From Hyphomicrobiales bacterium (GTDB taxonomy: Bacteria; Pseudomonadota; Alphaproteobacteria; Rhizobiales; Rhizobiaceae), in assembly GCA_900469345.1 (NCBI GenBank), contig UBWZ01000002.1, positions 549,579-613,578 on the forward strand: a DNA stretch of 64,000 nucleotides, given 5' to 3'. Of the stretch, positions 1 to 64,000 are shown in pieces (the first letter of the stretch is position 1; every line of letters starts with the position of its first letter). The notes beneath the pieces were generated by a model that saw only the letters and a list, made by a program, of their open reading frames with translations, was not told the origin of the DNA and ran no database searches. The translations under genes were made by a program, and so were the position numbers.

Positions 1-320
1 GCCGCGGTGATGCCGTGGTCGGGCTGGCGGCTCGCCGGCACCGGCGTGACCGGACGCTGCGGCGCCGCAACCACCGTGGATGGCCTTGCCACCGGCGGCC
101 GGCCGGCCGTCTCAGCCGGCGCTTCGGAAAACCGCGGCATCTGACCGGAACCAAGGCTGGCGATCGCCTGGCGCACCGGCTTTACATTGTCGTAGAGGAG
201 AATGCCGCCGCCCAGCACGGCAAGCGCACCGATCCACGGCAGCAGGGAATTGCCGCCGGATGGCTTGCTTCGCTTCGTGCTCTTGCGTCGGGCCGTTGTT
301 TTTCCGCGCGCCTGGGCCAT
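1..320 (-). CDS. Partial membrane-anchored protein with proline-rich linker (C-terminus outside window)
   Basis: The gene starts at an ATG preceded by a GGGAGA ribosome site and runs off the left edge, so only about 106 N-terminal residues are visible. They show a strongly basic first 20 residues rich in Arg, Lys and Ser, then one hydrophobic segment at about residues 25-42 (LLPWIGALAVLGGGILLYD). A Pro/Ala/Val-rich linker follows from about residue 65. This is the layout of an inner-membrane protein with its main domain in the periplasm. The functional domain is missing. Some rhizobial thermonuclease-like proteins begin this way, but that is only a guess. Confidence 0.6.
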   Translation of the reverse strand, partial: MAQARGKTTARRKSTKRSKPSGGNSLLPWIGALAVLGGGILLYDNVKPVRQAIASLGSGQMPRFSEAPAETAGRPPVARPSTVVAAPQRPVTPVPASRQPDHGITA

Positions 321-491
321 GAGTCGTCTCCCTGAAGAATCGTCCGGAGTATCGAGCCCAAGGATTGCTGAATGGTTTCGAAGGCGCCACATCCTCCGCA
401 ACCTAAAAGATTTATTTTTGCAGAAGCACTTCATGATTGCATTTTGAATGGGCCGCAACTAAGCTCGGAACGTGCATTGGGGGACTGCGCC

Positions 492-1835
492 ATGACTAGG
501 AAAATCATCGACACGCCCTATTCCGTCGCAGCTCTGGCGCCGGCTCTGGCTGCCATGGACGTGCAATGCGTCATCCGTTACTACAACCGGCAGAACACGG
601 CGAAATTTCCCAACAAGAAGCTGACGGCGGTCGAGGCGAAGGCGCTGAGCGAGCTTGGAATGAGCATCGCCGTCGTGTTCCAGCAGAACAATCGCGACCT
701 TGAGGATTTCAGCGCGGCGAATGCCAGGGATGACGCGCAGCAGGCGTTGATCGATGCCGCAAGCGTCGCCCAGCCCGGCGGCACCGCCATCTACTTCGCG
801 GTCGACAACGATTTCTTCAGGCCCGCAGAGCTGGACGTCATCATCGGCTATTTTGCCGGCGTGTGCGAGGAGTTCAAGCACGCCGGCACCGGCTACAGAC
901 TGGGCGTCTATGGCTCGGGAACGGTGGCACAGGCGCTCCTGGACGAACACCTTGTCGACCACGTCTGGATCGCCCGCGCACTTGGCTGGTCCGGGAGCCG
1001 CACGTTCCTCAAATCTGACCGCTGGGATCTCTTCCAGGATGCCGTCGACCTGAAGTTCGAGAACATCGACTACGACAGCAACATCACACGCCCCGGAGTG
1101 ACCGATTTCGGCCAGTTCCGCACCGCCAGGCCGCCGCTCGGCGGCTCTTACAAGCCGGGCGAAATCGCCGCCAGCAAGACGGTCTTCGAGGTCGCCGCAC
1201 GCACCTTCCTCAACCTGCGCGGCGGGCCGGGTCTGGATTTCGACGTCATCCGCAGCCTGCAGCCGGTGCAGCGGCTTTACGGCCTGAAACGCAGCGGCGA
1301 CTGGCTGCAGGTGGATATCGAGGGCGACGGCGCGGCCGACGGCTATGTCAACGCCAACTATCTGCGGCCCGTGGTCGGCACCATGGAGGATGTCGAGGCA
1401 TCGGGGGTGCAGCCGATCGACATCGCCTATCAGGAACTGCAGCTGCATGTCCGCGAAACACCCGGCGAGGGTGTCAACCCGCGCATCGCCGTCTATTACC
1501 AGAAGCTCGACAACGTGGTTCACGAGGATGACGATGTTCCCTGGTGCTCCTACTTCGTCAACTACTGCTTCGCTGGGGCGGGTCGGCGCGGCAGCGGCAG
1601 GGCCAATGCCCGCTCCTGGCTTTCGTGGGGACAGCCGGTACTTTCTCCGGCGCAATCGCGGCGGGGTGACCTGGTCGTGTTTTCGGACGGCAAGCCGGGC
1701 AGCACGAGAGGCCATGTCGGCTTTCTGGTCGGCTGGCAGAACGACGATCCGATCATCCTCGGCGGCAACCAGGGCGATGCCGTCAGCGTCGGCCCGATGG
1801 ATGGCAACAGGGTGCTCGGCATCCGGCGCGGCTAG
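492..1835 (+). CDS. Endolysin-like protein: DUF1906 glycoside hydrolase-like, SH3-like and CHAP/TIGR02594-type domains
   Basis: This 447-residue protein starts at an ATG preceded by GGGGA. An in-frame start 120 bases upstream adds residues with no family similarity and was not used. Residues about 5-215 resemble the DUF1906 (Rv2525c-like) TIM-barrel, beginning IDTPYS and with FAVDND and ENIDYD acidic motifs. Residues about 235-295 form an SH3-like domain (LNLRGGPG..., GYVNANYLRP). Residues about 310-447 match the CHAP-like TIGR02594 family, with candidate catalytic Cys352 in PWCSYFVNYC and His408 in GHVGF. Two potential wall-degrading domains flank a binding domain, and no signal peptide is visible. 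It could be a phage-derived lysin, a self-autolysin exported by another route, or a secretion-system effector. It stands alone between genes on the opposite strand. Confidence 0.75.
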   Translation: MTRKIIDTPYSVAALAPALAAMDVQCVIRYYNRQNTAKFPNKKLTAVEAKALSELGMSIAVVFQQNNRDLEDFSAANARDDAQQALIDAASVAQPGGTAIYFAVDNDFFRPAELDVIIGYFAGVCEEFKHAGTGYRLGVYGSGTVAQALLDEHLVDHVWIARALGWSGSRTFLKSDRWDLFQDAVDLKFENIDYDSNITRPGVTDFGQFRTARPPLGGSYKPGEIAASKTVFEVAARTFLNLRGGPGLDFDVIRSLQPVQRLYGLKRSGDWLQVDIEGDGAADGYVNANYLRPVVGTMEDVEASGVQPIDIAYQELQLHVRETPGEGVNPRIAVYYQKLDNVVHEDDDVPWCSYFVNYCFAGAGRRGSGRANARSWLSWGQPVLSPAQSRRGDLVVFSDGKPGSTRGHVGFLVGWQNDDPIILGGNQGDAVSVGPMDGNRVLGIRRG

Positions 1836-1871
1836 GCCATCTGTCGGATGCCTTGCCCGCCACCGGCGACA

Positions 1872-2618
1872 TCAGACACGGCCGCTGGCGAGCGCCAGCG
1901 CCCAGTCGGAACGCCCGCGACTGGCCGCCAGCCTCGACATCGCCATGTGGTCGTAAGGCAGGTTGCGGAACTGCACGGCCCACGCCCCGTCGCTCCTGTC
2001 GAGAACCGCGTAGGAGGCCATGGCATGGCCGTTCTCCACCTTGTGGAAGACCGGATGGTCGTCCTCGTAGGCGGGGCAGCCGACGCTGCCCGGGTTGACG
2101 ATCAGCCGCCCGTCCGAAAGCTGCACCGCGCGTGGCACGTGGCTGTGGCCGCACAGGATCAGCGTCTGCTCGATGCCTGCAGCCATAGCTTCGATCTCGT
2201 CGAGCAGCCGCAGATGCACATGCCCCTCCGGCGATACCCGCTCCAGCCAGTAGACCTCGTCCGACGCGGGCGTCGCATGGCAGGCGAACACGTCGTCGCG
2301 AAACACAAGGCTCGGCTGCAGGCGCGACAGCCATTGCAGGTGCCGCGGCGCCAGCTGCCCGTAGGCATCGCTTTCCCAGCTGCCCATCTCGGTGTGAAGC
2401 GTCTCGAGCAGATAGCGGTCGTGGTTGCCGCGCACCGTCGCCACCGCCTCCGGGTCGAGCAGCAGCAGCAGGTCGGCCGTCTGCGCCGCCTCCAGCGGCC
2501 CGCTCAGGCAATCGCCCAGATTGACCACGTCGCGGATCCCGAGAGCGGCGATGTCGTCGAGCACCGCCTTCAACGCCGCGTGGTTGCCGTGGATATCGGC
2601 GATGGCCGCAAACCGCAT
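1872..2618 (-). CDS. Calcineurin-like metallophosphoesterase (YfcE/MJ0936 type), last gene of the urate operon
   Basis: This 248-residue protein has the full metal-binding set of the calcineurin-like phosphoesterases: Asp8 and His10 in ADIHGN, Asp36 in LGDCLSG, Asn65/His66 in GNHD, a His at 114, and His158/His160 in GHSH. The start ATG shares one base with the uraH stop (TGATG), so translation is coupled to the urate operon. Members of this family hydrolyse phosphodiesters or phosphomonoesters in the cytoplasm, but specificity cannot be read from sequence. A role in urate breakdown is not established. It may be a housekeeping phosphatase that rides on the operon. Confidence 0.85.
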   Translation of the reverse strand: MRFAAIADIHGNHAALKAVLDDIAALGIRDVVNLGDCLSGPLEAAQTADLLLLLDPEAVATVRGNHDRYLLETLHTEMGSWESDAYGQLAPRHLQWLSRLQPSLVFRDDVFACHATPASDEVYWLERVSPEGHVHLRLLDEIEAMAAGIEQTLILCGHSHVPRAVQLSDGRLIVNPGSVGCPAYEDDHPVFHKVENGHAMASYAVLDRSDGAWAVQFRNLPYDHMAMSRLAASRGRSDWALALASGRV

Positions 2619-2974
2619 CAGCTGCCACGGTAGGTGGAGTAACCGAACGGCGAGAGCAGCAGCGGCACATGGTAATGGGCGGCGCTGTCGGCGATGCCGA
2701 AGCGGATCGGAATGATGTCGAGAAAGGCGGGCTCGGGTAGCGCGATCCCCCGCCCGCGCAGATAGTCGCCGGCATGGAAGACCAGCTCGTATTCGCCGGG
2801 CACGAAGGTTTCGCCTGCAAGCAGGGGGCCGCCATCGACCCGCCCGTCGCTGTTGGTCGTGACGCTCCTCAGCTTCTCGCGGCGATCACCGGAAAGGCGG
2901 TAGAGATCGATCACGAGTCCTGCGGCAGGCAGACCTGCAGCCGTATCGAGCACATGGGTGGTCAGTCCGGTCAC
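2618..2974 (-). CDS. uraH: 5-hydroxyisourate hydrolase (transthyretin-like)
   Basis: This enzyme hydrolyses 5-hydroxyisourate to OHCU, the second step of urate breakdown. With the GTG start at 2974 it is 118 residues, the normal family length. It begins [10 protein letters not shown], carrying the conserved N-terminal histidine, and ends with the diagnostic YRGS tetrapeptide. A longer reading to 3100 is open, but it lies inside allA and adds nothing conserved. The GTG start overlaps the allA stop (GTGA) and its stop overlaps the metallophosphoesterase start, so all three are probably translated from one message. No signal peptide is seen, so it is cytoplasmic. Confidence 0.93.
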
Positions 2975-3465
2975 GGCGTCGGCTCCGCTATCACATAGGG
3001 TGTGTCGAAGGAAAACTCTTCCAGGTTGGCTGCGGTATTGTCGCGGTCCACCACCAGGAAGTCGCTGGTCTCGCCGAGCGCCATCAGCGGATGATGCCAC
3101 GTACCGGCAAAATAGTTGACCCCCTGGTTTGCCTGGACCAGGAAGACTTTTGGCTGCCCCGGCCGCCCGTCCACGTCGTCCGACACCGCGACCAGGAACG
3201 GCCGGCCCGATAGCGGCATGAAGCTCTGGCTGCCGAACGGATGCCGCTCCATCATCGTCAGCGCATAGGGAAAGGTCCGCGGCTTGCCCCGGAAGATGCT
3301 GAAGATCAGGCGTTCGCCCGACCCGACCGGGGCGGCCACGCCGTGATAGCGCTCCGTCGTACCGCCATTGATCAGCCGCATGGTCGATGGATCCGCTTCG
3401 ATCACCTCGCCATACGGCAGGAAGGCCTGTTTCGCGAGCGGGTGGATGGAAAGAAATGCCGTCAA
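2971..3465 (-). CDS. allA: Ureidoglycolate lyase/hydrolase
   Basis: This enzyme splits ureidoglycolate to glyoxylate plus urea, the last step of the allantoin route. The protein fits the AllA family: an N-terminal segment reading [14 protein letters not shown], a central SQSFMPL stretch, then [16 protein letters not shown], where conserved histidines of the cupin-like fold sit, and FLVVDRD. I chose a TTG start at 3465, one base after the hepT stop. This gives 164 residues and an N-terminus that matches the family. Another TTG at 3513 would add 16 residues inside hepT. No ATG is available, so translation may depend on coupling to hepT. Confidence 0.88.
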
Positions 3466-3466
3466 T

Positions 3467-3829
3467 TCATTCGCCTTGTGCACGCCAGTTGATGATAGCG
3501 TCGAGTTGCTCAATGAGGTCAGGGAGGTTCTGGCGGACCGTTATCCAGATCGTGTTGCGATCGATCCTGAAATATTGATGAGTGATCCGATCTCGCATGG
3601 CCCGGATGTCCATCCACGCGATCTCGGCATGGTCCGAAACAAAGGCTGGATAACGCTCCATGATCTTTATGGCGCATTCGCCAACTGCAGCAATATTGGC
3701 AATGACCGCATCCTGCGTTCTCTGATCTGCCTCGAATACCTGCTGTCCCATGCCATCAACATAGAAAACTGCCCGTCGAGCAGAGCTTTCCATCCGCTCG
3801 ACATAAAGTTTCAAGCGGTCTTCGGTCAT
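3467..3829 (-). CDS. HepT-like HEPN ribonuclease toxin
   Basis: This 120-residue all-alpha protein belongs to the HEPN/DUF86 (HepT) family. The diagnostic R-x4-H motif is present as Arg79 to His84 (RDRITH), followed by Tyr86, the residue that MNT antitoxins modify by AMP addition in characterised HepT-MntA systems. Its ATG overlaps the stop of the upstream MNT gene by four bases (ATGA). Its own stop lies one base before the allA TTG. HEPN toxins of this class cleave RNA; activity here is inferred. The DNA is less G+C-rich than its neighbours (bases 3661-3720 are 50% G+C), which suggests acquisition. It sits in the middle of the urate operon with no transposase nearby. Confidence 0.88.
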   Translation of the reverse strand: MTEDRLKLYVERMESSARRAVFYVDGMGQQVFEADQRTQDAVIANIAAVGECAIKIMERYPAFVSDHAEIAWMDIRAMRDRITHQYFRIDRNTIWITVRQNLPDLIEQLDAIINWRAQGE

Positions 3830-4119
3830 ACGGGAGTAGCTTCGGAAAGGATTCTCTCCCGTGTATCCGGCGGGAAATCACCTGGAACCTTGACATCGAC
3901 CGGAACGCCGAGCGCTTCCTCCAATTCCCACTGAAGGCCACCCAGGGTCAACAGCGACGTATCGGATGAAGGATCGACGATGAGGTCGAGGTCGCTGTCC
4001 TCCCTGTCGAGCCCATGAAGAACCGAACCATAGACCCGAGGGTTTGAAACGCGTCGACGGGCAACGATCGCCCTGATCGCTTCCCGGTTCTTCTCCAGCA
4101 CCTCCGACGGTCGCATCAT
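3826..4119 (-). CDS. MNT-type nucleotidyltransferase antitoxin (MntA-like)
   Basis: This 97-residue minimal nucleotidyltransferase pairs with the HepT-like gene just downstream. The family signature GS-x10-DxD is complete: Gly31-Ser32 and Asp43-Leu-Asp45 (GSVLHG...DSDLD). A third acidic residue, Asp75, lies in PVDVKV. The start is the first of two adjacent ATGs, five bases after an AGGAG site, so it can be translated on its own. It is separated from the alc stop by 51 bases. Known MntA proteins neutralise HepT by adding AMP to the tyrosine of the HEPN motif, and that residue is present in the partner. Confidence 0.88.
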   Translation of the reverse strand: MMRPSEVLEKNREAIRAIVARRRVSNPRVYGSVLHGLDREDSDLDLIVDPSSDTSLLTLGGLQWELEEALGVPVDVKVPGDFPPDTRERILSEATPV

Positions 4120-4170
4120 CTGATCTCCTGATGCCGCCACTATAGAACGACGCCCCCGGCAAGCAAAGCG

Positions 4171-5193
4171 TCAGGCTTTCGTGCCAAACAGCCGCAGCCG
4201 CATCGTGCCGCCATCCGGGTGCATGGCGTAGCGCACATGGGTGACCGGGCCGATATCGGCGACCACGTCTGGCCCGAACGCGTGGGCGTGGTCCATCTGC
4301 AGCTTCTGCCGCGGCAGGATCGGCTTCCAGCCTTCCGATTCGCGGATCTGCGCCTCCGAGACGGTGTCGCCGAGCTGCGGCAGATAGGCGCCGAGCAGCT
4401 CGCAGGTATCCGGGAAATTGCCCTTGTAGAATGCCGTGTCGACGGTCACGCGCCGGATCGTGCCCGCATGTCCGAGCCGGATCACCGCCCAGTCGTGACC
4501 CGGTCCGCGGCGGCGCTTGGTTTCCCAGCCGTCGCCCATGTTGAGGCCGCGCCCCGGCCCCAGCATCTTGTCCGGATGGCCGTAATGGGCATCCGACCAG
4601 GCGAGCGCCTTGGCGCCGTGAAAGATGTAGCCGAGGTCGATCTCGTCAGCCGGTCCGACCTTGTCCCAGTCGAAATGCGCCGCGCCATAGACGCGCAGAC
4701 GGGCAATGCCGCCGTCCGGATAGATGTGCAGGCGCAGATGCGTCCATACCTTGTCCTGGTCGCGGTTCTCGAAGAAATGGTGGGTGCTCGGTCCAAGCGC
4801 CGACTTGTCGAGGATTTCCGTCCACTCTACGTCGTCGAGCGAGCTTCCTTCCGCGATGAAGGCCGCCTCGATGGCGCAGTGCGGCGGATAGTTGCCGGTA
4901 AAATAGCTGGTATCGACGTCGAAGCCGAAGATGCGGCCCGGCATGGCGAGCTTGACGATCGCCCAGTCGTGGCCGGCCACTCGCTTGCGGCGGCTTTCCC
5001 AGCCGTCCATGTACTTGCCGTTGTCGTCATAGAGGTCCGGATCGAAGCTGGCAGGTTGATCGGCAAGCATGCGCTCCAGCGGCGCGAAGAACTCGTCGGT
5101 CGCATACACGCCTTTGGCGCCGAGGCGCGCGGAGGCAAGGTTGATGGCGCCGACCGCAAAGGCTGGCAGGGCAGTGTCGGCTTGGGCCGTCAT
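4171..5193 (-). CDS. alc: Allantoicase
   Basis: Allantoicase converts allantoate to ureidoglycolate plus urea. The 340-residue protein has the two repeated jelly-roll halves typical of the family. Each half carries a similar signature: GWESRRKRVAGHDWAIVKL near residue 70 and GWETKRRRGPGHDWAVIRL near residue 225. Length is as expected for the family. Its ATG overlaps the uraD stop by four bases (ATGA), so it is coupled to uraD. The next gene in the operon is the MNT antitoxin, not another catabolic gene. The protein is cytoplasmic. Confidence 0.95.
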   Translation of the reverse strand: MTAQADTALPAFAVGAINLASARLGAKGVYATDEFFAPLERMLADQPASFDPDLYDDNGKYMDGWESRRKRVAGHDWAIVKLAMPGRIFGFDVDTSYFTGNYPPHCAIEAAFIAEGSSLDDVEWTEILDKSALGPSTHHFFENRDQDKVWTHLRLHIYPDGGIARLRVYGAAHFDWDKVGPADEIDLGYIFHGAKALAWSDAHYGHPDKMLGPGRGLNMGDGWETKRRRGPGHDWAVIRLGHAGTIRRVTVDTAFYKGNFPDTCELLGAYLPQLGDTVSEAQIRESEGWKPILPRQKLQMDHAHAFGPDVVADIGPVTHVRYAMHPDGGTMRLRLFGTKA

Positions 5194-5693
5194 GTCAGTT
5201 TCTCCGGAAGCAGGGCTGCAAGGCGCAGATGCGCGATTTTTTCCACCTGGGCGGCGGCCGTCTCGAATTCGTCCTCGGCGCCGTTATGGACGCGCGTCTC
5301 GAAGGCGGCGAGGATATCGTCTTTAGTAAGCCCCTTGACCGCGATGATGAAGGGAAACCCGAATGTCTCCGTATAGGTGGCGTTGAGTTCGGTGAAGCGG
5401 GCATGTTCCGGCGGGCTGAGCCGATCGAGCCCGGCGCCGGCCTGTTCGCGGGCGCTGTCTTCCGTCAGCCCGCCGGCGATCGCCAGTTTGCCGGCGAGAT
5501 CCGGATGCGCGCGCAGCACCGAAAGCCGTTCCGCATGGCTCGACCGCCGGAACACCGAGACCATGGCGTCGTGCAGGCCCTTGGCCGTCATCGGCACGAA
5601 GACAAGCCCCTCGTCATAGACCCGCTCGGCGATGAAAGGCGAATGCTCGAACACGCCGCCGAACCGCTCGACGAAGTCGCCGCGCGCCGTCAA
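5190..5693 (-). CDS. uraD: OHCU decarboxylase
   Basis: This enzyme removes CO2 from 2-oxo-4-hydroxy-4-carboxy-5-ureidoimidazoline (OHCU), giving S-allantoin after UraH. It is 167 residues, the family length, and carries the conserved HPDLAGKLA motif with the catalytic histidine at about residue 63. The FGFPFIIAVKG stretch is also present. The start is a TTG at 5693 that overlaps the puuE stop (TTGA). No ATG lies near and the N-terminus after this TTG fits the family. The stop overlaps the allantoicase ATG. Longer upstream readings overlap puuE and are artefacts. Confidence 0.92.
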   Translation of the reverse strand: MTARGDFVERFGGVFEHSPFIAERVYDEGLVFVPMTAKGLHDAMVSVFRRSSHAERLSVLRAHPDLAGKLAIAGGLTEDSAREQAGAGLDRLSPPEHARFTELNATYTETFGFPFIIAVKGLTKDDILAAFETRVHNGAEDEFETAAAQVEKIAHLRLAALLPEKLT

Positions 5694-6628
5694 AGGGCAC
5701 CCGTGGCGAGGGTTGAGGGCTGGTGATGCGCATGCCAGTGATGGGCGATCTCGACCCGCTGCGGCAGCCACACCTTGTCGTGCGACAGGACGTATTCGAT
5801 AAACCGGCGCAGCGCGGCGATCCGGCCCGGCCGACCGACCAGCCGGCAGTGCAGCCCGATCGACATCATCTTCGGCGCCCCCTCCTGGCCCTCGCGGTAG
5901 AGCTCGTCGAAGGCATCCTTGAGATAGGTGAAAAACTGGTCGCCGGCGTTGAAACCCTGCGGCGTCGCAAACCGCATGTCGTTCGTATCGAGCGTGTAGG
6001 GGATGATCAGGAAGGGCTTGGCGCCGATCCCCGGCACCCAGTAGGGCAGATCGTCCGCATAGCTGTCGGACGAATAGAGAAAGCCGCCCTCCTCCATCAC
6101 CAGCCTCAGCGTATTGCCGGACGGCTTGCCCTGGTACATGCCGTAGGGCCGCTCGCCGGTGAGCTCCGTATGCAGGCGCACCGCCTCGAGAATATGCTCG
6201 CGCTCCTTCGCCTCGGGAAAATCCTTGTATTCCAGCCAGCGGTAGCCGTGGCTGGCGATTTCCCAGCCGGCTTCCTTCATGGCGGCGACGGCCTCCGGGT
6301 TGCGCGCCATGGCCAGCGTCACGCCATAGACCGTGGTCTGCACCTTGAGTTCGGTAAACAGCCGCCACAACCGCCAGAAGCCGGCGCGCGACCCGTATTC
6401 GTAGATCGATTCCATGTTGAGGTTGCGCTGGCCGGGCCACGGTGCCGCACCGACGATTTCCGACAGCAGCGATTCGGAGGCGGGATCGCCGTCGAGGATC
6501 GAGCTTTCGCCGCCCTCCTCGTAATTGATGACGAACTGCACCGCCAGGTGCGCGCCTCCCGGCCATTTCGGGTCGGGCGGGGTGCGGCCATAGCCGACGA
6601 GACCGCGCGGATAATCACTTGCCTGCAT
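5690..6628 (-). CDS. puuE: Allantoinase PuuE (polysaccharide-deacetylase fold)
   Basis: PuuE opens the hydantoin ring of allantoin to give allantoate. It uses a polysaccharide-deacetylase (NodB-like) fold and not the usual amidohydrolase fold. The 312-residue protein shows FVINYEEGGE near the N-terminus, EIASHGYRW (a metal-site histidine region), GMYQGKPSGNT and SIGLHCRLVGRPGR, all typical of the urate-associated subgroup. The ATG at 6628 follows a GAGGTGG ribosome site. An in-frame extension upstream has no family similarity. This is the first gene of the operon puuE-uraD-alc-mnt-hepT-allA-uraH-phosphoesterase. A gene for the first step, urate oxidation, is not in the window. Confidence 0.93.
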   Translation of the reverse strand: MQASDYPRGLVGYGRTPPDPKWPGGAHLAVQFVINYEEGGESSILDGDPASESLLSEIVGAAPWPGQRNLNMESIYEYGSRAGFWRLWRLFTELKVQTTVYGVTLAMARNPEAVAAMKEAGWEIASHGYRWLEYKDFPEAKEREHILEAVRLHTELTGERPYGMYQGKPSGNTLRLVMEEGGFLYSSDSYADDLPYWVPGIGAKPFLIIPYTLDTNDMRFATPQGFNAGDQFFTYLKDAFDELYREGQEGAPKMMSIGLHCRLVGRPGRIAALRRFIEYVLSHDKVWLPQRVEIAHHWHAHHQPSTLATGAL

Positions 6629-6744
6629 CAAACCACCTCGAAACGTTCGGAGCGACGGTAGCGCATGCCTTCCGCGCCTGTCGAGATGGAAACGCCGCAA
6701 CCCCCGCCATTCCCTTGGCCCGTGCCGCAAGCCGTCGCCGCTGC

Positions 6745-6775
6745 AAACGAAAATGGCCCGCCGAAGCGAGCCATT
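6745..6775 (-). terminator. Intrinsic terminator of the small lipoprotein gene
   Basis: On the minus strand AATGGCTCGC pairs with GCGGGCCATT (10 bp with one G-U pair) around a TTCG tetraloop. TTTTCGTTT follows. It lies 66 bases after the stop of the lipoprotein gene and before puuE, so it should keep that transcript out of the urate operon. Confidence 0.75.
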
Positions 6776-6840
6776 CTTGACCTTGCGACGAGGCTCCCCG
6801 GCATCGGCCGGAGGCGTCGCGATCTGCCTTGGCAACCGGC

Positions 6841-7227
6841 TTACGGGTTGCGGATGATGATCGTCCTGCCGTCGGTACGGCTGGCGCCCGGACGTCCGTC
6901 GTAGCCGCGGTTCGGCCCGTTGTCGCGCGCCCGCGGACCGCGGCCGGCCCAGGTCGGATCCGGCTTGTCGCGGTTAGCGGCGGCCTGGTTCATGCCCGGG
7001 CGACCGTAATGGCCGCGATCGTTGTGGCCGTTCTGCGGTCCGCGATGATGGTCGCGGTCGCGACGGTTGCGCCAGTAGCGGTCCTGACCGCGGTCGCTGC
7101 GATCGTAAACCGGGTTGTAGCTCGAATATCCGCGGTCGCCATAGCTGCCGCCTTCGCTGACGCAGCCCGTCAACGCCAGGCAGGCAAGGCCGAGAGCGCC
7201 GGCAATGATCTTGCTTCGATGTTTCAT
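6841..7227 (-). CDS. Small lipoprotein rich in Arg, Asp, Gly and Tyr
   Basis: This 128-residue hypothetical lipoprotein starts MKHRSKIIAG and has a clear type II signal peptide with lipobox LALTGC, so Cys22 would be acylated after cleavage. The mature part is very hydrophilic. It is rich in Asp-Arg, Gly-Tyr and Asn-Arg pairs (RDRDHHRG), ends IIIRNP, and shows no known domain. I used the ATG at 7227 because it directly precedes the signal peptide; a longer reading begins with unrelated residues. The role is unknown. An envelope or surface-charge function is a guess from composition. Confidence 0.75.
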   Translation of the reverse strand: MKHRSKIIAGALGLACLALTGCVSEGGSYGDRGYSSYNPVYDRSDRGQDRYWRNRRDRDHHRGPQNGHNDRGHYGRPGMNQAAANRDKPDPTWAGRGPRARDNGPNRGYDGRPGASRTDGRTIIIRNP

Positions 7228-7348
7228 GATGCATGGTCCGATGATTTTGAATGGGGCTGCCTGGCGGGAAACGCGGCAGTTACAGGGTGAACTGATTGGC
7301 GGCCACAGAGTTCCGCCCAAGCGTCAGACCTCGCCCGCAATTGCCTCC

Positions 7349-7382
7349 CCGAAGTCCGCAGACGGCCGAAGTCCGCAGACGG
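7349..7382. repeat. Exact 17-bp tandem duplication
   Basis: The unit CCGAAGTCCGCAGACGG occurs twice head to tail with no mismatch, in the gap between the DUF1045 gene and the small lipoprotein gene, both on the minus strand. It may be a recent slippage duplication or a pair of binding sites upstream of the lipoprotein gene. Confidence 0.9.
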
Positions 7383-7413
7383 ATGTCTCGAATGCGGACC
7401 GGCCCCTGTTGCG

Positions 7414-8121
7414 TCAGGCGATCTTGCGGGCGCTGACGCGTCCCATCGGGTGCAGCGAATGGACGAGGAACGGCGACCCCTGCTCTTCCTCGATAAACAG
7501 CGCGAGGTTGGTGACCTCCACCGGCCGGCGCAGATAGGGGGCGAAGAAATCACGCAGCGCCTGCTCGAAACGGGGCAGGTCGCGGGCCGGCAGCGGCCCG
7601 GACAGCGCCATGTGGAAGCGGAATTCGTCCATCACGTAAGGATGGCCCCAGCGGTAGAGATTGGCGAACTGGGCGGCCGACAGATTGCCCGGATCGCAGC
7701 GCTCGAGCTCCGCCTCGCCGAGCGGCGCGCGAAAGCTGTCGAACTCCTGCACCACGGCGGCGGCCAGCAGCCGCATGATGTCGCAGGGCATGGCCGGCGC
7801 AAGACCGCAGAAATCGCCCAGCCGCACGACTTCGAGCGCCGGCAGGTCGAAGGGTTCGCAGGTCCCGGCAAAGCGCATCAGGTGGCGCAGCAGCATGGCT
7901 TCGGAGATGTCGGCAGGCAGCCGAAACGGCGCCTTCAGAAGCCCGTGAAAACCGTAGCGACGCGGCAGGGCCGTGTTGTAGGCGACATCCTGGATGTCCA
8001 TGCCGCGGAGCGGCGGCGGGTCGACGGCGTCGCCCGAAAAGGCGTTGCGGCCCAGCCACTGGGCCGCGGCAACCGTCAGCGCGTCATGGGCTGGTGGCGT
8101 AAAACATATGGCGTAGCGCAT
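7414..8121 (-). CDS. DUF1045 family protein (2H-phosphoesterase-like)
   Basis: This 235-residue protein belongs to DUF1045, a family often found near phosphonate-utilisation genes and related in layout to the 2H phosphoesterases. Two histidine motifs are visible: RYGFHGLLKAPF near residue 58 and EFRFHMALSGPLP near residue 168. The N-terminus MRYAICFTPP and the C-terminal FLVHSLHPMGRV region fit the family. The exact substrate is unknown; a cyclic phosphodiester is suggested by the fold. No phn genes surround it. The ATG start is the only one before the conserved N-terminus. Confidence 0.8.
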   Translation of the reverse strand: MRYAICFTPPAHDALTVAAAQWLGRNAFSGDAVDPPPLRGMDIQDVAYNTALPRRYGFHGLLKAPFRLPADISEAMLLRHLMRFAGTCEPFDLPALEVVRLGDFCGLAPAMPCDIMRLLAAAVVQEFDSFRAPLGEAELERCDPGNLSAAQFANLYRWGHPYVMDEFRFHMALSGPLPARDLPRFEQALRDFFAPYLRRPVEVTNLALFIEEEQGSPFLVHSLHPMGRVSARKIA

Positions 8122-8235
8122 GCGTCACCTTTCCTCGCGTCATGGACTGTTTTCACGCACTGCCCGATCCCTTGGCGATCAGGGGGTAAGTGATTTGCGT
8201 GACAGCTTCACGACGCGGATGAGCAATTGCTTATA

Positions 8236-9471
8236 TCAGCGGGCAGCCACCGAAAGATGGCTCGCAAGCGTGAACGAAGCGGGGACAAGCATGTCCCGTC
8301 CGGCAACCGCGCAGAGCACCTGCGCGGCCAGAGCATGCGCCAGGCCAAAGCTGACCTTGAAGCCTCCGGTGAGCGCCAGCACCCTTGGATGGTCCGGATG
8401 CGGTCCGATCATCGGGTCGCGATCGATCGCCTTCGGCCGCAGCCCCGCCCAGCGCTCGACCACCGGCGCATCCTTGAGAACCGGCGCCAGCGCGCGTCCC
8501 CGCACGATCAGGTCGTCGAGCCTGGAATCGGTCGAAGACCCGTCGTCGAAGGCGTCCTCGCTGGTGCTGCCGATCGCCACGTGGCCGCCCTCATGGGCAA
8601 CCACGTAGAGCCCGTTCAAAAAGATCACCGGCAGGCCCGGATCGACATCGGCCCGCAGCAGCGCCGCCTGCCCCTTGACGGCCTGCCCGACCGGCCGCTG
8701 CAAGGGTGCCGACAGAGCCTCGATCAGGCCGAAGGACTGATGGCCGGCGGCGATGATGCAGTGCCCGAAGGCAAGCCCTTGCCCACCAGCGAACATCACC
8801 CGTCCCGCGCCGGGATCGATCACCTGCGCCTCCAGCCCCTGCACCACCCGCACATGCCGGGCGGATGCCAGGAAGGTAGCAAGCGCCGCCAGAAGCCCAC
8901 GCGGCGAAATGCGTGCCGCGAGCGTCTCGAACACCAAGCCGGCCTCACCGAAAGCCGCGTCCGGCCAGCCTTCGACCTGCGGCGTGTCCAGCAGGTTCCA
9001 GCCATACTGTCCGGCGGCCGGGTCGCCCCCCCGCCAGTTCGCTTTCGCATCCTCGCTGTGGCGCAGCGCGATCTCCCGCAGATGCGGCTTGGGAAGCGGG
9101 ATGAGGCGCCCCGTGCGCCGGTAGCCACAGGAGAGACCGGTGGCTGCCTCGATCTCCGCCACCTCGCGCTCGAGCGACAGCAGCGCGTCGAACTGGAACT
9201 GCTTCTTGTCGGTCCATCGGTCGGGCATGTGCGGCATCAGCGCGCCGAGAAGTCCGCCGCTCGCCCCCTGCCCGAGCCCGCCGCGGTCGACCAGGACCGT
9301 GTCGATGCCGAGCCGTTCGGCCGCGACGGCCGCCCAGAGCCCCATCACGCCACCACCGAGGATGACGAGGTCGCAAGAGGCCGGCAGATCGCCGCTCGCC
9401 TGACCGCTCGGCCGCTCGTTGGGGCGGCGCGATTGACCGGTGGGCCGGGCCGCTTTATCCGCTTTTGCCAT
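8236..9471 (-). CDS. FAD-dependent oxidoreductase (DAO family), possible MnmC1-like partner of MnmD
   Basis: The 411-residue protein has a DAO-type FAD fold: CDLVILGGGVMGLWAA (GxGxxG, about residues 33-48), LVDRGGLGQGASGGLLGALMPH where the flavin is held, and a C-terminal WAGLRPKAIDRDPMIGPHP / ALTGGFKVSFGLA block. It is divergent from an MnmD methyltransferase. In E. coli MnmC one polypeptide joins just such a methyltransferase and an FAD oxidase to make mnm5U34 in tRNA. I infer, without proof, that this is the oxidase half; it could instead be a glycine-oxidase-like enzyme. The ATG at 9471 has GGGG upstream; a second ATG lies at 9486. Confidence 0.8.
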   Translation of the reverse strand: MAKADKAARPTGQSRRPNERPSGQASGDLPASCDLVILGGGVMGLWAAVAAERLGIDTVLVDRGGLGQGASGGLLGALMPHMPDRWTDKKQFQFDALLSLEREVAEIEAATGLSCGYRRTGRLIPLPKPHLREIALRHSEDAKANWRGGDPAAGQYGWNLLDTPQVEGWPDAAFGEAGLVFETLAARISPRGLLAALATFLASARHVRVVQGLEAQVIDPGAGRVMFAGGQGLAFGHCIIAAGHQSFGLIEALSAPLQRPVGQAVKGQAALLRADVDPGLPVIFLNGLYVVAHEGGHVAIGSTSEDAFDDGSSTDSRLDDLIVRGRALAPVLKDAPVVERWAGLRPKAIDRDPMIGPHPDHPRVLALTGGFKVSFGLAHALAAQVLCAVAGRDMLVPASFTLASHLSVAAR

Positions 9472-10243
9472 GAGCGCCCCAGACATGAATGACCGTGATC
9501 CCGAAGTTCCGTCCGCGCAGCCGCCGATGCCGGCAACGCAGACGCTCGATTGGCAGGAGGGCGATATGCCCTACTCGCGGGAATTTGGCGACCACTTTTA
9601 TTGCCGCGAGGATGGCCGGCTGGAATGCGGCCATGTCTTTCTGGCGGGCAACGGATTGCCCGACCGCTGGCGCGACATGCCGTCACCGGGTGGCGACTTC
9701 CGCATCGGCGAGCTCGGCTTCGGCACGGGTCTCAACGTCTGCGAGACCGTCAGGCAGTGGAAGCTCGCCCGAAAACCGGACACCCGGCTGCAGATCGTCT
9801 CCTTCGAGCTCTTCCCGATGCGCCGCGAGGATCTCGACCGGGCCCTGTCGCGCTGGCCGCAGATCGATGCCGAACGGCAGGCTCTGGTCGCCGCCTGGCC
9901 GGACGAGCCAGCCGGCCGGATCGAGATCGCGGCCGATCCGCAGACCCGGCTGACGATTGTCTGCGGACCGGCTCTGGCGGGCGTGACAAAGGAAGCGTCG
10001 GGTTTCGACGCCTGGTTCCTCGACGGCTTTGCCCCGTCGCGCAATCCGGACATGTGGTCGGCCGAGCTGATGCAGGCCCTCTTCGACAGGACCAGGGACG
10101 GCGGCAGCTTCGGCACCTATGCCGCGGCCGGCTTCGTGCGCCGCAACCTTGCAGCCGCTGGCTTTCGCGTCGAGCGCCGGCCCGGCTTTGCCGGCAAGCG
10201 GGAGATGCTCTGCGGTACAAGGCCGCCTGTCGCCGGCAAGTGA
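9470..10243 (+). CDS. mnmD: tRNA (5-methylaminomethyl-2-thiouridine) methyltransferase, MnmD (MnmC N-domain)
   Basis: This cytoplasmic Rossmann methyltransferase is equivalent to the N-terminal half of MnmC. It methylates nm5U34 in tRNA wobble positions. Family signs are CGHVFLAGNGLPDRW near residue 55, the SAM-binding motif IGELGFGTGLNV, and DAWFLDGFAPSRNPDMWS near residue 185. The FAD half is absent from this chain and a DAO-type protein lies divergently next door. The start is uncertain. The ATG at 9470 shares the sequence CATG with the opposite gene's ATG, and another ATG lies at 9485. Neither has a good ribosome site, so the message may be leaderless. Confidence 0.87.
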   Translation: MSAPDMNDRDPEVPSAQPPMPATQTLDWQEGDMPYSREFGDHFYCREDGRLECGHVFLAGNGLPDRWRDMPSPGGDFRIGELGFGTGLNVCETVRQWKLARKPDTRLQIVSFELFPMRREDLDRALSRWPQIDAERQALVAAWPDEPAGRIEIAADPQTRLTIVCGPALAGVTKEASGFDAWFLDGFAPSRNPDMWSAELMQALFDRTRDGGSFGTYAAAGFVRRNLAAAGFRVERRPGFAGKREMLCGTRPPVAGK

Positions 10244-10371
10244 CACCGGCTCCGGCCGGCACGAAAACGCAACACCCGTCTTGAAGTCGTGGCACGGCGG
10301 GTTCACACCTTCATCCGGCCGTGGCTGCGCGCCAGGCAGGCCGCTCCGATTGCAAATGAGAAAGTGAACAC

Positions 10372-10941
10372 ATGTCTTTGAAGCTGAACGTCATCATCGG
10401 CAGCACCCGCCCCGGCCGTGCCGGCCCGGTCGTTGCCGCATGGGTTGCCGAACAGGCCCGCAGCCACGGCAAGTTCGAGGTGGAACTGGTCGACCTAGCC
10501 GATTTCCACCTGCCGCTTCTCGATGAACCGGCCCATCCCCGCCAGCAGAACTACCAGCACGAGCACACCAAGCGGTGGAGCGCCAGCGTCGCTTCGGCCG
10601 ACGCCTATCTGTTCGTCACGCCGGAATACGACTACTTCCCTAATGCCGCGCTGATTAACGCGCTGCAGGCCCTGTCGCTGGAATGGTCGATGAAGGCCGC
10701 CGCCGTCGTCAGCTATGGCGGCATTTCCGGCGGCCTGCGTGCCGCCCAGGAACTGCGCCAGTTGATCGCCAACCTCGACATGATGGCAATTCCGCAGACC
10801 GTGCCGCTGCCGTTCTTTGGCAAGTTCATCAACGACGAGCAGGTGTTCGTCCCGACCGAGCCGATGATCGAGGGACTGAACGGCGCGCTGACCCAGCTGG
10901 ACAAGTGGGCGACAGCCCTGAAGCCCGCCCGCCAGGGCTGA
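10372..10941 (+). CDS. NADPH-dependent FMN reductase (flavodoxin-like)
   Basis: This 189-residue protein belongs to the NADPH-dependent FMN reductase / azo-chromate reductase family. The flavin phosphate loop is visible as IIGSTRPGRAG at residues 8-18. The flavin-ring loop TPEYDYFPNAALINALQAL is near residue 84 and SYGGISGGLRA near residue 116. Such enzymes pass two electrons from NAD(P)H to quinones, azo dyes or metals and protect against oxidative stress. The physiological substrate is unknown. The ATG start has GAGAAAG upstream. It is a single-gene unit ending close to the convergent kinase gene. Confidence 0.88.
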   Translation: MSLKLNVIIGSTRPGRAGPVVAAWVAEQARSHGKFEVELVDLADFHLPLLDEPAHPRQQNYQHEHTKRWSASVASADAYLFVTPEYDYFPNAALINALQALSLEWSMKAAAVVSYGGISGGLRAAQELRQLIANLDMMAIPQTVPLPFFGKFINDEQVFVPTEPMIEGLNGALTQLDKWATALKPARQG

Positions 10942-10958
10942 GACCGTCACCGACGACA

Positions 10959-10983
10959 CGGGAGGTGGCGATGCCGCCTCCCG
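10959..10983. terminator. Hairpin between convergent genes, possible weak terminator
   Basis: CGGGAGGTGG and CCGCCTCCCG form a 10-bp stem with one G-U pair around a five-base loop. No T-run follows on either strand. It lies between the convergent FMN reductase and hybrid kinase genes and may end or stabilise both messages. Confidence 0.4.
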
Positions 10984-10999
10984 CTAGTGCCTGCGTGGC

Positions 11000-13900
11000 C
11001 TAGTGTCTCCGGGATGCCTGCTGCACGCCGCCGATCCAGGTGCGGATCTTGTCTTCCAGCGCTTCCGGGCTGATCGGCTTCGACAGGTAGTCGTCCATGC
11101 CCGCCTGGAAGCAGAGTTCCCGGTCGCTTTCGAGCGCATGCGCGGTCACGCCGATGATCGGCGTGTGCGTGCACGTCTCGGCTTCCAGAGAACGGATCTT
11201 CTGCGTCGCCTGATGACCGTTCATGACCGGCATCGAGACGTCCATCAGGATCACGGCCGGATTGTGCTTCTGCCACGCGTCGACGGCTTCCGCGCCGTTC
11301 CTGACGATCTGGAACAGCCAGCCGGTGGTCTGCAGGATCTGCGTGAAGACGATCTGGTTGACCTCGTTGTCCTCGGCCACCAGCACGTCGAGCGACGGCG
11401 AGGCCGTAATCGGCCCTGCCGGTGCTTCCGTCCTTGCATTGGTCGCCAGCTGCAGCGCCGGCGCCGCAGCACGGGGAGCGACTGGCGCTACCTCGCGTCG
11501 GCGGGTGCGGACCAGCCGCACGACGTCGATGATCGTGCTGCGCAACAGGTTTGCCCGCGCCGGCTTCATCAGATGCGCCTGGACGTTCAATTCGGAGAAG
11601 ACGCTCTCGTCGCTGCCCATGTCCATCGAGGTAAGGAAGATGATGCCGGTGCCGTCGAAACGGTGGTCGGCACGCATGCGCCGGGCAAAATCGAGCCCGT
11701 TCATGCCCGGCATGTGGAAATCGAGCACGATCGCATCGACGGTCACGGCGATATCGGCGGCAGCGCCCAGGATGGCGAGCCCCTCCGCCCCGCCATCGGC
11801 GGCGACGCAGTCAAAACCCCACATGGTCAGCTGTTCGGTCAGGATGCGGCGGTTGACGGGGTTGTCGTCCACCACCAGGATTTTCGCGCCGCTGGTGCTG
11901 ATCGGCAGCGCCGCGTCGGCCTTGCGTTCGCTGACGGTCGGGAAAGGCAGCTGCACGGTAAACGCCGAGCCGCGTCCGACTTCGCTTTCCACCTCGATAG
12001 AGCCGCCGAACAGCTCGACCAGCCCGGAGGTGATGGCAAGCCCCAGCCCCGTGCCCTCGTGGCGGCGGGTCGACGAGGTATCGACCTGGCTGAACTTTTC
12101 GAACACCGAGCGCAGCTTTTCGGGCGGAATGCCGAGCCCGGTATCCTCGATGCGGATCGACAGCGTCATTTCGCCGTCGCCGCGCGGCTGCGACTTCAGG
12201 TCGATGAAGACGTGGCCCTTTTCGGTGAACTTCACCGCATTGCCGACGAGATTGGTGACGATCTGCCGGAAACGGCCGGCATCGCCGAGCACGGTTTCGC
12301 GCACCGAAACCTCGCCGCGGACAATCAGCTCGATGTCCTTTTCGGCAGCGGACGACGACAGCAGCGTCGCCACGTCCTCGATCGCCTCGACCGGGTCGAA
12401 AGGCGCCTTGCGCAGCTTCATCTGCCCCGCATCGATCTTGGAGAAGTCGAGGATGTCGTTGATGATCGTCAGCAGCGCGTTGCCCGACTTGACGATGATG
12501 TCGATGAAGGTCTTCTGGCGGGTGTCGAGGCTGGACTTGGCCAGCAGCTCGGCCATGCCGAGCACGCCGTTCATCGGCGTGCGGATTTCATGGCTCATAT
12601 TGGCGAGGAACTCGGACTTGGCCCGGTCGGCGGCCTCGGCCCGCTGCAGAAGCCGCGTCAGGTCTTCCTCGCGGCTCTTCATGTCGGTGACATCGGTAAA
12701 CACCGCAAGCCAGTGGTCGCTGCCCGTCAGCTTGGCCTCGAGCTGGATCCACTTGCGCCCCGCGATCCGGAACGCGGCATGCACCGGCATGCCGTTGGCG
12801 ACGCTCTCCTCCCAGGCGCGCAGCTGACCCGCCGCCTCGAGCGGCGTGCCGAGATCGCCGCGGCCGACGCAGAAACGGAAGAAGTCGCGCCAGCGCCCGC
12901 CGACCTTCAGCAGTCCGGCCGGCAGTTCCAGCATCGCGGCGACGGCGTCGTTCGAAAACACCACCGTCCCCTCGTGCAGGATCAGCAGCCCCTGCGACAT
13001 GGCGCTGGTGGCATCGCGCATCAGCGCGCCCTGCCGGTCGAGGGCCGCATGCGCCTCCTGGATTTCCTCGTCGCGGCGGCGCACCGCGGTAATGTCCATG
13101 TAGGTGAGCAGGATCTTGCCGCCCGACAGACGTGTCGCGGCGAGCACCATGACCATGCCGTGCAGCGTGCGGATCTCGATCGGCGGCCGGCCGCTCGGAT
13201 CGAGCAGCGCCGCGATCCGCTCCTGGTAGATCTCCTCGAAGCCGCGGTCCTGCGCCTTGTAGGATCCACGGTCGAAATTGGCCTGCATGTAGTCGCGGTA
13301 GGACCGGCCGACGAGATCGAAGCGCTCGCTCGTGTCCCAGAACTCGTAGAGCGACGGGTTGGCGTACTCGAACTCGAAGTCTTCCGAGAGAATGGCAATG
13401 CCGACCGGAAGTGCCGCGAGGATGTTCTGCAGGTCCGTGCTGATCTTTTCGGCCTTGGCCTGCGCCTCCTTGATCAGGGAGACGTCGGTGCGCGACCCGA
13501 CCAGGTAGTTCTGGCCGTCTTCCGTATCGATGCGCCGCAACCGCGTGATGACCGGGACGACCGAGCCGTCCGGAAACTTCACGTCCTCGTTCTTGTCGAT
13601 CGCCTCGCCGTCCATGACCCGGACGTTCTCGGCCCGGAACCGATCGGCGGCCCACGGAAACATCTCCATTTCCGTCTTGCCGAGGAAATGGTCGCGGACA
13701 TTGCCCAGCATTTTCTCATAGGCGTGGTTCGCGTAGCTGAGCTCGTATTGCGCATTGCGCACGAAGACCGGCGCCGGCAGGTCTTCCAGGATCGCCCGGA
13801 ACAGCTCCGTCTCGCCGACCTGGGCGCGGAGCATCATTTCCTGGTCCTTGAAATCGGTCACGTCGTGGCGCACGGCAATCAGCACACCGTTTTCGAGCCG

Positions 13901-14644
13901 CTTGTTCACGTGCCGCACCCAGCGCCCGTCCGGCAGCTGGTCAACGCCTTCGTGATAGGGAAGCGCAAACGGCTTAAGCTTTTCGGCGATCCAGGCCTCG
14001 CGCTCGGCGTGGCCGCGCCCGCTGCCGCCCTCGGCCGCGCCGTGCCGGCGATCGAAGGCGTAGCCGATGATCTCCTGCAGGGTGCTGCCGCGCTTGACCT
14101 CGATCCCCATGGAATCGAAATGGTGGGCGAGCTGCGAGTTGCAGTAGATCAGCACGTTGTTGGCGTCGTAGATGCCGATGCCCATTTCGAGCATGTCGAG
14201 CGCGTTGTTGACGAGGTCGTCATCGAACACGGAGCCTTTGTCTGCAACCTGCACGGCGACCTCGACCCGGCGTTCGGCCGGAAGGCTGGCGGTAAAGGGC
14301 ATCACCGGCGCAAACGCGCCGAACAGGTAGGCGTGGTCGTTTTCGGTCAGGAAGCGCTCGATATTGATCTCGTGGCGCAGCACGCCGGCCCGGTCAAAGC
14401 ACAGCGCGGTTTCCTCGCTGCCGAAGACGATCGCGCGGCATTCCTTTTCGCGGCGCTCCGCATCGTCGCCCATGCCGCCGAGGCTTCGGCTGGTCTGCCC
14501 GACCATGGCGGCGGGACGCATGCCGAAGAGCTGCGCATAGGCCTGGTTGACAGCAACGTAGTTGAGAGCGCTGTCCTTGATGAAGGCAGGCTCGACAAGA
14601 TCGCTGATGCGCGCACAGGCTAGTCCTAGCAGCTCGCTTGCCAC
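11000..14644 (-). CDS. Soluble multi-PAS hybrid sensor histidine kinase with two receiver domains
   Basis: This protein of about 1214 residues has several PAS-like segments in the N-terminal half, for example SALNYVAVNQAYAQLFG, YELSYANHAYEKMLG and FEFEYANPSLYEFWD. A HisKA domain follows with His685 in SHEIRTPMNGVLG, then an HATPase with N, G1 and G2 boxes (NLVGNAVKFTEKG, EDTGLGIP, GTGLGLAI). Two receiver domains end it, with phospho-acceptor Asp975 (VLDFHMPGM) and Asp1135 (LMDVSMPVM). There is no transmembrane segment, so it senses a cytoplasmic signal. No ATG lies near the N-terminus; a GTG at 14644 is used and a TTG at 14737 is an alternative. No cognate response regulator is adjacent. It is divergent from the mttB-like gene, suggesting shared control. 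Confidence 0.88.
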   Translation of the reverse strand: MASELLGLACARISDLVEPAFIKDSALNYVAVNQAYAQLFGMRPAAMVGQTSRSLGGMGDDAERREKECRAIVFGSEETALCFDRAGVLRHEINIERFLTENDHAYLFGAFAPVMPFTASLPAERRVEVAVQVADKGSVFDDDLVNNALDMLEMGIGIYDANNVLIYCNSQLAHHFDSMGIEVKRGSTLQEIIGYAFDRRHGAAEGGSGRGHAEREAWIAEKLKPFALPYHEGVDQLPDGRWVRHVNKRLENGVLIAVRHDVTDFKDQEMMLRAQVGETELFRAILEDLPAPVFVRNAQYELSYANHAYEKMLGNVRDHFLGKTEMEMFPWAADRFRAENVRVMDGEAIDKNEDVKFPDGSVVPVITRLRRIDTEDGQNYLVGSRTDVSLIKEAQAKAEKISTDLQNILAALPVGIAILSEDFEFEYANPSLYEFWDTSERFDLVGRSYRDYMQANFDRGSYKAQDRGFEEIYQERIAALLDPSGRPPIEIRTLHGMVMVLAATRLSGGKILLTYMDITAVRRRDEEIQEAHAALDRQGALMRDATSAMSQGLLILHEGTVVFSNDAVAAMLELPAGLLKVGGRWRDFFRFCVGRGDLGTPLEAAGQLRAWEESVANGMPVHAAFRIAGRKWIQLEAKLTGSDHWLAVFTDVTDMKSREEDLTRLLQRAEAADRAKSEFLANMSHEIRTPMNGVLGMAELLAKSSLDTRQKTFIDIIVKSGNALLTIINDILDFSKIDAGQMKLRKAPFDPVEAIEDVATLLSSSAAEKDIELIVRGEVSVRETVLGDAGRFRQIVTNLVGNAVKFTEKGHVFIDLKSQPRGDGEMTLSIRIEDTGLGIPPEKLRSVFEKFSQVDTSSTRRHEGTGLGLAITSGLVELFGGSIEVESEVGRGSAFTVQLPFPTVSERKADAALPISTSGAKILVVDDNPVNRRILTEQLTMWGFDCVAADGGAEGLAILGAAADIAVTVDAIVLDFHMPGMNGLDFARRMRADHRFDGTGIIFLTSMDMGSDESVFSELNVQAHLMKPARANLLRSTIIDVVRLVRTRRREVAPVAPRAAAPALQLATNARTEAPAGPITASPSLDVLVAEDNEVNQIVFTQILQTTGWLFQIVRNGAEAVDAWQKHNPAVILMDVSMPVMNGHQATQKIRSLEAETCTHTPIIGVTAHALESDRELCFQAGMDDYLSKPISPEALEDKIRTWIGGVQQASRRH

Positions 14645-14700
14645 CTTCCCCCGCTTCCCCGCCCCTGCAGGACCGATTCGTTGATCGTTGTATGGTAGGA

Positions 14701-14733
14701 TAACACCATGGCGAGTGTTAACAACGCGTTGTT
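14701..14733. promoter_or_regulatory. Two adjacent inverted repeats in the kinase/mttB divergent region
   Basis: TAACAC-N8-GTGTTA spans 14701-14720. It is followed immediately, sharing one base, by the 14-bp perfect palindrome AACAACGCGTTGTT at 14720-14733. They lie between the divergent kinase and MttB-family genes, where an operator would be expected. No regulator can be named. Confidence 0.55.
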
Positions 14734-14906
14734 CCAACCGCGGGCTGCCCCGGATTTTCTGCGTTTTGGCAAGTTTCCGGCAGGTATCGCCGCCCGCGGC
14801 GTCTCAGGCGATGTTCCAGTTGAGGCAGCCGGTGGTCGCAAATGATCGAGGCACGGCTGCCGGGCTTCTGACAGACTGCGCTCACGATGACGCGGACGGA
14901 ACAATC

Positions 14907-16493
14907 ATGAGCGAGATTACGACGCCCCCTTCTCTCGAAGACACGGCGGCTTCCGCCGTTCCCGAACGCCGGCGCCGGTCGGGCGGACGGGGTGCCGAAC
15001 GCAGCCGCGGCGGCGGCACCAGCAAGTACCAGAAGCTCGTCAACACCCTGTCAAAGACCGAGATCCTCTCTCCCGAGGCGCTCGACGCCATCCATGAAGC
15101 GTCGCTGACGGTACTCGAGGAGGTCGGCATGGATGTCATCCTGCCGGAAGCCCGGCAAAGAATGAAGGCCGCGGGGGCGGACGTCACGGAAGGCAGCAAC
15201 CGCGTCCGCTTCGACCGTGGCCTGATCCTCGAGATGATCGCGTCGGCACCCTCAACCTTTACCATGCATGCCCGCAATCCGGCCCGCAACGTCACGATCG
15301 GCGGCAACAATCTCGTCTTCGCGCAGGTTGCCTCCGCCCCCTTCGTCGCCGACCGCGAGGGCGGCCGCCGGGCCGGCAACCAGGCGGACTTCCGCAAGCT
15401 GATCAAGCTCGCCCAGCACTACGACATCATCCACACGACCGGCGGCTATCCGGTCGAGCCCGTCGACATCCACGCCTCGGTGCGCCATCTCGAATGCCTG
15501 TCCGACCTCGTGAAGCTGACCGACAAGGTGTTCCACTGCTATTCGCTCGGCCGCGACCGCAACCTCGACGGGCTGGAGATCGCCCGCATCGGCCGCGGCA
15601 TCTCGGCGGAACAGATGGAACAGGAGCCTTCGCTCTTTACCGTCATCAACTCCTCGTCGCCGCTGCGCCTCGACGGCCCCATGCTCCAGGGCATCATCGA
15701 GATGTCGTCGCGCAACCAGGTCGTGATCATGACGCCGTTCACGCTGGCCGGCGCCATGGCGCCCGTCACCATCGCCGGCGCGCTGGTGCAGCAGAACGCC
15801 GAGGCGCTGGCGGGCATCGCCTTTACCCAGATGGTGCGGCGCGGCGCGCCCGTCATGTATGGCGGCTTCACCTCCAATGTCGACATGAAGACCGGAGCGC
15901 CGGCCTTCGGCACGCCGGAATACATGAAGGCGGTGATATCCGGCGGACAGCTCGCCCGCCGCTACGGCATTCCCTACCGCACCTCCAACACCAATGCCGC
16001 CAACACGCTGGACGCTCAGGCGGCCTACGAATCCGCCCTGTCTCTATGGGCGCTGACGCAAGGCGGCGGCAATTTCGTCCTGCATTCGGCCGGCTGGTCC
16101 GAAGGCGGCCTGACCGCCTCCTTCGAAAAGTTCATCCTCGACGTCGACATGCTGCAGATGGTGGCGGAGTTCCTCACCCCCCTCGACGTCAGCCCCGACG
16201 CGCTGGCGCTCGACGCCGTGCGCGACGTCGGCCCCGGCGGCCATTACTTCGGCACGGCCCACACGCTGGCACGCTATGAGACCGCCTTCTACTCGCCGAT
16301 CCTGTCGGACTGGCGCAACTTCGAGACCTGGGACGAGGCAGGCCGACCCACCACCTACGACCACGCCAACCGCGTCTACAAGGAAGCGCTCGCCGCCTAC
16401 GAGCAACCGGCGCTGGATCCGGCGATCGAGGAGGAGCTCGATGCCTTCGTCGAACGCCGCAAGGCCGAGGGTGGTGTCGCGACCGATTTCTGA
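14907..16493 (+). CDS. Trimethylamine methyltransferase family protein (MttB superfamily, non-pyrrolysine)
   Basis: This 528-residue protein belongs to the MttB superfamily (Pfam MTTB). These enzymes move a methyl group from a quaternary or tertiary amine to a corrinoid protein; characterised non-pyrrolysine members act on glycine betaine or similar. The N-terminal 40 residues are basic and low-complexity (RRRRSGGRG). The barrel then runs from about 45 to 510 with VLEEVGMDV, HTTGGYPVEP, SSSPLRLDG and WSEGGLTASFEKFILD. No in-frame amber codon interrupts the barrel, so pyrrolysine is not used. I chose the ATG at 14907; an open reading from 14688 crosses the divergent promoter. No corrinoid protein gene is adjacent. 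Confidence 0.88.
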   Translation: MSEITTPPSLEDTAASAVPERRRRSGGRGAERSRGGGTSKYQKLVNTLSKTEILSPEALDAIHEASLTVLEEVGMDVILPEARQRMKAAGADVTEGSNRVRFDRGLILEMIASAPSTFTMHARNPARNVTIGGNNLVFAQVASAPFVADREGGRRAGNQADFRKLIKLAQHYDIIHTTGGYPVEPVDIHASVRHLECLSDLVKLTDKVFHCYSLGRDRNLDGLEIARIGRGISAEQMEQEPSLFTVINSSSPLRLDGPMLQGIIEMSSRNQVVIMTPFTLAGAMAPVTIAGALVQQNAEALAGIAFTQMVRRGAPVMYGGFTSNVDMKTGAPAFGTPEYMKAVISGGQLARRYGIPYRTSNTNAANTLDAQAAYESALSLWALTQGGGNFVLHSAGWSEGGLTASFEKFILDVDMLQMVAEFLTPLDVSPDALALDAVRDVGPGGHYFGTAHTLARYETAFYSPILSDWRNFETWDEAGRPTTYDHANRVYKEALAAYEQPALDPAIEEELDAFVERRKAEGGVATDF

Positions 16494-16556
16494 CCTGCCG
16501 CAGATCATCCCCGATATTGCCGCAATCCCGCCACAAAATGCCATGGCGGTTGTGCT

Positions 16557-16581
16557 TGCCAGGCAAAAAATCAACCTGGCA
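16557..16581 (+). terminator. Inverted repeat after mttB-like gene
   Basis: TGCCAGG and CCTGGCA form a 7-bp stem with an 11-base A-rich loop, 64 bases after the mttB-like stop. No T-run follows, so it may be a weak terminator or a transcript-end stabiliser. Confidence 0.3.
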
Positions 16582-16591
16582 GGGAGCGGGG

Positions 16592-16607
16592 CTGAACGGC
16601 CGTTCAG
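16592..16607. promoter_or_regulatory. 16-bp perfect palindrome upstream of the small secreted protein gene
   Basis: CTGAACGGCCGTTCAG is a perfect palindrome. A TATAGT hexamer at 16610-16615 begins two bases later and resembles a -10 element, so the palindrome would overlap the promoter spacer, a usual repressor position. The cognate factor is unknown. Confidence 0.5.
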
Positions 16608-16696
16608 ACTATAGTTCTTTCTCTTCCATGAAACCGCCGCCATTGAGGACGATCTTTATGTCGTACCCTTGAGTGCAGAGGGAAAGGATCATCGTC

Positions 16697-17044
16697 ATGT
16701 CGATCATGAAAAAAACAATCACCGGCGGCCTCGTCCTTGCGACGCTTGCCGGCACGCTTGCCATCACCGCACCTGCCGCGGAAGCGCGGGACTATTACTA
16801 CCGCCACCACCGCAACAACGACGTCTGGGCCGGCGCAGCAGCCGGACTGGCCGGCGGCCTGATCGGCGGCGCGCTGATTGCCGGCGCCCAGCGCCCGGTC
16901 TATGTCGAGCCGGAATACGCACCGCCGCCGCCCCCGGTCGCCTACCGCCCCGCCTACTATGTGTCGCCGGCAGCGCCGCCGTGCCACTTCGAGTGGGTCG
17001 AGAACGAATACGGCGAGGCCTACCGCGCCCGCGTCTGCTACTAG
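16697..17044 (+). CDS. Small exported protein, Gly-zipper and Pro/Tyr-rich
   Basis: This 115-residue protein has a Sec signal peptide (MKKTITGGLVLATLAG, cleavage after AEA near residue 31). A Tyr/His/Arg patch (YYYRHHRNN) comes next, followed by a glycine-zipper-like hydrophobic stretch AAAGLAGGLIGGALIAGA and a Pro/Tyr-rich region. It ends with a Cys-containing CHFEWVENEYGEAYRARVCY. The two late cysteines could form a disulfide. Similar short proteins are common in rhizobial envelopes, but no function is known. The start is the ATG before the signal peptide, with GGAAAGGA upstream. A strong terminator follows. Confidence 0.75.
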   Translation: MSIMKKTITGGLVLATLAGTLAITAPAAEARDYYYRHHRNNDVWAGAAAGLAGGLIGGALIAGAQRPVYVEPEYAPPPPPVAYRPAYYVSPAAPPCHFEWVENEYGEAYRARVCY

Positions 17045-17070
17045 ACTTCATTCGATAACGCATGACCGGA

Positions 17071-17100
17071 AGCCCGTCGCACCCCGCGGCGGGCTTTTTA
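17071..17100 (+). terminator. Intrinsic terminator of the small exported protein gene
   Basis: AGCCCGTCGC pairs with GCGGCGGGCT (10 bp, one G-U) around the loop ACCCC, followed by TTTTTATTT. It starts 27 bases after the gene's stop codon. Confidence 0.85.
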
Positions 17101-17429
17101 TTTGGGGCCCTTCCTGCCCGAAACGGCACGATCCGGCGGTCGCTCCGGATCGGTCGCAAAAAACATTCACTTGACTTTCGACGCCGAAGCAACCAAATGC
17201 AGGTCAGCTTTCACCTTCCGGCCGCCGCGTGAGTTGGCCCTGCGTAAAAATCGCGAAGAAGGAAAAAGGCGCATTGTTGAAGTTGTCCCGATTGCACGGG
17301 GCCCAAGCGCTGGAAAGTTTTTCCAACTTGCAAGTTCCCACTTCACGCGGGGTTCTTGACGCCAAAAGCGACCTGAACGGCATGGTGCCGTATGTCTGGT
17401 AGCTTCTGGCGCCCCGAAAGGTATTCGAC
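17101..17429 (+). other. Gene-free leader of the DEAD-box helicase gene
   Basis: This stretch of about 330 bases has no supported gene. It holds a TTGACT at 17171-17176 without a convincing -10, a small hairpin GGAAA/TTTCC at 17312-17324, and the 12-bp palindrome AACTTGCAAGTT at 17325-17336. A GAAAGG ribosome site precedes the TTG start. The long leader with pairing potential would suit temperature- or self-regulated helicase expression, but this is inference. Confidence 0.5.
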
Positions 17430-19106
17430 TTGACGAACTTTGAATCTCTTGGTGTGTCCAAGCAGATCGTCGCGACGCTCTCCGAGCTCGGTATTGAAAC
17501 CCCTACCCCCATCCAGTCCGAAGCCATTCCGCGCCTTCTCGAAGGCCGCGACCTGATCGGCCTGGCACAGACCGGCACCGGCAAGACCGCTGCCTTCGGC
17601 CTGCCGCTGATCGAGCGCCTGATGGCTGAAAACATCCGCCCGGACAACCGCACCACCCGGTCGCTGATCCTGGCTCCGACGCGCGAACTGGTGAACCAGA
17701 TCGCCGCCAACCTGAAGTCCTACATCAAGAAGTCGCCGCTGCGGATCAACCTCGTCGTCGGCGGCGTATCGATCAACAAGCAGCAGCAGCAGCTTGAAAA
17801 GGGCACCGACATTCTCGTCGCCACGCCCGGCCGCCTGCTCGACCTCATCAACCGTCGCGCCCTGTCGCTGACCACGGTCCGCTTCCTCATCCTTGACGAA
17901 GCCGACCAGATGCTCGACCTCGGCTTCGTGCACGACCTGCGCAAGATCGCCAAGATGGTGCCGAAGCGTCGCCAGACCATGCTGTTTTCGGCGACGATGC
18001 CGAAGGCGATTGCCGATCTGGCTGCCGAGTTCCTGACCGATCCGGTCAAGGTCGAGGTCTCGCCCCCCGGCAAGGCTGCCGACAAGATCGACCAGTTCGT
18101 CCACTTCGTGGCCGGCAAGAACGACAAGACCGTGCTTCTCAAGGACGTCCTGAAGGCCAATCCGGATGGACGCGCGATCGTCTTCCTGCGCACCAAGCAC
18201 ACTGCCGAAAAGCTGGCCAAGCACCTCGAACAGGTCGACTTCAAGGTTGCCTCGATCCACGGCAACAAGAGCCAGGGCCAGCGCGAACGCGCCCTCAAGG
18301 CCTTCCGCGACGGCGATATCAACGTTTTGGTGGCAACCGACGTCGCCGCCCGTGGCATCGACATTCCGGCCGTCAGCCACGTCTTCAACTATGACCTTCC
18401 GGAAGTGCCGGACGCCTATGTACACCGCATCGGCCGTACGGCCCGCGCCGGCCGCGAAGGCATCGCGATCGCCTTCTGCGCCCCGGACGAAGCCGGCCTG
18501 CTGCGCGATATCGAAAAGCTGATGGGCATCGAGATCCAGACGGCATCCGGCGAGCGGCCCGAAGGCATGAGCCGCCCGGCCCGCGGCGGCAACAACAATC
18601 GCAACGGCAGCGCCAATCGCGGTCGTGGCGGCAACGGCCAGCCGCGCGGCGAACGTCCGGCCGGCGAAGGCCGTCCCGAACGCCGCGCCCGTCCGGCCCG
18701 CAAGCCCTTCTTTGCCGGTGGCGAAGGAGCGGAAGCTGGTTCGGAACAGCGCCGCGAGCGTCCCGCCCGCAATGACCGCCCGCAGCGCAGCGAAGGCGAT
18801 CAGCGCCAGGCCCATGGCGAACCGCGTCCGGCCCGCACCGAGCACCGCAAGGGCAATCGCAGCCCGGCTGGCTTCAGTGGTCTCCCGGGCAGCGGCACGG
18901 CCGCAGCACCGGCACCCCGCAGCCCGGCTCCGGCCGCTGCAAAGCCGAGCCAGCCGCGTCAGCCGGCAGCCGAACAGGCACGCCACGGCGAGGCCCGCGG
19001 TCGTGCCAAGACCGGCGGACCGGTCCGCTTCGGCGGCAATGGCAACGACAACCGCACCGACCAGCGCGGCGGCGGCCTGCAGGGCCGCAAGCGCACCGGC
19101 GCATAA
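17430..19106 (+). CDS. rhlE: ATP-dependent RNA helicase, DEAD-box, RhlE type with long basic tail
   Basis: This 558-residue RNA helicase unwinds structured RNA in ribosome assembly and mRNA decay. All core motifs are visible: Q motif (TPIQ, 26-29), motif I AQTGTGKT (46-53), PTREL, TPGR, motif II DEAD (156-159), SAT (187-189), ATDVAARGID and HRIGRTAR (332-339). From about residue 381 a low-complexity tail of Arg, Gly, Pro, Ala and Asn (about 175 residues) replaces any folded domain. Such tails bind RNA and can drive condensate formation. The start is a TTG with GAAAGG nine bases upstream, giving the typical N-terminus TNFESLGVS. Confidence 0.93.
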   Translation: MTNFESLGVSKQIVATLSELGIETPTPIQSEAIPRLLEGRDLIGLAQTGTGKTAAFGLPLIERLMAENIRPDNRTTRSLILAPTRELVNQIAANLKSYIKKSPLRINLVVGGVSINKQQQQLEKGTDILVATPGRLLDLINRRALSLTTVRFLILDEADQMLDLGFVHDLRKIAKMVPKRRQTMLFSATMPKAIADLAAEFLTDPVKVEVSPPGKAADKIDQFVHFVAGKNDKTVLLKDVLKANPDGRAIVFLRTKHTAEKLAKHLEQVDFKVASIHGNKSQGQRERALKAFRDGDINVLVATDVAARGIDIPAVSHVFNYDLPEVPDAYVHRIGRTARAGREGIAIAFCAPDEAGLLRDIEKLMGIEIQTASGERPEGMSRPARGGNNNRNGSANRGRGGNGQPRGERPAGEGRPERRARPARKPFFAGGEGAEAGSEQRRERPARNDRPQRSEGDQRQAHGEPRPARTEHRKGNRSPAGFSGLPGSGTAAAPAPRSPAPAAAKPSQPRQPAAEQARHGEARGRAKTGGPVRFGGNGNDNRTDQRGGGLQGRKRTGA

Positions 19107-19128
19107 GGCCTGAAGGCGAAACGAACCG

Positions 19129-19165
19129 AAAAAGACCCCCGGCACCCGCTGCCGGGGGTCTTTTT
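19129..19165. terminator. Strong bidirectional terminator after rhlE
   Basis: A perfect 16-bp stem is formed by AAAAAGACCCCCGGCA and its complement around the loop CCCGC, with a T-run on each strand. It lies 22 bases after the rhlE stop and can also stop transcription coming from the convergent gluconate-dehydrogenase operon. Confidence 0.95.
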
Positions 19166-19216
19166 GTTTGACGCCTTGCCTGGCTCGCCGCGGTGGGTCG
19201 CTGAAAGAACGGGACA

Positions 19217-19249
19217 CGAAAAAGCCGCCCCGGTCACCCGGCGCGGCTT
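19217..19249 (-). terminator. Terminator of the gluconate-dehydrogenase-type operon
   Basis: On the minus strand AAGCCGCGCCGG pairs with CCGGGGCGGCTT (12 bp, one mismatch) around a GTGA loop, followed by TTT. It lies 25 bases beyond the stop of the cytochrome c gene. Confidence 0.75.
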
Positions 19250-19273
19250 GGTCTTATGCGGAACCGGAAACGG

Positions 19274-20485
19274 CTACCGCTTGTCCTTCACGTCCGCCGG
19301 CGCAACGGCTGCCGCGGCATTGCCCCAGCTATTGCGGATATAGGTGAGGACGTTGGCGACCTGCTGGTCGTTTAGCCGCCATCCGAGCGACGGCATGGCC
19401 GGTGTCGTGCGGGCTGCCGGCGTGGTCGCGCCCTGACTGCCGTAAAGCACCAGATGCGTCAGCGTCTCGGCACTCGGCTGCTGCACCAGCGGGCTGCCGG
19501 CCAGCGCCGGGAACAGCTGGCTTGCGCCCTTGCCTTCCAGCCCGTGGCAGGCCGAGCAGGTGTCGTGGTAGATCAGCGCGCCCGCCTTCATGTGCGCATC
19601 GTCCGCAGCGACCGCTTTGGGCTTGTCGTCCGGGCCGCCGTCGACACTCTTGAGGTAGACGGCGATCGCCTTCAGGTCACCATCGGTCATCATCGAGGTC
19701 GATTCCTGCACCGCTTCGCGCATCGGGCCGGACGCGATCGAATGGCTGTTCTGGCCCGTCTTGAGATACTGCACGATCTCGTCGTCGCTCCACGCGCCGA
19801 TGCCGATATGGTTGTTGCTGGTGATGTTGGGCGCATACCAGCCCTGCAGCGATGCCCCCTGCAGCGCGACGCCGTCCTTGTCGGCGCCGGTCAGGTTCTT
19901 CGGCGTGTGGCAGGTGCCGCAATGGCCGGCGCCCTGCACGATATAGGCGCCGCGGTTCCATTGTTCGGACTTGCCCGGGTCCGGCTTGAAATCGCCGGGC
20001 GTGAAGTTCAGCATGTTCCAGCCCAGCATCGCCGTGCGAATATTGAACGGGAACGGCAGCTGGTTGGCCTCCACCGCGTTGTGGACCGGCTCGACGGTGC
20101 GGATATAGCTCCACAGATTGTCGACATCCATGTCGCTCATCTTGGTGTAGGCCGGATACGGCATGGCGGGATAAAGCCGCTTGCCGCCATGGCCGACGCC
20201 CTGCTTCAGGGCGCTGCGGAACTCTTCCTTTGTCCAGTCGCCGATGCCGGTTTCCTTGTCCGGCGTGATGTTTGGCGGCACGAGGTCGCCGAACGGGGTG
20301 TGCAGGGGCAGACCGCCAGAGAGCGGCTTGCCGCCCGGCGCCGTGTGACAGGCCGCGCAGTCGGTCAGCACCGCTTGGTAACGGCCGCGGATGATCTCGT
20401 CCGCCTGGTCTGGTGCCTGCGCAAGGGCAAGGCTGCCCGACAGGCTGAGGGCCGAAAGGGTGAGAGAAAGGAGAAGCGTCTTCAT
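19274..20485 (-). CDS. Triheme cytochrome c subunit of a membrane gluconate/alcohol-type dehydrogenase
   Basis: This 403-residue periplasmic cytochrome has a Sec signal peptide (cleavage after ALA, about residue 22). Three heme-c motifs are present: CAACH at 43-47, CGTCH at 189-193 and CSACH at 310-314. The layout matches the cytochrome subunit of FAD-gluconate 2-dehydrogenase and related sorbitol or alcohol dehydrogenases, which hands electrons to ubiquinone or an oxidase. Its ATG overlaps the dehydrogenase stop by four bases, so the three subunits form one operon. The substrate cannot be fixed from the cytochrome. Confidence 0.92.
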   Translation of the reverse strand: MKTLLLSLTLSALSLSGSLALAQAPDQADEIIRGRYQAVLTDCAACHTAPGGKPLSGGLPLHTPFGDLVPPNITPDKETGIGDWTKEEFRSALKQGVGHGGKRLYPAMPYPAYTKMSDMDVDNLWSYIRTVEPVHNAVEANQLPFPFNIRTAMLGWNMLNFTPGDFKPDPGKSEQWNRGAYIVQGAGHCGTCHTPKNLTGADKDGVALQGASLQGWYAPNITSNNHIGIGAWSDDEIVQYLKTGQNSHSIASGPMREAVQESTSMMTDGDLKAIAVYLKSVDGGPDDKPKAVAADDAHMKAGALIYHDTCSACHGLEGKGASQLFPALAGSPLVQQPSAETLTHLVLYGSQGATTPAARTTPAMPSLGWRLNDQQVANVLTYIRNSWGNAAAAVAPADVKDKR

Positions 20486-22248
20486 GCCGACACCAGAGGC
20501 TGACCGGGGTTGCGCAGATACTGCTGACGAATGGCGTCCGCCGTGTGGTAGGCGAGCGCACCGACCGTACCCGTCGGGTTCTTGCCGGCATTGTGCGCGA
20601 ACGCCGAGGCGCCGATCACGAACAGGTTGGAGACGTCCCAGCTCTGCAGGTACTTATTGACGGCGCTGGTCTTCGGGTCCGCCCCCATGATTGCGCCGCC
20701 CGTATTGTGCGTGCTCTGGTAGGGCACTGAATCCCAGCCCTTCTTGCGGCGGGTGTTGACATACTGCTTGCCGCCGAACGTCTTGGCGATGTCCTCCATC
20801 CGGTCGGAGACCCAGTTGGACATGCGGATGTCGTTGTCCGGGAAATCGAAGGTGACGCGCAGGAGCGGCCGGCCGAACCGGTCGTTGTACTGCGGATCGA
20901 GATCGAGGTAGTTGCCGCGGGTCGGATAGCTGGATCCCTGCGAGGAGAACGACAGTGTGCTCTTGTAGGCGTTGACGGTCGCCTGCTTCCAGTCCTTGCC
21001 CCAGCGCGGCGTGCCCGGAGGCGTCGGTCGCGTCTGGATCGGCCGGCCATTGGTCGGGATGCAGTTGATGCCCGCACCGCCGACGAAGTCGAGCCCGCCA
21101 TGGTCGAAGGCGTCGCCGTTGTAATCGTCCACCGTCTGGCCGAGCGCGCCGGCTGCCACGAAGGGGTTGAAGTTCTTGTCGTCGAAGAACACCTGCGCGC
21201 CGGCATTGGTCTGGTAGCAGTAATTGCGGCCGACCGTGCCCTCGCCCGTGTTCGGGTCATACGGCTGCCCGATGCCCGACAGCAGCATCAGCCGGACGTT
21301 GTGGAGGCCGTAGGCGCACAACAGCACCATGTCCGCCGGCTGGAAGTATTCCTGGCCCGACGTATCCACATAGGTGACGCCGCGTGCGTTCTTCTTGGAG
21401 GCGTCGAGCTCGACGCGCAGCACTTCCGAATCCGTCCGGACCTCGAAGTTCTTCTTCTTCATCAGCACCGGCAGGATCGTCGTCTGGGCCGACGACTTGG
21501 AATAGTTGGCGCAGCCGAAGCGTTCGCAGAAGCCGCACATGGTGCACTGGCCCATCGCGATGCCGAGCGGGTTGATATAGTCCTTGGACATGTTCGCCGC
21601 CGGCGTCGGGAAGGGATGCAGACCGAGCGACTTGGTCACTTCGGCAAACAGCGTCGGCGCATAGGTCATCTGCATCGGCGGCAGCGGGTAATCGCGCGAG
21701 CGCGGATCCTCGAAGGGATTGCCGCCCGGCTGGATCTGGCCCTTGATGTTGCCGGCCTTGCCGGAAATACCCGCCAGATATTCGAACTTGTCGTAGTACG
21801 TCTCGAGCTCGCTGGCGCTGACGCCCCAGTTCTGCAGCTGCAGCTCCTGCACCCGGTTGCCGCCGTAGCGCTGGTTCAGATGGTCGGAGATCTGGAAGTC
21901 CGTATCCCAGAAACGCCAGGTATGGCCGTTCCAGTGGACGCCGGCGCCGCCGACGCCGTTGCCCGGCAGGAAAGAGCCGTATTCGCGCATCGGCAGGGCC
22001 GTCTGCGTGGTGTTGTTGCGCATGGTCATCGCTTCGACGACCGGCTGCAGGAAGAGGTCGCGGCGGATCGCGTAGCGCAGCTCGTCCTGTGCGTAGCCGA
22101 TGTTGAAATCGGTCGCCGTGTCGCGCCACGGGCCGCGCTCGATGGCGACGACGTCGAGACCTTCCTCGGTCAGTTCATGGGCAAGAATGGAGCCCGTCCA
22201 GCCGAGGCCGACAATGACGACGTCCTTGCGGGGAAGAATAACTGTCAT
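20482..22248 (-). CDS. GMC-type FAD dehydrogenase, catalytic subunit (gluconate 2-dehydrogenase-like)
   Basis: The 588-residue flavoprotein is the large subunit of a membrane-bound sugar-acid or polyol dehydrogenase. The FAD-binding glycine motif is VIVGLGWTGS (residues 11-20). FLPGNGVGGAGVHWNG follows, then a cysteine cluster CTMCGFCERFGC near residue 230, and the C-terminal catalytic region THNTGGAIMG / HNAGKNPTGTVGALAY. There is no Sec signal here; such subunits usually cross the membrane folded, carried by the twin-arginine small subunit encoded just upstream. The ATG at 22248 is chosen because the FAD motif follows at once. Gluconate is the best guess for substrate. Confidence 0.9.
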   Translation of the reverse strand: MTVILPRKDVVIVGLGWTGSILAHELTEEGLDVVAIERGPWRDTATDFNIGYAQDELRYAIRRDLFLQPVVEAMTMRNNTTQTALPMREYGSFLPGNGVGGAGVHWNGHTWRFWDTDFQISDHLNQRYGGNRVQELQLQNWGVSASELETYYDKFEYLAGISGKAGNIKGQIQPGGNPFEDPRSRDYPLPPMQMTYAPTLFAEVTKSLGLHPFPTPAANMSKDYINPLGIAMGQCTMCGFCERFGCANYSKSSAQTTILPVLMKKKNFEVRTDSEVLRVELDASKKNARGVTYVDTSGQEYFQPADMVLLCAYGLHNVRLMLLSGIGQPYDPNTGEGTVGRNYCYQTNAGAQVFFDDKNFNPFVAAGALGQTVDDYNGDAFDHGGLDFVGGAGINCIPTNGRPIQTRPTPPGTPRWGKDWKQATVNAYKSTLSFSSQGSSYPTRGNYLDLDPQYNDRFGRPLLRVTFDFPDNDIRMSNWVSDRMEDIAKTFGGKQYVNTRRKKGWDSVPYQSTHNTGGAIMGADPKTSAVNKYLQSWDVSNLFVIGASAFAHNAGKNPTGTVGALAYHTADAIRQQYLRNPGQPLVSA

Positions 22249-22261
22249 GATCTGTGGTCCC

Positions 22262-23014
22262 CTACTTCGCCATCCAATCCGTCGAGCCAGCGATCGAGAC
22301 CGGAGGCAGCGGATAGGGCTGATTGTGCTTGCTGACATGGTCGCGGTAGTCGTACCGCGCGCCGGGGAAACCGAGCATCTTCCAGGAGGCCATGTCCTTG
22401 TTGCCGCCGTAGATCGGATCGGCGAAGAAGCCTTCCATCGTGTTGCTCAGCATCAGGTTGAAGAAACCCTTGGAGTCCACCTTGTTGGGCAGCGACACCT
22501 TGCCGGCTTCCATGTCCCTGAGAACGCTGTCCTGCTCGTCGGGAGCAAGCTCGGCAAATCGCTTTCCGCCCTTCGCATCGCGCGTCCAGCTGTTGAGGGC
22601 GGCAAGTCCCGCCCGGTATCGCTGGCTCGGCGTGCCGCTTGCCTGGTAGCCCTGGGTCGGCAGGCCGGGAAGAAAGGGCCCGCCCGTGTAGAGCCGGCTG
22701 GAGACGCCGTAGGAGCCGGCCAGCTGGCGGTCGAGATAGACGACGCAACCCGCTTCCTTGCCGCCGATCGACAGATCGTCGGCTGGCACCAGTCGGTCGA
22801 CGACGGCTTCCATGGTCGTCGCTTCCTCGGGCGTAAAGAACACCCATCCTCCGGGCAGAACCTGCGTGGGCGGGTTCGCCGACCCCTCCTCCCATGGCAG
22901 GATGCCGGAGAAGCTGCGGGCAAGCGCCGGGCCGGAGCTCGCGGCAATCAGAGTCAAGGCAACGGATGACAGGAACGTGCGCCGCGTCGGGCGCTTGAGA
23001 CAGTGGCTTTCCAT
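22262..23014 (-). CDS. Gluconate 2-dehydrogenase subunit 3 family protein (TAT-exported small subunit)
   Basis: This 250-residue small subunit carries a twin-arginine signal: RRTFLSSVALTLIAASS, cleavage after ALA near residue 32. It fits the gluconate_2-dh3 family, with a conserved FFTPEEATTMEAVVDRLVPAD segment near residue 60 and a C-terminal NTMEGFFADPIYGGN. It is thought to carry the flavin subunit across the membrane by the TAT system and to stabilise the complex. It is the first gene of the operon, 13 bases before the catalytic subunit. The gap upstream holds an inverted repeat. Confidence 0.9.
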   Translation of the reverse strand: MESHCLKRPTRRTFLSSVALTLIAASSGPALARSFSGILPWEEGSANPPTQVLPGGWVFFTPEEATTMEAVVDRLVPADDLSIGGKEAGCVVYLDRQLAGSYGVSSRLYTGGPFLPGLPTQGYQASGTPSQRYRAGLAALNSWTRDAKGGKRFAELAPDEQDSVLRDMEAGKVSLPNKVDSKGFFNLMLSNTMEGFFADPIYGGNKDMASWKMLGFPGARYDYRDHVSKHNQPYPLPPVSIAGSTDWMAK

Positions 23015-23076
23015 GGAAAGACCTCCCCGAAGAGAAAAGGTCGGTGACGCGCCGGACGGCGTGCGCCGAGATCATC

Positions 23077-23090
23077 GAACCGAACGGTTC
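23077..23090. promoter_or_regulatory. Inverted repeat upstream of the dehydrogenase operon
   Basis: GAACCG-AA-CGGTTC is a perfect repeat with a two-base centre, 63 bases upstream of the small-subunit ATG. It sits in the only gap from which this operon can be transcribed, so it is a candidate operator. No local regulator is encoded. Confidence 0.4.
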
Positions 23091-23146
23091 AGTTGCCAAT
23101 CTAACGCGACAAATCGGCGCGGCAACCCTGAAAATCCGCTGTTTTG

Positions 23147-24070
23147 TTACTGAACATTTGCGCGAGGCCGCGCCGGCTCCACCGGATCCTCCTCGGGATC
23201 CTTGCGGTTGACCATGTAGACGCCGGCAACGACGATGACCGTACCGGCGACCATCGGCAGCGTCAGCGCTTCGCCAAACAGCAGAGCGGCTTCGATCGCC
23301 ACCACGGGCGGCATCAGGTAGATCAGCGAGGCGGCCCGCGACACCTGTCCGCGGCGGATCAGATAGAGCAGGAGCCCGACCGCGCCCATGGAAATGCCGA
23401 CCACCGACCATGCCATGGCGGCGATTGCCGGCAGGGTGAAATCGAACCGCAACGTCTCCAGCATCAGCGCCAGCGGCACCGTCACCATCAGCGCTCCGAC
23501 ATATTGCAGCGTCGCGATCGACAGCAGGTCGCCCTGTTGCAGATGGCGTTTCTGGTAGAGCGTGCCGTAGGTGGCCGACGCCATCGACACCAGGTTGATG
23601 AGGACGGGAAAGCCCAGCCCCTGCAGGCCGCGACCGGCAAGATCGGCGAGCTGCGGGGAAATCGCGATGGCGATGCCGATGAACCCGGCGACGATGCCGA
23701 CTTTCTGCAGCGGCCGCAGCCGCTCGCCGAGAAGCATGGGGGCCGCAAGGGCGGTCAGCAGCGGTTGCAGACCAGCGATGATGCCCGACAGTCCCGCCGG
23801 CACGCCGCGGCCGATCGCATACCAGACGCCCGCAAGGTAAAGCCCGTGCAGGAAGATCCCGGAGACCAGGGCATGACGGACCTCGACGCCGGACGCCGGC
23901 CATCTGGCCCCCATGGCAAAGCTGACACCCAGAAGCAGGAGGGCGGCAATCACGTGGCGGGCGGCCAGGAAGGTGATCGGATCCGCATGCATGGCAGCGT
24001 ATTTGGCGACGATCCACCCGGTCGACCACAGGAACACAAAGGCGGCCGGAGCCAGGCGGTCGATCGTCAT
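23147..24070 (-). CDS. DMT-superfamily (EamA) transporter
   Basis: This 307-residue inner-membrane protein has about ten hydrophobic helices in two EamA repeats (first repeat about 5-135, second about 150-290), as in the drug/metabolite transporter superfamily. Typical spots are WSTGWIVAKYA near residue 16, the glycine-rich SGIIAGLQPLLTALAAPMLLGE at the end of repeat one, and VAIEAALLFGEAL near the end of repeat two. These proteins export amino acids or other small metabolites; the substrate is not readable. It may share a transcript with no neighbour. The next gene upstream is divergent. Confidence 0.88.
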   Translation of the reverse strand: MTIDRLAPAAFVFLWSTGWIVAKYAAMHADPITFLAARHVIAALLLLGVSFAMGARWPASGVEVRHALVSGIFLHGLYLAGVWYAIGRGVPAGLSGIIAGLQPLLTALAAPMLLGERLRPLQKVGIVAGFIGIAIAISPQLADLAGRGLQGLGFPVLINLVSMASATYGTLYQKRHLQQGDLLSIATLQYVGALMVTVPLALMLETLRFDFTLPAIAAMAWSVVGISMGAVGLLLYLIRRGQVSRAASLIYLMPPVVAIEAALLFGEALTLPMVAGTVIVVAGVYMVNRKDPEEDPVEPARPRANVQ

Positions 24071-24349
24071 GCAAACTTCCGGGATGAAATGGTCACACGA
24101 CAGTTAGAGCCGCGCCTGTGGCGGGGTCAAAGCAGAAAAACTGATGGCTAGCGTCAGTGCCGCTCATGCCACCGCCCGGCGCGCAGGCCGTTGCCTGTTT
24201 TGCAGGCAATTGCCGGTAGCGGGGGTGCACAACGCCTCCACGAAAGCGCCCGATCCGCGGGCATCCGAATTATCCGGCTGCAAACCAGCACGCTTCTTGC
24301 ATTGCCCAAGGCGTTGTATTCTTATGGCCAAAAATCGGGGAACGCGCCT
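24071..24349. other. Divergent intergenic region with hairpin
   Basis: This 279-base gap separates the DMT transporter from the cp-ATP-grasp operon. It holds a 7-bp hairpin TTGCCTG / CAGGCAA around TTTTG at 24191-24209. I see no convincing promoter hexamer pair. In-frame codons upstream of the chosen ATP-grasp start run through this region but encode nothing conserved. Confidence 0.5.
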
Positions 24350-25759
24350 TTGGCATTTGATGAAATGTTAACCGCGGAAAATCATCCGCGCCCACCATAC
24401 AAGACCTACCATGAATGGTATGCCGCTCAGGACACCGCGCACCTGATCCGCAAGACACAGGATGCGGAAAACATCTTCCGCAGGACCGGCATCACCTTCG
24501 CGGTCTACGGCCACGCCGACAGCGCCGAAAAACTCATTCCCTTCGACATCATCCCCCGCATCATTTCCGCCCGCGAGTGGCGCAAGCTGGCCCAGGGCAT
24601 CGAGCAGCGCGTGCTGGCGCTCAACGCCTTCCTCGACGACATCTATCACAAGCAGGAAATCATCCGCGCCGGCCGCATCCCGCGCGAGCTGATCGAGCGC
24701 AACATCGCCTTCCTGCCGGAGATGATCGGCTTCAAGCCGCCCGGCGGCGTCTACACCCACATCGTCGGAACCGACATCGTGCGCACCGGCGAGGACCAGT
24801 TCTACGTGCTGGAGGACAACGCCCGGACCCCGTCCGGCGTCTCCTACATGCTGGAGAACCGCGAAACCATGATGCAGATGTTTCCGGAGCTCTTCACCCT
24901 CAACAAGGTGCAGCGCGTCGAGGACTATCCGCGCCTGCTGCGGCAATCGCTGGCCTGCGTCGCGCCGCCCGGCTGCAAGGGACGCCCGCGCGTGGCCGTG
25001 CTCACCCCCGGCATCTACAACTCCGCCTATTACGAGCATTCCTTCCTTGCCGACCAGATGGGCGTCGAGCTTGTCGAAGGCTCGGATCTGCGGGTGATCG
25101 ACGGCCGGGTGAAGATGCGCACCACCGGCGGCTACGAGGCGATCGACGTGCTCTACCGGCGCGTCGACGACGACTTCCTCGACCCCCTCACCTTCCGGCC
25201 GGAATCGGCACTCGGCATTCCGGGCATCATGGATGTCTACCGCGCCGGCAACATCACCATCGCCAACGCGCCCGGCACCGGGATCGCCGACGACAAGGCG
25301 ATCTACTCCTACATGCCGGAGATCGTCGAATTCTACACGGGCCGCAAGGCGCTGCTGGAAAACGTGCCGACCTGGCGCTGCTCGGAGCCGGCAAGCCTGA
25401 AATACGTGCTGGAGCATATCGAAGAACTGGTCATCAAGGAGGTGCACGGCTCGGGCGGCTACGGCATGCTGGTCGGCCCGACCGCGACGAAGAAGGAGTG
25501 CGAGGATTTCGCCCTGAAGCTGGCGGCCCGGCCGCACAACTACATCGCCCAGCCGACGCTTGCGCTTTCGACCGTCCCGATCTTCGTCAACAAGGGGGTG
25601 GCGCCGCGGCACGTCGACCTGCGACCCTATGTGCTGGTGTCCGACAAGGTGAAGATCATCCCGGGAGGGTTGACGCGCGTGGCCTTGAAGCAGGGTTCGC
25701 TGGTGGTCAATTCGAGCCAGGGCGGCGGCACCAAGGACACCTGGGTTCTGGAAGATTGA
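24350..25759 (+). CDS. Circularly permuted ATP-grasp amidoligase-type protein
   Basis: This 469-residue protein belongs to the circularly permuted ATP-grasp family (CP_ATPgrasp_1, formerly DUF404/DUF407). It is predicted to form amide bonds in an uncharacterised peptide-modification pathway. The start is the TTG at 24350 with GGGGA eight bases upstream, giving the family N-terminus (M)AFDEML. Later landmarks are RRTGITFAVYG, IPFDIIPRIISAREW, ALNAFLDDIYHKQEI, the acidic LEDNARTPSGVSYMLENRE, and near the end VIKEVHGSGGYGMLVGP, which resembles an ATP-binding lysine and glycine loop. It leads an operon with the alpha-E and transglutaminase genes, a conserved trio noted in comparative genomics. 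The product is unknown. Confidence 0.9.
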   Translation: MAFDEMLTAENHPRPPYKTYHEWYAAQDTAHLIRKTQDAENIFRRTGITFAVYGHADSAEKLIPFDIIPRIISAREWRKLAQGIEQRVLALNAFLDDIYHKQEIIRAGRIPRELIERNIAFLPEMIGFKPPGGVYTHIVGTDIVRTGEDQFYVLEDNARTPSGVSYMLENRETMMQMFPELFTLNKVQRVEDYPRLLRQSLACVAPPGCKGRPRVAVLTPGIYNSAYYEHSFLADQMGVELVEGSDLRVIDGRVKMRTTGGYEAIDVLYRRVDDDFLDPLTFRPESALGIPGIMDVYRAGNITIANAPGTGIADDKAIYSYMPEIVEFYTGRKALLENVPTWRCSEPASLKYVLEHIEELVIKEVHGSGGYGMLVGPTATKKECEDFALKLAARPHNYIAQPTLALSTVPIFVNKGVAPRHVDLRPYVLVSDKVKIIPGGLTRVALKQGSLVVNSSQGGGTKDTWVLED

Positions 25760-25771
25760 GGGCGTAAGGGC

Positions 25772-26713
25772 ATGCTGGGAAGAACTGCAAACGGCCTTTA
25801 CTGGATGTTCCGCTACATCGAGCGCGCCGAAAACATCGCCCGCCTGGTGGATGCCGGGCTTCGCGTCGCGCTGACCCGTGCCGGATCCTCCGACGAGGAC
25901 TGGCACGGCGTGCTCGAAAGCGCCGGCGTGCGCGAGGAATACGGGCAGGTGCATGCGGACATGACCGCCGCCAACGCGGTCGATTACCTGCTGCGCGACA
26001 CGGCCAATCCGTCGAGCGTGATGTCCTGCATCGAATACGGACGCAACAATGCGCGCATGGTGCGCACCGCGCTCACCCGCGAGACCTGGGAGGCGACCAA
26101 TGAAGCCTGGATCGACCTCAAGGCGCGCCTGTCGCGCCCCTTGAGGGCAGCCGACCTGCCGGATCTGATCGACGTCATCAAGCGGCGCTGCGGCCTCATT
26201 CGCGGCGCCTTCCATGGCTCCATGCTGCGCAACGAGATCTACAACTTTTCGCGCATCGGCACCTTCATCGAACGCGCCGACAACACCAGCCGCATCCTCG
26301 ACGTGAAATACTACGTGCTGCTGCCGTCGATCAGCCAGGTCGGCTCGGCGCTCGACAATTTCCAGTGGGAATCGATCCTTCGCTCGGTCTCCGCGCATCG
26401 CTCCTACGGCTGGGTCTACGACACGGAATACCAGGCGGCCAACATTGCCGACTTCCTGATCCTCAAGGTGCAGATGCCCCGTTCGCTTGCCTATTGCTAC
26501 GAGAAGATCGTCAGCAACCTCGGCTATCTCGAAGCGGATTACGGCGAGCGCCACAAGGCGCACGAGACGGCGGCGGCGATCAAGGCGACGCTCAAGCGCG
26601 GCTCGATCACCGACATCATGGATCAGGGCCTGCACGAGTTCCTGCAGGACTTCATCAGCCGCAACAACCAGCTCAGCGCCGATATTTCGGACGGCTACCG
26701 CTTCTATCAGTAA
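25772..26713 (+). CDS. Alpha-E domain protein (DUF403)
   Basis: This 313-residue all-helical protein belongs to the alpha-E family, which accompanies circularly permuted ATP-grasp and transglutaminase genes in many bacteria. Family marks are the N-terminal LGRTANGLYWMFRYIERAENIARLVD and GRNNARMVRTALTRETWEATNEAW near residue 90. IGTFIERADNTSRILDVKYY near residue 165 is a third. The biochemical role is unknown; it is assumed to work with the ATP-grasp enzyme. It starts 12 bases after the ATP-grasp stop, so both are on one message. The ATG is clear. Confidence 0.92.
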   Translation: MLGRTANGLYWMFRYIERAENIARLVDAGLRVALTRAGSSDEDWHGVLESAGVREEYGQVHADMTAANAVDYLLRDTANPSSVMSCIEYGRNNARMVRTALTRETWEATNEAWIDLKARLSRPLRAADLPDLIDVIKRRCGLIRGAFHGSMLRNEIYNFSRIGTFIERADNTSRILDVKYYVLLPSISQVGSALDNFQWESILRSVSAHRSYGWVYDTEYQAANIADFLILKVQMPRSLAYCYEKIVSNLGYLEADYGERHKAHETAAAIKATLKRGSITDIMDQGLHEFLQDFISRNNQLSADISDGYRFYQ

Positions 26714-26740
26714 GCCCGACGGCCAACAGGATCAGATCTC

Positions 26741-27619
26741 ATGCGGCTCAAGATCTCGCACACCACGGTCTACGAATATGACGAGCCCGTGCCCTATTCG
26801 CTGCAGCGGCTGCGGCTGACGCCGGTCGACGGCCCGACCCAGACGGTGCTCAACTGGACGGTAAGCGTCGACGGCGCCAAGGTGGAGGCCGGCTATGCCG
26901 ACCAGTATGGCAACCGGGTGGAACTGGTCTCGGCCGAAGCCACCGAGAAATCGATCCGCATCGTCGCATCGGGCGAAGTGGAAACCCGCGACAAGGCCGG
27001 CGTCTTCGGCCCGCACCAGGGGTTCTGCCCGCTCTGGCTGTTCCTGCGCGAAACGCCGCTGACGACCGCCGGCCCGCTCATCGCGGCGCTGGTCGAGACG
27101 CTCGAGGGCGACAGCGAACTGGCCCGCATGCACGCGCTGATGGAGGCCGTGCATGCCGCGGTCGCCTATATCCCCGGCACTACGACGACCGAGACGCCGG
27201 CCGAGGACGTGCTGGCCGCGAGAACCGGCGTCTGCCAGGACCACACCCATGTCTTCATCGCGTCAGCCCGGATGCTCGACATTCCCGCCCGCTACGTCTC
27301 CGGCTATCTGATGATGGAAGGACAGATCGAGCAGACCGCCACCCATGCCTGGGCGGAAGCCCATCTGCCGGGCCTCGGCTGGGTAGGCTTCGACGCCGCC
27401 AACAATGTCTGCCCCGACGAGCGCTATGTGCGCATCGCGACGGGACTGTCCTATACGGATTGCGCGCCGGTCTCCGGGATGCGCCTCGGAGCCGCAAACG
27501 AGGACCTGACCGTCTCCCTGTCGGTGACGCCGAGCGCCACCCAGACGCAGAGCCAATCTGGCCAGGGTCAAAGTCAGGGTCAAAGTCAGGGCCAAAGTCA
27601 GGGACAGTCGCAGGGGTGA
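26741..27619 (+). CDS. Transglutaminase-like cysteine peptidase with C-terminal GQSQ repeat tail
   Basis: The 292-residue protein has a bacterial transglutaminase-like N-terminal beta domain (about 3-85, MRLKISHTTVYEYDEPV) and a papain-like transglutaminase core. The catalytic triad is visible: Cys165 (RTGVCQDHTH), His202 (THAWAEAHLP) and Asp218 (GWVGFDAAN). In the ATP-grasp/alpha-E neighbourhood it is predicted to make or cut isopeptide or peptide bonds. Unusually, the chain ends in four GQSQ-type repeats after a Gln/Ser-rich linker (about residues 265-292). This tail may be flexible or may itself be a glutamine donor. It starts 27 bases after the alpha-E stop. Confidence 0.9.
   Translation: MRLKISHTTVYEYDEPVPYSLQRLRLTPVDGPTQTVLNWTVSVDGAKVEAGYADQYGNRVELVSAEATEKSIRIVASGEVETRDKAGVFGPHQGFCPLWLFLRETPLTTAGPLIAALVETLEGDSELARMHALMEAVHAAVAYIPGTTTTETPAEDVLAARTGVCQDHTHVFIASARMLDIPARYVSGYLMMEGQIEQTATHAWAEAHLPGLGWVGFDAANNVCPDERYVRIATGLSYTDCAPVSGMRLGAANEDLTVSLSVTPSATQTQSQSGQGQSQGQSQGQSQGQSQG
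27566..27613 (+). repeat. 12-bp tandem repeat encoding GQSQ
   Basis: Four consecutive 12-base units follow the pattern GGTCAAAGTCAG: two identical, one with a single change and one with several synonymous changes. They code Gly-Gln-Ser-Gln at the end of the transglutaminase-like protein. The near-identity points to slippage, and copy number may vary between strains. Confidence 0.9.
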
Positions 27620-27696
27620 GGTCGAAGGCGCGGCTTCGCAAGCCCTGCACCATCTCGACATGGTCTCATCCCGCCGCACGGAAACGAGGGTAAGGC

Positions 27697-28299
27697 ATGC
27701 TGTTCGGACAATCGGTCTTTCAATCCGTGCTGACGCGGCTGAAGGCGGAGCAGGAAGACACGGAAGAGCCGATCGACGAAAGCTTCCGGATCCGCGGACT
27801 CAATACCGGCTTCGTTGCCTCCACCACCGACGAGACCGAGCCGACGGGAACGGGAACGGAAGCCTATTACGCGTTCATGCAGGACGCCCCCGAACCGCAA
27901 GCAGCCCGACCGGCCCAGCCGAAGGCCGAAAAGCCTGCCGAGACCTCAAGACCGTTCCCAGCTGAAAGGCCGGCAAGGGCCGAGCCGGTCAAGCCGCCGC
28001 CCGCACCGCCCAAAGCGCCGCCCGCCCAACCGATGACGACCCGGAGCGACAGGCCGGCGACCGCGCCGGAAGCCTTGGCGCCTCGCAATCTGCTGCGCCT
28101 GACCCGCGAGGAAATCGCACAGGAGCTGGCGATCGGGCCGCAGGATACGGAACAGGGTCTTGCGGAAAAGCGCCGGCAGTTCGCCAAGGCCAACCACCCG
28201 GACCGCGTCGCCCCCGCCTACCGCGACAACGCCCATATCCGCATGCAGACCGCCAACCTGCTGATCGACCAGGCGATCAAGCGGCTGGCCTTTCGCTGA
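27697..28299 (+). CDS. Protein with disordered linker and C-terminal J-domain-like region
   Basis: This 200-residue protein has a short N-terminal region (FGQSVFQSVLTRLKAEQED), a long disordered Pro/Ala/Glu/Thr linker at about 50-128 with Pro/Lys clusters, and a C-terminal J-like helical module. The module holds the HPD tripeptide at His167-Pro168-Asp169 (KANHPDR), flanked by LTREEIAQELAIG and an amphipathic helix MQTANLLIDQAIKRL. HPD is the motif by which J-proteins stimulate DnaK ATPase. It lies 77 bases after the transglutaminase gene on the same strand, so it may belong to the same operon. No Gly/Phe or zinc region is present, so it is a class-C-like J-protein at most. Confidence 0.75.
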   Translation: MLFGQSVFQSVLTRLKAEQEDTEEPIDESFRIRGLNTGFVASTTDETEPTGTGTEAYYAFMQDAPEPQAARPAQPKAEKPAETSRPFPAERPARAEPVKPPPAPPKAPPAQPMTTRSDRPATAPEALAPRNLLRLTREEIAQELAIGPQDTEQGLAEKRRQFAKANHPDRVAPAYRDNAHIRMQTANLLIDQAIKRLAFR

Positions 28300-28319
28300 C
28301 GCCGGTCAGGACGCCGGCG

Positions 28320-28655
28320 TCACTCGTCGCGCGCCTCGGTTTTGCCTGTCACGGTTTTGCCAGTCTCGGATGTGCCAGACTCGGATGTGCCAGCCTCGAT
28401 TATCCTGGTCTCGCCTGTATTTGTCTCGATAGTCCTGGTCTCGACCGTCGGCGCCTCGTCCGGCACCGTCGCCGGCGCCGCCTCGCGTTTTTCGACCAGC
28501 AGCTTGTAGCCCGCAAACAGGCCGAGCGCCGCGGAGATGACCGCCCAGGTGACGGAGCCGGAATAGAGCTCGACGCCCGCCCACACAAAGCAGACCGCCG
28601 GAATGACGATGCGGCGCCAGAGCGGCTCGTAAAAGGGATGGTCAGGATCGATCAT
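28320..28655 (-). CDS. Small two-helix membrane protein with Thr/Glu-repeat tail
   Basis: This 111-residue protein has two hydrophobic helices, about 15-31 (IVIPAVCFVWAGVELYS) and 36-53 (AVISAALGLFAGYKLLV). A 55-residue hydrophilic tail made of degenerate Thr-Glu-Ser-Gly repeats follows (TSESGTSETGKTVTGKT). The underlying DNA shows about 15-base imperfect repeats at 28340-28440. The first half resembles small rhizobial membrane proteins of unknown function. The ATG at 28655 is followed by DPDHPFYEPLWRR. It is convergent with the J-like gene. Confidence 0.7.
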   Translation of the reverse strand: MIDPDHPFYEPLWRRIVIPAVCFVWAGVELYSGSVTWAVISAALGLFAGYKLLVEKREAAPATVPDEAPTVETRTIETNTGETRIIEAGTSESGTSETGKTVTGKTEARDE

Positions 28656-28795
28656 GCGTCAAGCTCCGGCCGGCCCGGGGGCGGGCCGCAGAAGCATATC
28701 CCTGCCCCGAGTGAAAAAAGCAAGAGCGGCCGGCAACCGGCAACGGCGGATGCCGGCGTCACACCGTCACAACTGCGTCAGGGCGTTGCAGGCCG

Positions 28796-30325
28796 TCACA
28801 GCGTGTCGAGAAAGTCCTGCGCGTCGCGCCGCAGCAGGGCCTGCCGGTCGGCCGACATGCGCGACCAGTTGCGCACCACCGGCTGCAGCCGTGGCACGCG
28901 GCCGAGCCTGTCGATATTGCGGCCGATGAAATCCCAGTAGAGCCGGTTGAAGGGACAGGCATCCGGCCCGGTCTTGGCGGTCACGTCATAACGACAGTCG
29001 CCGCAGTAATCCGACATCCGGTCGATATAGGCGCCGCTCGCCGCATAGGGCTTGCTGGCCAGCAGCCCGCCATCGGCGAACTGGCTCATCCCCAGCACGT
29101 TGGGAAGCTCCACCCATTCATAGGCATCCGCATACACCTCCAGGTACCATTCATGCACCTGCCGCGGGTCGATGCCCGCCAGCATCGCGAAATTCCCGGT
29201 CACCATCAGCCGCTGGATGTGATGCGCATAGGCGTGGCGGATCGTGTCCTTGATGGTGATCGACAGGCAGTTCATCTGCGTGTCGCCGGTCCAGTAGAAA
29301 TCCGGCAGCGGCCGCGCGGCGTCGAAGAAATTGCTCTGCGCATAGTCCGGCATCGTCATCCAGTAGACGCCCCGCACGAATTCGCGCCAGCCGATGATCT
29401 GGCGGATGAAACCTTCCACGGAATTGAGCGGCGCGAGCCCCTCGTGATAGGCGCGCTCGGCCGCCCGGCAGAGATCGAGCGGGTCAAGGAAGCCGATGTT
29501 GATGTAGAAGGAAACGAGCGAGTGGTTGAGAAACGGATCGGCCGACAGCATGGCGTCCTGCTTGATCCCGAACTCCGGCAGGAAATCGCGGATGAAGCCG
29601 TCAGCCACGGTCTGCGCATCGGCGCGCGTCACGGCAAAGCCGAACCCCTCGAGGCTTCCGATATGGTTCGAAAACCGCCGTTCGACGAGTTCCAGCACCT
29701 TGAGCGTGATCGCGTCGGGCGCAAACTGTGCATGGCTCGGCCGGAAGAGGTCGCGCTCGGCCTTCTGGCGGTTGTCCGCGTCGAAGTTCCAGCGCCGTCC
29801 CTCCGGTTCGTCGCCGCGCATCAGAAGGCCCGTGCGCCGCCGCATTTCGCGATAGAAATACTCCATCCGCAGGCTGGCGCGCCCCTCCGCCCAGGATTGG
29901 AACTGTGCATGCGAGCACAGGAAACGGTCGTCCGGGAGAACCTCGACCGGCAGCCCGAACAGCGCCTCCCAGCTGCGGATCATCTCCATCACCCGCCACT
30001 CTCCGGCCTCGGTGACGCGTAGCCGCTGCGGCCGCAACGCGGCGATCGCGCGCTCCACCTCGCCGCCGAACGAACCGGCATTGCCTTCGTCGTCCAGCCT
30101 CGTATAGCGGACGTCGAACCCCTTCTGCCGCAGCTCCTCGGCGAAATGGCGCATGGCCGAAAAGATGAAAGCGATCTTGCGCTTGTGGTGGCGCACATAG
30201 GTGGCCTCCTCCGCGACCTCGCACATCAGCACGCGGTCCCGGGCCGGATCGGCGTCCTTGAGGCTCGACAGCGAAAGCGACAGCTGGTCGCCGAGAATGA
30301 GGATGAGGGTGCGCGGTTCGGCCAT
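28796..30325 (-). CDS. phrB: Iron-sulfur (6-4) photolyase, PhrB type (FeS-BCP family)
   Basis: The enzyme uses blue light to repair (6-4) pyrimidine dimers. This 509-residue protein matches the prokaryotic iron-sulfur photolyase/cryptochrome family typified by Agrobacterium PhrB. Four cysteines, 353, 441, 444 and 457, have exactly the 88-3-13 spacing of the PhrB [4Fe-4S] ligands. The N-terminal antenna domain begins TLILILGDQLS, and the FAD domain contains IIGWREFVRGVYW, MNCLSITIKDT and HHIQRLMVTGNFAMLAGIDP. The ATG at 30325 follows a GAGG site. An in-frame ATG 63 bases upstream lacks similarity. It is a single-gene unit next to a tRNA gene. Confidence 0.95.
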   Translation of the reverse strand: MAEPRTLILILGDQLSLSLSSLKDADPARDRVLMCEVAEEATYVRHHKRKIAFIFSAMRHFAEELRQKGFDVRYTRLDDEGNAGSFGGEVERAIAALRPQRLRVTEAGEWRVMEMIRSWEALFGLPVEVLPDDRFLCSHAQFQSWAEGRASLRMEYFYREMRRRTGLLMRGDEPEGRRWNFDADNRQKAERDLFRPSHAQFAPDAITLKVLELVERRFSNHIGSLEGFGFAVTRADAQTVADGFIRDFLPEFGIKQDAMLSADPFLNHSLVSFYINIGFLDPLDLCRAAERAYHEGLAPLNSVEGFIRQIIGWREFVRGVYWMTMPDYAQSNFFDAARPLPDFYWTGDTQMNCLSITIKDTIRHAYAHHIQRLMVTGNFAMLAGIDPRQVHEWYLEVYADAYEWVELPNVLGMSQFADGGLLASKPYAASGAYIDRMSDYCGDCRYDVTAKTGPDACPFNRLYWDFIGRNIDRLGRVPRLQPVVRNWSRMSADRQALLRRDAQDFLDTL

Positions 30326-30474
30326 GAAACCTCGAAAATCGATGCGGGCCGGCATAGCAGCACGGACGCCGCTAAAAGAACAGACCATGAACTGAAAATA
30401 ATGGATTGAAGACCGCGACAGTGTCGGCTAAGAACCCTGCATCGGAGCGCGCGAGTCATCGCGCCGACAGGTTA

Positions 30475-30551
30475 GCACCCGTAGCTCAGCTGGATAGAGT
30501 GTTGGATTCCGATTCCAAAGGTCACAGGTTCGAATCCTGTCGGGTGCGCCA
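30475..30551 (+). tRNA. tRNA-Arg (anticodon CCG)
   Basis: The 77 bases fold as a full cloverleaf. The acceptor pairs GCACCCG with CGGGTGC, the D-arm is GCTCAGCTGGATAGAGT, and the anticodon stem TTGGA/TCCAA holds the loop TTCCGAT (anticodon CCG, reads CGG). The T-arm is ACAGG-TTCGAAT-CCTGT, the discriminator is G, and CCA is encoded. No integrase or attachment-site duplication is seen beside it. Confidence 0.97.
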
Positions 30552-30590
30552 TTTTCATGCCGATCTCTTAATGGTCGATTGCCGCAACGC

Positions 30591-31589
30591 TCAGCCGCCC
30601 CGGACAGATTTGCGCCAGACGAGTTCGGCCGCCAGCTTTCGCGACCGGACCTGCGAAGGCGCATGGGCGAGCCACGCGACCGCCTCGGCGGCGATCTCGT
30701 CGACCGGCTGGGCGAAGGTGGTGAGATTGTAGGATGACCATTCGGCCTGCTCGATGTCGTCGAAGCCGACCAGGCAAAGCTGGGACGGGATGTCCAGCTT
30801 GAACTGGTACCGCGCGGCATCCATTACGCCGCAGGCGATGAGGTCGTTGGCGCAGAAGATCGCATCCGGCCGCGTTTTCCGCGTCAGCAGGCGTTGCGCA
30901 AGCACCAGGCCGCTCTGGTAGGTCGTCGGCCCGAACCTTTCCACCGCCACCTCCACGCCATGCTTGCGGCCCGCCTCGCGAAAGCCCTCCTCGCGCGCCA
31001 TCAGGCTGGGCGTCAGCGCCTCGGAATTGGCAAAGGCGAAACTCCGGCAGCCCGCCCGCAGCAGCGCCAGGAAGGCCCGCTGCGCAGCCTCGCGATCGTT
31101 GAGGTTGATCATCAGCGCGCCGTCGCGCTCCTCGTCCCGGTTGATCAGCACGAGCCGCTGGCCGCTCTTCAGGCAGATGTCGGTGATCGACCTGTCCGGC
31201 ATGCCCGACAGGATGATCGACGCATCCGCCCGGTAGCTGATCGCCAGCCGCAACGCCTGCCCGACGCTCTCGTCGGAGCGGTCCGTATTGACCAGCATGG
31301 CGATCTTTGAGGCACTCTGCAGCTGGCGGGTCAGGGCCCGGATCAGGCTTGCGCGGTAGGGCGTGTCGAGTTCGGCGGCGATCAGGCAAACGATCCCGCT
31401 CTCGTCGCGCATCAGCCCCCGCGCCAGGTGGTTGACGTGGTATCCCAGCGCCTCAGCCGCCTCGACAACCCGCCGGCGGGTCTCCTCCGAAACGCTGGCA
31501 CCCGGCGTGAACGTGCGCGAAACGGCCGACCGCGACACCCCTGCCCGCTCCGCCACTTCCTTCGCACTGACGAAAATCTTGCGGCTCAT
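30591..31589 (-). CDS. LacI-family transcriptional regulator of the adjacent ABC operon
   Basis: This 332-residue regulator has a LacI helix-turn-helix at residues 6-30 (VSAKEVAERAGVSRSAVSRTF) and a hinge helix near 50. A periplasmic-binding-protein-like sensor domain follows with LVNTDRSDESV, PDAIFCANDLIACGVM and LVGFDDIEQAEWSSYNLTTF. The last stretch is typical of family members that bind sugars or sugar phosphates. The ATG at 31589 has AGGTGG upstream; an in-frame extension to 31724 crosses the promoter region. It is divergent from the AfuA/Fbp-type transporter. Two matching TTGCA-N6-TGCAA sites in the shared gap suggest that it controls both units. Confidence 0.9.
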   Translation of the reverse strand: MSRKIFVSAKEVAERAGVSRSAVSRTFTPGASVSEETRRRVVEAAEALGYHVNHLARGLMRDESGIVCLIAAELDTPYRASLIRALTRQLQSASKIAMLVNTDRSDESVGQALRLAISYRADASIILSGMPDRSITDICLKSGQRLVLINRDEERDGALMINLNDREAAQRAFLALLRAGCRSFAFANSEALTPSLMAREEGFREAGRKHGVEVAVERFGPTTYQSGLVLAQRLLTRKTRPDAIFCANDLIACGVMDAARYQFKLDIPSQLCLVGFDDIEQAEWSSYNLTTFAQPVDEIAAEAVAWLAHAPSQVRSRKLAAELVWRKSVRGG

Positions 31590-31621
31590 TGCCACCTCTC
31601 CTGTCCCAGTCATGGCGATCT

Positions 31622-31637
31622 TTGCAAAGGAGTGCAA
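31622..31637. promoter_or_regulatory. Putative LacI operator 1
   Basis: TTGCA-AAGGAG-TGCAA, 33 bases upstream of the lacI-type ATG, would let the regulator repress its own gene. It has the same arms and six-base spacing as the site at 31719-31734. Confidence 0.55.
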
Positions 31638-31718
31638 CAGGCAGATGAAGGCTTTTCGTGTGATTAACTTATCTCGACTGCAATTGCCATTGACACGCGT
31701 CGATGCCTCGTGAAACGA

Positions 31719-31734
31719 TTGCACACGCTTGCAA
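31719..31734. promoter_or_regulatory. Putative LacI operator 2
   Basis: TTGCA-CACGCT-TGCAA, extended by one further pair (A at 31718, T at 31735), lies 43 bases upstream of the ABC binding-protein ATG. It has a central CG, common in LacI-family operators. It is 97 bp from operator 1, close to a whole number of helical turns, so looping is possible. Confidence 0.6.
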
Positions 31735-31777
31735 TGGCGTGATGATGTGGAGGCGTCATCTCAACAGGGAGGATAAT

Positions 31778-32806
31778 ATGCGTTCTGTATTGATGGCAGC
31801 GGCAGCACTGGCGGCCGGAGTGACGATGCATGCACCGGCCACGCGCGCGGCCGGCGACCTGAACCTGATCTGCTCGGCAGACGTGGTCATCTGCGAGATG
31901 ATGCAGCAGATGTTCCAGAAGGACACCGGCATCCAGGTCAACATGGTGCGCCTTTCGTCCGGTGAGACCTATGCGAAGATCCGCGCCGAGGCGCGCAACC
32001 CCAAGACCGATATCTGGTGGGCCGGCACCGGCGATCCGCATCTGCAGGCCGCGTCCGAGGGCCTGACGCAGGAATACAAGTCCCCGCTTCTGGGCGAGCT
32101 CAACGACTGGGCGCAGAAGCAGGCGGAAAGCTCCGGCTACCGCACCGTCGGCGTTTACGCCGGTGCCCTCGGCTGGGGCTACAACACCGATCTCTTCAAG
32201 CAGAAGGGCTACAAGGAGCCGAAGTGCTGGGCCGATCTTCTGGACAGCGCCTTCAAGGGCGAGATCCAGATGGCGAACCCGAATTCGTCCGGCACCGCCT
32301 ATACGGCGCTGGCGACGCTCGTCCAGATCATGGGCGAGGACAAGGCATTCGAGTATCTGAAGGCTCTCAACGCCAACATCTCCCAGTACACCAAGTCCGG
32401 CTCGGCGCCGGTCAAGGCCGCCGCACGCGGTGAAACCGCGATCGGCATCGTCTTCATGCACGATGCCGTGGCCCAGACGGCGGAAGGCTTCCCGGTCAAG
32501 TCGGTGGCGCCTTGCGAAGGCACGGGCTACGAGATCGGCTCGATGTCGATCGTCAAGGGTGCCCGCAACCTCGACAATGCCAAGAAGTGGTACGACTGGG
32601 CGCTCAGTGCGCCGGTCCAGTCGCACATGAAGGATGCCAAGTCCTTCCAGCTTCCCTCCAATGCCAAGGCGGAGGTTCCAAAAGAGTCGCCGAAATTCTC
32701 GGAGATCAAGCTGATCAACTACGATTTCAGCACCTATGGCGCCCCCGAGACGCGCAAGAAGCTCCTGGAACGGTGGGACACGGAAATCGGCGCCAACGCC
32801 AACTGA
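31778..32806 (+). CDS. ABC transporter periplasmic binding protein, Fe3+/AfuA (class F) type
   Basis: This 342-residue protein has a Sec signal peptide (cleavage near ATRAAG, residue 24). The binding-protein fold reads LNLICSADVVICEMMQQMFQKDTGI, then KTDIWWAGTGDPHLQAA, GVYAGALGWGYNTDLF and NPNSSGTAYTALATLVQIMG. It belongs to the ferric-type family. Some members, such as AfuA, were shown to bind hexose phosphates instead of iron. The tyrosine pairs of iron binders are not obvious here, and the operon holds a sugar-phosphatase-like gene, so I favour a phosphorylated organic substrate. The ATG follows AGGAGG. It is the first gene after the LacI operators. Confidence 0.88.
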   Translation: MRSVLMAAAALAAGVTMHAPATRAAGDLNLICSADVVICEMMQQMFQKDTGIQVNMVRLSSGETYAKIRAEARNPKTDIWWAGTGDPHLQAASEGLTQEYKSPLLGELNDWAQKQAESSGYRTVGVYAGALGWGYNTDLFKQKGYKEPKCWADLLDSAFKGEIQMANPNSSGTAYTALATLVQIMGEDKAFEYLKALNANISQYTKSGSAPVKAAARGETAIGIVFMHDAVAQTAEGFPVKSVAPCEGTGYEIGSMSIVKGARNLDNAKKWYDWALSAPVQSHMKDAKSFQLPSNAKAEVPKESPKFSEIKLINYDFSTYGAPETRKKLLERWDTEIGANAN

Positions 32807-32879
32807 CGTCCATCGAACCGCCGTCCGGCACAGCCGGCGCGGCGGCCAGACTTCCCCTGCAGCGAGGCAAGAGCCGGTC

Positions 32880-35108
32880 ATGGACGATCGCAACCGCAGA
32901 CTGAACATCGTTCTTGCCCTGGCCGTGGCCGCCATGACGGTCCTGCCCTGGTACAGGATCGAAGGCGGATTCTTCTCCTTCGGCTGGCTGTCGGACCTGA
33001 GCGGCGCATCGTCCGCCCCCGCTCTTTTGCAGGTCATGCTGTTCGATCGGCCCTGGTTGGTCCCGCCGTTTCTGGCGGTTCTGGCGGCCGTCGTCGCGCG
33101 CACCCTTGCCGATCCCATGCGGCGCGGCAAGCTGCTTGCCTGGTCCGGCGCATTCGGACTGGCCTATCTGGTGGCGGAGGGGCTCGCCATCGGCATTGGC
33201 GGCTTCAACTGGACCGTCAGCGAAGCGCTGTTCGGGGCCCTATCCGACGGCCAGCCGCCGATGGGGGCCGGCGCCGTCCTCGCGGCGATCTCTTTTTTGC
33301 TGATATTTTCTTTTGGTCTCGCCGAGCGTGGCGTCATGCGCGGCGATGCCTTCGTCGTCTCGACGATCGCGATCCTCGTCTTTCTGGTGACCGTGTTCGT
33401 CTTCTACCCGATCGGCAGCATGTTCGTCGGCGCCTTCCAGGATGTCGACGGGTCGTTCCAGATGGCCGGCTTCAACCGCACCATCACGGATGCCTCGATC
33501 TGGAGCCTCGACTGCGTGGTCGGCGGTGTCCGCTGCGGCGTTGCCTGGCGCACCCTGTTTCTCGCCGTCCTCACCGCCGGCGGATCGACGGCGCTGGGGC
33601 TCGCCTTCGCGCTGATCGCTACCCGCACGCGCTTCCCCTTCAAGAAAGGGCTGCGGCTTCTGACGGTCCTGCCGATCATCACCCCGCCCTTCGTGATCGG
33701 CCTGGCCCTGACCCTGCTCTTCGGCCGTGCCGGCGTCGTCACCCAGGGCCTCTCGAGCCTCTTCGGCATCGAACCGAGCCGCTGGCTCTACGGCCTGACC
33801 GGCATCTGGATCGCGCAGGTCCTGTCCTTCACGCCGATCTCCTTTCTCGTGCTGATCGGCGTCGTCGAAGGCGTCAGCCCCTCCATGGAGGAAGCGTCCC
33901 AGACGCTGCGCGCCGGTCGCTGGCGCACGTTCTGGCGGGTCTCGCTGCCGTTGATGAAGCCGGGCCTCGCCAACGCCTTTCTGATCGGCTTCATCGAGAG
34001 CATGGCCGATTTCGGCAACCCGCTGGTTCTCGGCGGAAGCCACGGCGTCCTCTCGACGGAAATCTTCTTTGCCGTGGTCGGCTCGCAGAACGATCCGGCG
34101 CGGGCGGCCGTGCTTGCCATGGTCCTGCTCTGCTTCACGCTGTCGGCCTTCCTGGCACAACGTCTCTGGCTCTCCGGCAAGAACTTCGCGACCGTCAGCG
34201 GCAAGGGCGACAGCGGCGCCCATATCGCCCTGCCCCGCTCGCTGTCGATCGGGCTGCATGCGGTTGTCATCCCCTGGATGATGTTCACCGTCATCGTCTA
34301 CGGCATGATCCTGTTCGGCGGCTTCGTGAAGACCTGGGGTCTCGACAACAGCCTGACGCTTGCCCACTACAGCAAGGCATTCTCGATCACCGTCGAGAAC
34401 GGCTCGATCGCCTGGACGGGCGTCGCCTGGAATTCCTTCTGGACGACGATGGAGATCGCGCTGATCGCCGCGCCGCTGACGGCGGCGGTCGGACTAGCCA
34501 CCGCCTACGTCATCGTGCGGCAGAAATTTGCCGGGCGGAACCTGTTCGAATTCGCGCTGATGATGAGCTTCGCCATCCCCGGCACGGTGATCGGCATCAG
34601 CTACATCATGGCCTTCAACCTGCCGCCGCTGGAGATGACGGGAACCGCCCTCATCCTCGTCGCCTGCTTCGTGTTCCGCAACATGCCGGTCGGCGTGCGT
34701 GGCGGGGTCGCGGCCATGAGCCAGCTCGACAAAAGTCTTGACGAGGCATCGATGACGCTTGGCGCCAACAGCTTCCGGACCATCCGCAAGGTCATCCTGC
34801 CGCTGCTGCGGCCAGCCATCACCGCCGCGCTCGTCTACTCCTTCGTACGCGCCATCACCTCGATCAGCGCCGTCGTCTTCCTCGTCAGCGCCCGCTACAA
34901 CATGGCCACCTCCTACATCGTCGGCTTGGTCGAAAACGGGGAATACGGTGTCGCCATCGCCTATTCCTCGATGCTCATCGTAGTGATGATCGCCGTCATC
35001 GCCGGCTTCCAGCTGCTCGTCGGCGAGCGGCGGCTGCGCCGCGAAAACCGTGTTGCCGGTCTTGCCACCCGGTCCGTCCCCGCCCTTGCCGAGGAGAAAG
35101 CCGCATGA
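32880..35108 (+). CDS. ABC transporter permease, Fbp/AfuB type (fused double permease)
   Basis: This 742-residue inner-membrane protein carries two binding-protein-dependent permease domains in one chain, as in FbpB/AfuB. The EAA loops are visible as EASQTLRAGRWRTFWRVSLPLMKPG near residue 340 and EASMTLGANSFRTIRKVILPLLRPA near residue 625. About 12-15 hydrophobic helices are seen, including four extra N-terminal ones (about 10-190) before the first permease domain. The ATG is at 32880; an in-frame extension reaches back into the binding-protein gene. Its stop overlaps the ATPase ATG by four bases. Confidence 0.9.
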   Translation: MDDRNRRLNIVLALAVAAMTVLPWYRIEGGFFSFGWLSDLSGASSAPALLQVMLFDRPWLVPPFLAVLAAVVARTLADPMRRGKLLAWSGAFGLAYLVAEGLAIGIGGFNWTVSEALFGALSDGQPPMGAGAVLAAISFLLIFSFGLAERGVMRGDAFVVSTIAILVFLVTVFVFYPIGSMFVGAFQDVDGSFQMAGFNRTITDASIWSLDCVVGGVRCGVAWRTLFLAVLTAGGSTALGLAFALIATRTRFPFKKGLRLLTVLPIITPPFVIGLALTLLFGRAGVVTQGLSSLFGIEPSRWLYGLTGIWIAQVLSFTPISFLVLIGVVEGVSPSMEEASQTLRAGRWRTFWRVSLPLMKPGLANAFLIGFIESMADFGNPLVLGGSHGVLSTEIFFAVVGSQNDPARAAVLAMVLLCFTLSAFLAQRLWLSGKNFATVSGKGDSGAHIALPRSLSIGLHAVVIPWMMFTVIVYGMILFGGFVKTWGLDNSLTLAHYSKAFSITVENGSIAWTGVAWNSFWTTMEIALIAAPLTAAVGLATAYVIVRQKFAGRNLFEFALMMSFAIPGTVIGISYIMAFNLPPLEMTGTALILVACFVFRNMPVGVRGGVAAMSQLDKSLDEASMTLGANSFRTIRKVILPLLRPAITAALVYSFVRAITSISAVVFLVSARYNMATSYIVGLVENGEYGVAIAYSSMLIVVMIAVIAGFQLLVGERRLRRENRVAGLATRSVPALAEEKAA

Positions 35109-36163
35109 CCCGCAAAGCAGGTTCCGTCGTCTTCCAGAACGTCCGCAAGACGTTCGGTGCCTTCACCGCCATAGCCGACCTGTCGCTGACCGTGGAACCG
35201 GGCACCCTCGTGACCCTGCTCGGCCCGTCCGGCTGCGGCAAGACGACCACCCTGCGCATGCTGGCCGGGCTCGAACATCCGACCTCCGGCCGCATCCTGA
35301 TCGGCGGCAAGGACGTGACGATGCTGCCCGCCAACGAGCGTGACGTTTCCATGGTATTCCAGTCCTACGCCCTGTTTCCGCACATGAGCTCGCTCGAGAA
35401 CGTCGCCTACGGGCTTCAATCCTCGGGAATGGCAAAGAAGGAGGCCCGCGAGCGGGCGGACAACGGACTGGAACTGGTGGGCCTTGCCGGCATGGGGCAG
35501 CGTCTTCCCGCAGAACTTTCAGGCGGTCAGCAGCAGCGTGTCGCCGTCGCCCGGGCACTGGTGCTCGAGCCGCAGGTCCTCCTCCTCGACGAACCGCTGT
35601 CCAATCTCGACGCCCGCCTTCGCCGCCGGGTCCGCACCGAGATCCGTGAACTGCAGCAGCGGCTGGAGTTCACCGCGGTCTACGTGACCCACGACCAGGA
35701 CGAGGCGCTTGCCGTCTCCGACCGGATCATCGTCATGAAGGACGGGCGCATCGCGCAGGAGGGCAGCCCCCGCGACCTCTACGAAACGCCGGCCTCCTCC
35801 TTCATAGCCGACTTCATCGGCGAGGCGAATGTCGTGCCGTGCGACATCATCGCCGTATCCGACGGCAAGGCAACGATCAGCATCGAGGGCCTGCGCCATG
35901 TGGTGCCGGCGCTCAGCGCAAGGCCGGGACGAGCCAAGCTTGCGGTGCGGCCAAGCGCGATCACGCTCGAACCGGCAGAGGATGCCGCCTTCCCCGGGCG
36001 CATCCGCCATGCCGCCTATCTCGGCGACCACATCGAATACGAGGCCGAGACGGCCGGAGGAACGCTGTTTATCGTCGACCCGTCGGTCGATCGGCTTCTT
36101 TCCCCTGGCACGCAGGTCGGCATCGGGCTTAAAACCCGTGGCATCGCGATTATCGCAGAATAA
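35105..36163 (+). CDS. ABC transporter ATPase, Fbp/AfuC type
   Basis: This 352-residue cytoplasmic ATPase drives the Fbp/AfuB-type permease. Visible motifs are Walker A GPSGCGKTT (about 41-49), a Q-loop in MVFQSYALFPHMS, signature LSGGQQQR near 140, Walker [13 protein letters not shown] near 160 and the H-loop in YVTHDQDEA near 197. A C-terminal TOBE-like domain (about 240-352) with LAVRPSAITL follows. The ATG overlaps the permease stop (ATGA), indicating translational coupling. The next gene starts 25 bases after its stop. Confidence 0.93.
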   Translation: MTRKAGSVVFQNVRKTFGAFTAIADLSLTVEPGTLVTLLGPSGCGKTTTLRMLAGLEHPTSGRILIGGKDVTMLPANERDVSMVFQSYALFPHMSSLENVAYGLQSSGMAKKEARERADNGLELVGLAGMGQRLPAELSGGQQQRVAVARALVLEPQVLLLDEPLSNLDARLRRRVRTEIRELQQRLEFTAVYVTHDQDEALAVSDRIIVMKDGRIAQEGSPRDLYETPASSFIADFIGEANVVPCDIIAVSDGKATISIEGLRHVVPALSARPGRAKLAVRPSAITLEPAEDAAFPGRIRHAAYLGDHIEYEAETAGGTLFIVDPSVDRLLSPGTQVGIGLKTRGIAIIAE

Positions 36164-36188
36164 CGCCGCGGCAGAACAGGAACCGGAC

Positions 36189-37010
36189 ATGAGCATCGAC
36201 AACCAGGATATCAGCCGCCGCCATTCGCTTGCCGAACGGGTTGCCCGTGAAGCGGGACGGCTCGCGCACGACTATTTCACGCGCCGCGACAGCCTTGTCA
36301 TCGAGATCAAGGGAGACCCGCAGGACGTGGTGTCGATCGCCGACCGCAACGTCGAGAAGCTGATCCGCGACCAGGTCGCCGCCGCCTTTGCCGATGACGG
36401 TTTTCTCGGTGAGGAATACGGTCTCGTCAGCGGCAGCTCCGGCTTCACCTGGGTTGTGGACCCGATCGATGGCACCAGTCCGTTCGTCCAGGGAATGCCC
36501 AACTGGTGCGTGTCCATCGCGGTGCTTCACGACAACAAGCCCGTGGTCGGGGTCATCTACGTGCCCTGCCACGAGGAAACCTATTCCGCCGCAAGCGGCC
36601 AAGGCGCCACGCTCAACGGCGTGCGGCTCGAACTGGGCACGGCCAAGACGATCCGCAACGCCATGACGGGGATCGGCGCCAATCATCACGTCACGCCGGC
36701 AGCCGTGGGCAAGATCGTCAGCGATCTGCTGGAAGCCGGCGGCAACTTCGTGCGGCTGGGATCGGGCGCACTGATGCTCGCCTATGTCGCGGCGGGCCGG
36801 CTTGTCGGCTATTATGAGCCCTATATGCATGCCTGGGATTGCCTTGGCGGCTACTGCATCGTCACGGAAGCGGGCGGCTGGCACCTGCCCTTCCCGACCG
36901 CCGGCGAAGGACTGACCCGCGGTGCGCCGGTGCTTGCCGCCGGTCCCGGTGCGATCGAAGATCTGCAGCGTATCGCCGGCATTGGTTCGGGAGACAGCGC
37001 GGCCGCATAG
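36189..37010 (+). CDS. Inositol-monophosphatase-family phosphatase
   Basis: This 273-residue, Mg2+-dependent, Li+-sensitive-type phosphatase belongs to the IMPase superfamily. The metal site is complete: Glu75/Glu76 (GEEYG), Asp91 and Asp94 in DPIDGTSP, and Asp217 in HAWDCLGGYC. Family members hydrolyse inositol phosphates, fructose-1,6-bisphosphate, histidinol phosphate or PAP. Located in an operon with a LacI regulator and an AfuABC-like transporter, it probably dephosphorylates the imported compound in the cytoplasm. I chose the ATG at 36189; upstream codons in this frame overlap the ATPase gene. Confidence 0.9.
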   Translation: MSIDNQDISRRHSLAERVAREAGRLAHDYFTRRDSLVIEIKGDPQDVVSIADRNVEKLIRDQVAAAFADDGFLGEEYGLVSGSSGFTWVVDPIDGTSPFVQGMPNWCVSIAVLHDNKPVVGVIYVPCHEETYSAASGQGATLNGVRLELGTAKTIRNAMTGIGANHHVTPAAVGKIVSDLLEAGGNFVRLGSGALMLAYVAAGRLVGYYEPYMHAWDCLGGYCIVTEAGGWHLPFPTAGEGLTRGAPVLAAGPGAIEDLQRIAGIGSGDSAAA

Positions 37011-37061
37011 ACAGGCATCTGGTCCCAAAACCGTTCCGGGAGGACGGTCGGGGCATCCGTT

Positions 37062-37081
37062 CCGGGATCGGAAGATCCCGG
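37062..37081 (+). terminator. Hairpin upstream of ugpB
   Basis: CCGGGATC-GGAA-GATCCCGG forms a perfect 8-bp stem with a GNRA-class loop, followed by TCTATTCTC and not a clean T-run. It lies between the phosphatase gene and ugpB and could act as a partial terminator or protect the ugpB message. Confidence 0.5.
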
Positions 37082-37113
37082 TCTATTCTCATGGCAAAGG
37101 GAGGAAACCATCC

Positions 37114-38415
37114 ATGAAGACCATACTCGCATCGACCATCGCCACCACGGCCCTGCTCATGGCCTCAAGCGCCATGGCAGCCACGGAAATCCAGTGGTGG
37201 CATGCCATGACCGGCGCCAACAACGAGGTCGTCGACCAGCTCGCCAAGGAATTCAATGAAGGCCAGAAGGACTACAAGATCGTCCCGGTCTTCAAGGGCA
37301 CCTATCCGGAAACCCTGAACGCCGGCATTGCCGCCTTCCGCGCCAAGCAGCCGCCGGCAATCATTCAGGTCTTCGACGCCGGCAGCGGCGTGATGATGGG
37401 TGCCCAGGGCGCCATCGTTCCGGTTGCCGACGTCCTCACCAAGGGCGGCTTCAAGTTCGACAAGTCGGCCTATCTGCCCGGCATCGTCGCCTATTATTCG
37501 AAGCCGGACGGCACGATGCTGTCCTTCCCCTACAACTCTTCCTCGCCCATCCTCTATTATAACAAGGACATTTTCCAGAAGGCTGGGCTCGACGCCGCCA
37601 ACCCGCCGAAGACATGGCCGGAAGTGTTCGAAGCCGCCAAGAAGATCAAGACGAGCGGCGCTGCCAATTGCGGCCTTACCTCGACCTGGCTGACCTGGAT
37701 CCAGACGGAAAACCTCGCCGCCTGGAACAACGTCTCCTACGGCAGCAACGAGAATGGCCTTGGCGGCGTCGATGTGAAGCTCGCCTTCAACTCCGACTTC
37801 TTCGTCAAGCACTTCCAGTCGATCGCTGATCTCACCAAGGACGGCACCTTCCGCTACGGCGGCCGCACCTCGGAAGCCAAGCAGCTGTTCACCTCCGGCG
37901 AATGCGGGATCCTGACGGAATCCTCCGGCGGTCTTGGCGATATCGTCAAGAGCGGAATGAACTACGGCATCGGCCAGCTCCCCTATTACGAGGGCGACGG
38001 CAGGCCGCAGAACACCATCCCGGGCGGCGCGAGCCTGTGGGTCTTTGCCGGCAAGAGCGATGCCGAATACAAGGGCACGGCGGCGTTCTTCAACTTCCTG
38101 TCGCAGACCAAGATCCAGGCCCGCCTGCACCAGGTGTCCGGCTACCTGCCCGTCACCATGGCAGCCTATGACGAGACCAAGAAGTCGGACTTCTACCAGA
38201 AGAACCCGGGTCGCGAGACGCCGATCCAGCAGATGCTCGGCAAGGCGCCGACGGCCAATTCCAAGGGCGTTCGGCTCGTCAACCTGCCGCAGGTGCGCGA
38301 CATCATGAACGAGGAGTTCGAGGCCATGCTGGCCGGCAAGCAGGATGCCAAGACGGCCCTGAACAAGGCGGTCGAGCGCGGCAATGCCGCAATTCAGCAG
38401 GCTATCGGCAAGTAA
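37114..38415 (+). CDS. ugpB: sn-glycerol-3-phosphate ABC transporter, periplasmic binding protein
   Basis: UgpB captures glycerol-3-phosphate and glycerophosphodiesters in the periplasm. The 433-residue protein has a Sec signal (MKTILASTIATTALLMASSAMA) followed by the family signature ATEIQWWHAMTGANNEVV. Then come VPVFKGTYPETLNAGIAAFRAKQPP, VFDAGSGVMMGAQGAIVPV and YNSSSPILYYNKDIF. A late QVSGYLPVTMAAYD is also typical. The ATG at 37114 has a GGGAGGA site. It lies 103 bases after the phosphatase gene, behind a hairpin, and is followed by another hairpin before ugpA. I saw no clear Pho box. Confidence 0.95.
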   Translation: MKTILASTIATTALLMASSAMAATEIQWWHAMTGANNEVVDQLAKEFNEGQKDYKIVPVFKGTYPETLNAGIAAFRAKQPPAIIQVFDAGSGVMMGAQGAIVPVADVLTKGGFKFDKSAYLPGIVAYYSKPDGTMLSFPYNSSSPILYYNKDIFQKAGLDAANPPKTWPEVFEAAKKIKTSGAANCGLTSTWLTWIQTENLAAWNNVSYGSNENGLGGVDVKLAFNSDFFVKHFQSIADLTKDGTFRYGGRTSEAKQLFTSGECGILTESSGGLGDIVKSGMNYGIGQLPYYEGDGRPQNTIPGGASLWVFAGKSDAEYKGTAAFFNFLSQTKIQARLHQVSGYLPVTMAAYDETKKSDFYQKNPGRETPIQQMLGKAPTANSKGVRLVNLPQVRDIMNEEFEAMLAGKQDAKTALNKAVERGNAAIQQAIGK

Positions 38416-38423
38416 CCACCCTG

Positions 38424-38447
38424 GACCGCCCCTTTACCGGGGCGGTC
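38424..38447 (+). terminator. Hairpin between ugpB and ugpA
   Basis: GACCGCCCC pairs perfectly with GGGGCGGTC (9 bp) around TTTACC, with no T-run after it. Hairpins just after a binding-protein gene often protect its 3-prime end or partly stop transcription, raising the ratio of binding protein to permease. Confidence 0.65.
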
Positions 38448-38475
38448 TCACTCCCGATCGAACCGGAGCCTGCCC

Positions 38476-39357
38476 GTGCAAAGCGTCGTCTTTCCGAACA
38501 AGATCCTCCCCTATTTCCTGGTTGCGCCACAGATCGTCCTGACGGTCGTCTTCTTCTTCTGGCCGGCAAGCCAGGCGCTTTACCAGTCAGCCATGCGCGA
38601 GGATCCGTTCGGGCTCCAGAGCGGCTTCGTCGGGCTGGCCAATTTCCGCCAGATCCTCGCCGATCCCAACTATCTGCACGCGCTGCAGGTCACCGTCGTG
38701 TTCAGCATCGCGACTGCGGTCCTGTCGATGGCTGTGGCGCTGATCCTTGCCAATGCCGCCGATCTGGTGGTGCGCGGCAAGGGCCTCTACCGGACCATGC
38801 TGATCATCCCCTACGCGGTGGCGCCCGCCGTCGCGGGCATGCTCTGGCTGTTCATGTTCAACCCGTCGATGGGAACGCTCGCCTATCTGCTGAGACGCGG
38901 CGGCATTGCCTGGGACCCTTTGCTGAACGGTGACCAGGCCATGGTGCTCGTCGTCGTCGCGGCCGCCTGGAAGCAGATCAGCTATAATTTCCTGTTTTTC
39001 GTGGCCGGCCTGCAGGCCATTCCGAAATCGCTGCTGGAGGCGGCAGCGATCGACGGTGCCCGCGGCAGCCGCCGCTTCTGGACCATCGTCTTTCCGTTGC
39101 TGGCGCCGACGACCTTCTTCCTGCTTGTCGTCAACACGGTCTACGCCTTCTTCGATACCTTCGGCATCATCCATTCCGTGACCGGCGGCGGCCCTGCCAA
39201 GGCGACCGAAACCCTCGTTTACAAGGTCTACAACGACGGCTTCGTGAACCTCAATCTCGGCTCCTCGGCGGCCCAGTCGGTGGTGCTGATGGTGATCGTC
39301 ATCGGGCTTACGGCATTCCAGTTCCGCTTCGTCGAGCGGCGCGTCCATTACGGCTGA
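38476..39357 (+). CDS. ugpA: sn-glycerol-3-phosphate ABC transporter permease A
   Basis: UgpA is one of two inner-membrane channel subunits. The 293-residue protein has six hydrophobic helices and the permease EAA loop [25 protein letters not shown] near residue 188. It also has a [19 protein letters not shown] opening and a [18 protein letters not shown] motif typical of MalF/UgpA-type permeases. The start is a GTG with GGAG upstream, giving the normal N-terminus. It follows ugpB by 60 bases and precedes ugpE by nine, so the three are one operon. Confidence 0.94.
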
Positions 39358-39366
39358 GGACATTCG

Positions 39367-40215
39367 ATGATTGAAAATCGCCCGCGGGCCACCCTCATGG
39401 CGCATCTGATGTTGATCCTTGGCATCATCATCGTCGCCTTCCCGATCTACTATACGTTCATCGCCTCGACCGCGACCTCGTCAGATATTCTGCGCCCGCC
39501 GCTGTCGCTGCTTCCGGGTGGCCACATGCTCGACAACTACGGCGACGCCATTTCCGGCGGCGTCGAACGGGTCGTCAGCGTCAGCCTGGAACGGCTGCTG
39601 GTCAACAGCACCATCGTCGCCCTCGCCATTGCGGTCGGCAAGATCTTCATTTCCTTCCTGTCGGCGTTCGCGATCGTGTTCTTCCGCTTTCCGTTTCGCA
39701 TGGCCTTCTTCTGGATGATCTTCGTCACCCTCATGCTGCCGGTCGAGGTACGCATCCTGCCGACCTATAAGGTGATCGTCGATCTCGGCCTCATCGATAC
39801 CTATGCCGGGCTGACCCTGCCGCTGATGGCATCGGCAACGGCCACCTTCCTGTTCCGACAGTTCTTCCTCACCATCCCCGGAGAGCTGGTCGAGGCTGCC
39901 CGGATCGACAATGCCGGCCCCTTCCGCTTCATGCGCGACATCCTGCTGCCGCTGTCGATGACGAATATCGCGGCTCTCTTCGTGATCCTGTTTATCTACG
40001 GCTGGACCCAGTATCTCTGGCCGCTGCTGGTCACCAATGATGCGAAGATGAACACAATCATCATCGGCCTGCGCCGCATGGTCGACTTCGCCGATGCCTC
40101 GACGCCGTGGAACTACGTCATGGTCACGGCGATCCTGGCAATCATCCCTCCCGTCATCGTCGTCGTGCTCATGCAGCGTTGGTTCGTCAAAGGTTTGGTG
40201 GAGACTGAAAAGTAA
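39367..40215 (+). CDS. ugpE: sn-glycerol-3-phosphate ABC transporter permease E
   Basis: UgpE is the second channel subunit. The 282-residue protein has six helices, the EAA loop [24 protein letters not shown] near residue 176, and the N-terminal [18 protein letters not shown] typical of the UgpE/MalG family. The C-terminal [10 protein letters not shown] also fits. The stop codon TAA shares its last base with the ugpC ATG (TAATG), so translation of the ATPase is coupled. Confidence 0.94.
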
Positions 40216-41258
40216 TGGCAAATATTGGCCTCAAGGACGTTCGCAAGGTCTATTCGGGCGGCGTCGAAGCAATCAAGGGCGTCTCGCTCGACATCAAGGA
40301 TGGCGAGATGATCGTGCTGGTCGGGCCGTCGGGCTGCGGAAAATCCACGCTGCTGCGCATGGTGGCGGGACTTGAAAGCATCAGCTCAGGCGAGGTGACG
40401 ATCGCCGACAAGCGCGTCAACGAGCTCGAGCCGGCCGAACGCGACATCGCCATGGTGTTCCAGAACTATGCGCTCTATCCGCATATGAGCGTCCGGCAAA
40501 ACCTCGCCTACGGCCTGAAGAACCGCAATACCCCGAAGGACGAGATCGACAGCCGCATCCTGGAAGCGGCCAGGGCGCTCGAGATCGAGCCCTTCCTCGA
40601 CCGCAAGCCGCGCCAGCTGTCCGGCGGCCAGCGCCAGCGCGTCGCCATGGGACGCGCCATCGTCCGCAAGCCCTCCGTCTTCCTGTTCGACGAGCCTCTA
40701 TCGAACCTCGATGCGAAGCTGCGCGTCCAGATGCGCGTCGAGATCCGCCGGCTGCAGCGCGCGCTCGCGACCACCTCGATCTACGTCACCCACGACCAGA
40801 TGGAAGCGATGACGCTCGCCGATCGGCTGGTGGTCCTCAATGCCGGCCGCATCGAACAGGTCGGCACGCCGATCGAACTCTACGAGAAGCCTGCGACCAC
40901 CTTCGTCGCGACCTTCATCGGCTCCCCTTCGATGAACCTCATGGCGCTCTCGAATGGCGCCGACTGGGCCGTCGCGCCCGGATCGGCCATACCGGCGCAG
41001 ACCGCCACGCTCGGGATCCGGCCCGAGGACCTGGTCGTCGCCGACGGTTCGCAACAGCTGCCCGTGCGGCTTGCGGTCGAAGTCGCGGCGGTGGAACTGG
41101 TGGGCGCTGAAAGCTATATTCACGGACTGACCGCCTCCGGCAGCAACGTCGTTTTCCGCACGGCTGGCCGCTCCGCCGTCGAACTTGGACAGAAGATGAC
41201 GTTGACGGCGGATCCGCGTCACTTTCACTTCTTTAGGGATGATGGCACGCGGCTCTGA
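40215..41258 (+). CDS. ugpC: sn-glycerol-3-phosphate ABC transporter ATPase
   Basis: UgpC is the 347-residue ATPase of the MalK/UgpC family. Seen motifs are Walker [10 protein letters not shown] near residue 38, [18 protein letters not shown] (Q-loop), signature LSGGQRQR, Walker [16 protein letters not shown] and [15 protein letters not shown] (H-loop). The C-terminal TOBE region includes [18 protein letters not shown] and [13 protein letters not shown]-like sequence, where regulators can bind in MalK homologues. It closes the ugpBAEC operon, with 63 bases to the next co-oriented gene. Confidence 0.94.
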
Positions 41259-41321
41259 CCTGACCGCCACACCGAACGGATTCGATTTCTCGAAGAGGAG
41301 CCTCGTGCTCGTGGACGCGCC

Positions 41322-43001
41322 ATGCCTGTAATTACCGCCCTGGTCGCGCTTTGCGGCCATATCGCCCTGCTGCTGTGGGGCACACGGATGGTGCAGACCG
41401 GGATCCAGCGCGCGTTCGGTCCCAGCCTGCGCTCGTTCCTCGGCCGCACGCTCAGCAACCGGGTGAAGGCCTTCCTCGCCGGCATAGGCGTGACGGCGGT
41501 CCTGCAGAGCAGCACCGCCACGGGCCTGATGGCATCCGGCTTTGCCGCCGGCGGCCTGGTCGACCTCGTCCCGGCGCTGGCGGTGATGCTCGGCGCCAAT
41601 GTCGGCACCACGCTGATCGTCCAGGTGCTCTCCTTCGATGTCGCCGCAGCCTCCCCGGCGCTGATCCTGATCGGCGTCCTGATGTTTCGCCGGGCCCAGA
41701 ACCCGCAGATCCACGATCTGGGCCGGGTCTTCATCGGCATCGGCTTCATGCTCCTGGCGCTGCATCAGCTCCTGGGCGTGCTGACGGAATATGCCGATAC
41801 CAGCGCATTCCAGCTCATCCTCGGCGCAATCTCCCAGATGCCGGTTCTCAGCTTGCTGCTTGCCGCCGGCGTTACCTGGGCCGCCCATTCGAGCGTCGCG
41901 GTGGTGCTGCTCGTCATGTCGCTCGCAGCCAAGGGCCTGCTCGACCCCTACCAGGCCTTCGCGCTGACGCTCGGCGCCAATCTCGGCACTGCGGTCAACC
42001 CCGTGATCGAGGGACACGCCGGCAGCAACCTGTCGGCCCGGCGGCTCCCGATCGGCAATCTCGCAACCCGCATTCTCGGCGTCACCGTCGTCTTTGCGTT
42101 GCTGAACCCGATCACCACCTGGATGATTTCGCTGGACGACGACGGTGCGCGACTGGTGGCCAATTTCCACACAGCCTTCAATCTCGCCGTCGCCTTCGTC
42201 GTCATGCCGTTCCTGACGCCGTTTGCCGATTTTCTGGTGCGACTGATGCCGCAGACGCTCGACGAGACCGATCCCGGGCACCCGCGCTATCTCGACCCTT
42301 CCGCCAAGGAGACCCCGGTGGTGGCGCTGCAGGCAGCGGCCCGCGAGGTGCTGCGGCTTGTCGACGTCCTGGAGGACATGCTGTCTGGGACCAAGGCTGC
42401 CCTGTCCAGCACCGACCGTCGGGCGCTTTCGCTGCTGCGGCAAAAGGACAATATCCTCGACCGCCTGAATACCGCGGTGAAGCACTATCTCACCTCCATC
42501 GAGCCGGACGAGCTGAGCGAGACGGACCGGCAGAGGCTGAACGAGATCCTGTTGTTCTCGACGGGTCTCGAGCATGCAGGCGACGTGCTCGACCAGAATG
42601 TCCTGCCGCATCTGGCAAAACGGCTGCGCAGGGGGTTCAAGTTCTCCGACGAGGGCGTCCGGGAGCTGGGCCGGCTGATCGATCGGCTCGCCTCCAACCT
42701 GCGCACCGCCGCCGCCCTTTTCATGTCGCAGGACGAGAGGCTGGCCCGTCAGCTGGCCGACGAGAAGATCGTCTTCCGCAAGGCCGAGCGCGAGGGCACG
42801 GAAGAGCATTTCAGGCGGCTGCAGCGAGGCGATATCGAAACCGCCGAAACCAGCTCCCTGCATCTCGACCTGCTGCGGGACCTGAAGCAGATCAATTCGC
42901 ATCTGGTCGCCGCCACCGCCTACCCGATCCTGGAGCGTCAGGGCGAGCTGCTGCAAAGCCGTCTCTCGCATCAGGATGGCGGACGGCCGGTGCTTGGCTA
43001 G
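41322..43001 (+). CDS. Na/Pi-cotransporter family protein with C-terminal PhoU-like domain (YjbB type)
   Basis: The 559-residue protein has the inverted-repeat Na/Pi cotransporter core (about 5-310). It carries the two hallmark QSS/SS and GAN motifs: LQSSTATGLMASGFAAGG with MLGANVGTT, and AHSSVAVVLLVMSLAAKG with LGANLGTAVNP. A helical PhoU-like region follows (about 335-545). E. coli YjbB, of the same build, was reported to export phosphate. Next to ugpBAEC, release of surplus phosphate from organophosphates is a sensible role. Uptake cannot be excluded. The ATG is at 41322. Confidence 0.9.
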   Translation: MPVITALVALCGHIALLLWGTRMVQTGIQRAFGPSLRSFLGRTLSNRVKAFLAGIGVTAVLQSSTATGLMASGFAAGGLVDLVPALAVMLGANVGTTLIVQVLSFDVAAASPALILIGVLMFRRAQNPQIHDLGRVFIGIGFMLLALHQLLGVLTEYADTSAFQLILGAISQMPVLSLLLAAGVTWAAHSSVAVVLLVMSLAAKGLLDPYQAFALTLGANLGTAVNPVIEGHAGSNLSARRLPIGNLATRILGVTVVFALLNPITTWMISLDDDGARLVANFHTAFNLAVAFVVMPFLTPFADFLVRLMPQTLDETDPGHPRYLDPSAKETPVVALQAAAREVLRLVDVLEDMLSGTKAALSSTDRRALSLLRQKDNILDRLNTAVKHYLTSIEPDELSETDRQRLNEILLFSTGLEHAGDVLDQNVLPHLAKRLRRGFKFSDEGVRELGRLIDRLASNLRTAAALFMSQDERLARQLADEKIVFRKAEREGTEEHFRRLQRGDIETAETSSLHLDLLRDLKQINSHLVAATAYPILERQGELLQSRLSHQDGGRPVLG

Positions 43002-43148
43002 CCGCCGCGTCCCAGACGCGACGGGCCGCGATGCCGGAGCCAGACCTTGGGCGACGGCTGGGGCGATACTTTTCTTCGAGATCGATCTGCTTCAGCCGCG
43101 TGCCAGCGGATAAGGCCCGTCCCGATCCGCCTACCGATTCACCCGTGG

Positions 43149-44267
43149 CTACTGCCCCACCCGAGCAAGGCTGCCGGCCAGGCGGAAGGGCGAAGAGACG
43201 ATCGCTCCGGCGGCATCGAACACATAGGCGCCGACATCGGCGGCACCGGTCCGCTGGTTGTTTTCGAAGTTTCCGAGCTGGGCGCCGAACCGGGCAAGCG
43301 ACGCATAACGGTCGTGCCCGAGCCCGTCGGTACCATCCACCGCGGTAATATCGATCACCCGCAGATGCTCCTTCCTGGCCGCCTCCTGGATGACCGGATC
43401 GTCGATGTCCAGGCGCCCGACCCTTGGTCGATCGCCGGCAATCAGGCTCGAGGCCATCAGGGCCCGATCCTGGCGCGCCACCAGCAGGGTGATCGGCGTC
43501 TTCAGCACGCCGATCTGGCGAAGCTGGGAGCGGAACACATCGACATCGATGTCGGGTGAGGCCAGCACGACGGAGATCTTGTCGAGCACGTCCTGGCGAC
43601 CCTGGAGCGTCAGCTCGCGCAGCGCTTCCATGACGAGGAATGCACCCATGCTGTGGCCGAAGAGGACGATCCGCTTGATGCCGCGCGCATGCGACAGGTC
43701 GAACAGCAGGGCATCGAGCCGGTCGCGCGAATAGAGCACGGCGTCGCGGTCGGCGACGTAGCCTGTCACCGAGGCGGCTGAGGGCCAGGAAAACAGCACC
43801 GGCACCGCCGATGTGTGTCCGTCGGCCGCCACCTGCGCCGCCCGGAACAGCGCCTCCTGGAAGCTGTAGTTATAGCCGTGCACGAACACGCCGACCGTAC
43901 CGTCCGCCTGCACGTTCTGCCCGACGGCGGTTTCGAACTGCCCCTGCGTCAGCTCGCTCCGGCGCCGCACGACATATTGGCGCTCCGCGTCCGGCTTGGC
44001 GGTCGGATAAGTGATCGCCGCGCCGGTGCGCTTCGTCGGCACGGTGATATCGTAGGCCTCGTACGTCGTTGCATCCGATGGCGAGGCGCCGAACCCCTTG
44101 CCAACGACGGTGCGATTGGTGGCGGTCAGGATGCTGACGTGCTCGCCGCCCGTCCCCGCGGCGGCCACCGGCTGCAGAACCGCTGCATCCGGGCGCCCTG
44201 CGCACCCCGCAAGAAGCGCGCAGATGAGCAGCGGCGTCGCAGCCCCCAAACGGTGAGAGGCCTTCAT
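43149..44267 (-). CDS. Lipoprotein alpha/beta hydrolase, DUF900 family
   Basis: This 372-residue protein has a lipoprotein signal (LLICALLAGC, Cys22 acylated) and an alpha/beta-hydrolase domain of the DUF900 family. The nucleophile elbow is GHSMG with Ser206, and an upstream FVHGYNYSFQEALFRAAQVAAD forms the oxyanion region. A late Asp (SPDIDVDVF) and His (TDGLGHDRYA) can complete the triad. The N-terminal FGASPSDATTYEAYDITVP with an ATNR segment is family-typical. It is probably anchored to an envelope membrane on the periplasmic side. The substrate is unknown. A monocistronic unit. Confidence 0.85.
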   Translation of the reverse strand: MKASHRLGAATPLLICALLAGCAGRPDAAVLQPVAAAGTGGEHVSILTATNRTVVGKGFGASPSDATTYEAYDITVPTKRTGAAITYPTAKPDAERQYVVRRRSELTQGQFETAVGQNVQADGTVGVFVHGYNYSFQEALFRAAQVAADGHTSAVPVLFSWPSAASVTGYVADRDAVLYSRDRLDALLFDLSHARGIKRIVLFGHSMGAFLVMEALRELTLQGRQDVLDKISVVLASPDIDVDVFRSQLRQIGVLKTPITLLVARQDRALMASSLIAGDRPRVGRLDIDDPVIQEAARKEHLRVIDITAVDGTDGLGHDRYASLARFGAQLGNFENNQRTGAADVGAYVFDAAGAIVSSPFRLAGSLARVGQ

Positions 44268-44342
44268 GTCGTCTTCCTTTCCGCCCGGAGTGCCAGCGGC
44301 ATCCGCATTAAAGTCTTGATGTCATTACCGCCCAGGCGGCTG

Positions 44343-47300
44343 TCATGCCTCTGCCGCCGGCGCCGGCCGGTCGTCCGCTTCCCGGGGGATGCGGAACCAC
44401 GCAACGTAGAGCGCCGGCAGGAACAGGAGCGTCAGGATGGTCCCGACGACGATGCCGCCCATCATGGCATAAGCCATCGGACCCCAGAAGATCTCTCGCG
44501 AAATCGGGATCAGCGCCAGCGTCGCAGCGGCCGCTGTCAGCATGATCGGCCGCATGCGGTGCTCGGTCGCTTCCACCACGGCCTTCCAGGCCGAGACGCC
44601 CTCGCTGCGCAGATGCTCGATCTGCACCACGAGGATGACCGAGTTGCGGATCAGGATGCCGATCAGCGCCAGCACGCCGAGAATGGCAACGAAGCCCATC
44701 GGAGCGTTGCTGAGCAGCAGGGCCGCGACGACACCGATGAGAGCCGTCGGCGCGACCGCAAACACCAGGAACAGCCGGCTGAAACTCTGCAGCTGCAGCA
44801 TCAGGATGGTCGCCATTGCAAACAGCATCAGTGGCGCGACGGCAATGATCGGTCCTTGCGATTCCGCGCTCGATTCCACCGAGCCGCCGATCTCGACCTT
44901 GTAGCCGGCCGGCAGGTTCTTTTCGAATTCCGCCACCTGCGGCGCCAGTTGCTGCACCACCGTCGCGGGCTGGGCATCGCCCGTCACCGCCGCCTTGATC
45001 GTGATCGTCGGAATGCGGTCCCGGCGCCAGATCGTCGGCTGCTCCAGCTCGTAACGGAACTTGGCGACCGTCGAGAGCGGGATGAGGTTGCCGGCCGAGG
45101 TCGAGATCTGCAGGTTCTGCAGGGTGTCGATATTGCCGCGCTCCGAAGCGGCGGCCCGGCCGATGACGTCGACCAGATAGATGTCGTCGCGCACCTGCGT
45201 GGCGGTCGAGCCCTGCACGATGCTGTTGAGCACGGTCGCAATGTCTTGCGACGAAACGCCAAGCTGCCGGGCCTTGTCCTGCAGCACGTCCACCCTCACG
45301 ACGCGCGACGGCTCGTTCCAGTCGAAGTTCATGTTCGTGAGGAACGGGCTCGCGCCCATGATCGCGGCAAACCGCTGCGACACCTCGCGTACTTTCTGGA
45401 TGTCCGGGCCACTGATCCGGTACTGCACCGGCTTTCCGACCGGCGGGCCGATGTCGAGCAGTTTCACGAACGCATCCGTGCCGGGGAATGTCGTCAGCAG
45501 GTAATCCTGCAGATCGGCACGCAGCCGGTCGCGAACCTCGACGCTTTTGGTGACGATGATGGTCTGGCCGAACGCGACGTCCGGGGTCTGCACGTCGAAG
45601 GACAGGATGAAGCGCGGCGCGCCCTGGCCCACATAGGTCGACCAGTGGTCGATATCCGGGTTGCCGGCGAGCTTTTCCTTCTCGAACTGCGCCATCTGCC
45701 GGTTGGTCTCGGCGATCGAGCTGTTCTGGGGAAGGTTCCAGTCGACCACCAGTTCGACGCGGTCGGAGGCGGGGAAGAACTGCTGCTGCACGAGCGCCAG
45801 GCCGAACACCGACACCACGAAGATGGCGATCGTCACCAGGATGGTGATCCAGCGCCAGCGCATTGCAAGCTTCAGGATAAACGCAAAGGTCGATGCGACG
45901 CGACCCTTCTTTTCATGGTGCGACTTTATCGTCTTCGGCAGGATGGCGACGCCCAAAAGCGGCGTGAACAGCACCGCGACGATCCACGAGACGACGAGAG
46001 ACACGGCGATGACGACGAACAGCGTGAAGGTGAACTCGCCGGCCGCGCTGCTGTTGAGGCCGATCGGGATAAAGCCCGACACGGTGACCAGCGTCCCGGT
46101 CAGCATCGGGAACGCGGTGGAGGTGTAGACGGCCGTCGCCGCCTTGCGGATATCGTCGCCTGCTTCGAGGCGCGAGACCATCATCTCGACCGCGATCATG
46201 GCGTCGTCGACCAGAAGGCCGAGCGCGATGATGAGCGCGCCGAGCGAGATCCGCTGCAGCGAGATGCCGGTATATTCCATGAACACGAAGGTGATGGCGA
46301 GCACCAGCGGGATCGATACCGCGACCACCATGCCGGCCCGCAGCCCCAGGCTGAGAAAGCTGATCACCAGCACGATCGCGATCGCCTCGAACAGCGCCCG
46401 GGTGAACCCCGACACCGCCTCGTCCACGACGGCGGGCTGGTCAGAGATCCGGCTGACGTCGACACCGATCGGCAGGTCGGCGATCACCGCCTTCATTTCC
46501 GCGTCGAGGCTCTCGCCGAACTTGAGCAGATTTGCCCCGGGCTTCATGCCGATCGCCAGTGCCAGCGCCGGCTGGCCGTTAAAGCGGAACAGCGACGACG
46601 GCGGATCGACATAGCCGCGCCGGACCGTCGCCACGTCGGTGAGCGGGAAGAACCGGTCGCTGACGCGCAGATTGATCTGCCTGAGGCTGTCCTCGGAGAC
46701 GAACTGACCACCGACGCGCAGCGCGATGCGCTCCGGCCCGGCGTCGACGAAGCCGGACTGGGTGACCGCGTTCTGCGCCTGAAGCGTATCGATGATCGCC
46801 TGCCGGTCGATCCCGAGGGCCGCGATCTGGCGGGTCGAGAACTCCAGATAGATGGCTTCGTTCTGCGCCCCGATCACATCCACCTTGCCGACGTTTTCGA
46901 CGGTCAGGATCTTCGAGCGTGCATCCTCGACGAGGTCGCGCAGCTTGCGCTGGGTCAGACCGTCGCCGGTAAAGGCATAGATGTTGCCGAACACGTCGCC
47001 GAACCGGTCGTTGAAAAACGGTCCGTTGACGCCGCTTGGAAAATCACCCTGGATATCGGCGATCATGTTGCGGACCCGCCGCCAGGTCGGCTCGACATCC
47101 CGGGCCTTGGTGTTGGCGAGAAGCTCAAGAAACACCGTGGTCTGCCCGGCCACCGTCTGGCTCTTGGTATAGTCCAGCGATTCCAGTTCCTGCAGCTTCT
47201 TCTCGATGCGGTCCGTCACCTGACGGGTGACCTCCTCCGCCGAAGCACCCGGCCACTGCGCCGTGATGACCATCGTCTTGATGGTGAAATTGGGATCTTC

Positions 47301-47414
47301 CTCGCGCCCGAGGTTGAGATAGGAGAAGGTGCCGGCGATCACGAAGACGATCATGAAGTACCAGACGAGCGAGCGGTGCCCGAGCGCCCAGTCGGAAAGG
47401 TTGAACGACTTCAC
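44343..47414 (-). CDS. RND efflux pump inner-membrane transporter (HAE1/AcrB-like)
   Basis: The 1023-residue protein is a proton-driven RND pump with 12 helices and two large periplasmic loops. N-terminal marks are FMIVFVIAGTFSYLNLGREEDPNFTIKTM and ITAQWPGASAEEVTRQVTDRIE. SLGALIIALGLLVDDAMIAVEMM in helix 4 carries the conserved Asp pair for proton relay. The late GVLALIGILIRNSVILVVQIE and PIMLTAAAATLALIPI are also present. It belongs to the branch with REEDP and likely exports drugs or lipid-like compounds. The GTG start overlaps the adaptor stop (GTGA). A longer open reading lies within the adaptor gene. Confidence 0.93.
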   Translation of the reverse strand: MKSFNLSDWALGHRSLVWYFMIVFVIAGTFSYLNLGREEDPNFTIKTMVITAQWPGASAEEVTRQVTDRIEKKLQELESLDYTKSQTVAGQTTVFLELLANTKARDVEPTWRRVRNMIADIQGDFPSGVNGPFFNDRFGDVFGNIYAFTGDGLTQRKLRDLVEDARSKILTVENVGKVDVIGAQNEAIYLEFSTRQIAALGIDRQAIIDTLQAQNAVTQSGFVDAGPERIALRVGGQFVSEDSLRQINLRVSDRFFPLTDVATVRRGYVDPPSSLFRFNGQPALALAIGMKPGANLLKFGESLDAEMKAVIADLPIGVDVSRISDQPAVVDEAVSGFTRALFEAIAIVLVISFLSLGLRAGMVVAVSIPLVLAITFVFMEYTGISLQRISLGALIIALGLLVDDAMIAVEMMVSRLEAGDDIRKAATAVYTSTAFPMLTGTLVTVSGFIPIGLNSSAAGEFTFTLFVVIAVSLVVSWIVAVLFTPLLGVAILPKTIKSHHEKKGRVASTFAFILKLAMRWRWITILVTIAIFVVSVFGLALVQQQFFPASDRVELVVDWNLPQNSSIAETNRQMAQFEKEKLAGNPDIDHWSTYVGQGAPRFILSFDVQTPDVAFGQTIIVTKSVEVRDRLRADLQDYLLTTFPGTDAFVKLLDIGPPVGKPVQYRISGPDIQKVREVSQRFAAIMGASPFLTNMNFDWNEPSRVVRVDVLQDKARQLGVSSQDIATVLNSIVQGSTATQVRDDIYLVDVIGRAAASERGNIDTLQNLQISTSAGNLIPLSTVAKFRYELEQPTIWRRDRIPTITIKAAVTGDAQPATVVQQLAPQVAEFEKNLPAGYKVEIGGSVESSAESQGPIIAVAPLMLFAMATILMLQLQSFSRLFLVFAVAPTALIGVVAALLLSNAPMGFVAILGVLALIGILIRNSVILVVQIEHLRSEGVSAWKAVVEATEHRMRPIMLTAAAATLALIPISREIFWGPMAYAMMGGIVVGTILTLLFLPALYVAWFRIPREADDRPAPAAEA

Positions 47415-48496
47415 GGCTGGATCTCCTGATCGATCTTGATCGGCTGGCCATCTTTTAAGGCATGCACGCCCGCGACCACCACGCGGTCGCCCGGCCGCAC
47501 GCCCTCGGCAATCTGCGCGGTCCCGTCGGGCGCAGCGGGTGCGGTAAGTGTCACGGGTCGGCTGGTCACCTTGCGCGCCGCGGTGTCGACGATCCACACG
47601 CTGGTCGCTCCGTCGCGGTCGAGGATCGCGGATGCCGGCAGCACGATGCGCGGCTTGGCGGACATCGTCGCCGACACGGTGACCACGGAACCGAGACGAA
47701 ACGCCTCCGGCGGGTTGGCAAGCCCGATCTTGGTGTGGCGGGTTCTTGTCGTCGCCTCCGCCTCGGGCGCGATCTCGCGTACGGCTCCGGTGGTGACGAT
47801 GCTCGGGTCGAGCTGCAGCATCACGTCGAACGGCGCGCCGGTCCTGAGCGTCGCAGCCGCTGCCTGGGGCACGTCGACAACGGCATCGCGCTCGTCGGGC
47901 CGCGCGATCGTCACCACGACCTGCCCCGCCGAGACGATCTGTCCGACTTCGGCCGATGTGGCCGTGACGACACCGTCGAATTCCGCATGCAGCTGCGCAT
48001 AGCCCAGTTGCTCGTTGGCCTTGTCGAGATTGGCCTGCGACTTGGCGACGGAGGCGATTGCGGTCTTCAGGCCCTGCTGCGCCTGTTCGAGCGCCGCCGC
48101 CGTGCCCGACCGGCTTTCGGCGAGCTGCAGCTGGCGCTGCTGGGTGTTCTGCGCATTGCGCAGTTCGGCCTGGGAATTGGAGAGATCAGACTGGGCGCTG
48201 CGAACCGCCAGCTCGAGCGCGAGCGGGTCGATGGCAGCGACCACGTCGCCCTTCTTCACCACGTCGCCGACGCTGACATTGCGGGCGACCAGACGGCCGA
48301 GAACCCGGAAACCGAGCTCCGTCTCGAACTTCGGCTGGATCGTCCCCGGCAGCCGCAGCGTTTCGGCGGGCGTCTCTGCGGCAATGACGGACAGCACCGG
48401 CCGGGGAACGTCGGGCTCGGCCTCCTCCTGCTTCTGGCAGGCCGCAAGCGCACAGCCCGCAAGCAGAACGGACATGATCCTGACTGGATGGTTCAT
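47411..48496 (-). CDS. RND periplasmic adaptor (membrane fusion lipoprotein), second of two
   Basis: This 361-residue adaptor links the inner-membrane pump to an outer-membrane channel. It has a lipoprotein signal (SVLLAGCALAAC, acylated at about Cys20). A lipoyl-like half is GFRVLGRLVARNVSVGDVVKKGDVVAAIDP. A coiled-coil hairpin spans about 95-165, rich in Ala/Gln/Leu, and a beta-barrel domain carries VVTATSAEVGQIVSAGQ. Its stop overlaps the pump GTG and its ATG overlaps the stop of the other adaptor. The two adaptors differ in sequence and so may form a mixed ring. Confidence 0.9.
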   Translation of the reverse strand: MNHPVRIMSVLLAGCALAACQKQEEAEPDVPRPVLSVIAAETPAETLRLPGTIQPKFETELGFRVLGRLVARNVSVGDVVKKGDVVAAIDPLALELAVRSAQSDLSNSQAELRNAQNTQQRQLQLAESRSGTAAALEQAQQGLKTAIASVAKSQANLDKANEQLGYAQLHAEFDGVVTATSAEVGQIVSAGQVVVTIARPDERDAVVDVPQAAAATLRTGAPFDVMLQLDPSIVTTGAVREIAPEAEATTRTRHTKIGLANPPEAFRLGSVVTVSATMSAKPRIVLPASAILDRDGATSVWIVDTAARKVTSRPVTLTAPAAPDGTAQIAEGVRPGDRVVVAGVHALKDGQPIKIDQEIQP

Positions 48497-49566
48497 CGGG
48501 ACGCTTCCTTGCCGTTCGACACCACTTCCCCCTGGCGCAGGAACTTGATGCCCTGCGAGACGACGACTTCGCCTTCGGAAAGGCCACTTTTCACGACGAA
48601 CGTACCGGTCTCGTATTCCCCGACATCGATAGGGCGAAGCGAAACCTTCGAGCTCGAATCCACCACCCAGACCGCCGGGCGCCCCGCCCTGGAGGCCATC
48701 GCCGACCAGGGAAGCTGGATGGTGTTCTGCGCCTCGTATTGGAACCGGCCGGAAACGGGAGCGCCCAGAGGCATCCTGTCGTCGCCGGAGAGCCCGACCT
48801 TAACCTTGATCGTGCCGGTCGAGGAATCGATCGTCGGCGAGATTTCTCGCACGCTCGCCTCCACCTTCACATCGGGCGCGGACAACAGGCTGATCTCCAC
48901 CTTCGGCTGCACGGGCCGCCCGAGGAACAGGCTTTCCATGACGTTGAAGACCGCATCGCGCGGACCGTCATGCGCCAGGGCAAAGATCTTTTCCGCCGCC
49001 TGCGCCACCTGCCCGACCTCGGCCTCGCGGGCCGTGATGATGCCGTCGGCGGGTGCCATCATGTCGGTATAGGTCAGCGCATCCTGCGCGCTCGCCAGCT
49101 GCGCCTGGGCCGACTTGACGCTGCCCTGGGCCGTCAGCAGCGACTCCTGCGCCTGGTCGAGCTCGGCGCGGGTCGTCACCTGCGTCTTGAACAGGTTCTG
49201 CTGGCGCGTCATGGCGAGCTGCGCCTGGGTCTGCTGCGCCTCGGCCGCATTGAGATTGGCCTGGGCGACGGCAAGTTCCGCCTTCTGCTCCTCCGGATCT
49301 ATCCGGGCAAGAAGCTGGCCCTGCGTGACGTGATCGCCGACATCCACCAGCCTTTCGACGATCTTGCCGCCGACCCTGAAGGACATGTCCGTCTGGACGC
49401 GCGCCTGCACGACGCCGGTGATGGCGCCGCCCGTGTTCAGGGGCTGGACCTTCACGGTGACGGTCGCCACCTGACGCGGTTTGGGCGCTGGTGGCGCCTC
49501 GTCATCGCTGCACGCGGCCAGCAGCATCGTGCTGCAGACGCTCAGGATCAGAAACAAAGATCTCAT
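48493..49566 (-). CDS. RND periplasmic adaptor (membrane fusion lipoprotein), first of two
   Basis: This 357-residue adaptor is the first gene of the efflux operon. It has a lipoprotein signal (STMLLAACSDD, acylated at about Cys19). The lipoyl half reads SFRVGGKIVERLVDVGDHVTQGQLLARIDP. A long alpha-hairpin (about 90-165, rich in AQANLNAAEAQQTQAQ) and a barrel domain GIITAREAEVGQVAQAAEKIF follow. A late membrane-proximal domain contains WSAMASRAGRPAVWVVD. It overlaps the next adaptor by four bases. Upstream lies the TetR operator region. Confidence 0.9.
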   Translation of the reverse strand: MRSLFLILSVCSTMLLAACSDDEAPPAPKPRQVATVTVKVQPLNTGGAITGVVQARVQTDMSFRVGGKIVERLVDVGDHVTQGQLLARIDPEEQKAELAVAQANLNAAEAQQTQAQLAMTRQQNLFKTQVTTRAELDQAQESLLTAQGSVKSAQAQLASAQDALTYTDMMAPADGIITAREAEVGQVAQAAEKIFALAHDGPRDAVFNVMESLFLGRPVQPKVEISLLSAPDVKVEASVREISPTIDSSTGTIKVKVGLSGDDRMPLGAPVSGRFQYEAQNTIQLPWSAMASRAGRPAVWVVDSSSKVSLRPIDVGEYETGTFVVKSGLSEGEVVVSQGIKFLRQGEVVSNGKEASR

Positions 49567-49605
49567 GGCACGGCCTTCTTCTGCTTCGCCGTTCGCTACA
49601 TAAAT

Positions 49606-49634
49606 TTGACTGACTGGTAAGTCAATGGTATAAC
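49606..49634 (+). promoter_or_regulatory. Overlapping divergent promoters and TetR-type operator
   Basis: TTGACT (49606-49611), a 17-base spacer and TATAAC (49629-49634) form a near-consensus promoter for the tetR-type gene. The inverted repeat TTGACT-N8-AGTCAA at 49606-49625 lies on its -35 box. The right arm read on the other strand is again TTGACT, followed 17 bases on by TATGTA, a weaker -10 for the efflux operon. Binding of the TetR protein there would block both promoters. Confidence 0.7.
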
Positions 49635-49674
49635 AGACTGCTGCGATGAAAATGATAATGCGAGGTTAAGAGAG

Positions 49675-50313
49675 ATGGTCGAGCAACGGAAGCTTACCCG
49701 CGCGGAGCAGAAGGCGCTACGGCCCGCGCAGATCCTGGCCGCCGCTTTCGAGGAATTCGTGTCGAACGGCTACGCCGCCGCACGGGTCGAGGACATTGCC
49801 GATCGGGTGGGCGTCACGAAAGGCACCGTCTACGTCTATTTCGAAACCAAGGAACTGCTGTTCGAAGAGATGATCCGTGACTCGTCGCGATCGTTCCGCG
49901 ACATCGCCCTCAAGGCACGCGAACTCGAAGGATCTCCGCTCGACCGGCTGGTAGCCCTTATTCACGTCGTCTACCAACAGCTCTTCGATGATCGCCAGTC
50001 CCGCGAGATCATGCGGCTGGTGATTTCCGAGGGGCCGAAATTTCCCGAAATCGTCAAGCGCCACGAACGGGATTTCATCGACCCGGTGATCGCGGAAGTC
50101 GACGCCCTTCTCTCGGAAGGCGTCAAGGCAGGCATGTTCCATCCGCAGCGGGCAGGCTTTGCGGAGCTGATCCTGGCGCCCGTCCTCACCGCCACGGTGA
50201 TCCGCCTCATACTCGGCGACCGGTTCGACCTGCAACGGGAGGATTACATCCGCGCCCACATTGATCTGCTCCTCAATGGTCTGCAGGTTTCGCCGTCCGG
50301 CAAGGTGCATTAG
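49675..50313 (+). CDS. TetR/AcrR-family regulator of the divergent RND efflux operon
   Basis: The 212-residue protein has an N-terminal TetR helix-turn-helix (about 16-60): ILAAAFEEFVSNGYAAARVEDIADRVGVTKGTVYVYFETKELLFEEM. A helical ligand-binding domain with IMRLVISEGPKFPEIVKRHERDF resembles the C-terminal domain of AcrR-like regulators. It is divergent from the two-adaptor RND operon, the usual place for its repressor. The promoter and operator are in the 108-base gap. Basic codons at the N-terminus (VEQRKLTRAEQKALRP) precede the DNA-binding domain. Confidence 0.93.
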   Translation: MVEQRKLTRAEQKALRPAQILAAAFEEFVSNGYAAARVEDIADRVGVTKGTVYVYFETKELLFEEMIRDSSRSFRDIALKARELEGSPLDRLVALIHVVYQQLFDDRQSREIMRLVISEGPKFPEIVKRHERDFIDPVIAEVDALLSEGVKAGMFHPQRAGFAELILAPVLTATVIRLILGDRFDLQREDYIRAHIDLLLNGLQVSPSGKVH

Positions 50314-50317
50314 GTCG

Positions 50318-50659
50318 ATGGCCGCTACCAATTGCTTGAAGGTCTTGCGGCTGCGCAGCGGCACGCGCTACGTCATAGCCGTGCAGGGAATAGACGGACA
50401 CATCGCACCCCTTCCCTACTGGAGCGCAGAGCAGGCGCTGACCGCCGTCGGCGTCAGTCCCAGCCTCTGGCACTGCGTCGAAACGGAGGTCTTCGTGGAG
50501 GCGCATCCGGCCGATCTGCCGCCCGCGAGCGTCGTGTTCGTGCGCCGCAACCGTCGGCGCAAAGTCATGGGTGCGGTGCTGTGGCGCCGCGACCGGCTTT
50601 GTCCGACCCTGTTCTCCTCGATGGACGATGCCCTTCAAGCTGCATCCCACCAGCCTTGA
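50318..50659 (+). CDS. Small protein of unknown function after tetR
   Basis: This 113-residue protein starts four bases after the tetR stop, so it is probably cotranscribed. I do not recognise a family. It begins MAATNCLKVLRLRSGTRYVIAVQGIDGHIAPLPYW. It has a mixed alpha/beta composition, the acidic stretch CVETEVFVEAHPADLPP and a basic RRNRRRKVMGAVLWRRDR in the second half. No signal peptide or membrane segment is seen. The ATG at 50318 is preferred; an earlier in-frame start lies inside tetR. It could be a partner of the regulator, but nothing in the sequence proves it. Confidence 0.5.
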   Translation: MAATNCLKVLRLRSGTRYVIAVQGIDGHIAPLPYWSAEQALTAVGVSPSLWHCVETEVFVEAHPADLPPASVVFVRRNRRRKVMGAVLWRRDRLCPTLFSSMDDALQAASHQP

Positions 50660-50893
50660 TCACGCCGACCGGCCGCGGATGCCATGCGCTTGACGCGATT
50701 TGACGCCGTGAGATGAGGACGATTTCTGTGGCTGCAGCGAAAGCATCGTCCGTCGGACGGGTGCCTGTCCTCTGCCCAGCGACGCCGAATCAACAGCTTG
50801 GCGATTGCGCCGGCCCCGCCTCCTGCGCCCGCGGGAAATCTCCGCGGCATCCGCGTCCACGCCGGATCCCGACCTCCTAGACTGAACCGAGAC

Positions 50894-51018
50894 CCGCCGG
50901 GCTTTGCCCCGGCATCACGAACAGTACAGGAGACATGCCCATGCTTGGATTTAGCCTCTCCCTCTGGTGCCGGATCGTCGGCAGCGGCCTTGGCCTCGTC
51001 CCGCCGCCGGGCTTTGCC
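50894..51018 (+). repeat. 15-bp direct repeat before and inside the small gene
   Basis: CCGCCGGGCTTTGCC occurs at 50894-50908 (non-coding) and at 51004-51018 (coding for PPGFA in the small gene), 110 bases apart and identical. It may be a trace of a local duplication. The first copy also forms part of a GCCGGG/CCCGGC hairpin. The stretch 50660-50893 shows nothing I can name. Confidence 0.5.
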
Positions 51019-51087
51019 TTCGTAAACGACACCGACGGCGCCCTGCTGAGCGATAGCGACGGCGCCTACCTGGTAGAGGCCCTGTGA
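50935..51087 (+). CDS. 50-residue protein coupled to the SGNH hydrolase gene
   Basis: This short open reading frame starts ATG with AGGAG six bases upstream and encodes MPMLGFSLSLWCRIVGSG, a hydrophobic N-terminus. A C-terminal acidic repeat follows: VNDTDGALL then SDSDGAYL. Its stop shares one base with the ATG of the SGNH gene (TGATG), a strong sign of translational coupling. A similar motif TDARGARL opens the SGNH protein, hinting at a common origin. Phage-derived tail gene regions sometimes carry small proteins with DxDG repeats. I cannot assign a function. Confidence 0.6.
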   Translation: MPMLGFSLSLWCRIVGSGLGLVPPPGFAFVNDTDGALLSDSDGAYLVEAL

Positions 51088-52286
51088 TGACGGACACGCG
51101 CCTGTTCACCGACGCGCGCGGCGCGCGCCTCAAATGCCTGATGTCGGCAGCCGAAAGCGGCCCGATGCGTGGCAGCGGCACCTCCACCTACCTGCCGGCC
51201 CTGATCTGCCCGCTCCCGGCCGGCAGCGTGACGCCCGGCTCCGTTCTGCGCTTCGGCGGACAGGTCAACAAGTTCGGCACGCCGACCGGCGGCCACAACC
51301 TCAAGGTCACCATCGCTCAGGGCGCCAACGAGGTGGTGATCACCCAGGCCTTCATCGGCGCATCGCTGCTGTTCTTCAACTGGCGCGCCGAGATGACCTT
51401 CAGTGCCGACCGGAAATTTGCCTTCATGGATTCGGTCAATGCCTTCAACAGCGCCAGCGGCTCGATCGCCGCCGGCTCGTTCACCAGCTACGTCGCCAAG
51501 ACCACGGCATCCGCCAATCTGAGCCCGCGCACGCGATCGACGACCGCGGCTTTCGTCAGCTACAGCGCCCCGCCGACCCAGGAGACCCGGCTTGTCGATT
51601 TCGACCAGGCGAGCGAGTTGCGCTTCTATCTCGCGACCGTGGCGGCGGATACCGTTGCGATGAATTCGGGCTTTGTCGAACTTTTGTCCCCGGGCAGTGA
51701 CCCCTCCACCTACCTTCCCGCGAAAGCCACGCTGTTCTTCGGGCACAGCCTGACCGAGGGCACCGGATCGACCACCGGCAACGACGTGGTGTCGCAGCTG
51801 CGCGGCCTGAAGCCGGGACGGCCGATCAGCAATCTCGGACTTGGCGGCCAGACCTACGGATCCGGATCGATCTCCTTCGTCGACCGCATCCTTGCCGATC
51901 CGCGCTCCCGAACCTGCGACCTGATCATCTGGGGGCCGGAAAATGACGCGCTGGCCGATGCCGCCATCTGGACGGCAACCGTTCTGGCGCGCCTGGCCCA
52001 GGTGATGGCGATCCGAAAGGCCGGCACCAGGACGATCATCTGCAACAGCGTCACCTCGACGGCATGGAGCGCCCCCTATGTCGCGGCCGCCCAGTATCTC
52101 AACGCGCAGCTGGCCGCATCAGAGTGGGGCGGATTGGTCGCCGACATGTACACGCCGATCTGCACGGCCGCCGGCGGTTATCCCAATCCGGCCTACCTGT
52201 CGGATGCCATCCATCACAACGACGCAGGCTATGCGGTGGATGCGGCGACCATCGCGGCAAGGATGGCGGCGCTCGGCTGGGGCTGA
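51087..52286 (+). CDS. SGNH/GDSL-type hydrolase with N-terminal beta domain
   Basis: This 399-residue protein has an unassigned N-terminal region (about 1-205, beta-rich, with GGHNLKVTIAQGANEVVITQAFIG). An SGNH esterase domain follows. The four SGNH blocks are present: Ser221 in FFGHSLTEG, Gly in NLGLGGQTYG near 254, Asn286 in WGPEND, and Asp373/His376 in SDAIHH. Such enzymes remove acetyl or other acyl groups from polysaccharides or lipids. No signal peptide is seen. The ATG at 51087 follows GTG at 51084. It lies beside an exopolysaccharide locus, so deacylation of the polymer is possible; a phage tail-spike origin is an alternative. Confidence 0.82.
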   Translation: MTDTRLFTDARGARLKCLMSAAESGPMRGSGTSTYLPALICPLPAGSVTPGSVLRFGGQVNKFGTPTGGHNLKVTIAQGANEVVITQAFIGASLLFFNWRAEMTFSADRKFAFMDSVNAFNSASGSIAAGSFTSYVAKTTASANLSPRTRSTTAAFVSYSAPPTQETRLVDFDQASELRFYLATVAADTVAMNSGFVELLSPGSDPSTYLPAKATLFFGHSLTEGTGSTTGNDVVSQLRGLKPGRPISNLGLGGQTYGSGSISFVDRILADPRSRTCDLIIWGPENDALADAAIWTATVLARLAQVMAIRKAGTRTIICNSVTSTAWSAPYVAAAQYLNAQLAASEWGGLVADMYTPICTAAGGYPNPAYLSDAIHHNDAGYAVDAATIAARMAALGWG

Positions 52287-52292
52287 TCCGAC

Positions 52293-52306
52293 CCGCTGCA
52301 GCGGGG
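52293..52306. terminator. Palindrome between convergent genes
   Basis: CCCGCTGCAGCGGG is a perfect 14-bp palindrome in the 28-base gap between the SGNH gene and the convergent acyltransferase gene. It can form a short hairpin on either transcript. No T-run follows, so termination would be weak. Confidence 0.4.
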
Positions 52307-52314
52307 CCTCAGGC

Positions 52315-53373
52315 TCAGGCCGCAGCCGGACCGGCCGGCCGCGCTGTTGCCTTGCGCGTGCGGGCCAGGCCCCAGACAAGCGGTGCAAGGCGCGATGCGC
52401 CTGTCTGCACGACAAGCAGGGTGACGAGGCCGGCAAACAGCAGGCTGACCGGCACCACGGCAAGCCAGAACACAGCCGGATCGACCGCGATCTTCGCCTG
52501 GCGCAGGATCCGGAAATAGACGTCCTGCACCAGATAGATCTGCAGCGTCACCTGCCCCATCTGCACTATCCCCGACATCGCGCGGCCGCGGGGCAGCGCC
52601 CGGTAAACCCCTTGCAACGCCCAGAGCACAAGCAGGCTGAACACGCCGCCGCCGAGATACATCAGCAATACGTCGCCGGCATCCGCAAGCGAGCCGATCT
52701 GCAGCCGGTTGTTGTAGATGTAGGTGTGCGGTCCCCATGCCACGAAGATGGCACAGGCGAGCGGAACCAGAACGACGAGGCGCAGCGTCTTCGGCGCTAT
52801 CCGGTGGTGCGAGACATGTGCCAGATAGCCTGCCGCGAAGAACGGAAAAAGATAGCTCGTCAGGCAGTAGACATAGGTGTGGACCGGCAGCGCAATCAGG
52901 ACGGCCGCCGCCATGGCAAGACTGATCCACGGCTTCAGCGGCAGGTAAAGTGCCGCACGCGCGACGATGTAGGAGAAAAACACCGCCCACAGGAACCAGT
53001 AGCTGCCGAGAAAGCTGCCGACCCAGCTGCGGGCAATCGTCACCGCATCCGGCTGCGCCAGGAAATCCGGCAGCACGCCGATCGCGCACCAGAATGCCAT
53101 GGGCAGGATCAGTTGCAGCGATTTCTTCCGGGCATGGGTCATCACCGTCGTCCGGGCAAGGCTGAAGCCGGCGGAATAGCCGCTGACCGCCATGAACAGC
53201 GGCATGTGGAAAATGTAGATGAATTTGAACACCGGATCGGTCCAGAAGTCGGTCGACCCGCCATGGAGAACGAGCTGAATGTGGTGGCCCACCAGGACGA
53301 GCAGGATCAGCACGGCCCGCATCACATCGATGAAACCGTCCCTCTGGACGAGACGCGCCTGAACCTCGCTCAC
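52315..53373 (-). CDS. Acyltransferase-3 family membrane protein (polysaccharide O-acyltransferase)
   Basis: The 352-residue inner-membrane protein has about ten helices and belongs to the acyltransferase-3 family (OafA/ExoZ-like). These transfer acetyl or other acyl groups to surface polysaccharides. The early RDGFIDVMRAVLILLVLVGHH contains the conserved R/H motif, and FIYIFHMPLFMAVSGY is the second family landmark. It is the last gene of the minus-strand exopolysaccharide cluster and its ATG overlaps the preceding GT2 stop by four bases. A likely role is acetylation or succinylation of the polymer repeat unit. Confidence 0.87.
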   Translation of the reverse strand: MSEVQARLVQRDGFIDVMRAVLILLVLVGHHIQLVLHGGSTDFWTDPVFKFIYIFHMPLFMAVSGYSAGFSLARTTVMTHARKKSLQLILPMAFWCAIGVLPDFLAQPDAVTIARSWVGSFLGSYWFLWAVFFSYIVARAALYLPLKPWISLAMAAAVLIALPVHTYVYCLTSYLFPFFAAGYLAHVSHHRIAPKTLRLVVLVPLACAIFVAWGPHTYIYNNRLQIGSLADAGDVLLMYLGGGVFSLLVLWALQGVYRALPRGRAMSGIVQMGQVTLQIYLVQDVYFRILRQAKIAVDPAVFWLAVVPVSLLFAGLVTLLVVQTGASRLAPLVWGLARTRKATARPAGPAAA

Positions 53374-54341
53374 CTTCGCCCCCCGCTACCTGTCTTTGCC
53401 GGTGCTGCCTCCGCCCCGACCGGGGCTGCTTCGAGCGATAGGCCCGTCAGCCGTGCGAGGGCGGCCCGCTTTTCATCGACCGTCGGAAGATCGCGCAAGG
53501 CGCGGTCGAATTCCAGGATCTTGGCGCCCACCAGGAAGCGGTACCAGTAGCCCTGCAGGCCATGGTAGATCAGCCCCTCGCGCCCATCCAGGAAGCCGAG
53601 CTGGATGACGTATCGGTAGAGGAAATAGCCGAGCGTCGAGACCGGGAACGGAATTCGGTTGTAGACCCGCTCCTTGATGAACCGCTTCAAAGAGGCCTGC
53701 AGCGAAGATCCTTCCTTGGTCAGGCCGATATCCTGCGCAAACAGGCCGTAGCGCTGGTTGAGCACGTCCACCGCTTCGCGCGTCGCATACTTGTTGTGCT
53801 TGTCGGTGAAGAATCCGAGATCATTCATGTTGCGGTCGGAAAAAGGCGCGTCGAAAAGCACCGTGCGTCCACCCCAGACCATCACGTGCTCGTCCATCCA
53901 GCGGTCCTCGATGCGTCCCTGACCGCGCCGCCAGATCCGCGTCAGGATCAGCGGATAGCGTCCGCCATGACGGATCCAGCGCCCCATGAAGACGTGCTTG
54001 CGCTTGAGATTGACGCCGGCAACGTCCTCTCCCAGCTGAGGCAGTTTGTCGGCAATCTCGCGCACCAGATCCGGCTCGATCACCTCGTCCGCATCGAGCC
54101 GCATGATCCACTCCGCGGTGATCGGCGCATGGTCGAGCCCATGCTGGAACTGCCGGGCATAATTGGCCCAGGGGTTGCTGATGACGGTGGCGCCGAGCGA
54201 CTGCGCAATCGAGACCGTACGGTCCGTGGAATAGGAATCGATGACGAAGATCTCGGAGCTGATCGGCAGCACCGCCTCGATCGCCCGGCCGATATGCTTC
54301 TCTTCGTTGTGGGTCAGGATAAGGACCGCAAGGCTGGTCAT
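53370..54341 (-). CDS. GT2-family glycosyltransferase (WaaE/KdtX-like)
   Basis: The 323-residue enzyme has a GT-A fold. LAVLILTHNEEKHIGRAIEAV opens the nucleotide-binding domain, FVIDSYSTDRT follows, and the metal-binding LRLDADEVIEPDL is near residue 85. Its sequence (KRKHVFMGRWIRHGGRYP, VYNRIPFPVSTLGYFLYRYVIQLGFLDGREGLIYHGLQGYWYRFLV) resembles the WaaE/KdtX subgroup that adds glucose or similar to core sugars. It works at the cytoplasmic face of the membrane. It overlaps both neighbours by four bases. Confidence 0.9.
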   Translation of the reverse strand: MTSLAVLILTHNEEKHIGRAIEAVLPISSEIFVIDSYSTDRTVSIAQSLGATVISNPWANYARQFQHGLDHAPITAEWIMRLDADEVIEPDLVREIADKLPQLGEDVAGVNLKRKHVFMGRWIRHGGRYPLILTRIWRRGQGRIEDRWMDEHVMVWGGRTVLFDAPFSDRNMNDLGFFTDKHNKYATREAVDVLNQRYGLFAQDIGLTKEGSSLQASLKRFIKERVYNRIPFPVSTLGYFLYRYVIQLGFLDGREGLIYHGLQGYWYRFLVGAKILEFDRALRDLPTVDEKRAALARLTGLSLEAAPVGAEAAPAKTGSGGRR

Positions 54342-54910
54342 GCAGCACCTCCATCAAGCCTGCGCCGGCGCAGGGGTTTGGCCGGATTGCCGGCATAGAT
54401 CATGAAGGGGTCAAGCGATTTGACCGTCACGCCGCGCGCACCGAGGACGGCCCCCTCGCCGATCCTCACGCCCGGCCCCACAAAGGCCTGCGCTGCCACC
54501 CATGCGTTGCGTTCGATCAGGATCGGCCTGGTCACAAGCGGAAAATCCGGATCGTCGACGTCATGCGTCCCGGCGCACAGGTAGCTCCCCTGCGAGACCA
54601 GCGCATGGGCCCTCAAGTCGATGCGGTCCATGCAGTAACAGTTGACCTCGGGGCCAAGGCAGGCATGCTCCGCCATGGTAAGATTGGCCGGATACCAGAC
54701 CCGCACGCTCGGATAGATCTTCGCGGTCGGATGTAGCCTGGCACCGAAGCCGCGCAGCAGAAAGCGGCGCCAGCCATGCAGCGGCACGGGCGTCCAGCGG
54801 CCAAGAAGCGTCCAGGTCATTGCCCAGGCAAGACGCAGCAGCCGGTGACGGAGCGGAAAGGTCGGTCCGCCTTCCCGGGGTGAAGACGAAGGGGGTTTCA
54901 TCGGTGTCAT
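54338..54910 (-). CDS. Hexapeptide acetyltransferase, WcaF-like
   Basis: This 190-residue left-handed beta-helix acetyltransferase is like WcaF of colanic acid synthesis. Marks are RRFLLRGFGARLHPTAKIYPSVRVWYPANL and EVNCYCMDRIDLRAHALVSQGSYLCAGTHDVDDPDFPL, where the catalytic His would be in GTHD. IEGVGARGVT-type hexapeptide turns and IYAGNPAKPLRRR at the C-terminus complete the pattern. It probably O-acetylates a sugar of the exopolysaccharide unit using acetyl-CoA. It overlaps neighbouring genes by four bases at both ends. Confidence 0.9.
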   Translation of the reverse strand: MTPMKPPSSSPREGGPTFPLRHRLLRLAWAMTWTLLGRWTPVPLHGWRRFLLRGFGARLHPTAKIYPSVRVWYPANLTMAEHACLGPEVNCYCMDRIDLRAHALVSQGSYLCAGTHDVDDPDFPLVTRPILIERNAWVAAQAFVGPGVRIGEGAVLGARGVTVKSLDPFMIYAGNPAKPLRRRRLDGGAA

Positions 54911-56073
54911 GCGGCACTCCGTCGGGCGGCAAGCTGCAGCGCGTCAGCCAGATCGCGCGCCGCTGCATCTGCCTGGAAATTCTGTTCGAAGCAGAGCCTT
55001 GCCGCGTCGCGCATGCCGGCACGCTTTTCGGCTGGAAGGCCGAGCCAGGTCCCGAGCAGCTCGGTGACGCCGGCCGCAGTGTCGGGACGCACGATCCCGC
55101 CGCCGCTTGCTTCCACCTCGCGCCAGATGTTGACCTTGTCGGTGGTCAGGACCGGCGTCGCGCAGGCCATCGCCTCGGCCACCACGATGCCGAAGTTTTC
55201 CTGGTGCGACGGCAGAACGAACGCCTCCGCGGACCGGAAAGCACCCCACTTCACCGCCCCGGAAAGCATGCCGGGCCAATGGATGCGGGATGTGAGGCCG
55301 GCCGCCTCGGCGCGCGCGGCAAGCACCGCCTGCAATCCGACCTGATCCGGTCCGGCCATAACGAGATCGACATCCGGATAGCGCCCGGCAACCGCGGCAA
55401 ACGCCTCGAACAACAGGTCGCATCCCTTTTTCGGGTGGATACGGCTTAAAAATAACAGAAAGCGCCGGCCCGACACCGCCGGCAGCAGCGCGCGAAACGC
55501 ATCTTTCTCGGCTTCCGCATCCGCCGATGGGCCGGCGGCGCCGTAGGCAACCACCCGCTCGCGATACCGGTAGCCCCAGAACACGCCGCGGGCGAGCCGC
55601 CGCTCCTCCTCCGAGGTAAACAGGACGGTTTCCGCATCCCGCAGCACCCGGCCCTGAAATGCCAGCCAGAAGGCCTGCTTGGCAAGGTGCTTGGCGGGGG
55701 CGGACTGCTTGAACCAGGGATCCATCATGCCGTGGGTAAAGACCACATAGGGCAGCCTGGCGCGCCGCACCCCCTGCCAGCCGCCGACCGAGGCATGGTT
55801 CCAGAGACCGTGGATCACGGCGGCATCGAAACGGGAGCCATTGGCCGCGATCCAGTCGCCGAGTGCCCGTGTGTAGCCGTATTGTCCCAAGCCGGGCCCG
55901 CAGGCATGGACGGGATAGGGATAGCCGGCGAGATAGGGTGCCTGGGGGTCGTCGAGGCTGACGATCGTCGTCTCATGTCCCATCTCGGCGAGCGCCTGCG
56001 AGCTCAGCCGAAGTCCCTCGATCGGACCGCCCGCCTTGGGATCGACATCGCAGATGATGCGCAGGATCCTCAT
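54907..56073 (-). CDS. GT4-family glycosyltransferase
   Basis: This 388-residue GT-B fold enzyme begins MRILRIICDVDPKAGGPIEGLRLSSQAL. The GT4 C-terminal donor site includes FLLFLSRIHPKKGCDLLFEAF near residue 205 and the E-x7-E motif in SHQENFGIVVAEAMACATPVLTTD (Glu residues near 295 and 303). It builds one linkage of the repeat unit on undecaprenyl phosphate at the cytoplasmic membrane face. The ATG at 56073 gives the normal N-terminus; longer readings into the gap lack similarity. The spacing to wzy is 40 bases. Confidence 0.9.
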   Translation of the reverse strand: MRILRIICDVDPKAGGPIEGLRLSSQALAEMGHETTIVSLDDPQAPYLAGYPYPVHACGPGLGQYGYTRALGDWIAANGSRFDAAVIHGLWNHASVGGWQGVRRARLPYVVFTHGMMDPWFKQSAPAKHLAKQAFWLAFQGRVLRDAETVLFTSEEERRLARGVFWGYRYRERVVAYGAAGPSADAEAEKDAFRALLPAVSGRRFLLFLSRIHPKKGCDLLFEAFAAVAGRYPDVDLVMAGPDQVGLQAVLAARAEAAGLTSRIHWPGMLSGAVKWGAFRSAEAFVLPSHQENFGIVVAEAMACATPVLTTDKVNIWREVEASGGGIVRPDTAAGVTELLGTWLGLPAEKRAGMRDAARLCFEQNFQADAAARDLADALQLAARRSAA

Positions 56074-56113
56074 TGGATTGCTCCTCCCCAGGCGACAGCG
56101 AACGCAGCGCAAA

Positions 56114-57343
56114 CTACTGCCACGGCTGCACCTGCGTGACCGGTCGGTAGACCGCCTTGGTCTCAACTTCGCCCGCCTGTCGCTGCGGCCTCTGGCGCGC
56201 CTGGAAGGGAAGGCGGACGCGGCAGGTGTTGTAGATCATCATCGACAGCGCGATCAGCACGAACTTGTCCGGCGTCAGAAAGGCCCCGTTCTGCATCGAC
56301 AGAAGCAGCACGAACAGCCGGCTGTTGAGGGTGGGAAGAACGGCGATCAACACGGCTATCGCCGCGAGGCCCGCCCAGCCGTAGTTGAGGATCAGGTTCA
56401 GAAGCCCGTTGTGGACGAGTTCTTCCGTATAGACGCCGACCGCTGGCACATAGCCCATATCGATGAACCGGTTCATGGGGATACCGGTCGGCTGTCGGGT
56501 CAGGATGTCCGGAATGATCGTCAGCGGTTGAAAGACGCGCGCCATGGATGACACGTCATCGCCGCTCCGAAGCTTGTCGAGGCGATCGGTGATGGTGTTC
56601 TCGGTCATCAGCACGAGCGTGCAGACGGCAACGATGCCTGCCGCCAGGGCGATGCGGGTGGAAAAGCTGCGGACCAGTTTCCAGAGATTGGCAAACACCA
56701 CCAACATGCAGAAGAGGATGCCCGAGAAAGACCGCGACAAGACGACCACGACGAGCGCCAGGCCGGTACTGTGGTTGACGAGCCGGCTTTTGAGCAGCAG
56801 CGGTCCGAGCGCAAAGAGAATGCAGAGACACACGCCGCCGAGGTATGACGGCTCACCATAAGGTCCGTTTGGCCGGATATCGGAATAGTAGAGGTCGAGG
56901 TCCCCGGCGATCACGCCGCCATTCTGGCTGAACAGGCCCTTCGGAATGCCGAAATAGACGCCGCGGCTGAGAAAGATCGTCTGCAGCACCAAAAGGCCGA
57001 AAAGAGCGAGGCACAGAAGGCGCGCATACCGGCTGACACCGGCGGCGTCACGCTGCGGCGCATGCAGCCGCCAGCCGGTGCAGCCTGTCGCCAGGAAGAA
57101 GAACACGCCTTCGCGCGCGGCGCGCAGGATGTCGCTGCCAGACCCCGGATAGCCCCAGGTGAAGATCACCATCAGGGCGACCACCGCCAGTCGAACCAGC
57201 AGGAAGCGCCCGAAGAGCACCGGCATCTGCTCGCGCTGGTACCACAAGATGAGCAGCACCCCGATCACGCCGACGGACGCGTAGTAGGACACGCCGAGCT
57301 GGATGAAAGGCAGGATCACGATCAGCATCACGGGGATAAACAT
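56114..57343 (-). CDS. O-antigen/exopolysaccharide polymerase (Wzy-like)
   Basis: This 409-residue membrane protein has about 11-12 hydrophobic helices and a large periplasmic loop, the usual build of Wzy polymerases. It opens with MFIPVMLIVILPFIQLGVSYYASVGVIGV. The late ELVHNGLLNLILNYGWAGLAAIAVLIAVLP resembles the Wzy_C-type HN motif region. Wzy joins lipid-linked repeat units at the periplasmic face after flipping by Wzx. Sequence conservation is low in this family, so the call rests on topology and position between wzx and glycosyltransferases. A TTG directly precedes the ATG; the ATG has GGAG upstream. Confidence 0.83.
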   Translation of the reverse strand: MFIPVMLIVILPFIQLGVSYYASVGVIGVLLILWYQREQMPVLFGRFLLVRLAVVALMVIFTWGYPGSGSDILRAAREGVFFFLATGCTGWRLHAPQRDAAGVSRYARLLCLALFGLLVLQTIFLSRGVYFGIPKGLFSQNGGVIAGDLDLYYSDIRPNGPYGEPSYLGGVCLCILFALGPLLLKSRLVNHSTGLALVVVVLSRSFSGILFCMLVVFANLWKLVRSFSTRIALAAGIVAVCTLVLMTENTITDRLDKLRSGDDVSSMARVFQPLTIIPDILTRQPTGIPMNRFIDMGYVPAVGVYTEELVHNGLLNLILNYGWAGLAAIAVLIAVLPTLNSRLFVLLLSMQNGAFLTPDKFVLIALSMMIYNTCRVRLPFQARQRPQRQAGEVETKAVYRPVTQVQPWQ

Positions 57344-57382
57344 CAATCCGCTCCGGGCAATGGCGTCATCTCTTCAACCATG

Positions 57383-59545
57383 TCATTCACCTGCCCCGTT
57401 CTGTCGCAGGATGTTCGAGCCGACCCCGCCGCCGACCACCAGGCGGGTACCGGACCCCGCGAAACGATTGTGCTCGACGATCGCATTGGTGAGGCCGAGC
57501 ACCGTCTTCGAATAGCCGTCGAGCGTGATCGAGGCGGTGTCGCCGAGTTCGTTGCCGCGGACGACGGATCCCATATTCATGACGGACTTGCTGCCATTGC
57601 GCTGCGTCGCTCGCAGCGAGATCGCGCTCGCGCCGTCCACGCTTGCGCCGGACACCCGGTTGTCGAGAACCTGGTTGAACCAGCCCGGCTGCGGATGCAC
57701 CTTGTAGACGAGCCCCCAGATGCGGATGCCGTCCGAACGGAGCAGCGTGTTGTCGGCAATCACGTGCTCCAGCGCCGTGCCGTAGGTTTGGATGGCGGGC
57801 CCGACATCCGTGAAGCTGTTGTGCACGAAAACATAGCGGCGCTGCAGCGGCACGATGGTCACCTCCGACGTCGCATCGAGTGGCGCCGACAGCTCGCGGT
57901 CAAGGGTGACGCGCGATCCGTCGCGCTCGGCGACCCGTGCCCACTGCCCGACCCCTGCGCCCGACAGGACGAACACGCCGGCACCGGCCCAGCTGCTGGG
58001 CCGACTCGTCTTCGGATCGACGGCCCCGATCGCAAGCTCGCGCGGGCTGGTCAGGGTCGCTGCTCCGAAATAAAAGCCACCAGGGCCGTCGGTCGTGATC
58101 GCCTCGCGATCCCAGCCGAGACTGTCCTCGAAGACGTTGCCGTCCAGGAGCACGTTCTGGGAAGCGGCCACGCTGGAATCCAGCGTATTGATGCCGCCGC
58201 CCGCCGCCTGCAGGTCTATTCCTTTGAACGTGTTGCCCTCGATGATCAGGCCGTTGGCACCGGTCACCGTGTACCATCCGCCCCGGCCGATGTTGAACGT
58301 GTTGCCGCGCACGAGCCCGTTCACCGGCCGCATCAGCATCAATGGGCTTTTCGTGGAGAGCACGTCGCAATCGAGGATTTTGTGATCCGAACCGGCGAGC
58401 GCGATGCCGAAGGTCGATGTGCCGACCGTGTCCGGGGCATGCATGCGAACCGCGGCATCCTCGGGCGTGAGATGGCCGAGCAGGTAGGATGCCCGGATGG
58501 TGAGACCCGAGAGCGTGATGTCGTGGCCGTCCGCCTCCTCGAGAGACTCGCGGAAGCCGGCCCTGACGACGTTGACGAGCTTGTTGGAATAAATGGTAAG
58601 ATCGCGAACGGTGAAATCGGAATGCCCTGAAATCAGCGCCTCCATCGCCGGCCCGTTGTCCAGCCAGTTGAGGACGACCTCGTCCCGCGACACGCCCGCA
58701 AGCGTGACATGCCGCGGAATGACCAGCGGCCCGCTCATCCGGTAACGCCCTGCGGCAAGCTGCAGCACGCCGCCGCCGCTTTGGCCAAGCGCTGCCAGAG
58801 CGGTCGCGATGCTGGCAGTATCGTCTCCGCCGGTCGGCCTGAGGGTAGTCGCCGGAGCCGCGGCAATGGCTGCGGCATCGACGGTGACCGGACCGATCTC
58901 GCCCAGACCGGCCGGCCCGCCCTCGCCGTTGAAGATGCGGGCCAGATAGCGCCCCGGCGAAAGATCGGCAGGCAGACTGAACCGGGCCGTCCACAGGTCC
59001 CCCCTGGGCACGGCGATTGACACGACCGTCCCCGTCGCCGATGTCAGCTCCAGCCGGGCGTTCGGCGAACGGGCGATGTTCCGGCCGATCACGGTCAGCG
59101 ACCCGCCCGGCGTGGCGACGCTGCCCAGATCGCCCTGGGCCCAGTAGACCGTCGGCCTGTTCAGCAGGATCTGGATCGCGGTCTCGGGGTAATTCAGCGT
59201 TGCCCGGTAGAGACCGTGCGGAAGGCTGGCCGGCAGCAGGAATTTGACCATGAAGGGCGCAACGGCAATCACTTCGGCCGCCTGGGGCCCGGCCCCATCC
59301 CCCTTGTCGTCGAGCACCTCGACACTCACCGATGCGAGCCCGGCGAGATTGGCTCCAGCGACCTGCACCGTGTCGTCCGCCTCTACCGGGTCGTTCCACC
59401 AGAACATCGGCCGCTCATCCGCGCGCGCAACGTCGGCGGCGCTGAGCGCCAGCAGCAGAAACAGCGCGTTCAGCCCGTTCCTTCCGGCCTTCATGGCCAG
59501 ACCCGAAAAATCGTAGATCCGGCCAAAGCGTCTGGATGCGTGCAT
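57383..59545 (-). CDS. Exported right-handed beta-helix protein in the exopolysaccharide cluster
   Basis: The 720-residue protein has a long n-region, a signal peptide at about 18-45 (LNALFLLLALSAADVARA), and N-terminal beta domains with IPT-like sequences (residues about 50-220). A parallel beta-helix of pectate-lyase type follows from about 230 to 700. It has repeats such as LTIYSNKLVNVVRAGF, RGNTFNIGRGG, IIEGNTFKGID and VLDNRVSGASV. A GDDTASIATALAALGQSGGGVLQLAAGRY segment starts the helix. The family includes polysaccharide lyases and epimerases; no catalytic set can be fixed. It may process or bind the polymer. The ATG at 59545 follows AGGGGG; a second ATG at 59494 is possible. Confidence 0.8.
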   Translation of the reverse strand: MHASRRFGRIYDFSGLAMKAGRNGLNALFLLLALSAADVARADERPMFWWNDPVEADDTVQVAGANLAGLASVSVEVLDDKGDGAGPQAAEVIAVAPFMVKFLLPASLPHGLYRATLNYPETAIQILLNRPTVYWAQGDLGSVATPGGSLTVIGRNIARSPNARLELTSATGTVVSIAVPRGDLWTARFSLPADLSPGRYLARIFNGEGGPAGLGEIGPVTVDAAAIAAAPATTLRPTGGDDTASIATALAALGQSGGGVLQLAAGRYRMSGPLVIPRHVTLAGVSRDEVVLNWLDNGPAMEALISGHSDFTVRDLTIYSNKLVNVVRAGFRESLEEADGHDITLSGLTIRASYLLGHLTPEDAAVRMHAPDTVGTSTFGIALAGSDHKILDCDVLSTKSPLMLMRPVNGLVRGNTFNIGRGGWYTVTGANGLIIEGNTFKGIDLQAAGGGINTLDSSVAASQNVLLDGNVFEDSLGWDREAITTDGPGGFYFGAATLTSPRELAIGAVDPKTSRPSSWAGAGVFVLSGAGVGQWARVAERDGSRVTLDRELSAPLDATSEVTIVPLQRRYVFVHNSFTDVGPAIQTYGTALEHVIADNTLLRSDGIRIWGLVYKVHPQPGWFNQVLDNRVSGASVDGASAISLRATQRNGSKSVMNMGSVVRGNELGDTASITLDGYSKTVLGLTNAIVEHNRFAGSGTRLVVGGGVGSNILRQNGAGE

Positions 59546-59556
59546 GTCGAAGCCCC

Positions 59557-60390
59557 CTATGGTGCCCGCAGGCGCAGCATCTTCATGTAGCGCCAGAGGA
59601 AGTTGACGGGCCAAAGGGCGCCGCCATGCGCGCGGCAGAACCACCACCACTCGGCGACGGGAACCCCCTTGGGATGCAGCAAAATCTTGCGCCAGTTGGC
59701 CGGCGTCAGCGTCGCGGTCGCCTTGATGGCGTCGAGGTTCTTGGACTGATGCGCCACGGGCTTCTTCAGCTCGACGATCCGGTAGCCCCTTCGCGTCGCC
59801 CGCAGCCCGTAATCATTGTCGCCGAAGGCGTGTCGGTAGTGTTCCGAATTGATGCCGACATCCTCGACCGCAGCGGCAGGGATCAGCACGCAATTGCCGT
59901 TCATGGAATCGCAGTGGATCTCGTTCAGATGCAGCCGCCGGAAGCGCAGCTGCGACAGGCCGGTGGACTTCTTGTAGCCGCCATAGGTCAACGCCTTGGT
60001 GATCGGATCGACCGTGCAGCCTGCAACGATCGTCTTTTCGAAATCCTGCGCCCTGTAGAGCGCCAGCATGTCCGAGATCGCATCGGGCCTCAGGACGGTG
60101 TCGTCGTTGAGCCAGAGGTAGAAGGTCGCACCGAGGCCAAGCGCCTCCTGCCAGGCCCGGCGCATACCGCCGTTCCAGTAGAGATTGCCGCTACCGATCA
60201 CCAGCAGCGCGTCGGGGAAGCCTGCACGGACGGCATCGGCCGTGCCGTCGGAGGAGCTGTCGTCGACGATGACAATCCGGTAGTCGGCGCTGCCGGCAAC
60301 CGCCGCCTCGATCGATGACAGGCAGGCCAGCGTCGTGTCCCTGCGGTTGAAGCAGGTCAGCAGGATGGCGATGAGGGGTCGGCTAGCCAT
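59557..60390 (-). CDS. GT2-family glycosyltransferase (rhamnosyltransferase-like)
   Basis: The 277-residue GT-A enzyme shows LIAILLTCFNRRDTTLACLSSIEAAV, IVIVDDSSSDGTADAV and NLYWNGGMRRAWQEAL. The DxD-type motif is LWLNDDTVLRPDAIS, and HAFGDNDYGLRATRRGY holds the distal acidic pair. The latter arrangement is common in rhamnosyl- and related GT2 enzymes. It adds one sugar to the lipid-linked unit. The start ATG at 60390 overlaps the wzx gene by eight bases; a longer reading lies within wzx. It ends 11 bases before the beta-helix gene. Confidence 0.9.
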   Translation of the reverse strand: MASRPLIAILLTCFNRRDTTLACLSSIEAAVAGSADYRIVIVDDSSSDGTADAVRAGFPDALLVIGSGNLYWNGGMRRAWQEALGLGATFYLWLNDDTVLRPDAISDMLALYRAQDFEKTIVAGCTVDPITKALTYGGYKKSTGLSQLRFRRLHLNEIHCDSMNGNCVLIPAAAVEDVGINSEHYRHAFGDNDYGLRATRRGYRIVELKKPVAHQSKNLDAIKATATLTPANWRKILLHPKGVPVAEWWWFCRAHGGALWPVNFLWRYMKMLRLRAP

Positions 60391-61807
60391 GGGGCACCTC
60401 GCTTGTGCGCATGAGGGAAGGCTTGCGGCCGCGACGCCGCAGGGCGACGCCGGCGGCAGCCGCCGTGACGAGGTTGATGGCAAGGAGCTGCGACGCGACG
60501 GTCAGCCACGGGGGCCCGATCCGGACCAGGCTTGCGGCGACGGCGAGCGACAGGAATCCGATGGCCAGCGCCACCATGCCCTGCCAGTTGTAGCGGATGC
60601 CGGTCGTCCTCACCGTAAAGACGGCAAAAATCGTCGTGTAGACGAGAATGCCTAGCAGCCGACCATAGGCGACCCCATGAACGGCCGCGACCGTGCCGAA
60701 GGCGAAGGTGCAGACAAACGCGATCGCCAGTCCGGCACCGGCGATCAGCAGCGCGGCATGGGTCTTGCCGTGGCCAAGCGAGCCAATGCTGAACGGGTTG
60801 GCCAGCGAGAAGATCGCCGCCGACAGGATATTGATGCCAAACAGCAGCGGGTCGAAGGCAAGACTCGGAAAGATAAGTGGCCATGCAAACGGCATCAGCA
60901 GCCAGAGATTGACCGATGCCCAGAACAGGATGGCGACATAGGCCAGGGTGATATCGGCCGCGGTCTCGAGCGCCTTGCCCTTTTCGGCCACCGCGCGCAT
61001 GGCCTTGGGCGCGAACCAGAGAAAGAACGGCGACATGATCGCCATCGGCAGGAGTTGCGCGATCCTCGAATGGGCCACATAGCTCGTCAGTTCGAGCGCG
61101 CTGCCGAAGCGGTCGACGGCATAGCGGTCGATGTTGAGGAACCAGGTCGACAGGAATGAAGCGATCGTGACCGGCAGGCCGTAGCGGATCGCCGAAACGG
61201 CCAGCGCCCTGTCGGGCCGCCAGGACGGTTTGACGAGAAAGGTCGCCCAGGCAAGCGCCAGCAGTGCGAGGCAAAACCGCAGCCCAAGATAGGTCTGGGC
61301 GGTAAACTGCGACGCCGACATGGCAAGCGCGGTCAGGAAGATGGCGACCATCAGCGCAAAGGCTCTAACACCGTCTACCGCCACGAAGAAGGCGGGTTTG
61401 TTCTGCGCCCGCCAGAAGGCCATGAACAACAGCAGGCCGCCTTCGGCAAGAATGATCGCGGCGCAGGTGGCCGACAGGAGCACACCGGCATCGACCACCA
61501 GCAGAAAAATGCACAGGCCGACCAACCCGACCGCCAGCGCGCACACCAGTTGCAAGGGAAACAGCGCGGAAAACAGCGCATTCGCCCGCTCCGGCTCGGT
61601 CGACAGCTTTTGCAGCAGGCCGACATTGATGCCGAGCCCGGCAAGCGGAATGAGCGCCAGCAGGATCGGCTCGAGCAGCGCCCAGCGGGAGAATTCGGCG
61701 GCTCCCATCGCCCTGATCAGTAGCGGCGTGCTGACGAAGTTGCTGCCGCTGACAAGGACAACGGAAAGGGCATAGAGGCCGATCCCGGAAAGTTTGAAGC
61801 GTGCCAT
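60383..61807 (-). CDS. Polysaccharide repeat-unit flippase (Wzx, MOP superfamily)
   Basis: This 474-residue inner-membrane protein has about 12-14 helices. It begins MARFKLSGIGLYALSVVLVSGSNFVSTPLLIRAMGAAEFSRWALLEPILLALIPLAGLGINVG, typical of Wzx/polysaccharide-biosynthesis flippases. RYGLPVTIASFLSTWFLNIDRYAVDRFGS marks the second half. It turns the lipid-linked repeat unit to the periplasmic side for Wzy. Its last eight bases overlap the GT2 ATG. Together with wzy it places the cluster in the Wzx/Wzy pathway, not in a synthase or ABC pathway. Confidence 0.88.
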   Translation of the reverse strand: MARFKLSGIGLYALSVVLVSGSNFVSTPLLIRAMGAAEFSRWALLEPILLALIPLAGLGINVGLLQKLSTEPERANALFSALFPLQLVCALAVGLVGLCIFLLVVDAGVLLSATCAAIILAEGGLLLFMAFWRAQNKPAFFVAVDGVRAFALMVAIFLTALAMSASQFTAQTYLGLRFCLALLALAWATFLVKPSWRPDRALAVSAIRYGLPVTIASFLSTWFLNIDRYAVDRFGSALELTSYVAHSRIAQLLPMAIMSPFFLWFAPKAMRAVAEKGKALETAADITLAYVAILFWASVNLWLLMPFAWPLIFPSLAFDPLLFGINILSAAIFSLANPFSIGSLGHGKTHAALLIAGAGLAIAFVCTFAFGTVAAVHGVAYGRLLGILVYTTIFAVFTVRTTGIRYNWQGMVALAIGFLSLAVAASLVRIGPPWLTVASQLLAINLVTAAAAGVALRRRGRKPSLMRTSEVPHG

Positions 61808-61816
61808 GGGAACCGC

Positions 61817-62428
61817 CTATCCTTCGAGCGAAAGGGTGCGGATGAACCGGGCCGGCACGCCGGCGTAGATCGTGTTCGCAGGCACGTCCGAGGAGACGAC
61901 GCTCCCTGCCCCGATCACCGAGTTGTCGCCGATCGTCACACCTTTGCAGATCGTGCTGCGCGTGCCGACAAACACGTTGCGGCCGATCGTGACGGCCGCC
62001 GACGAGCCTGGATCCATCGGAGCATAGCGCCGCTCCAGATGGTCGACGGGGTGAAAATCGGTGTCGAAGATCATCACGTCGGCACCCAGAAGCGTTCCGG
62101 CGCCGATCGAAACAGACATGACCGCGCAGACCACCGTGCCGCTCAACCCGACGTCGTCGCCGATCCGGATGCTGGCCTGGTCGTCGAGCGTGCGCAGGAT
62201 GACCGGACCGCGGACGCCGAGCGCCGTATTCGCGCTGTCCGAGCAGAGCACGCAGCGGTCGCCGATGACGATCTCAGAGCCCCCCCGTCGCTCGATCAGC
62301 GGGGCACTGTGGAACCGCACCGCCTGCCCTACGCGGACGCCGGACCGGCGCAGCCGCCCGGTGATCAGCGCGCCCCGGAGCTTTTTCCAGACGCGCTGTG
62401 GCAAACGGCCAATGTCGCTCAGCGCCAT
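61817..62428 (-). CDS. Hexapeptide-repeat acyltransferase
   Basis: This 203-residue protein of the left-handed beta-helix acyltransferase family has hexapeptide turns such as IVIGDRCVLCSDS, VSIGAGTLLGADV and VTIGRNVFVGTRSTICKGVTIGDNSVIGAGSVVSSDV, then the C-terminal IYAGVPARFIRTLSLEG. A catalytic His is in DTDFHPVDH. It probably acetylates a sugar or an intermediate of the repeat unit. It lies between the wcaI-like GT4 gene and wzx with gaps of eight and nine bases, so all are one operon. The ATG at 62428 gives the usual short N-terminal helix. Confidence 0.88.
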   Translation of the reverse strand: MALSDIGRLPQRVWKKLRGALITGRLRRSGVRVGQAVRFHSAPLIERRGGSEIVIGDRCVLCSDSANTALGVRGPVILRTLDDQASIRIGDDVGLSGTVVCAVMSVSIGAGTLLGADVMIFDTDFHPVDHLERRYAPMDPGSSAAVTIGRNVFVGTRSTICKGVTIGDNSVIGAGSVVSSDVPANTIYAGVPARFIRTLSLEG

Positions 62429-62436
62429 GATCGTCC

Positions 62437-63735
62437 TCACTCCTTCGCGGACACGGCGACCACCGCAAGACTGATCATCTTGAGGCACTCTTCCTTGCCG
62501 AGCGTGGCAGCGATCTCGATCTGTGGTTCCTTGCGGCCAGCCGGTCTGCGCGACAAAGCCTCGATCGTCTCGGCAAGGCTCGCTGCATCCCCCGGGCGCG
62601 CATAGGCAACCGCGCTGCCCAGCACATGCGCAAGTTCGGTATCCTGGTCTGCGGTCACAAGGATCGGCTTGCCGCTCGCCAGCATGCCGCCGAGCTTGGA
62701 CGGCAGGACCAGGTCGGCCGCATCCCGTTCCTGCGGCAGGACGTGCAGATCCGGCATGTTCAGGAATTCGTTGAGCCGGGCATAGGGCTGGAAGGGCAGG
62801 AAGCGCACGTTCGGCAGATGCTTGTAGCGGGTCTGCAGATCCGCCTTGGCCGGCCCCTCGCCCGCGACGACGAAATGGATGTGGCTGTCCGTGCGCAACC
62901 GCTCGGCCGCTTGCATCAACACGTTCAGCCCCTGCTTTGCGCCGATATTACCGGAATAGAGCACCACGAAGTCACGCTCGCCATAGCCCAGCTCGGCGCG
63001 GTAAGGGCTCGCACCGCGCATCGGGAAGATGTGGGAAAGATCCACCCAGTTGCGCACCACCGACAGCCGATCGGCGGCCAGGCCCTTTTCCACCAGCTTC
63101 TGCGCCATGCGATGGGAGATGGTGATGACCCGGTCGAAGCCGCGCAGCGTGAAGCGCTCGAAGGCATAACCGAGCCGCTTCAGCATCGCATGCGAGCCCA
63201 GATGACCGACCGCGAAGGCGGCGTCGATTTCGAGGTCCTGGACATGCAGGACCACCTGAGCGCCGACGAGCTTTGCCGCCAGTTGCGCGACCGGCGCCGC
63301 AATCAGCGTCGGCTCGACACAGAACACCGTATCCGGACGGATGCGCAGGATCTGCCAGAAGATCACCGGCGCGGAGGTCACCGCAAACGACAGGGGCGCG
63401 ATCAGCCGCCAGAAGCCCTTCATATTGCGGCGCAGGATCAGCGGCACCCGCACCACGTTCATCCCGTCCTTTCGGCTGCTGGAATAGCGGTTGCGATAGC
63501 CGGCCTGGACCCGCCAGCCCGGATAGTGCGGCGGCGTCGTCACGACCGTGACGTCGGCGCCTTCTGAGAGCAGGTGCTCGGCGATCTCGCCCGTATATTT
63601 GCCGACGCCGGCAATCTCGGGCGAAAAGTTCATGCCGTAGACGATGACCCGCTGTTTCATAGCCAAATTCACGTCTCCTGATGCTTCAGGCAAATCAGCG
63701 TCCTTGATGGCGAGCACCGGCACGACCGCCGCCAT
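62437..63735 (-). CDS. WcaI-like GT4 glycosyltransferase
   Basis: The 432-residue GT-B enzyme resembles WcaI of colanic acid synthesis: VIVYGMNFSPEIAGVGKYTGEIAEHLLSEGADVTVVTTPPHYPGW, VLHVQDLEIDAAFAVGHLG, and the C-domain FVVLYSGNIGAKQGLNVLM. LHVLPQERDAADLVLPSKLGGMLASGKPILVT follows. In WcaI the enzyme is linked with fucose transfer, and the adjacent gene encodes GDP-fucose synthase. The ATG at 63735 shares a base with the fcl stop (TAATG), so it is coupled. A more conserved start may be MKQRVIVYG at 63660. Confidence 0.87.
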   Translation of the reverse strand: MAAVVPVLAIKDADLPEASGDVNLAMKQRVIVYGMNFSPEIAGVGKYTGEIAEHLLSEGADVTVVTTPPHYPGWRVQAGYRNRYSSSRKDGMNVVRVPLILRRNMKGFWRLIAPLSFAVTSAPVIFWQILRIRPDTVFCVEPTLIAAPVAQLAAKLVGAQVVLHVQDLEIDAAFAVGHLGSHAMLKRLGYAFERFTLRGFDRVITISHRMAQKLVEKGLAADRLSVVRNWVDLSHIFPMRGASPYRAELGYGERDFVVLYSGNIGAKQGLNVLMQAAERLRTDSHIHFVVAGEGPAKADLQTRYKHLPNVRFLPFQPYARLNEFLNMPDLHVLPQERDAADLVLPSKLGGMLASGKPILVTADQDTELAHVLGSAVAYARPGDAASLAETIEALSRRPAGRKEPQIEIAATLGKEECLKMISLAVVAVSAKE

Positions 63736-64000
63736 TACGCTGCATCTCCCTGTTTCCGTTCCGGATAGTTGCCGTCGAGGAAGGCCTGGTAGGCGGTGGT
63801 GATACCGTCCTCGAGATCGATCCGCGGTGCCCAGCCGAGCCCCCGCAGCCGGGCGGCGCTCATCAGCTTGCGCGGCGTGCCATCCGGCTTGGTGAGGTCG
63901 TGGACGATCCGGCCCTCGAAGCCGACGACCCGGCAGACCAGTTGGGTCAGTTCCAGGATGGTGATGTCCTCGCCCGATCCGACATTGATGTGTGAATCGC
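63735..64000 (-). CDS. fcl: GDP-L-fucose synthase, C-terminal part (N-terminus outside window)
   Basis: The last 87 residues of the gene are visible. They read HINVGSGEDITILELTQLV, then FEGRIVHDLTKPDGTPRKLMSAARLRGLGWAPRIDLEDGI and YQAFLDGNYPERKQGDAA, matching the C-terminus of Fcl/WcaG. This enzyme is a 3,5-epimerase/4-reductase that makes GDP-L-fucose from GDP-4-keto-6-deoxymannose in the cytoplasm. It implies L-fucose in the exopolysaccharide. Its stop overlaps the next ATG. The N-terminal NAD(P)-binding part, and probably gmd, lie beyond the right edge. Confidence 0.92.
   Translation of the reverse strand, partial: DSHINVGSGEDITILELTQLVCRVVGFEGRIVHDLTKPDGTPRKLMSAARLRGLGWAPRIDLEDGITTAYQAFLDGNYPERKQGDAA

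Follow-up and report, generated by a model that had tools for sequence, protein, structure and literature searches.

A predicted type VII-like HEPN/MNT cassette resident in the urate operon of a Rhizobiaceae genus, with host-inherited ends and bodies that look exchanged

The window, i.e., the whole stretch of 64,000 nucleotides analysed here, comes from contig UBWZ01000002.1 of a bacterium of the family Rhizobiaceae and encodes, on the minus strand, a urate operon with the gene order puuE, uraD, alc, mnt, hepT, allA, uraH and a metallophosphatase gene. Searches with Pfam and NCBIfam profiles confirmed the identities of uraD, puuE (polysaccharide-deacetylase family), alc, the allantoicase gene that precedes the cassette in the window (4171..5193; TIGR02961, 1.4e-125), allA, a ureidoglycolate lyase gene with a TTG start (2971..3465; Pfam Ureidogly_lyase, 1.4e-52), and uraH, which encodes a hydroxyisourate hydrolase (2618..2974; TIGR02962, 1.1e-36; Transthyretin family of Pfam). 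Between alc and allA lie mnt (3826..4116), encoding a minimal nucleotidyltransferase (MNT) of 96 amino acids that is the predicted antitoxin (Pfam NTP_transf_2, 1.4e-8), and hepT (3467..3829), encoding a HEPN, RNase-like predicted toxin of 120 amino acids (Pfam HepT-like, 9.8e-22) with a core of class 4 (see below). A preliminary description of this DNA had noted complete HEPN and MNT motifs, and both indeed read intact: R79-DRIT-H84-Q-Y86 of HepT conforms to Rx4HxY, with R79, H84 and Y86 invariant in an alignment of eight rows, and GS-VLHGLDREDS-DLD of the MNT conforms to GSx10DxD. The tight packing of the genes is also borne out: mnt and hepT overlap by the four bases ATGA at 3826-3829, and a single base (3466) separates the hepT TGA (3469-3467) from the allA TTG at 3465. 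There are two adjacent ATG codons at the beginning of mnt, at 4119 and 4116; the former had been taken as the 5' limit of the pair, but the ATG of the relatives corresponds to the latter. The sequence AGGAG (4125..4129, minus strand) reads as the Shine-Dalgarno of mnt, and GGAG is found no more than 22 nt from the mnt start in 76 of 90 leaders. A candidate hairpin in the mnt leader, suggested by the palindromic look around GGAG, was rejected (pairing of 4.20 out of 8 vs 4.11 with re-dealt arms). The lower G+C content reported for the pair is real (0.52-0.55 vs 0.60-0.67 on either side, in 300-base windows) but is no mark of recent arrival because low hepT G+C is general among the relatives, the allA-proximal hepT being below allA in 55 of the 56 genomes compared.

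Two features of type VII HepT/MntA systems are present, namely, a HEPN protein of PF01934 with the Rx4HxY motif and an adjoining MNT of PF01909 with GSx10DxD. The NCBIfam models HepT_toxin (NF047751) and MntA_antitoxin (NF047752) match at 30.4 and 26.1 bits, respectively, below their cut-off of 60, so that the pair is filed not as that equivalog but only as a HEPN/MNT pair of the same kind. Four PADLOC models of PDC-S09, a label for candidate defence proteins only, match the MNT (best 2.7e-24), and none of the PADLOC models matches hepT. By sequence search of PDB, the MNT has one solved relative (1wot, 4.4e-13) and HepT has none. The AlphaFold2 model of the window HepT (pLDDT 91) has the HepT of Shewanella oneidensis as its best two Foldseek matches (6m6u and 5yep; probability 1.00, E 0.013-0.016, TM 0.67-0.72 by query length), with no match reaching E 0.001.

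The biochemistry described for HepT/MntA comprises AMPylation of a HepT tyrosine and an Rx4H RNase (accounts in PMC7641770 and PMC11586414). The pair resembles SO_3166/SO_3165 of S. oneidensis, where a HEPN protein with Rx4HxY is encoded beside an MNT with GSx10DxD (motifs as given in PMC7641770), but differs in being bound to a single operon slot with ends that appear resident and bodies that appear swapped, in carrying within hepT an apparent Shine-Dalgarno of the next enzyme gene, and in having motif-less, antitoxin-less relatives in the same slot. In length, the 96-residue MNT is nearer to the MNT of Legionella (about 108 residues, without helix alpha4) than to MntA of S. oneidensis (about 139 residues), as these are presented in PMC11586414. 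A likeness in position is found in Thermus thermophilus HB8, with an MNT-HEPN module inside a biosynthetic operon, that for lysine; in that account (Makarova et al. 2009, PMC2701414), the module is present in one strain and absent from another, whereas the urate-operon pair is near-universal in the genus, with its body apparently exchanged. In the open-licence PMC literature, we found no description of a HEPN/MNT pair in a urate or ureide operon, and no paper combining ureidoglycolate lyase, nucleotidyltransferase and HEPN, or HEPN, minimal nucleotidyltransferase and Rhizobiaceae.

Of the 100 genomes searched, including that of the window, allA was matched at E 0.001 or below in 79, with all 56 same-genus relatives among these; operon regions were taken from the 56 and from four genomes outside the genus. 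In 55 of the 56, an mnt and/or a hepT occupies the interval from uraD or alc to allA, the sole relative with neither being L039, and both are missing from the slot in the four outside genomes. Three of the same-genus operons (L036, L052 and L058) have hepT without mnt, and eight (L033, L034, L060, L064, L066, L074, L077 and L081) have two or more cassettes, with class 4 standing first in seven of these. In the 57 genomes of the genus, compared by eye, the MNT matches between 8e-49 and 7.6e-28 all adjoin allA; matches elsewhere are at 7.6e-14 or weaker, such distant MNTs being found in many members, and one split fragment of the operon mnt copy of L070 scores 1.3e-11. The scattered, patchy pattern of mobile toxin-antitoxin modules is thus not seen within the genus: there is one slot, and it is the body that changes rather than the place. 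Occupancy of the slot in nearly every genome of the genus indicates that this occupancy is old. Hence, of the earlier suggestion that a HEPN/MNT pair had been captured into and wired into this operon, the physical tie to allA stands and the capture as a local event does not, the comparison of relatives having come close to finding the pair in all of them and the slot being filled in other genus groups as well. In the window and a minority of same-genus operons (L034, L041, L046, L060 and L062), alc precedes the cassette; in most of the relatives, the preceding gene is uraD, and alc was not found in the stretch fetched, which makes alc a second presence/absence change beside the slot.

Beyond the genus, the same slot holds mnt and/or hepT in seven other genus groups (g55, g58, g70, g124, g140, g146 and g147), and the pair precedes allA also in named Neorhizobium, Pseudorhizobium, Xaviernesmea, Ciceribacter, Rhizobium and Agrobacterium arsenijevicii; the usual gene order, judged by frame ends, is found at L065, L108/L225, L158, L074, L104/L223 and L109. 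Occupancy outside the genus is patchy: among the matches listed, about 25 of the 164 allA-positive genomes of the family have an mnt match within some 1 kb upstream of allA, a figure matched by hand, from a first look that scored up to 13 MNT candidates per genome and missed lone hepTs. The collection comprises 107 distinct operon loci, 91 with hepT, and is a non-random sample: the named loci are the best 80 of 418 when ranked on MNT similarity, some half of them outside the operon, and 20 further loci were picked for having no MNT match in that place in the first family search. The comparison set of stand-alone hepTs has 38 members, with near-duplicates kept in.

A single origin of the copies that end in QGE is allowed, although not proved, by the trees, which rest on about 100 columns. 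The free hepT tree places class 4 among stand-alone rows; nevertheless, constraining all operon hepTs except those of g55 to group together gives no worse fit (p-AU 0.894, with four long-branch rows left out), the likelihood of the constrained tree being above that of the short free search, and the corresponding value for mnt is p-AU 0.522. In L226 and L227 (g55) and L228-L230 (g124), mnt-hepT, mnt-hepT-mnt or mnt alone stands before allA without a QGE end. In the hepT tree, L226 and L227 group with stand-alone rows, a placement that may point to repeated occupation of the slot. Many enterobacterial plasmids carry MNTs that share about 61% identity with those of the operon; of the 1,466 plasmid records that match the MNT, the best place is 60-80% identical in 51 and lower in 1,415.

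The last codons of the window hepT, NWRAQGE-stop (3467..3491, minus strand), form the 3' arm of the cassette, delimited by a base match to L033 (see below) and by counts of the QGE end. The codons CAR GGN GAR (QGE) before the stop contain AAGG or AGGG, here AAGG at 3474-3477 (minus strand), and read as the Shine-Dalgarno of allA, which would wire the pair to that gene. An end of the form [QE]GE is found in 88 of 91 allA-proximal hepTs, the exceptions being L226, L227 (g55) and L228 (g124), vs none of the 38 stand-alone hepTs, and [AG]GGNGA in the last 15 nt in 88 of 91 vs 2 of 38; of the 12 hepT frames that do not adjoin allA, a set that includes two fragments of split genes, 8 also end in [QE]GE. 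Counted from the GG, the first in-frame allA start follows at 3-14 nt in 73 of 88 loci, at 19 nt in two and at more than 20 nt in 13, a rough count in that the true start probably lies further downstream in the 20 loci with a value of 3 nt. At three module-free sites, a remnant of the hepT end still precedes allA, clear in L039 and L203 and faint in L204; there is none where alc directly precedes allA (L218, L220, L221 and L222). The earlier claim that allA can be translated only through the toxin gene goes too far, as L039 and L203 keep only the last hepT codons with allA open, and in the 13 loci mentioned the first in-frame allA start lies well away from the GG.

A promoter-like site close upstream of mnt would allow the pair, together with allA, to be transcribed independently of the genes before it. 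In the window, it consists of a -35-like hexamer, CTTTGC (4163..4168, minus strand), assigned from the pattern in the relatives, and a -10-like hexamer, TATAGT (4139..4144, minus strand), assigned from TATANT counts; CTTTCC-N18-TATANT was read by eye at the same place in several relatives. Against expectations from shuffles that preserve base content only, TATANT occurs in the 55 nt that precede the mnt start of 57 of the 78 first copies (1.7 expected) and likewise of 10 of the 12 downstream tandem copies (0.2 expected); of the 78 first-copy upstream regions, 58 have CTT or TTT suitably spaced ahead of TATANT (0.29 expected). The motif is absent around the start of the allA frame at all 14 sites that lack the pair and from the first 120 nt of eight of the ten lone hepTs. 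A stock sigma-70 scan of positions 2500-7000 reported one promoter-like site, on the plus strand at 6829, and not the site upstream of mnt. Thus, most of the cassettes carry what looks like a promoter, i.e., a pattern and not a mapped start. A terminator scan of the same region gave two terminator-like sites inside the pair; neither these nor the single promoter-like site of the stock scan exceed what shuffles give.

The HepT cores fall into eight classes and one fragment (L036), with 23-46% identity between classes, and the class adjoining allA carries little signal of host phylogeny. On a tree built from four proteins of the operon (57 rows, with 21 of the 54 inner branches unresolved), the class requires 28 changes, compared with a mean of 29.8 for shuffled labels, and 219 of 2000 shuffles need as few. 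The mnt and hepT cores move together (r 0.76 over 59 modules, with none of 999 permutations as high), and some host signal is kept (r 0.36 between host and hepT identity); in 9 of the 59 modules, the nearest mnt comes from another hepT class.

The ends of the cassette behave differently from its body. Genomes with both genes adjoining allA gave 1,254 pairs, which were sorted by allA identity into four bins. In the 28 pairs of close hosts with different classes, the identities in protein and at four-fold sites are, respectively, 0.41 and 0.42 for the hepT core, vs 0.95 and 0.78 for the last 12 hepT codons, 0.74 and 0.69 for the first 36 mnt codons, 0.93 and 0.72 for allA, and 0.90 and 0.79 for uraD. 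In the most distant bin of different-class pairs (503 pairs), four-fold identity falls to 0.44 in the last 12 hepT codons and to 0.45 in allA; this drop argues that the hepT end is inherited with the host rather than frozen by constraint. The hepT end, then, appears to follow the host even at synonymous sites, and the mnt start to do so less cleanly. A profile of DNA identity along 26 close different-class pairs delimits the arms: identity dips after mnt codon 8 (0.97 in codons 1-8, 0.42 in codons 17-24), is 0.36-0.38 in hepT codons -30 to -19 and recovers at codons -18 to -13, to reach 0.91-0.92 in the last 12; from this profile, the first mnt codons (minus strand) are taken as the 5' arm. 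In 24 same-class pairs, there is no dip, with 0.83-0.97 in every block of mnt and hepT. Identity rises again around the catalytic motifs even between classes (0.76-0.86 in mnt codons 25-48 and 0.69-0.81 in hepT codons -60 to -49), so that the left edge of the swapped body is poorly placed; furthermore, a single clade of nine genomes supplies 18 of the 26 close pairs, and the pairs therefore represent a few events.

The same discordance is seen within the window. Over the 45 bases that precede the hepT end, the closest match is to the first (class 4) copy of L033 (36 of 45, vs 26 of 45 for the third copy), whereas the last 25 bases of hepT, short as this evidence is, are identical to those of the third, allA-proximal hepT of L033 (25 of 25), a match that continues into allA (22 of 24). 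Taken together, the body of the cassette, i.e., most of mnt and hepT up to its last 12-18 codons or so, looks exchanged and the ends resident. Between the two cassettes of L074, we read by eye an apparent remnant of an allA start followed by one of a uraD end, which looks like what is expected from the joining-in of a cassette from a second operon.

The fate of the catalytic motif is linked to that of the antitoxin gene. The 107 distinct operon loci contain 99 unsplit hepT genes, each paired with mnt by gene ends; two split hepTs, in L036 (without mnt) and L132 (with mnt), were set aside. With a working mnt, 82 hepTs have Rx4HxY and six lack it (the first copy of L064, L072, L078, L084, L086 and L109, all beside an intact-looking mnt); without a working mnt, one has the motif and ten lack it. 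The one is L070, where a frameshifted mnt, possibly a sequence error, lies beside a motif-intact hepT; among the ten, mnt is broken in L050 and absent in L052, L058, L205-L210 and L219, the hepT frame of the last being short. Fisher's test gives p 5e-9 for this association, a value that counts related lineages and hence is not a probability of independent events. The motif-less, mnt-less cases amount to about four lineages: a class-1 type (L036, L052, L058, L205, L206 and L210), L207-L209, L050 and L219. No motif-intact HepT was seen in these operons with mnt wholly absent, and mnt loss goes with a motif-less HepT, from which we infer a toxin restrained by MntA.

By NG86 counting, the lone motif-less hepTs have dN/dS of 0.05-0.21 in six pairs with dS below 1 (three of the class-1 type and three from L207-L209), compared with 0.07-0.12 for allA in the same pairs; the value for L052/L058 is 0.32, and motif-less class 3 hepTs with mnt have 0.25-0.37. 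Thus, a HEPN frame that lacks both motif and antitoxin appears to be kept open under purifying selection in two lineages. Since a frame held open merely for translational coupling would not hold its amino acids, the dead HEPN is likely to have a job. In the class-1 type, the first in-frame start of the lone hepT is located at the uraD stop (-15 to +1 nt). In L207 and L209, about 220 nt separate the uraD stop from the first in-frame start of the lone hepT, room enough for a decayed mnt.

From these observations, we consider it quite probable that the pair is a resident, exchangeable toxin-antitoxin cassette similar to type VII systems and wired into the urate operon; the anatomy is legible in the sequences, and toxicity, purpose and driving force are what we infer from it. 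Body exchange would proceed probably through the homologous ends, sometimes by the addition of a second cassette and later loss of one. With the hepT end acting as an apparent Shine-Dalgarno and the cassette bringing its own promoter-like site, a swapped body would leave allA translatable. The predicted MntA would AMPylate the HepT tyrosine and thus restrain a genuine RNase toxin; this covalent inactivation may make swaps cheap because the modified HepT would stay silent after loss of the antitoxin. In some lineages, the toxin would have lost its activity and the operon its antitoxin gene, with the dead HEPN retained as one more ordinary gene. The most likely driver of the fast body turnover would be conflict, with phages, mobile elements or rival cassettes, and not a job specific to purines, a view that we prefer over both hitch-hiking and metabolic control.

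The strongest of the competing explanations, although an unlikely one, is that a selfish module hitch-hikes in the operon, kept for the allA ribosome-binding site and an internal promoter, with a toxin of no benefit to the host. The hepT-end traces at the module-free sites L039, L203 and, faintly, L204 fit this, as does the promoter-like site that comes with the cassette and is seen at none of the 14 sites without it; however, the loss in L039 shows that the module can go, and neither the repeated replacement of the body by distant versions nor the purifying selection on motif-less, antitoxin-less HEPNs is explained. Somewhat less probable still is differential deletion from an ancestral tandem array, different lineages retaining different members of it, in place of exchange between strains. 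The same pattern of ends and bodies would result from deletion between homologous ends, and 8 of the 56 same-genus operons do have more than one cassette, class 4 standing first in 7 of the 8, but some eight classes with little host signal would require a large ancestral set, and the allA and uraD remnants of L074 look like two operon ends joined. We doubt that the MNT/HEPN pair is a metabolic regulator that responds to ATP or purine state and adjusts ureide catabolism accordingly: its unchanging place in a single pathway across several genus groups, the use of ATP by MntA in the account of PMC7641770, and the class of lone HEPNs whose first in-frame start lies at the uraD stop, as in any other gene of an operon, are all compatible with such a regulator, but a pathway component would not be expected to turn over in class with so little host signal, and mnt lies near allA in only about 25 of the 164 allA-positive family genomes, among the matches listed. 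Equally doubtful is a more elaborate form of the conflict scenario in which the slot would be a polymorphic conflict locus, with toxin-antitoxin alleles swapped between species via resident ends that keep the host operon working, and with disarmed, antitoxin-less HEPNs kept because they would pair with and poison any active HepT that comes in, which would amount to an inbuilt immunity against rival cassettes. Finally, a recent jump of the module alone into the urate operon of this genome is most improbable despite the lower local G+C, the abundance of similar MNTs on plasmids and the published Thermus lysine operon case (as given in PMC2701414), because the slot is occupied in 55 of the 56 same-genus relatives, low hepT G+C is general and QGE ends are common to several genus groups, so that at most the body swap could be recent.

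If the preferred reading, an exchangeable resident cassette, holds, the slot would be of use beyond this operon. The purpose of chromosomal toxin-antitoxin pairs has long been argued, and the argument is usually blurred by patchy distribution; a near-universal single slot offers natural replacements on closely related backgrounds, with the motif-less relatives as controls, and makes phage, metabolic and cross-neutralisation hypotheses directly testable. A Shine-Dalgarno inside the last codons of the toxin gene would be a simple device for swapping a toxin within a working metabolic operon.

Two minor observations concern the same genome. A second, distant MNT-HEPN pair is encoded there (L002, C16:314247-317507; ORFs 1802-2167 and 1450-1776, minus strand), with a HEPN that lacks the exact Rx4HxY motif, and a gene near it encodes what we take to be an amidohydrolase of the histone-deacetylase family. 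In the window itself, a large ORF at 372-1835 on the plus strand appears to encode a glycoside-hydrolase-like domain with SH3 and CHAP-like parts after it.
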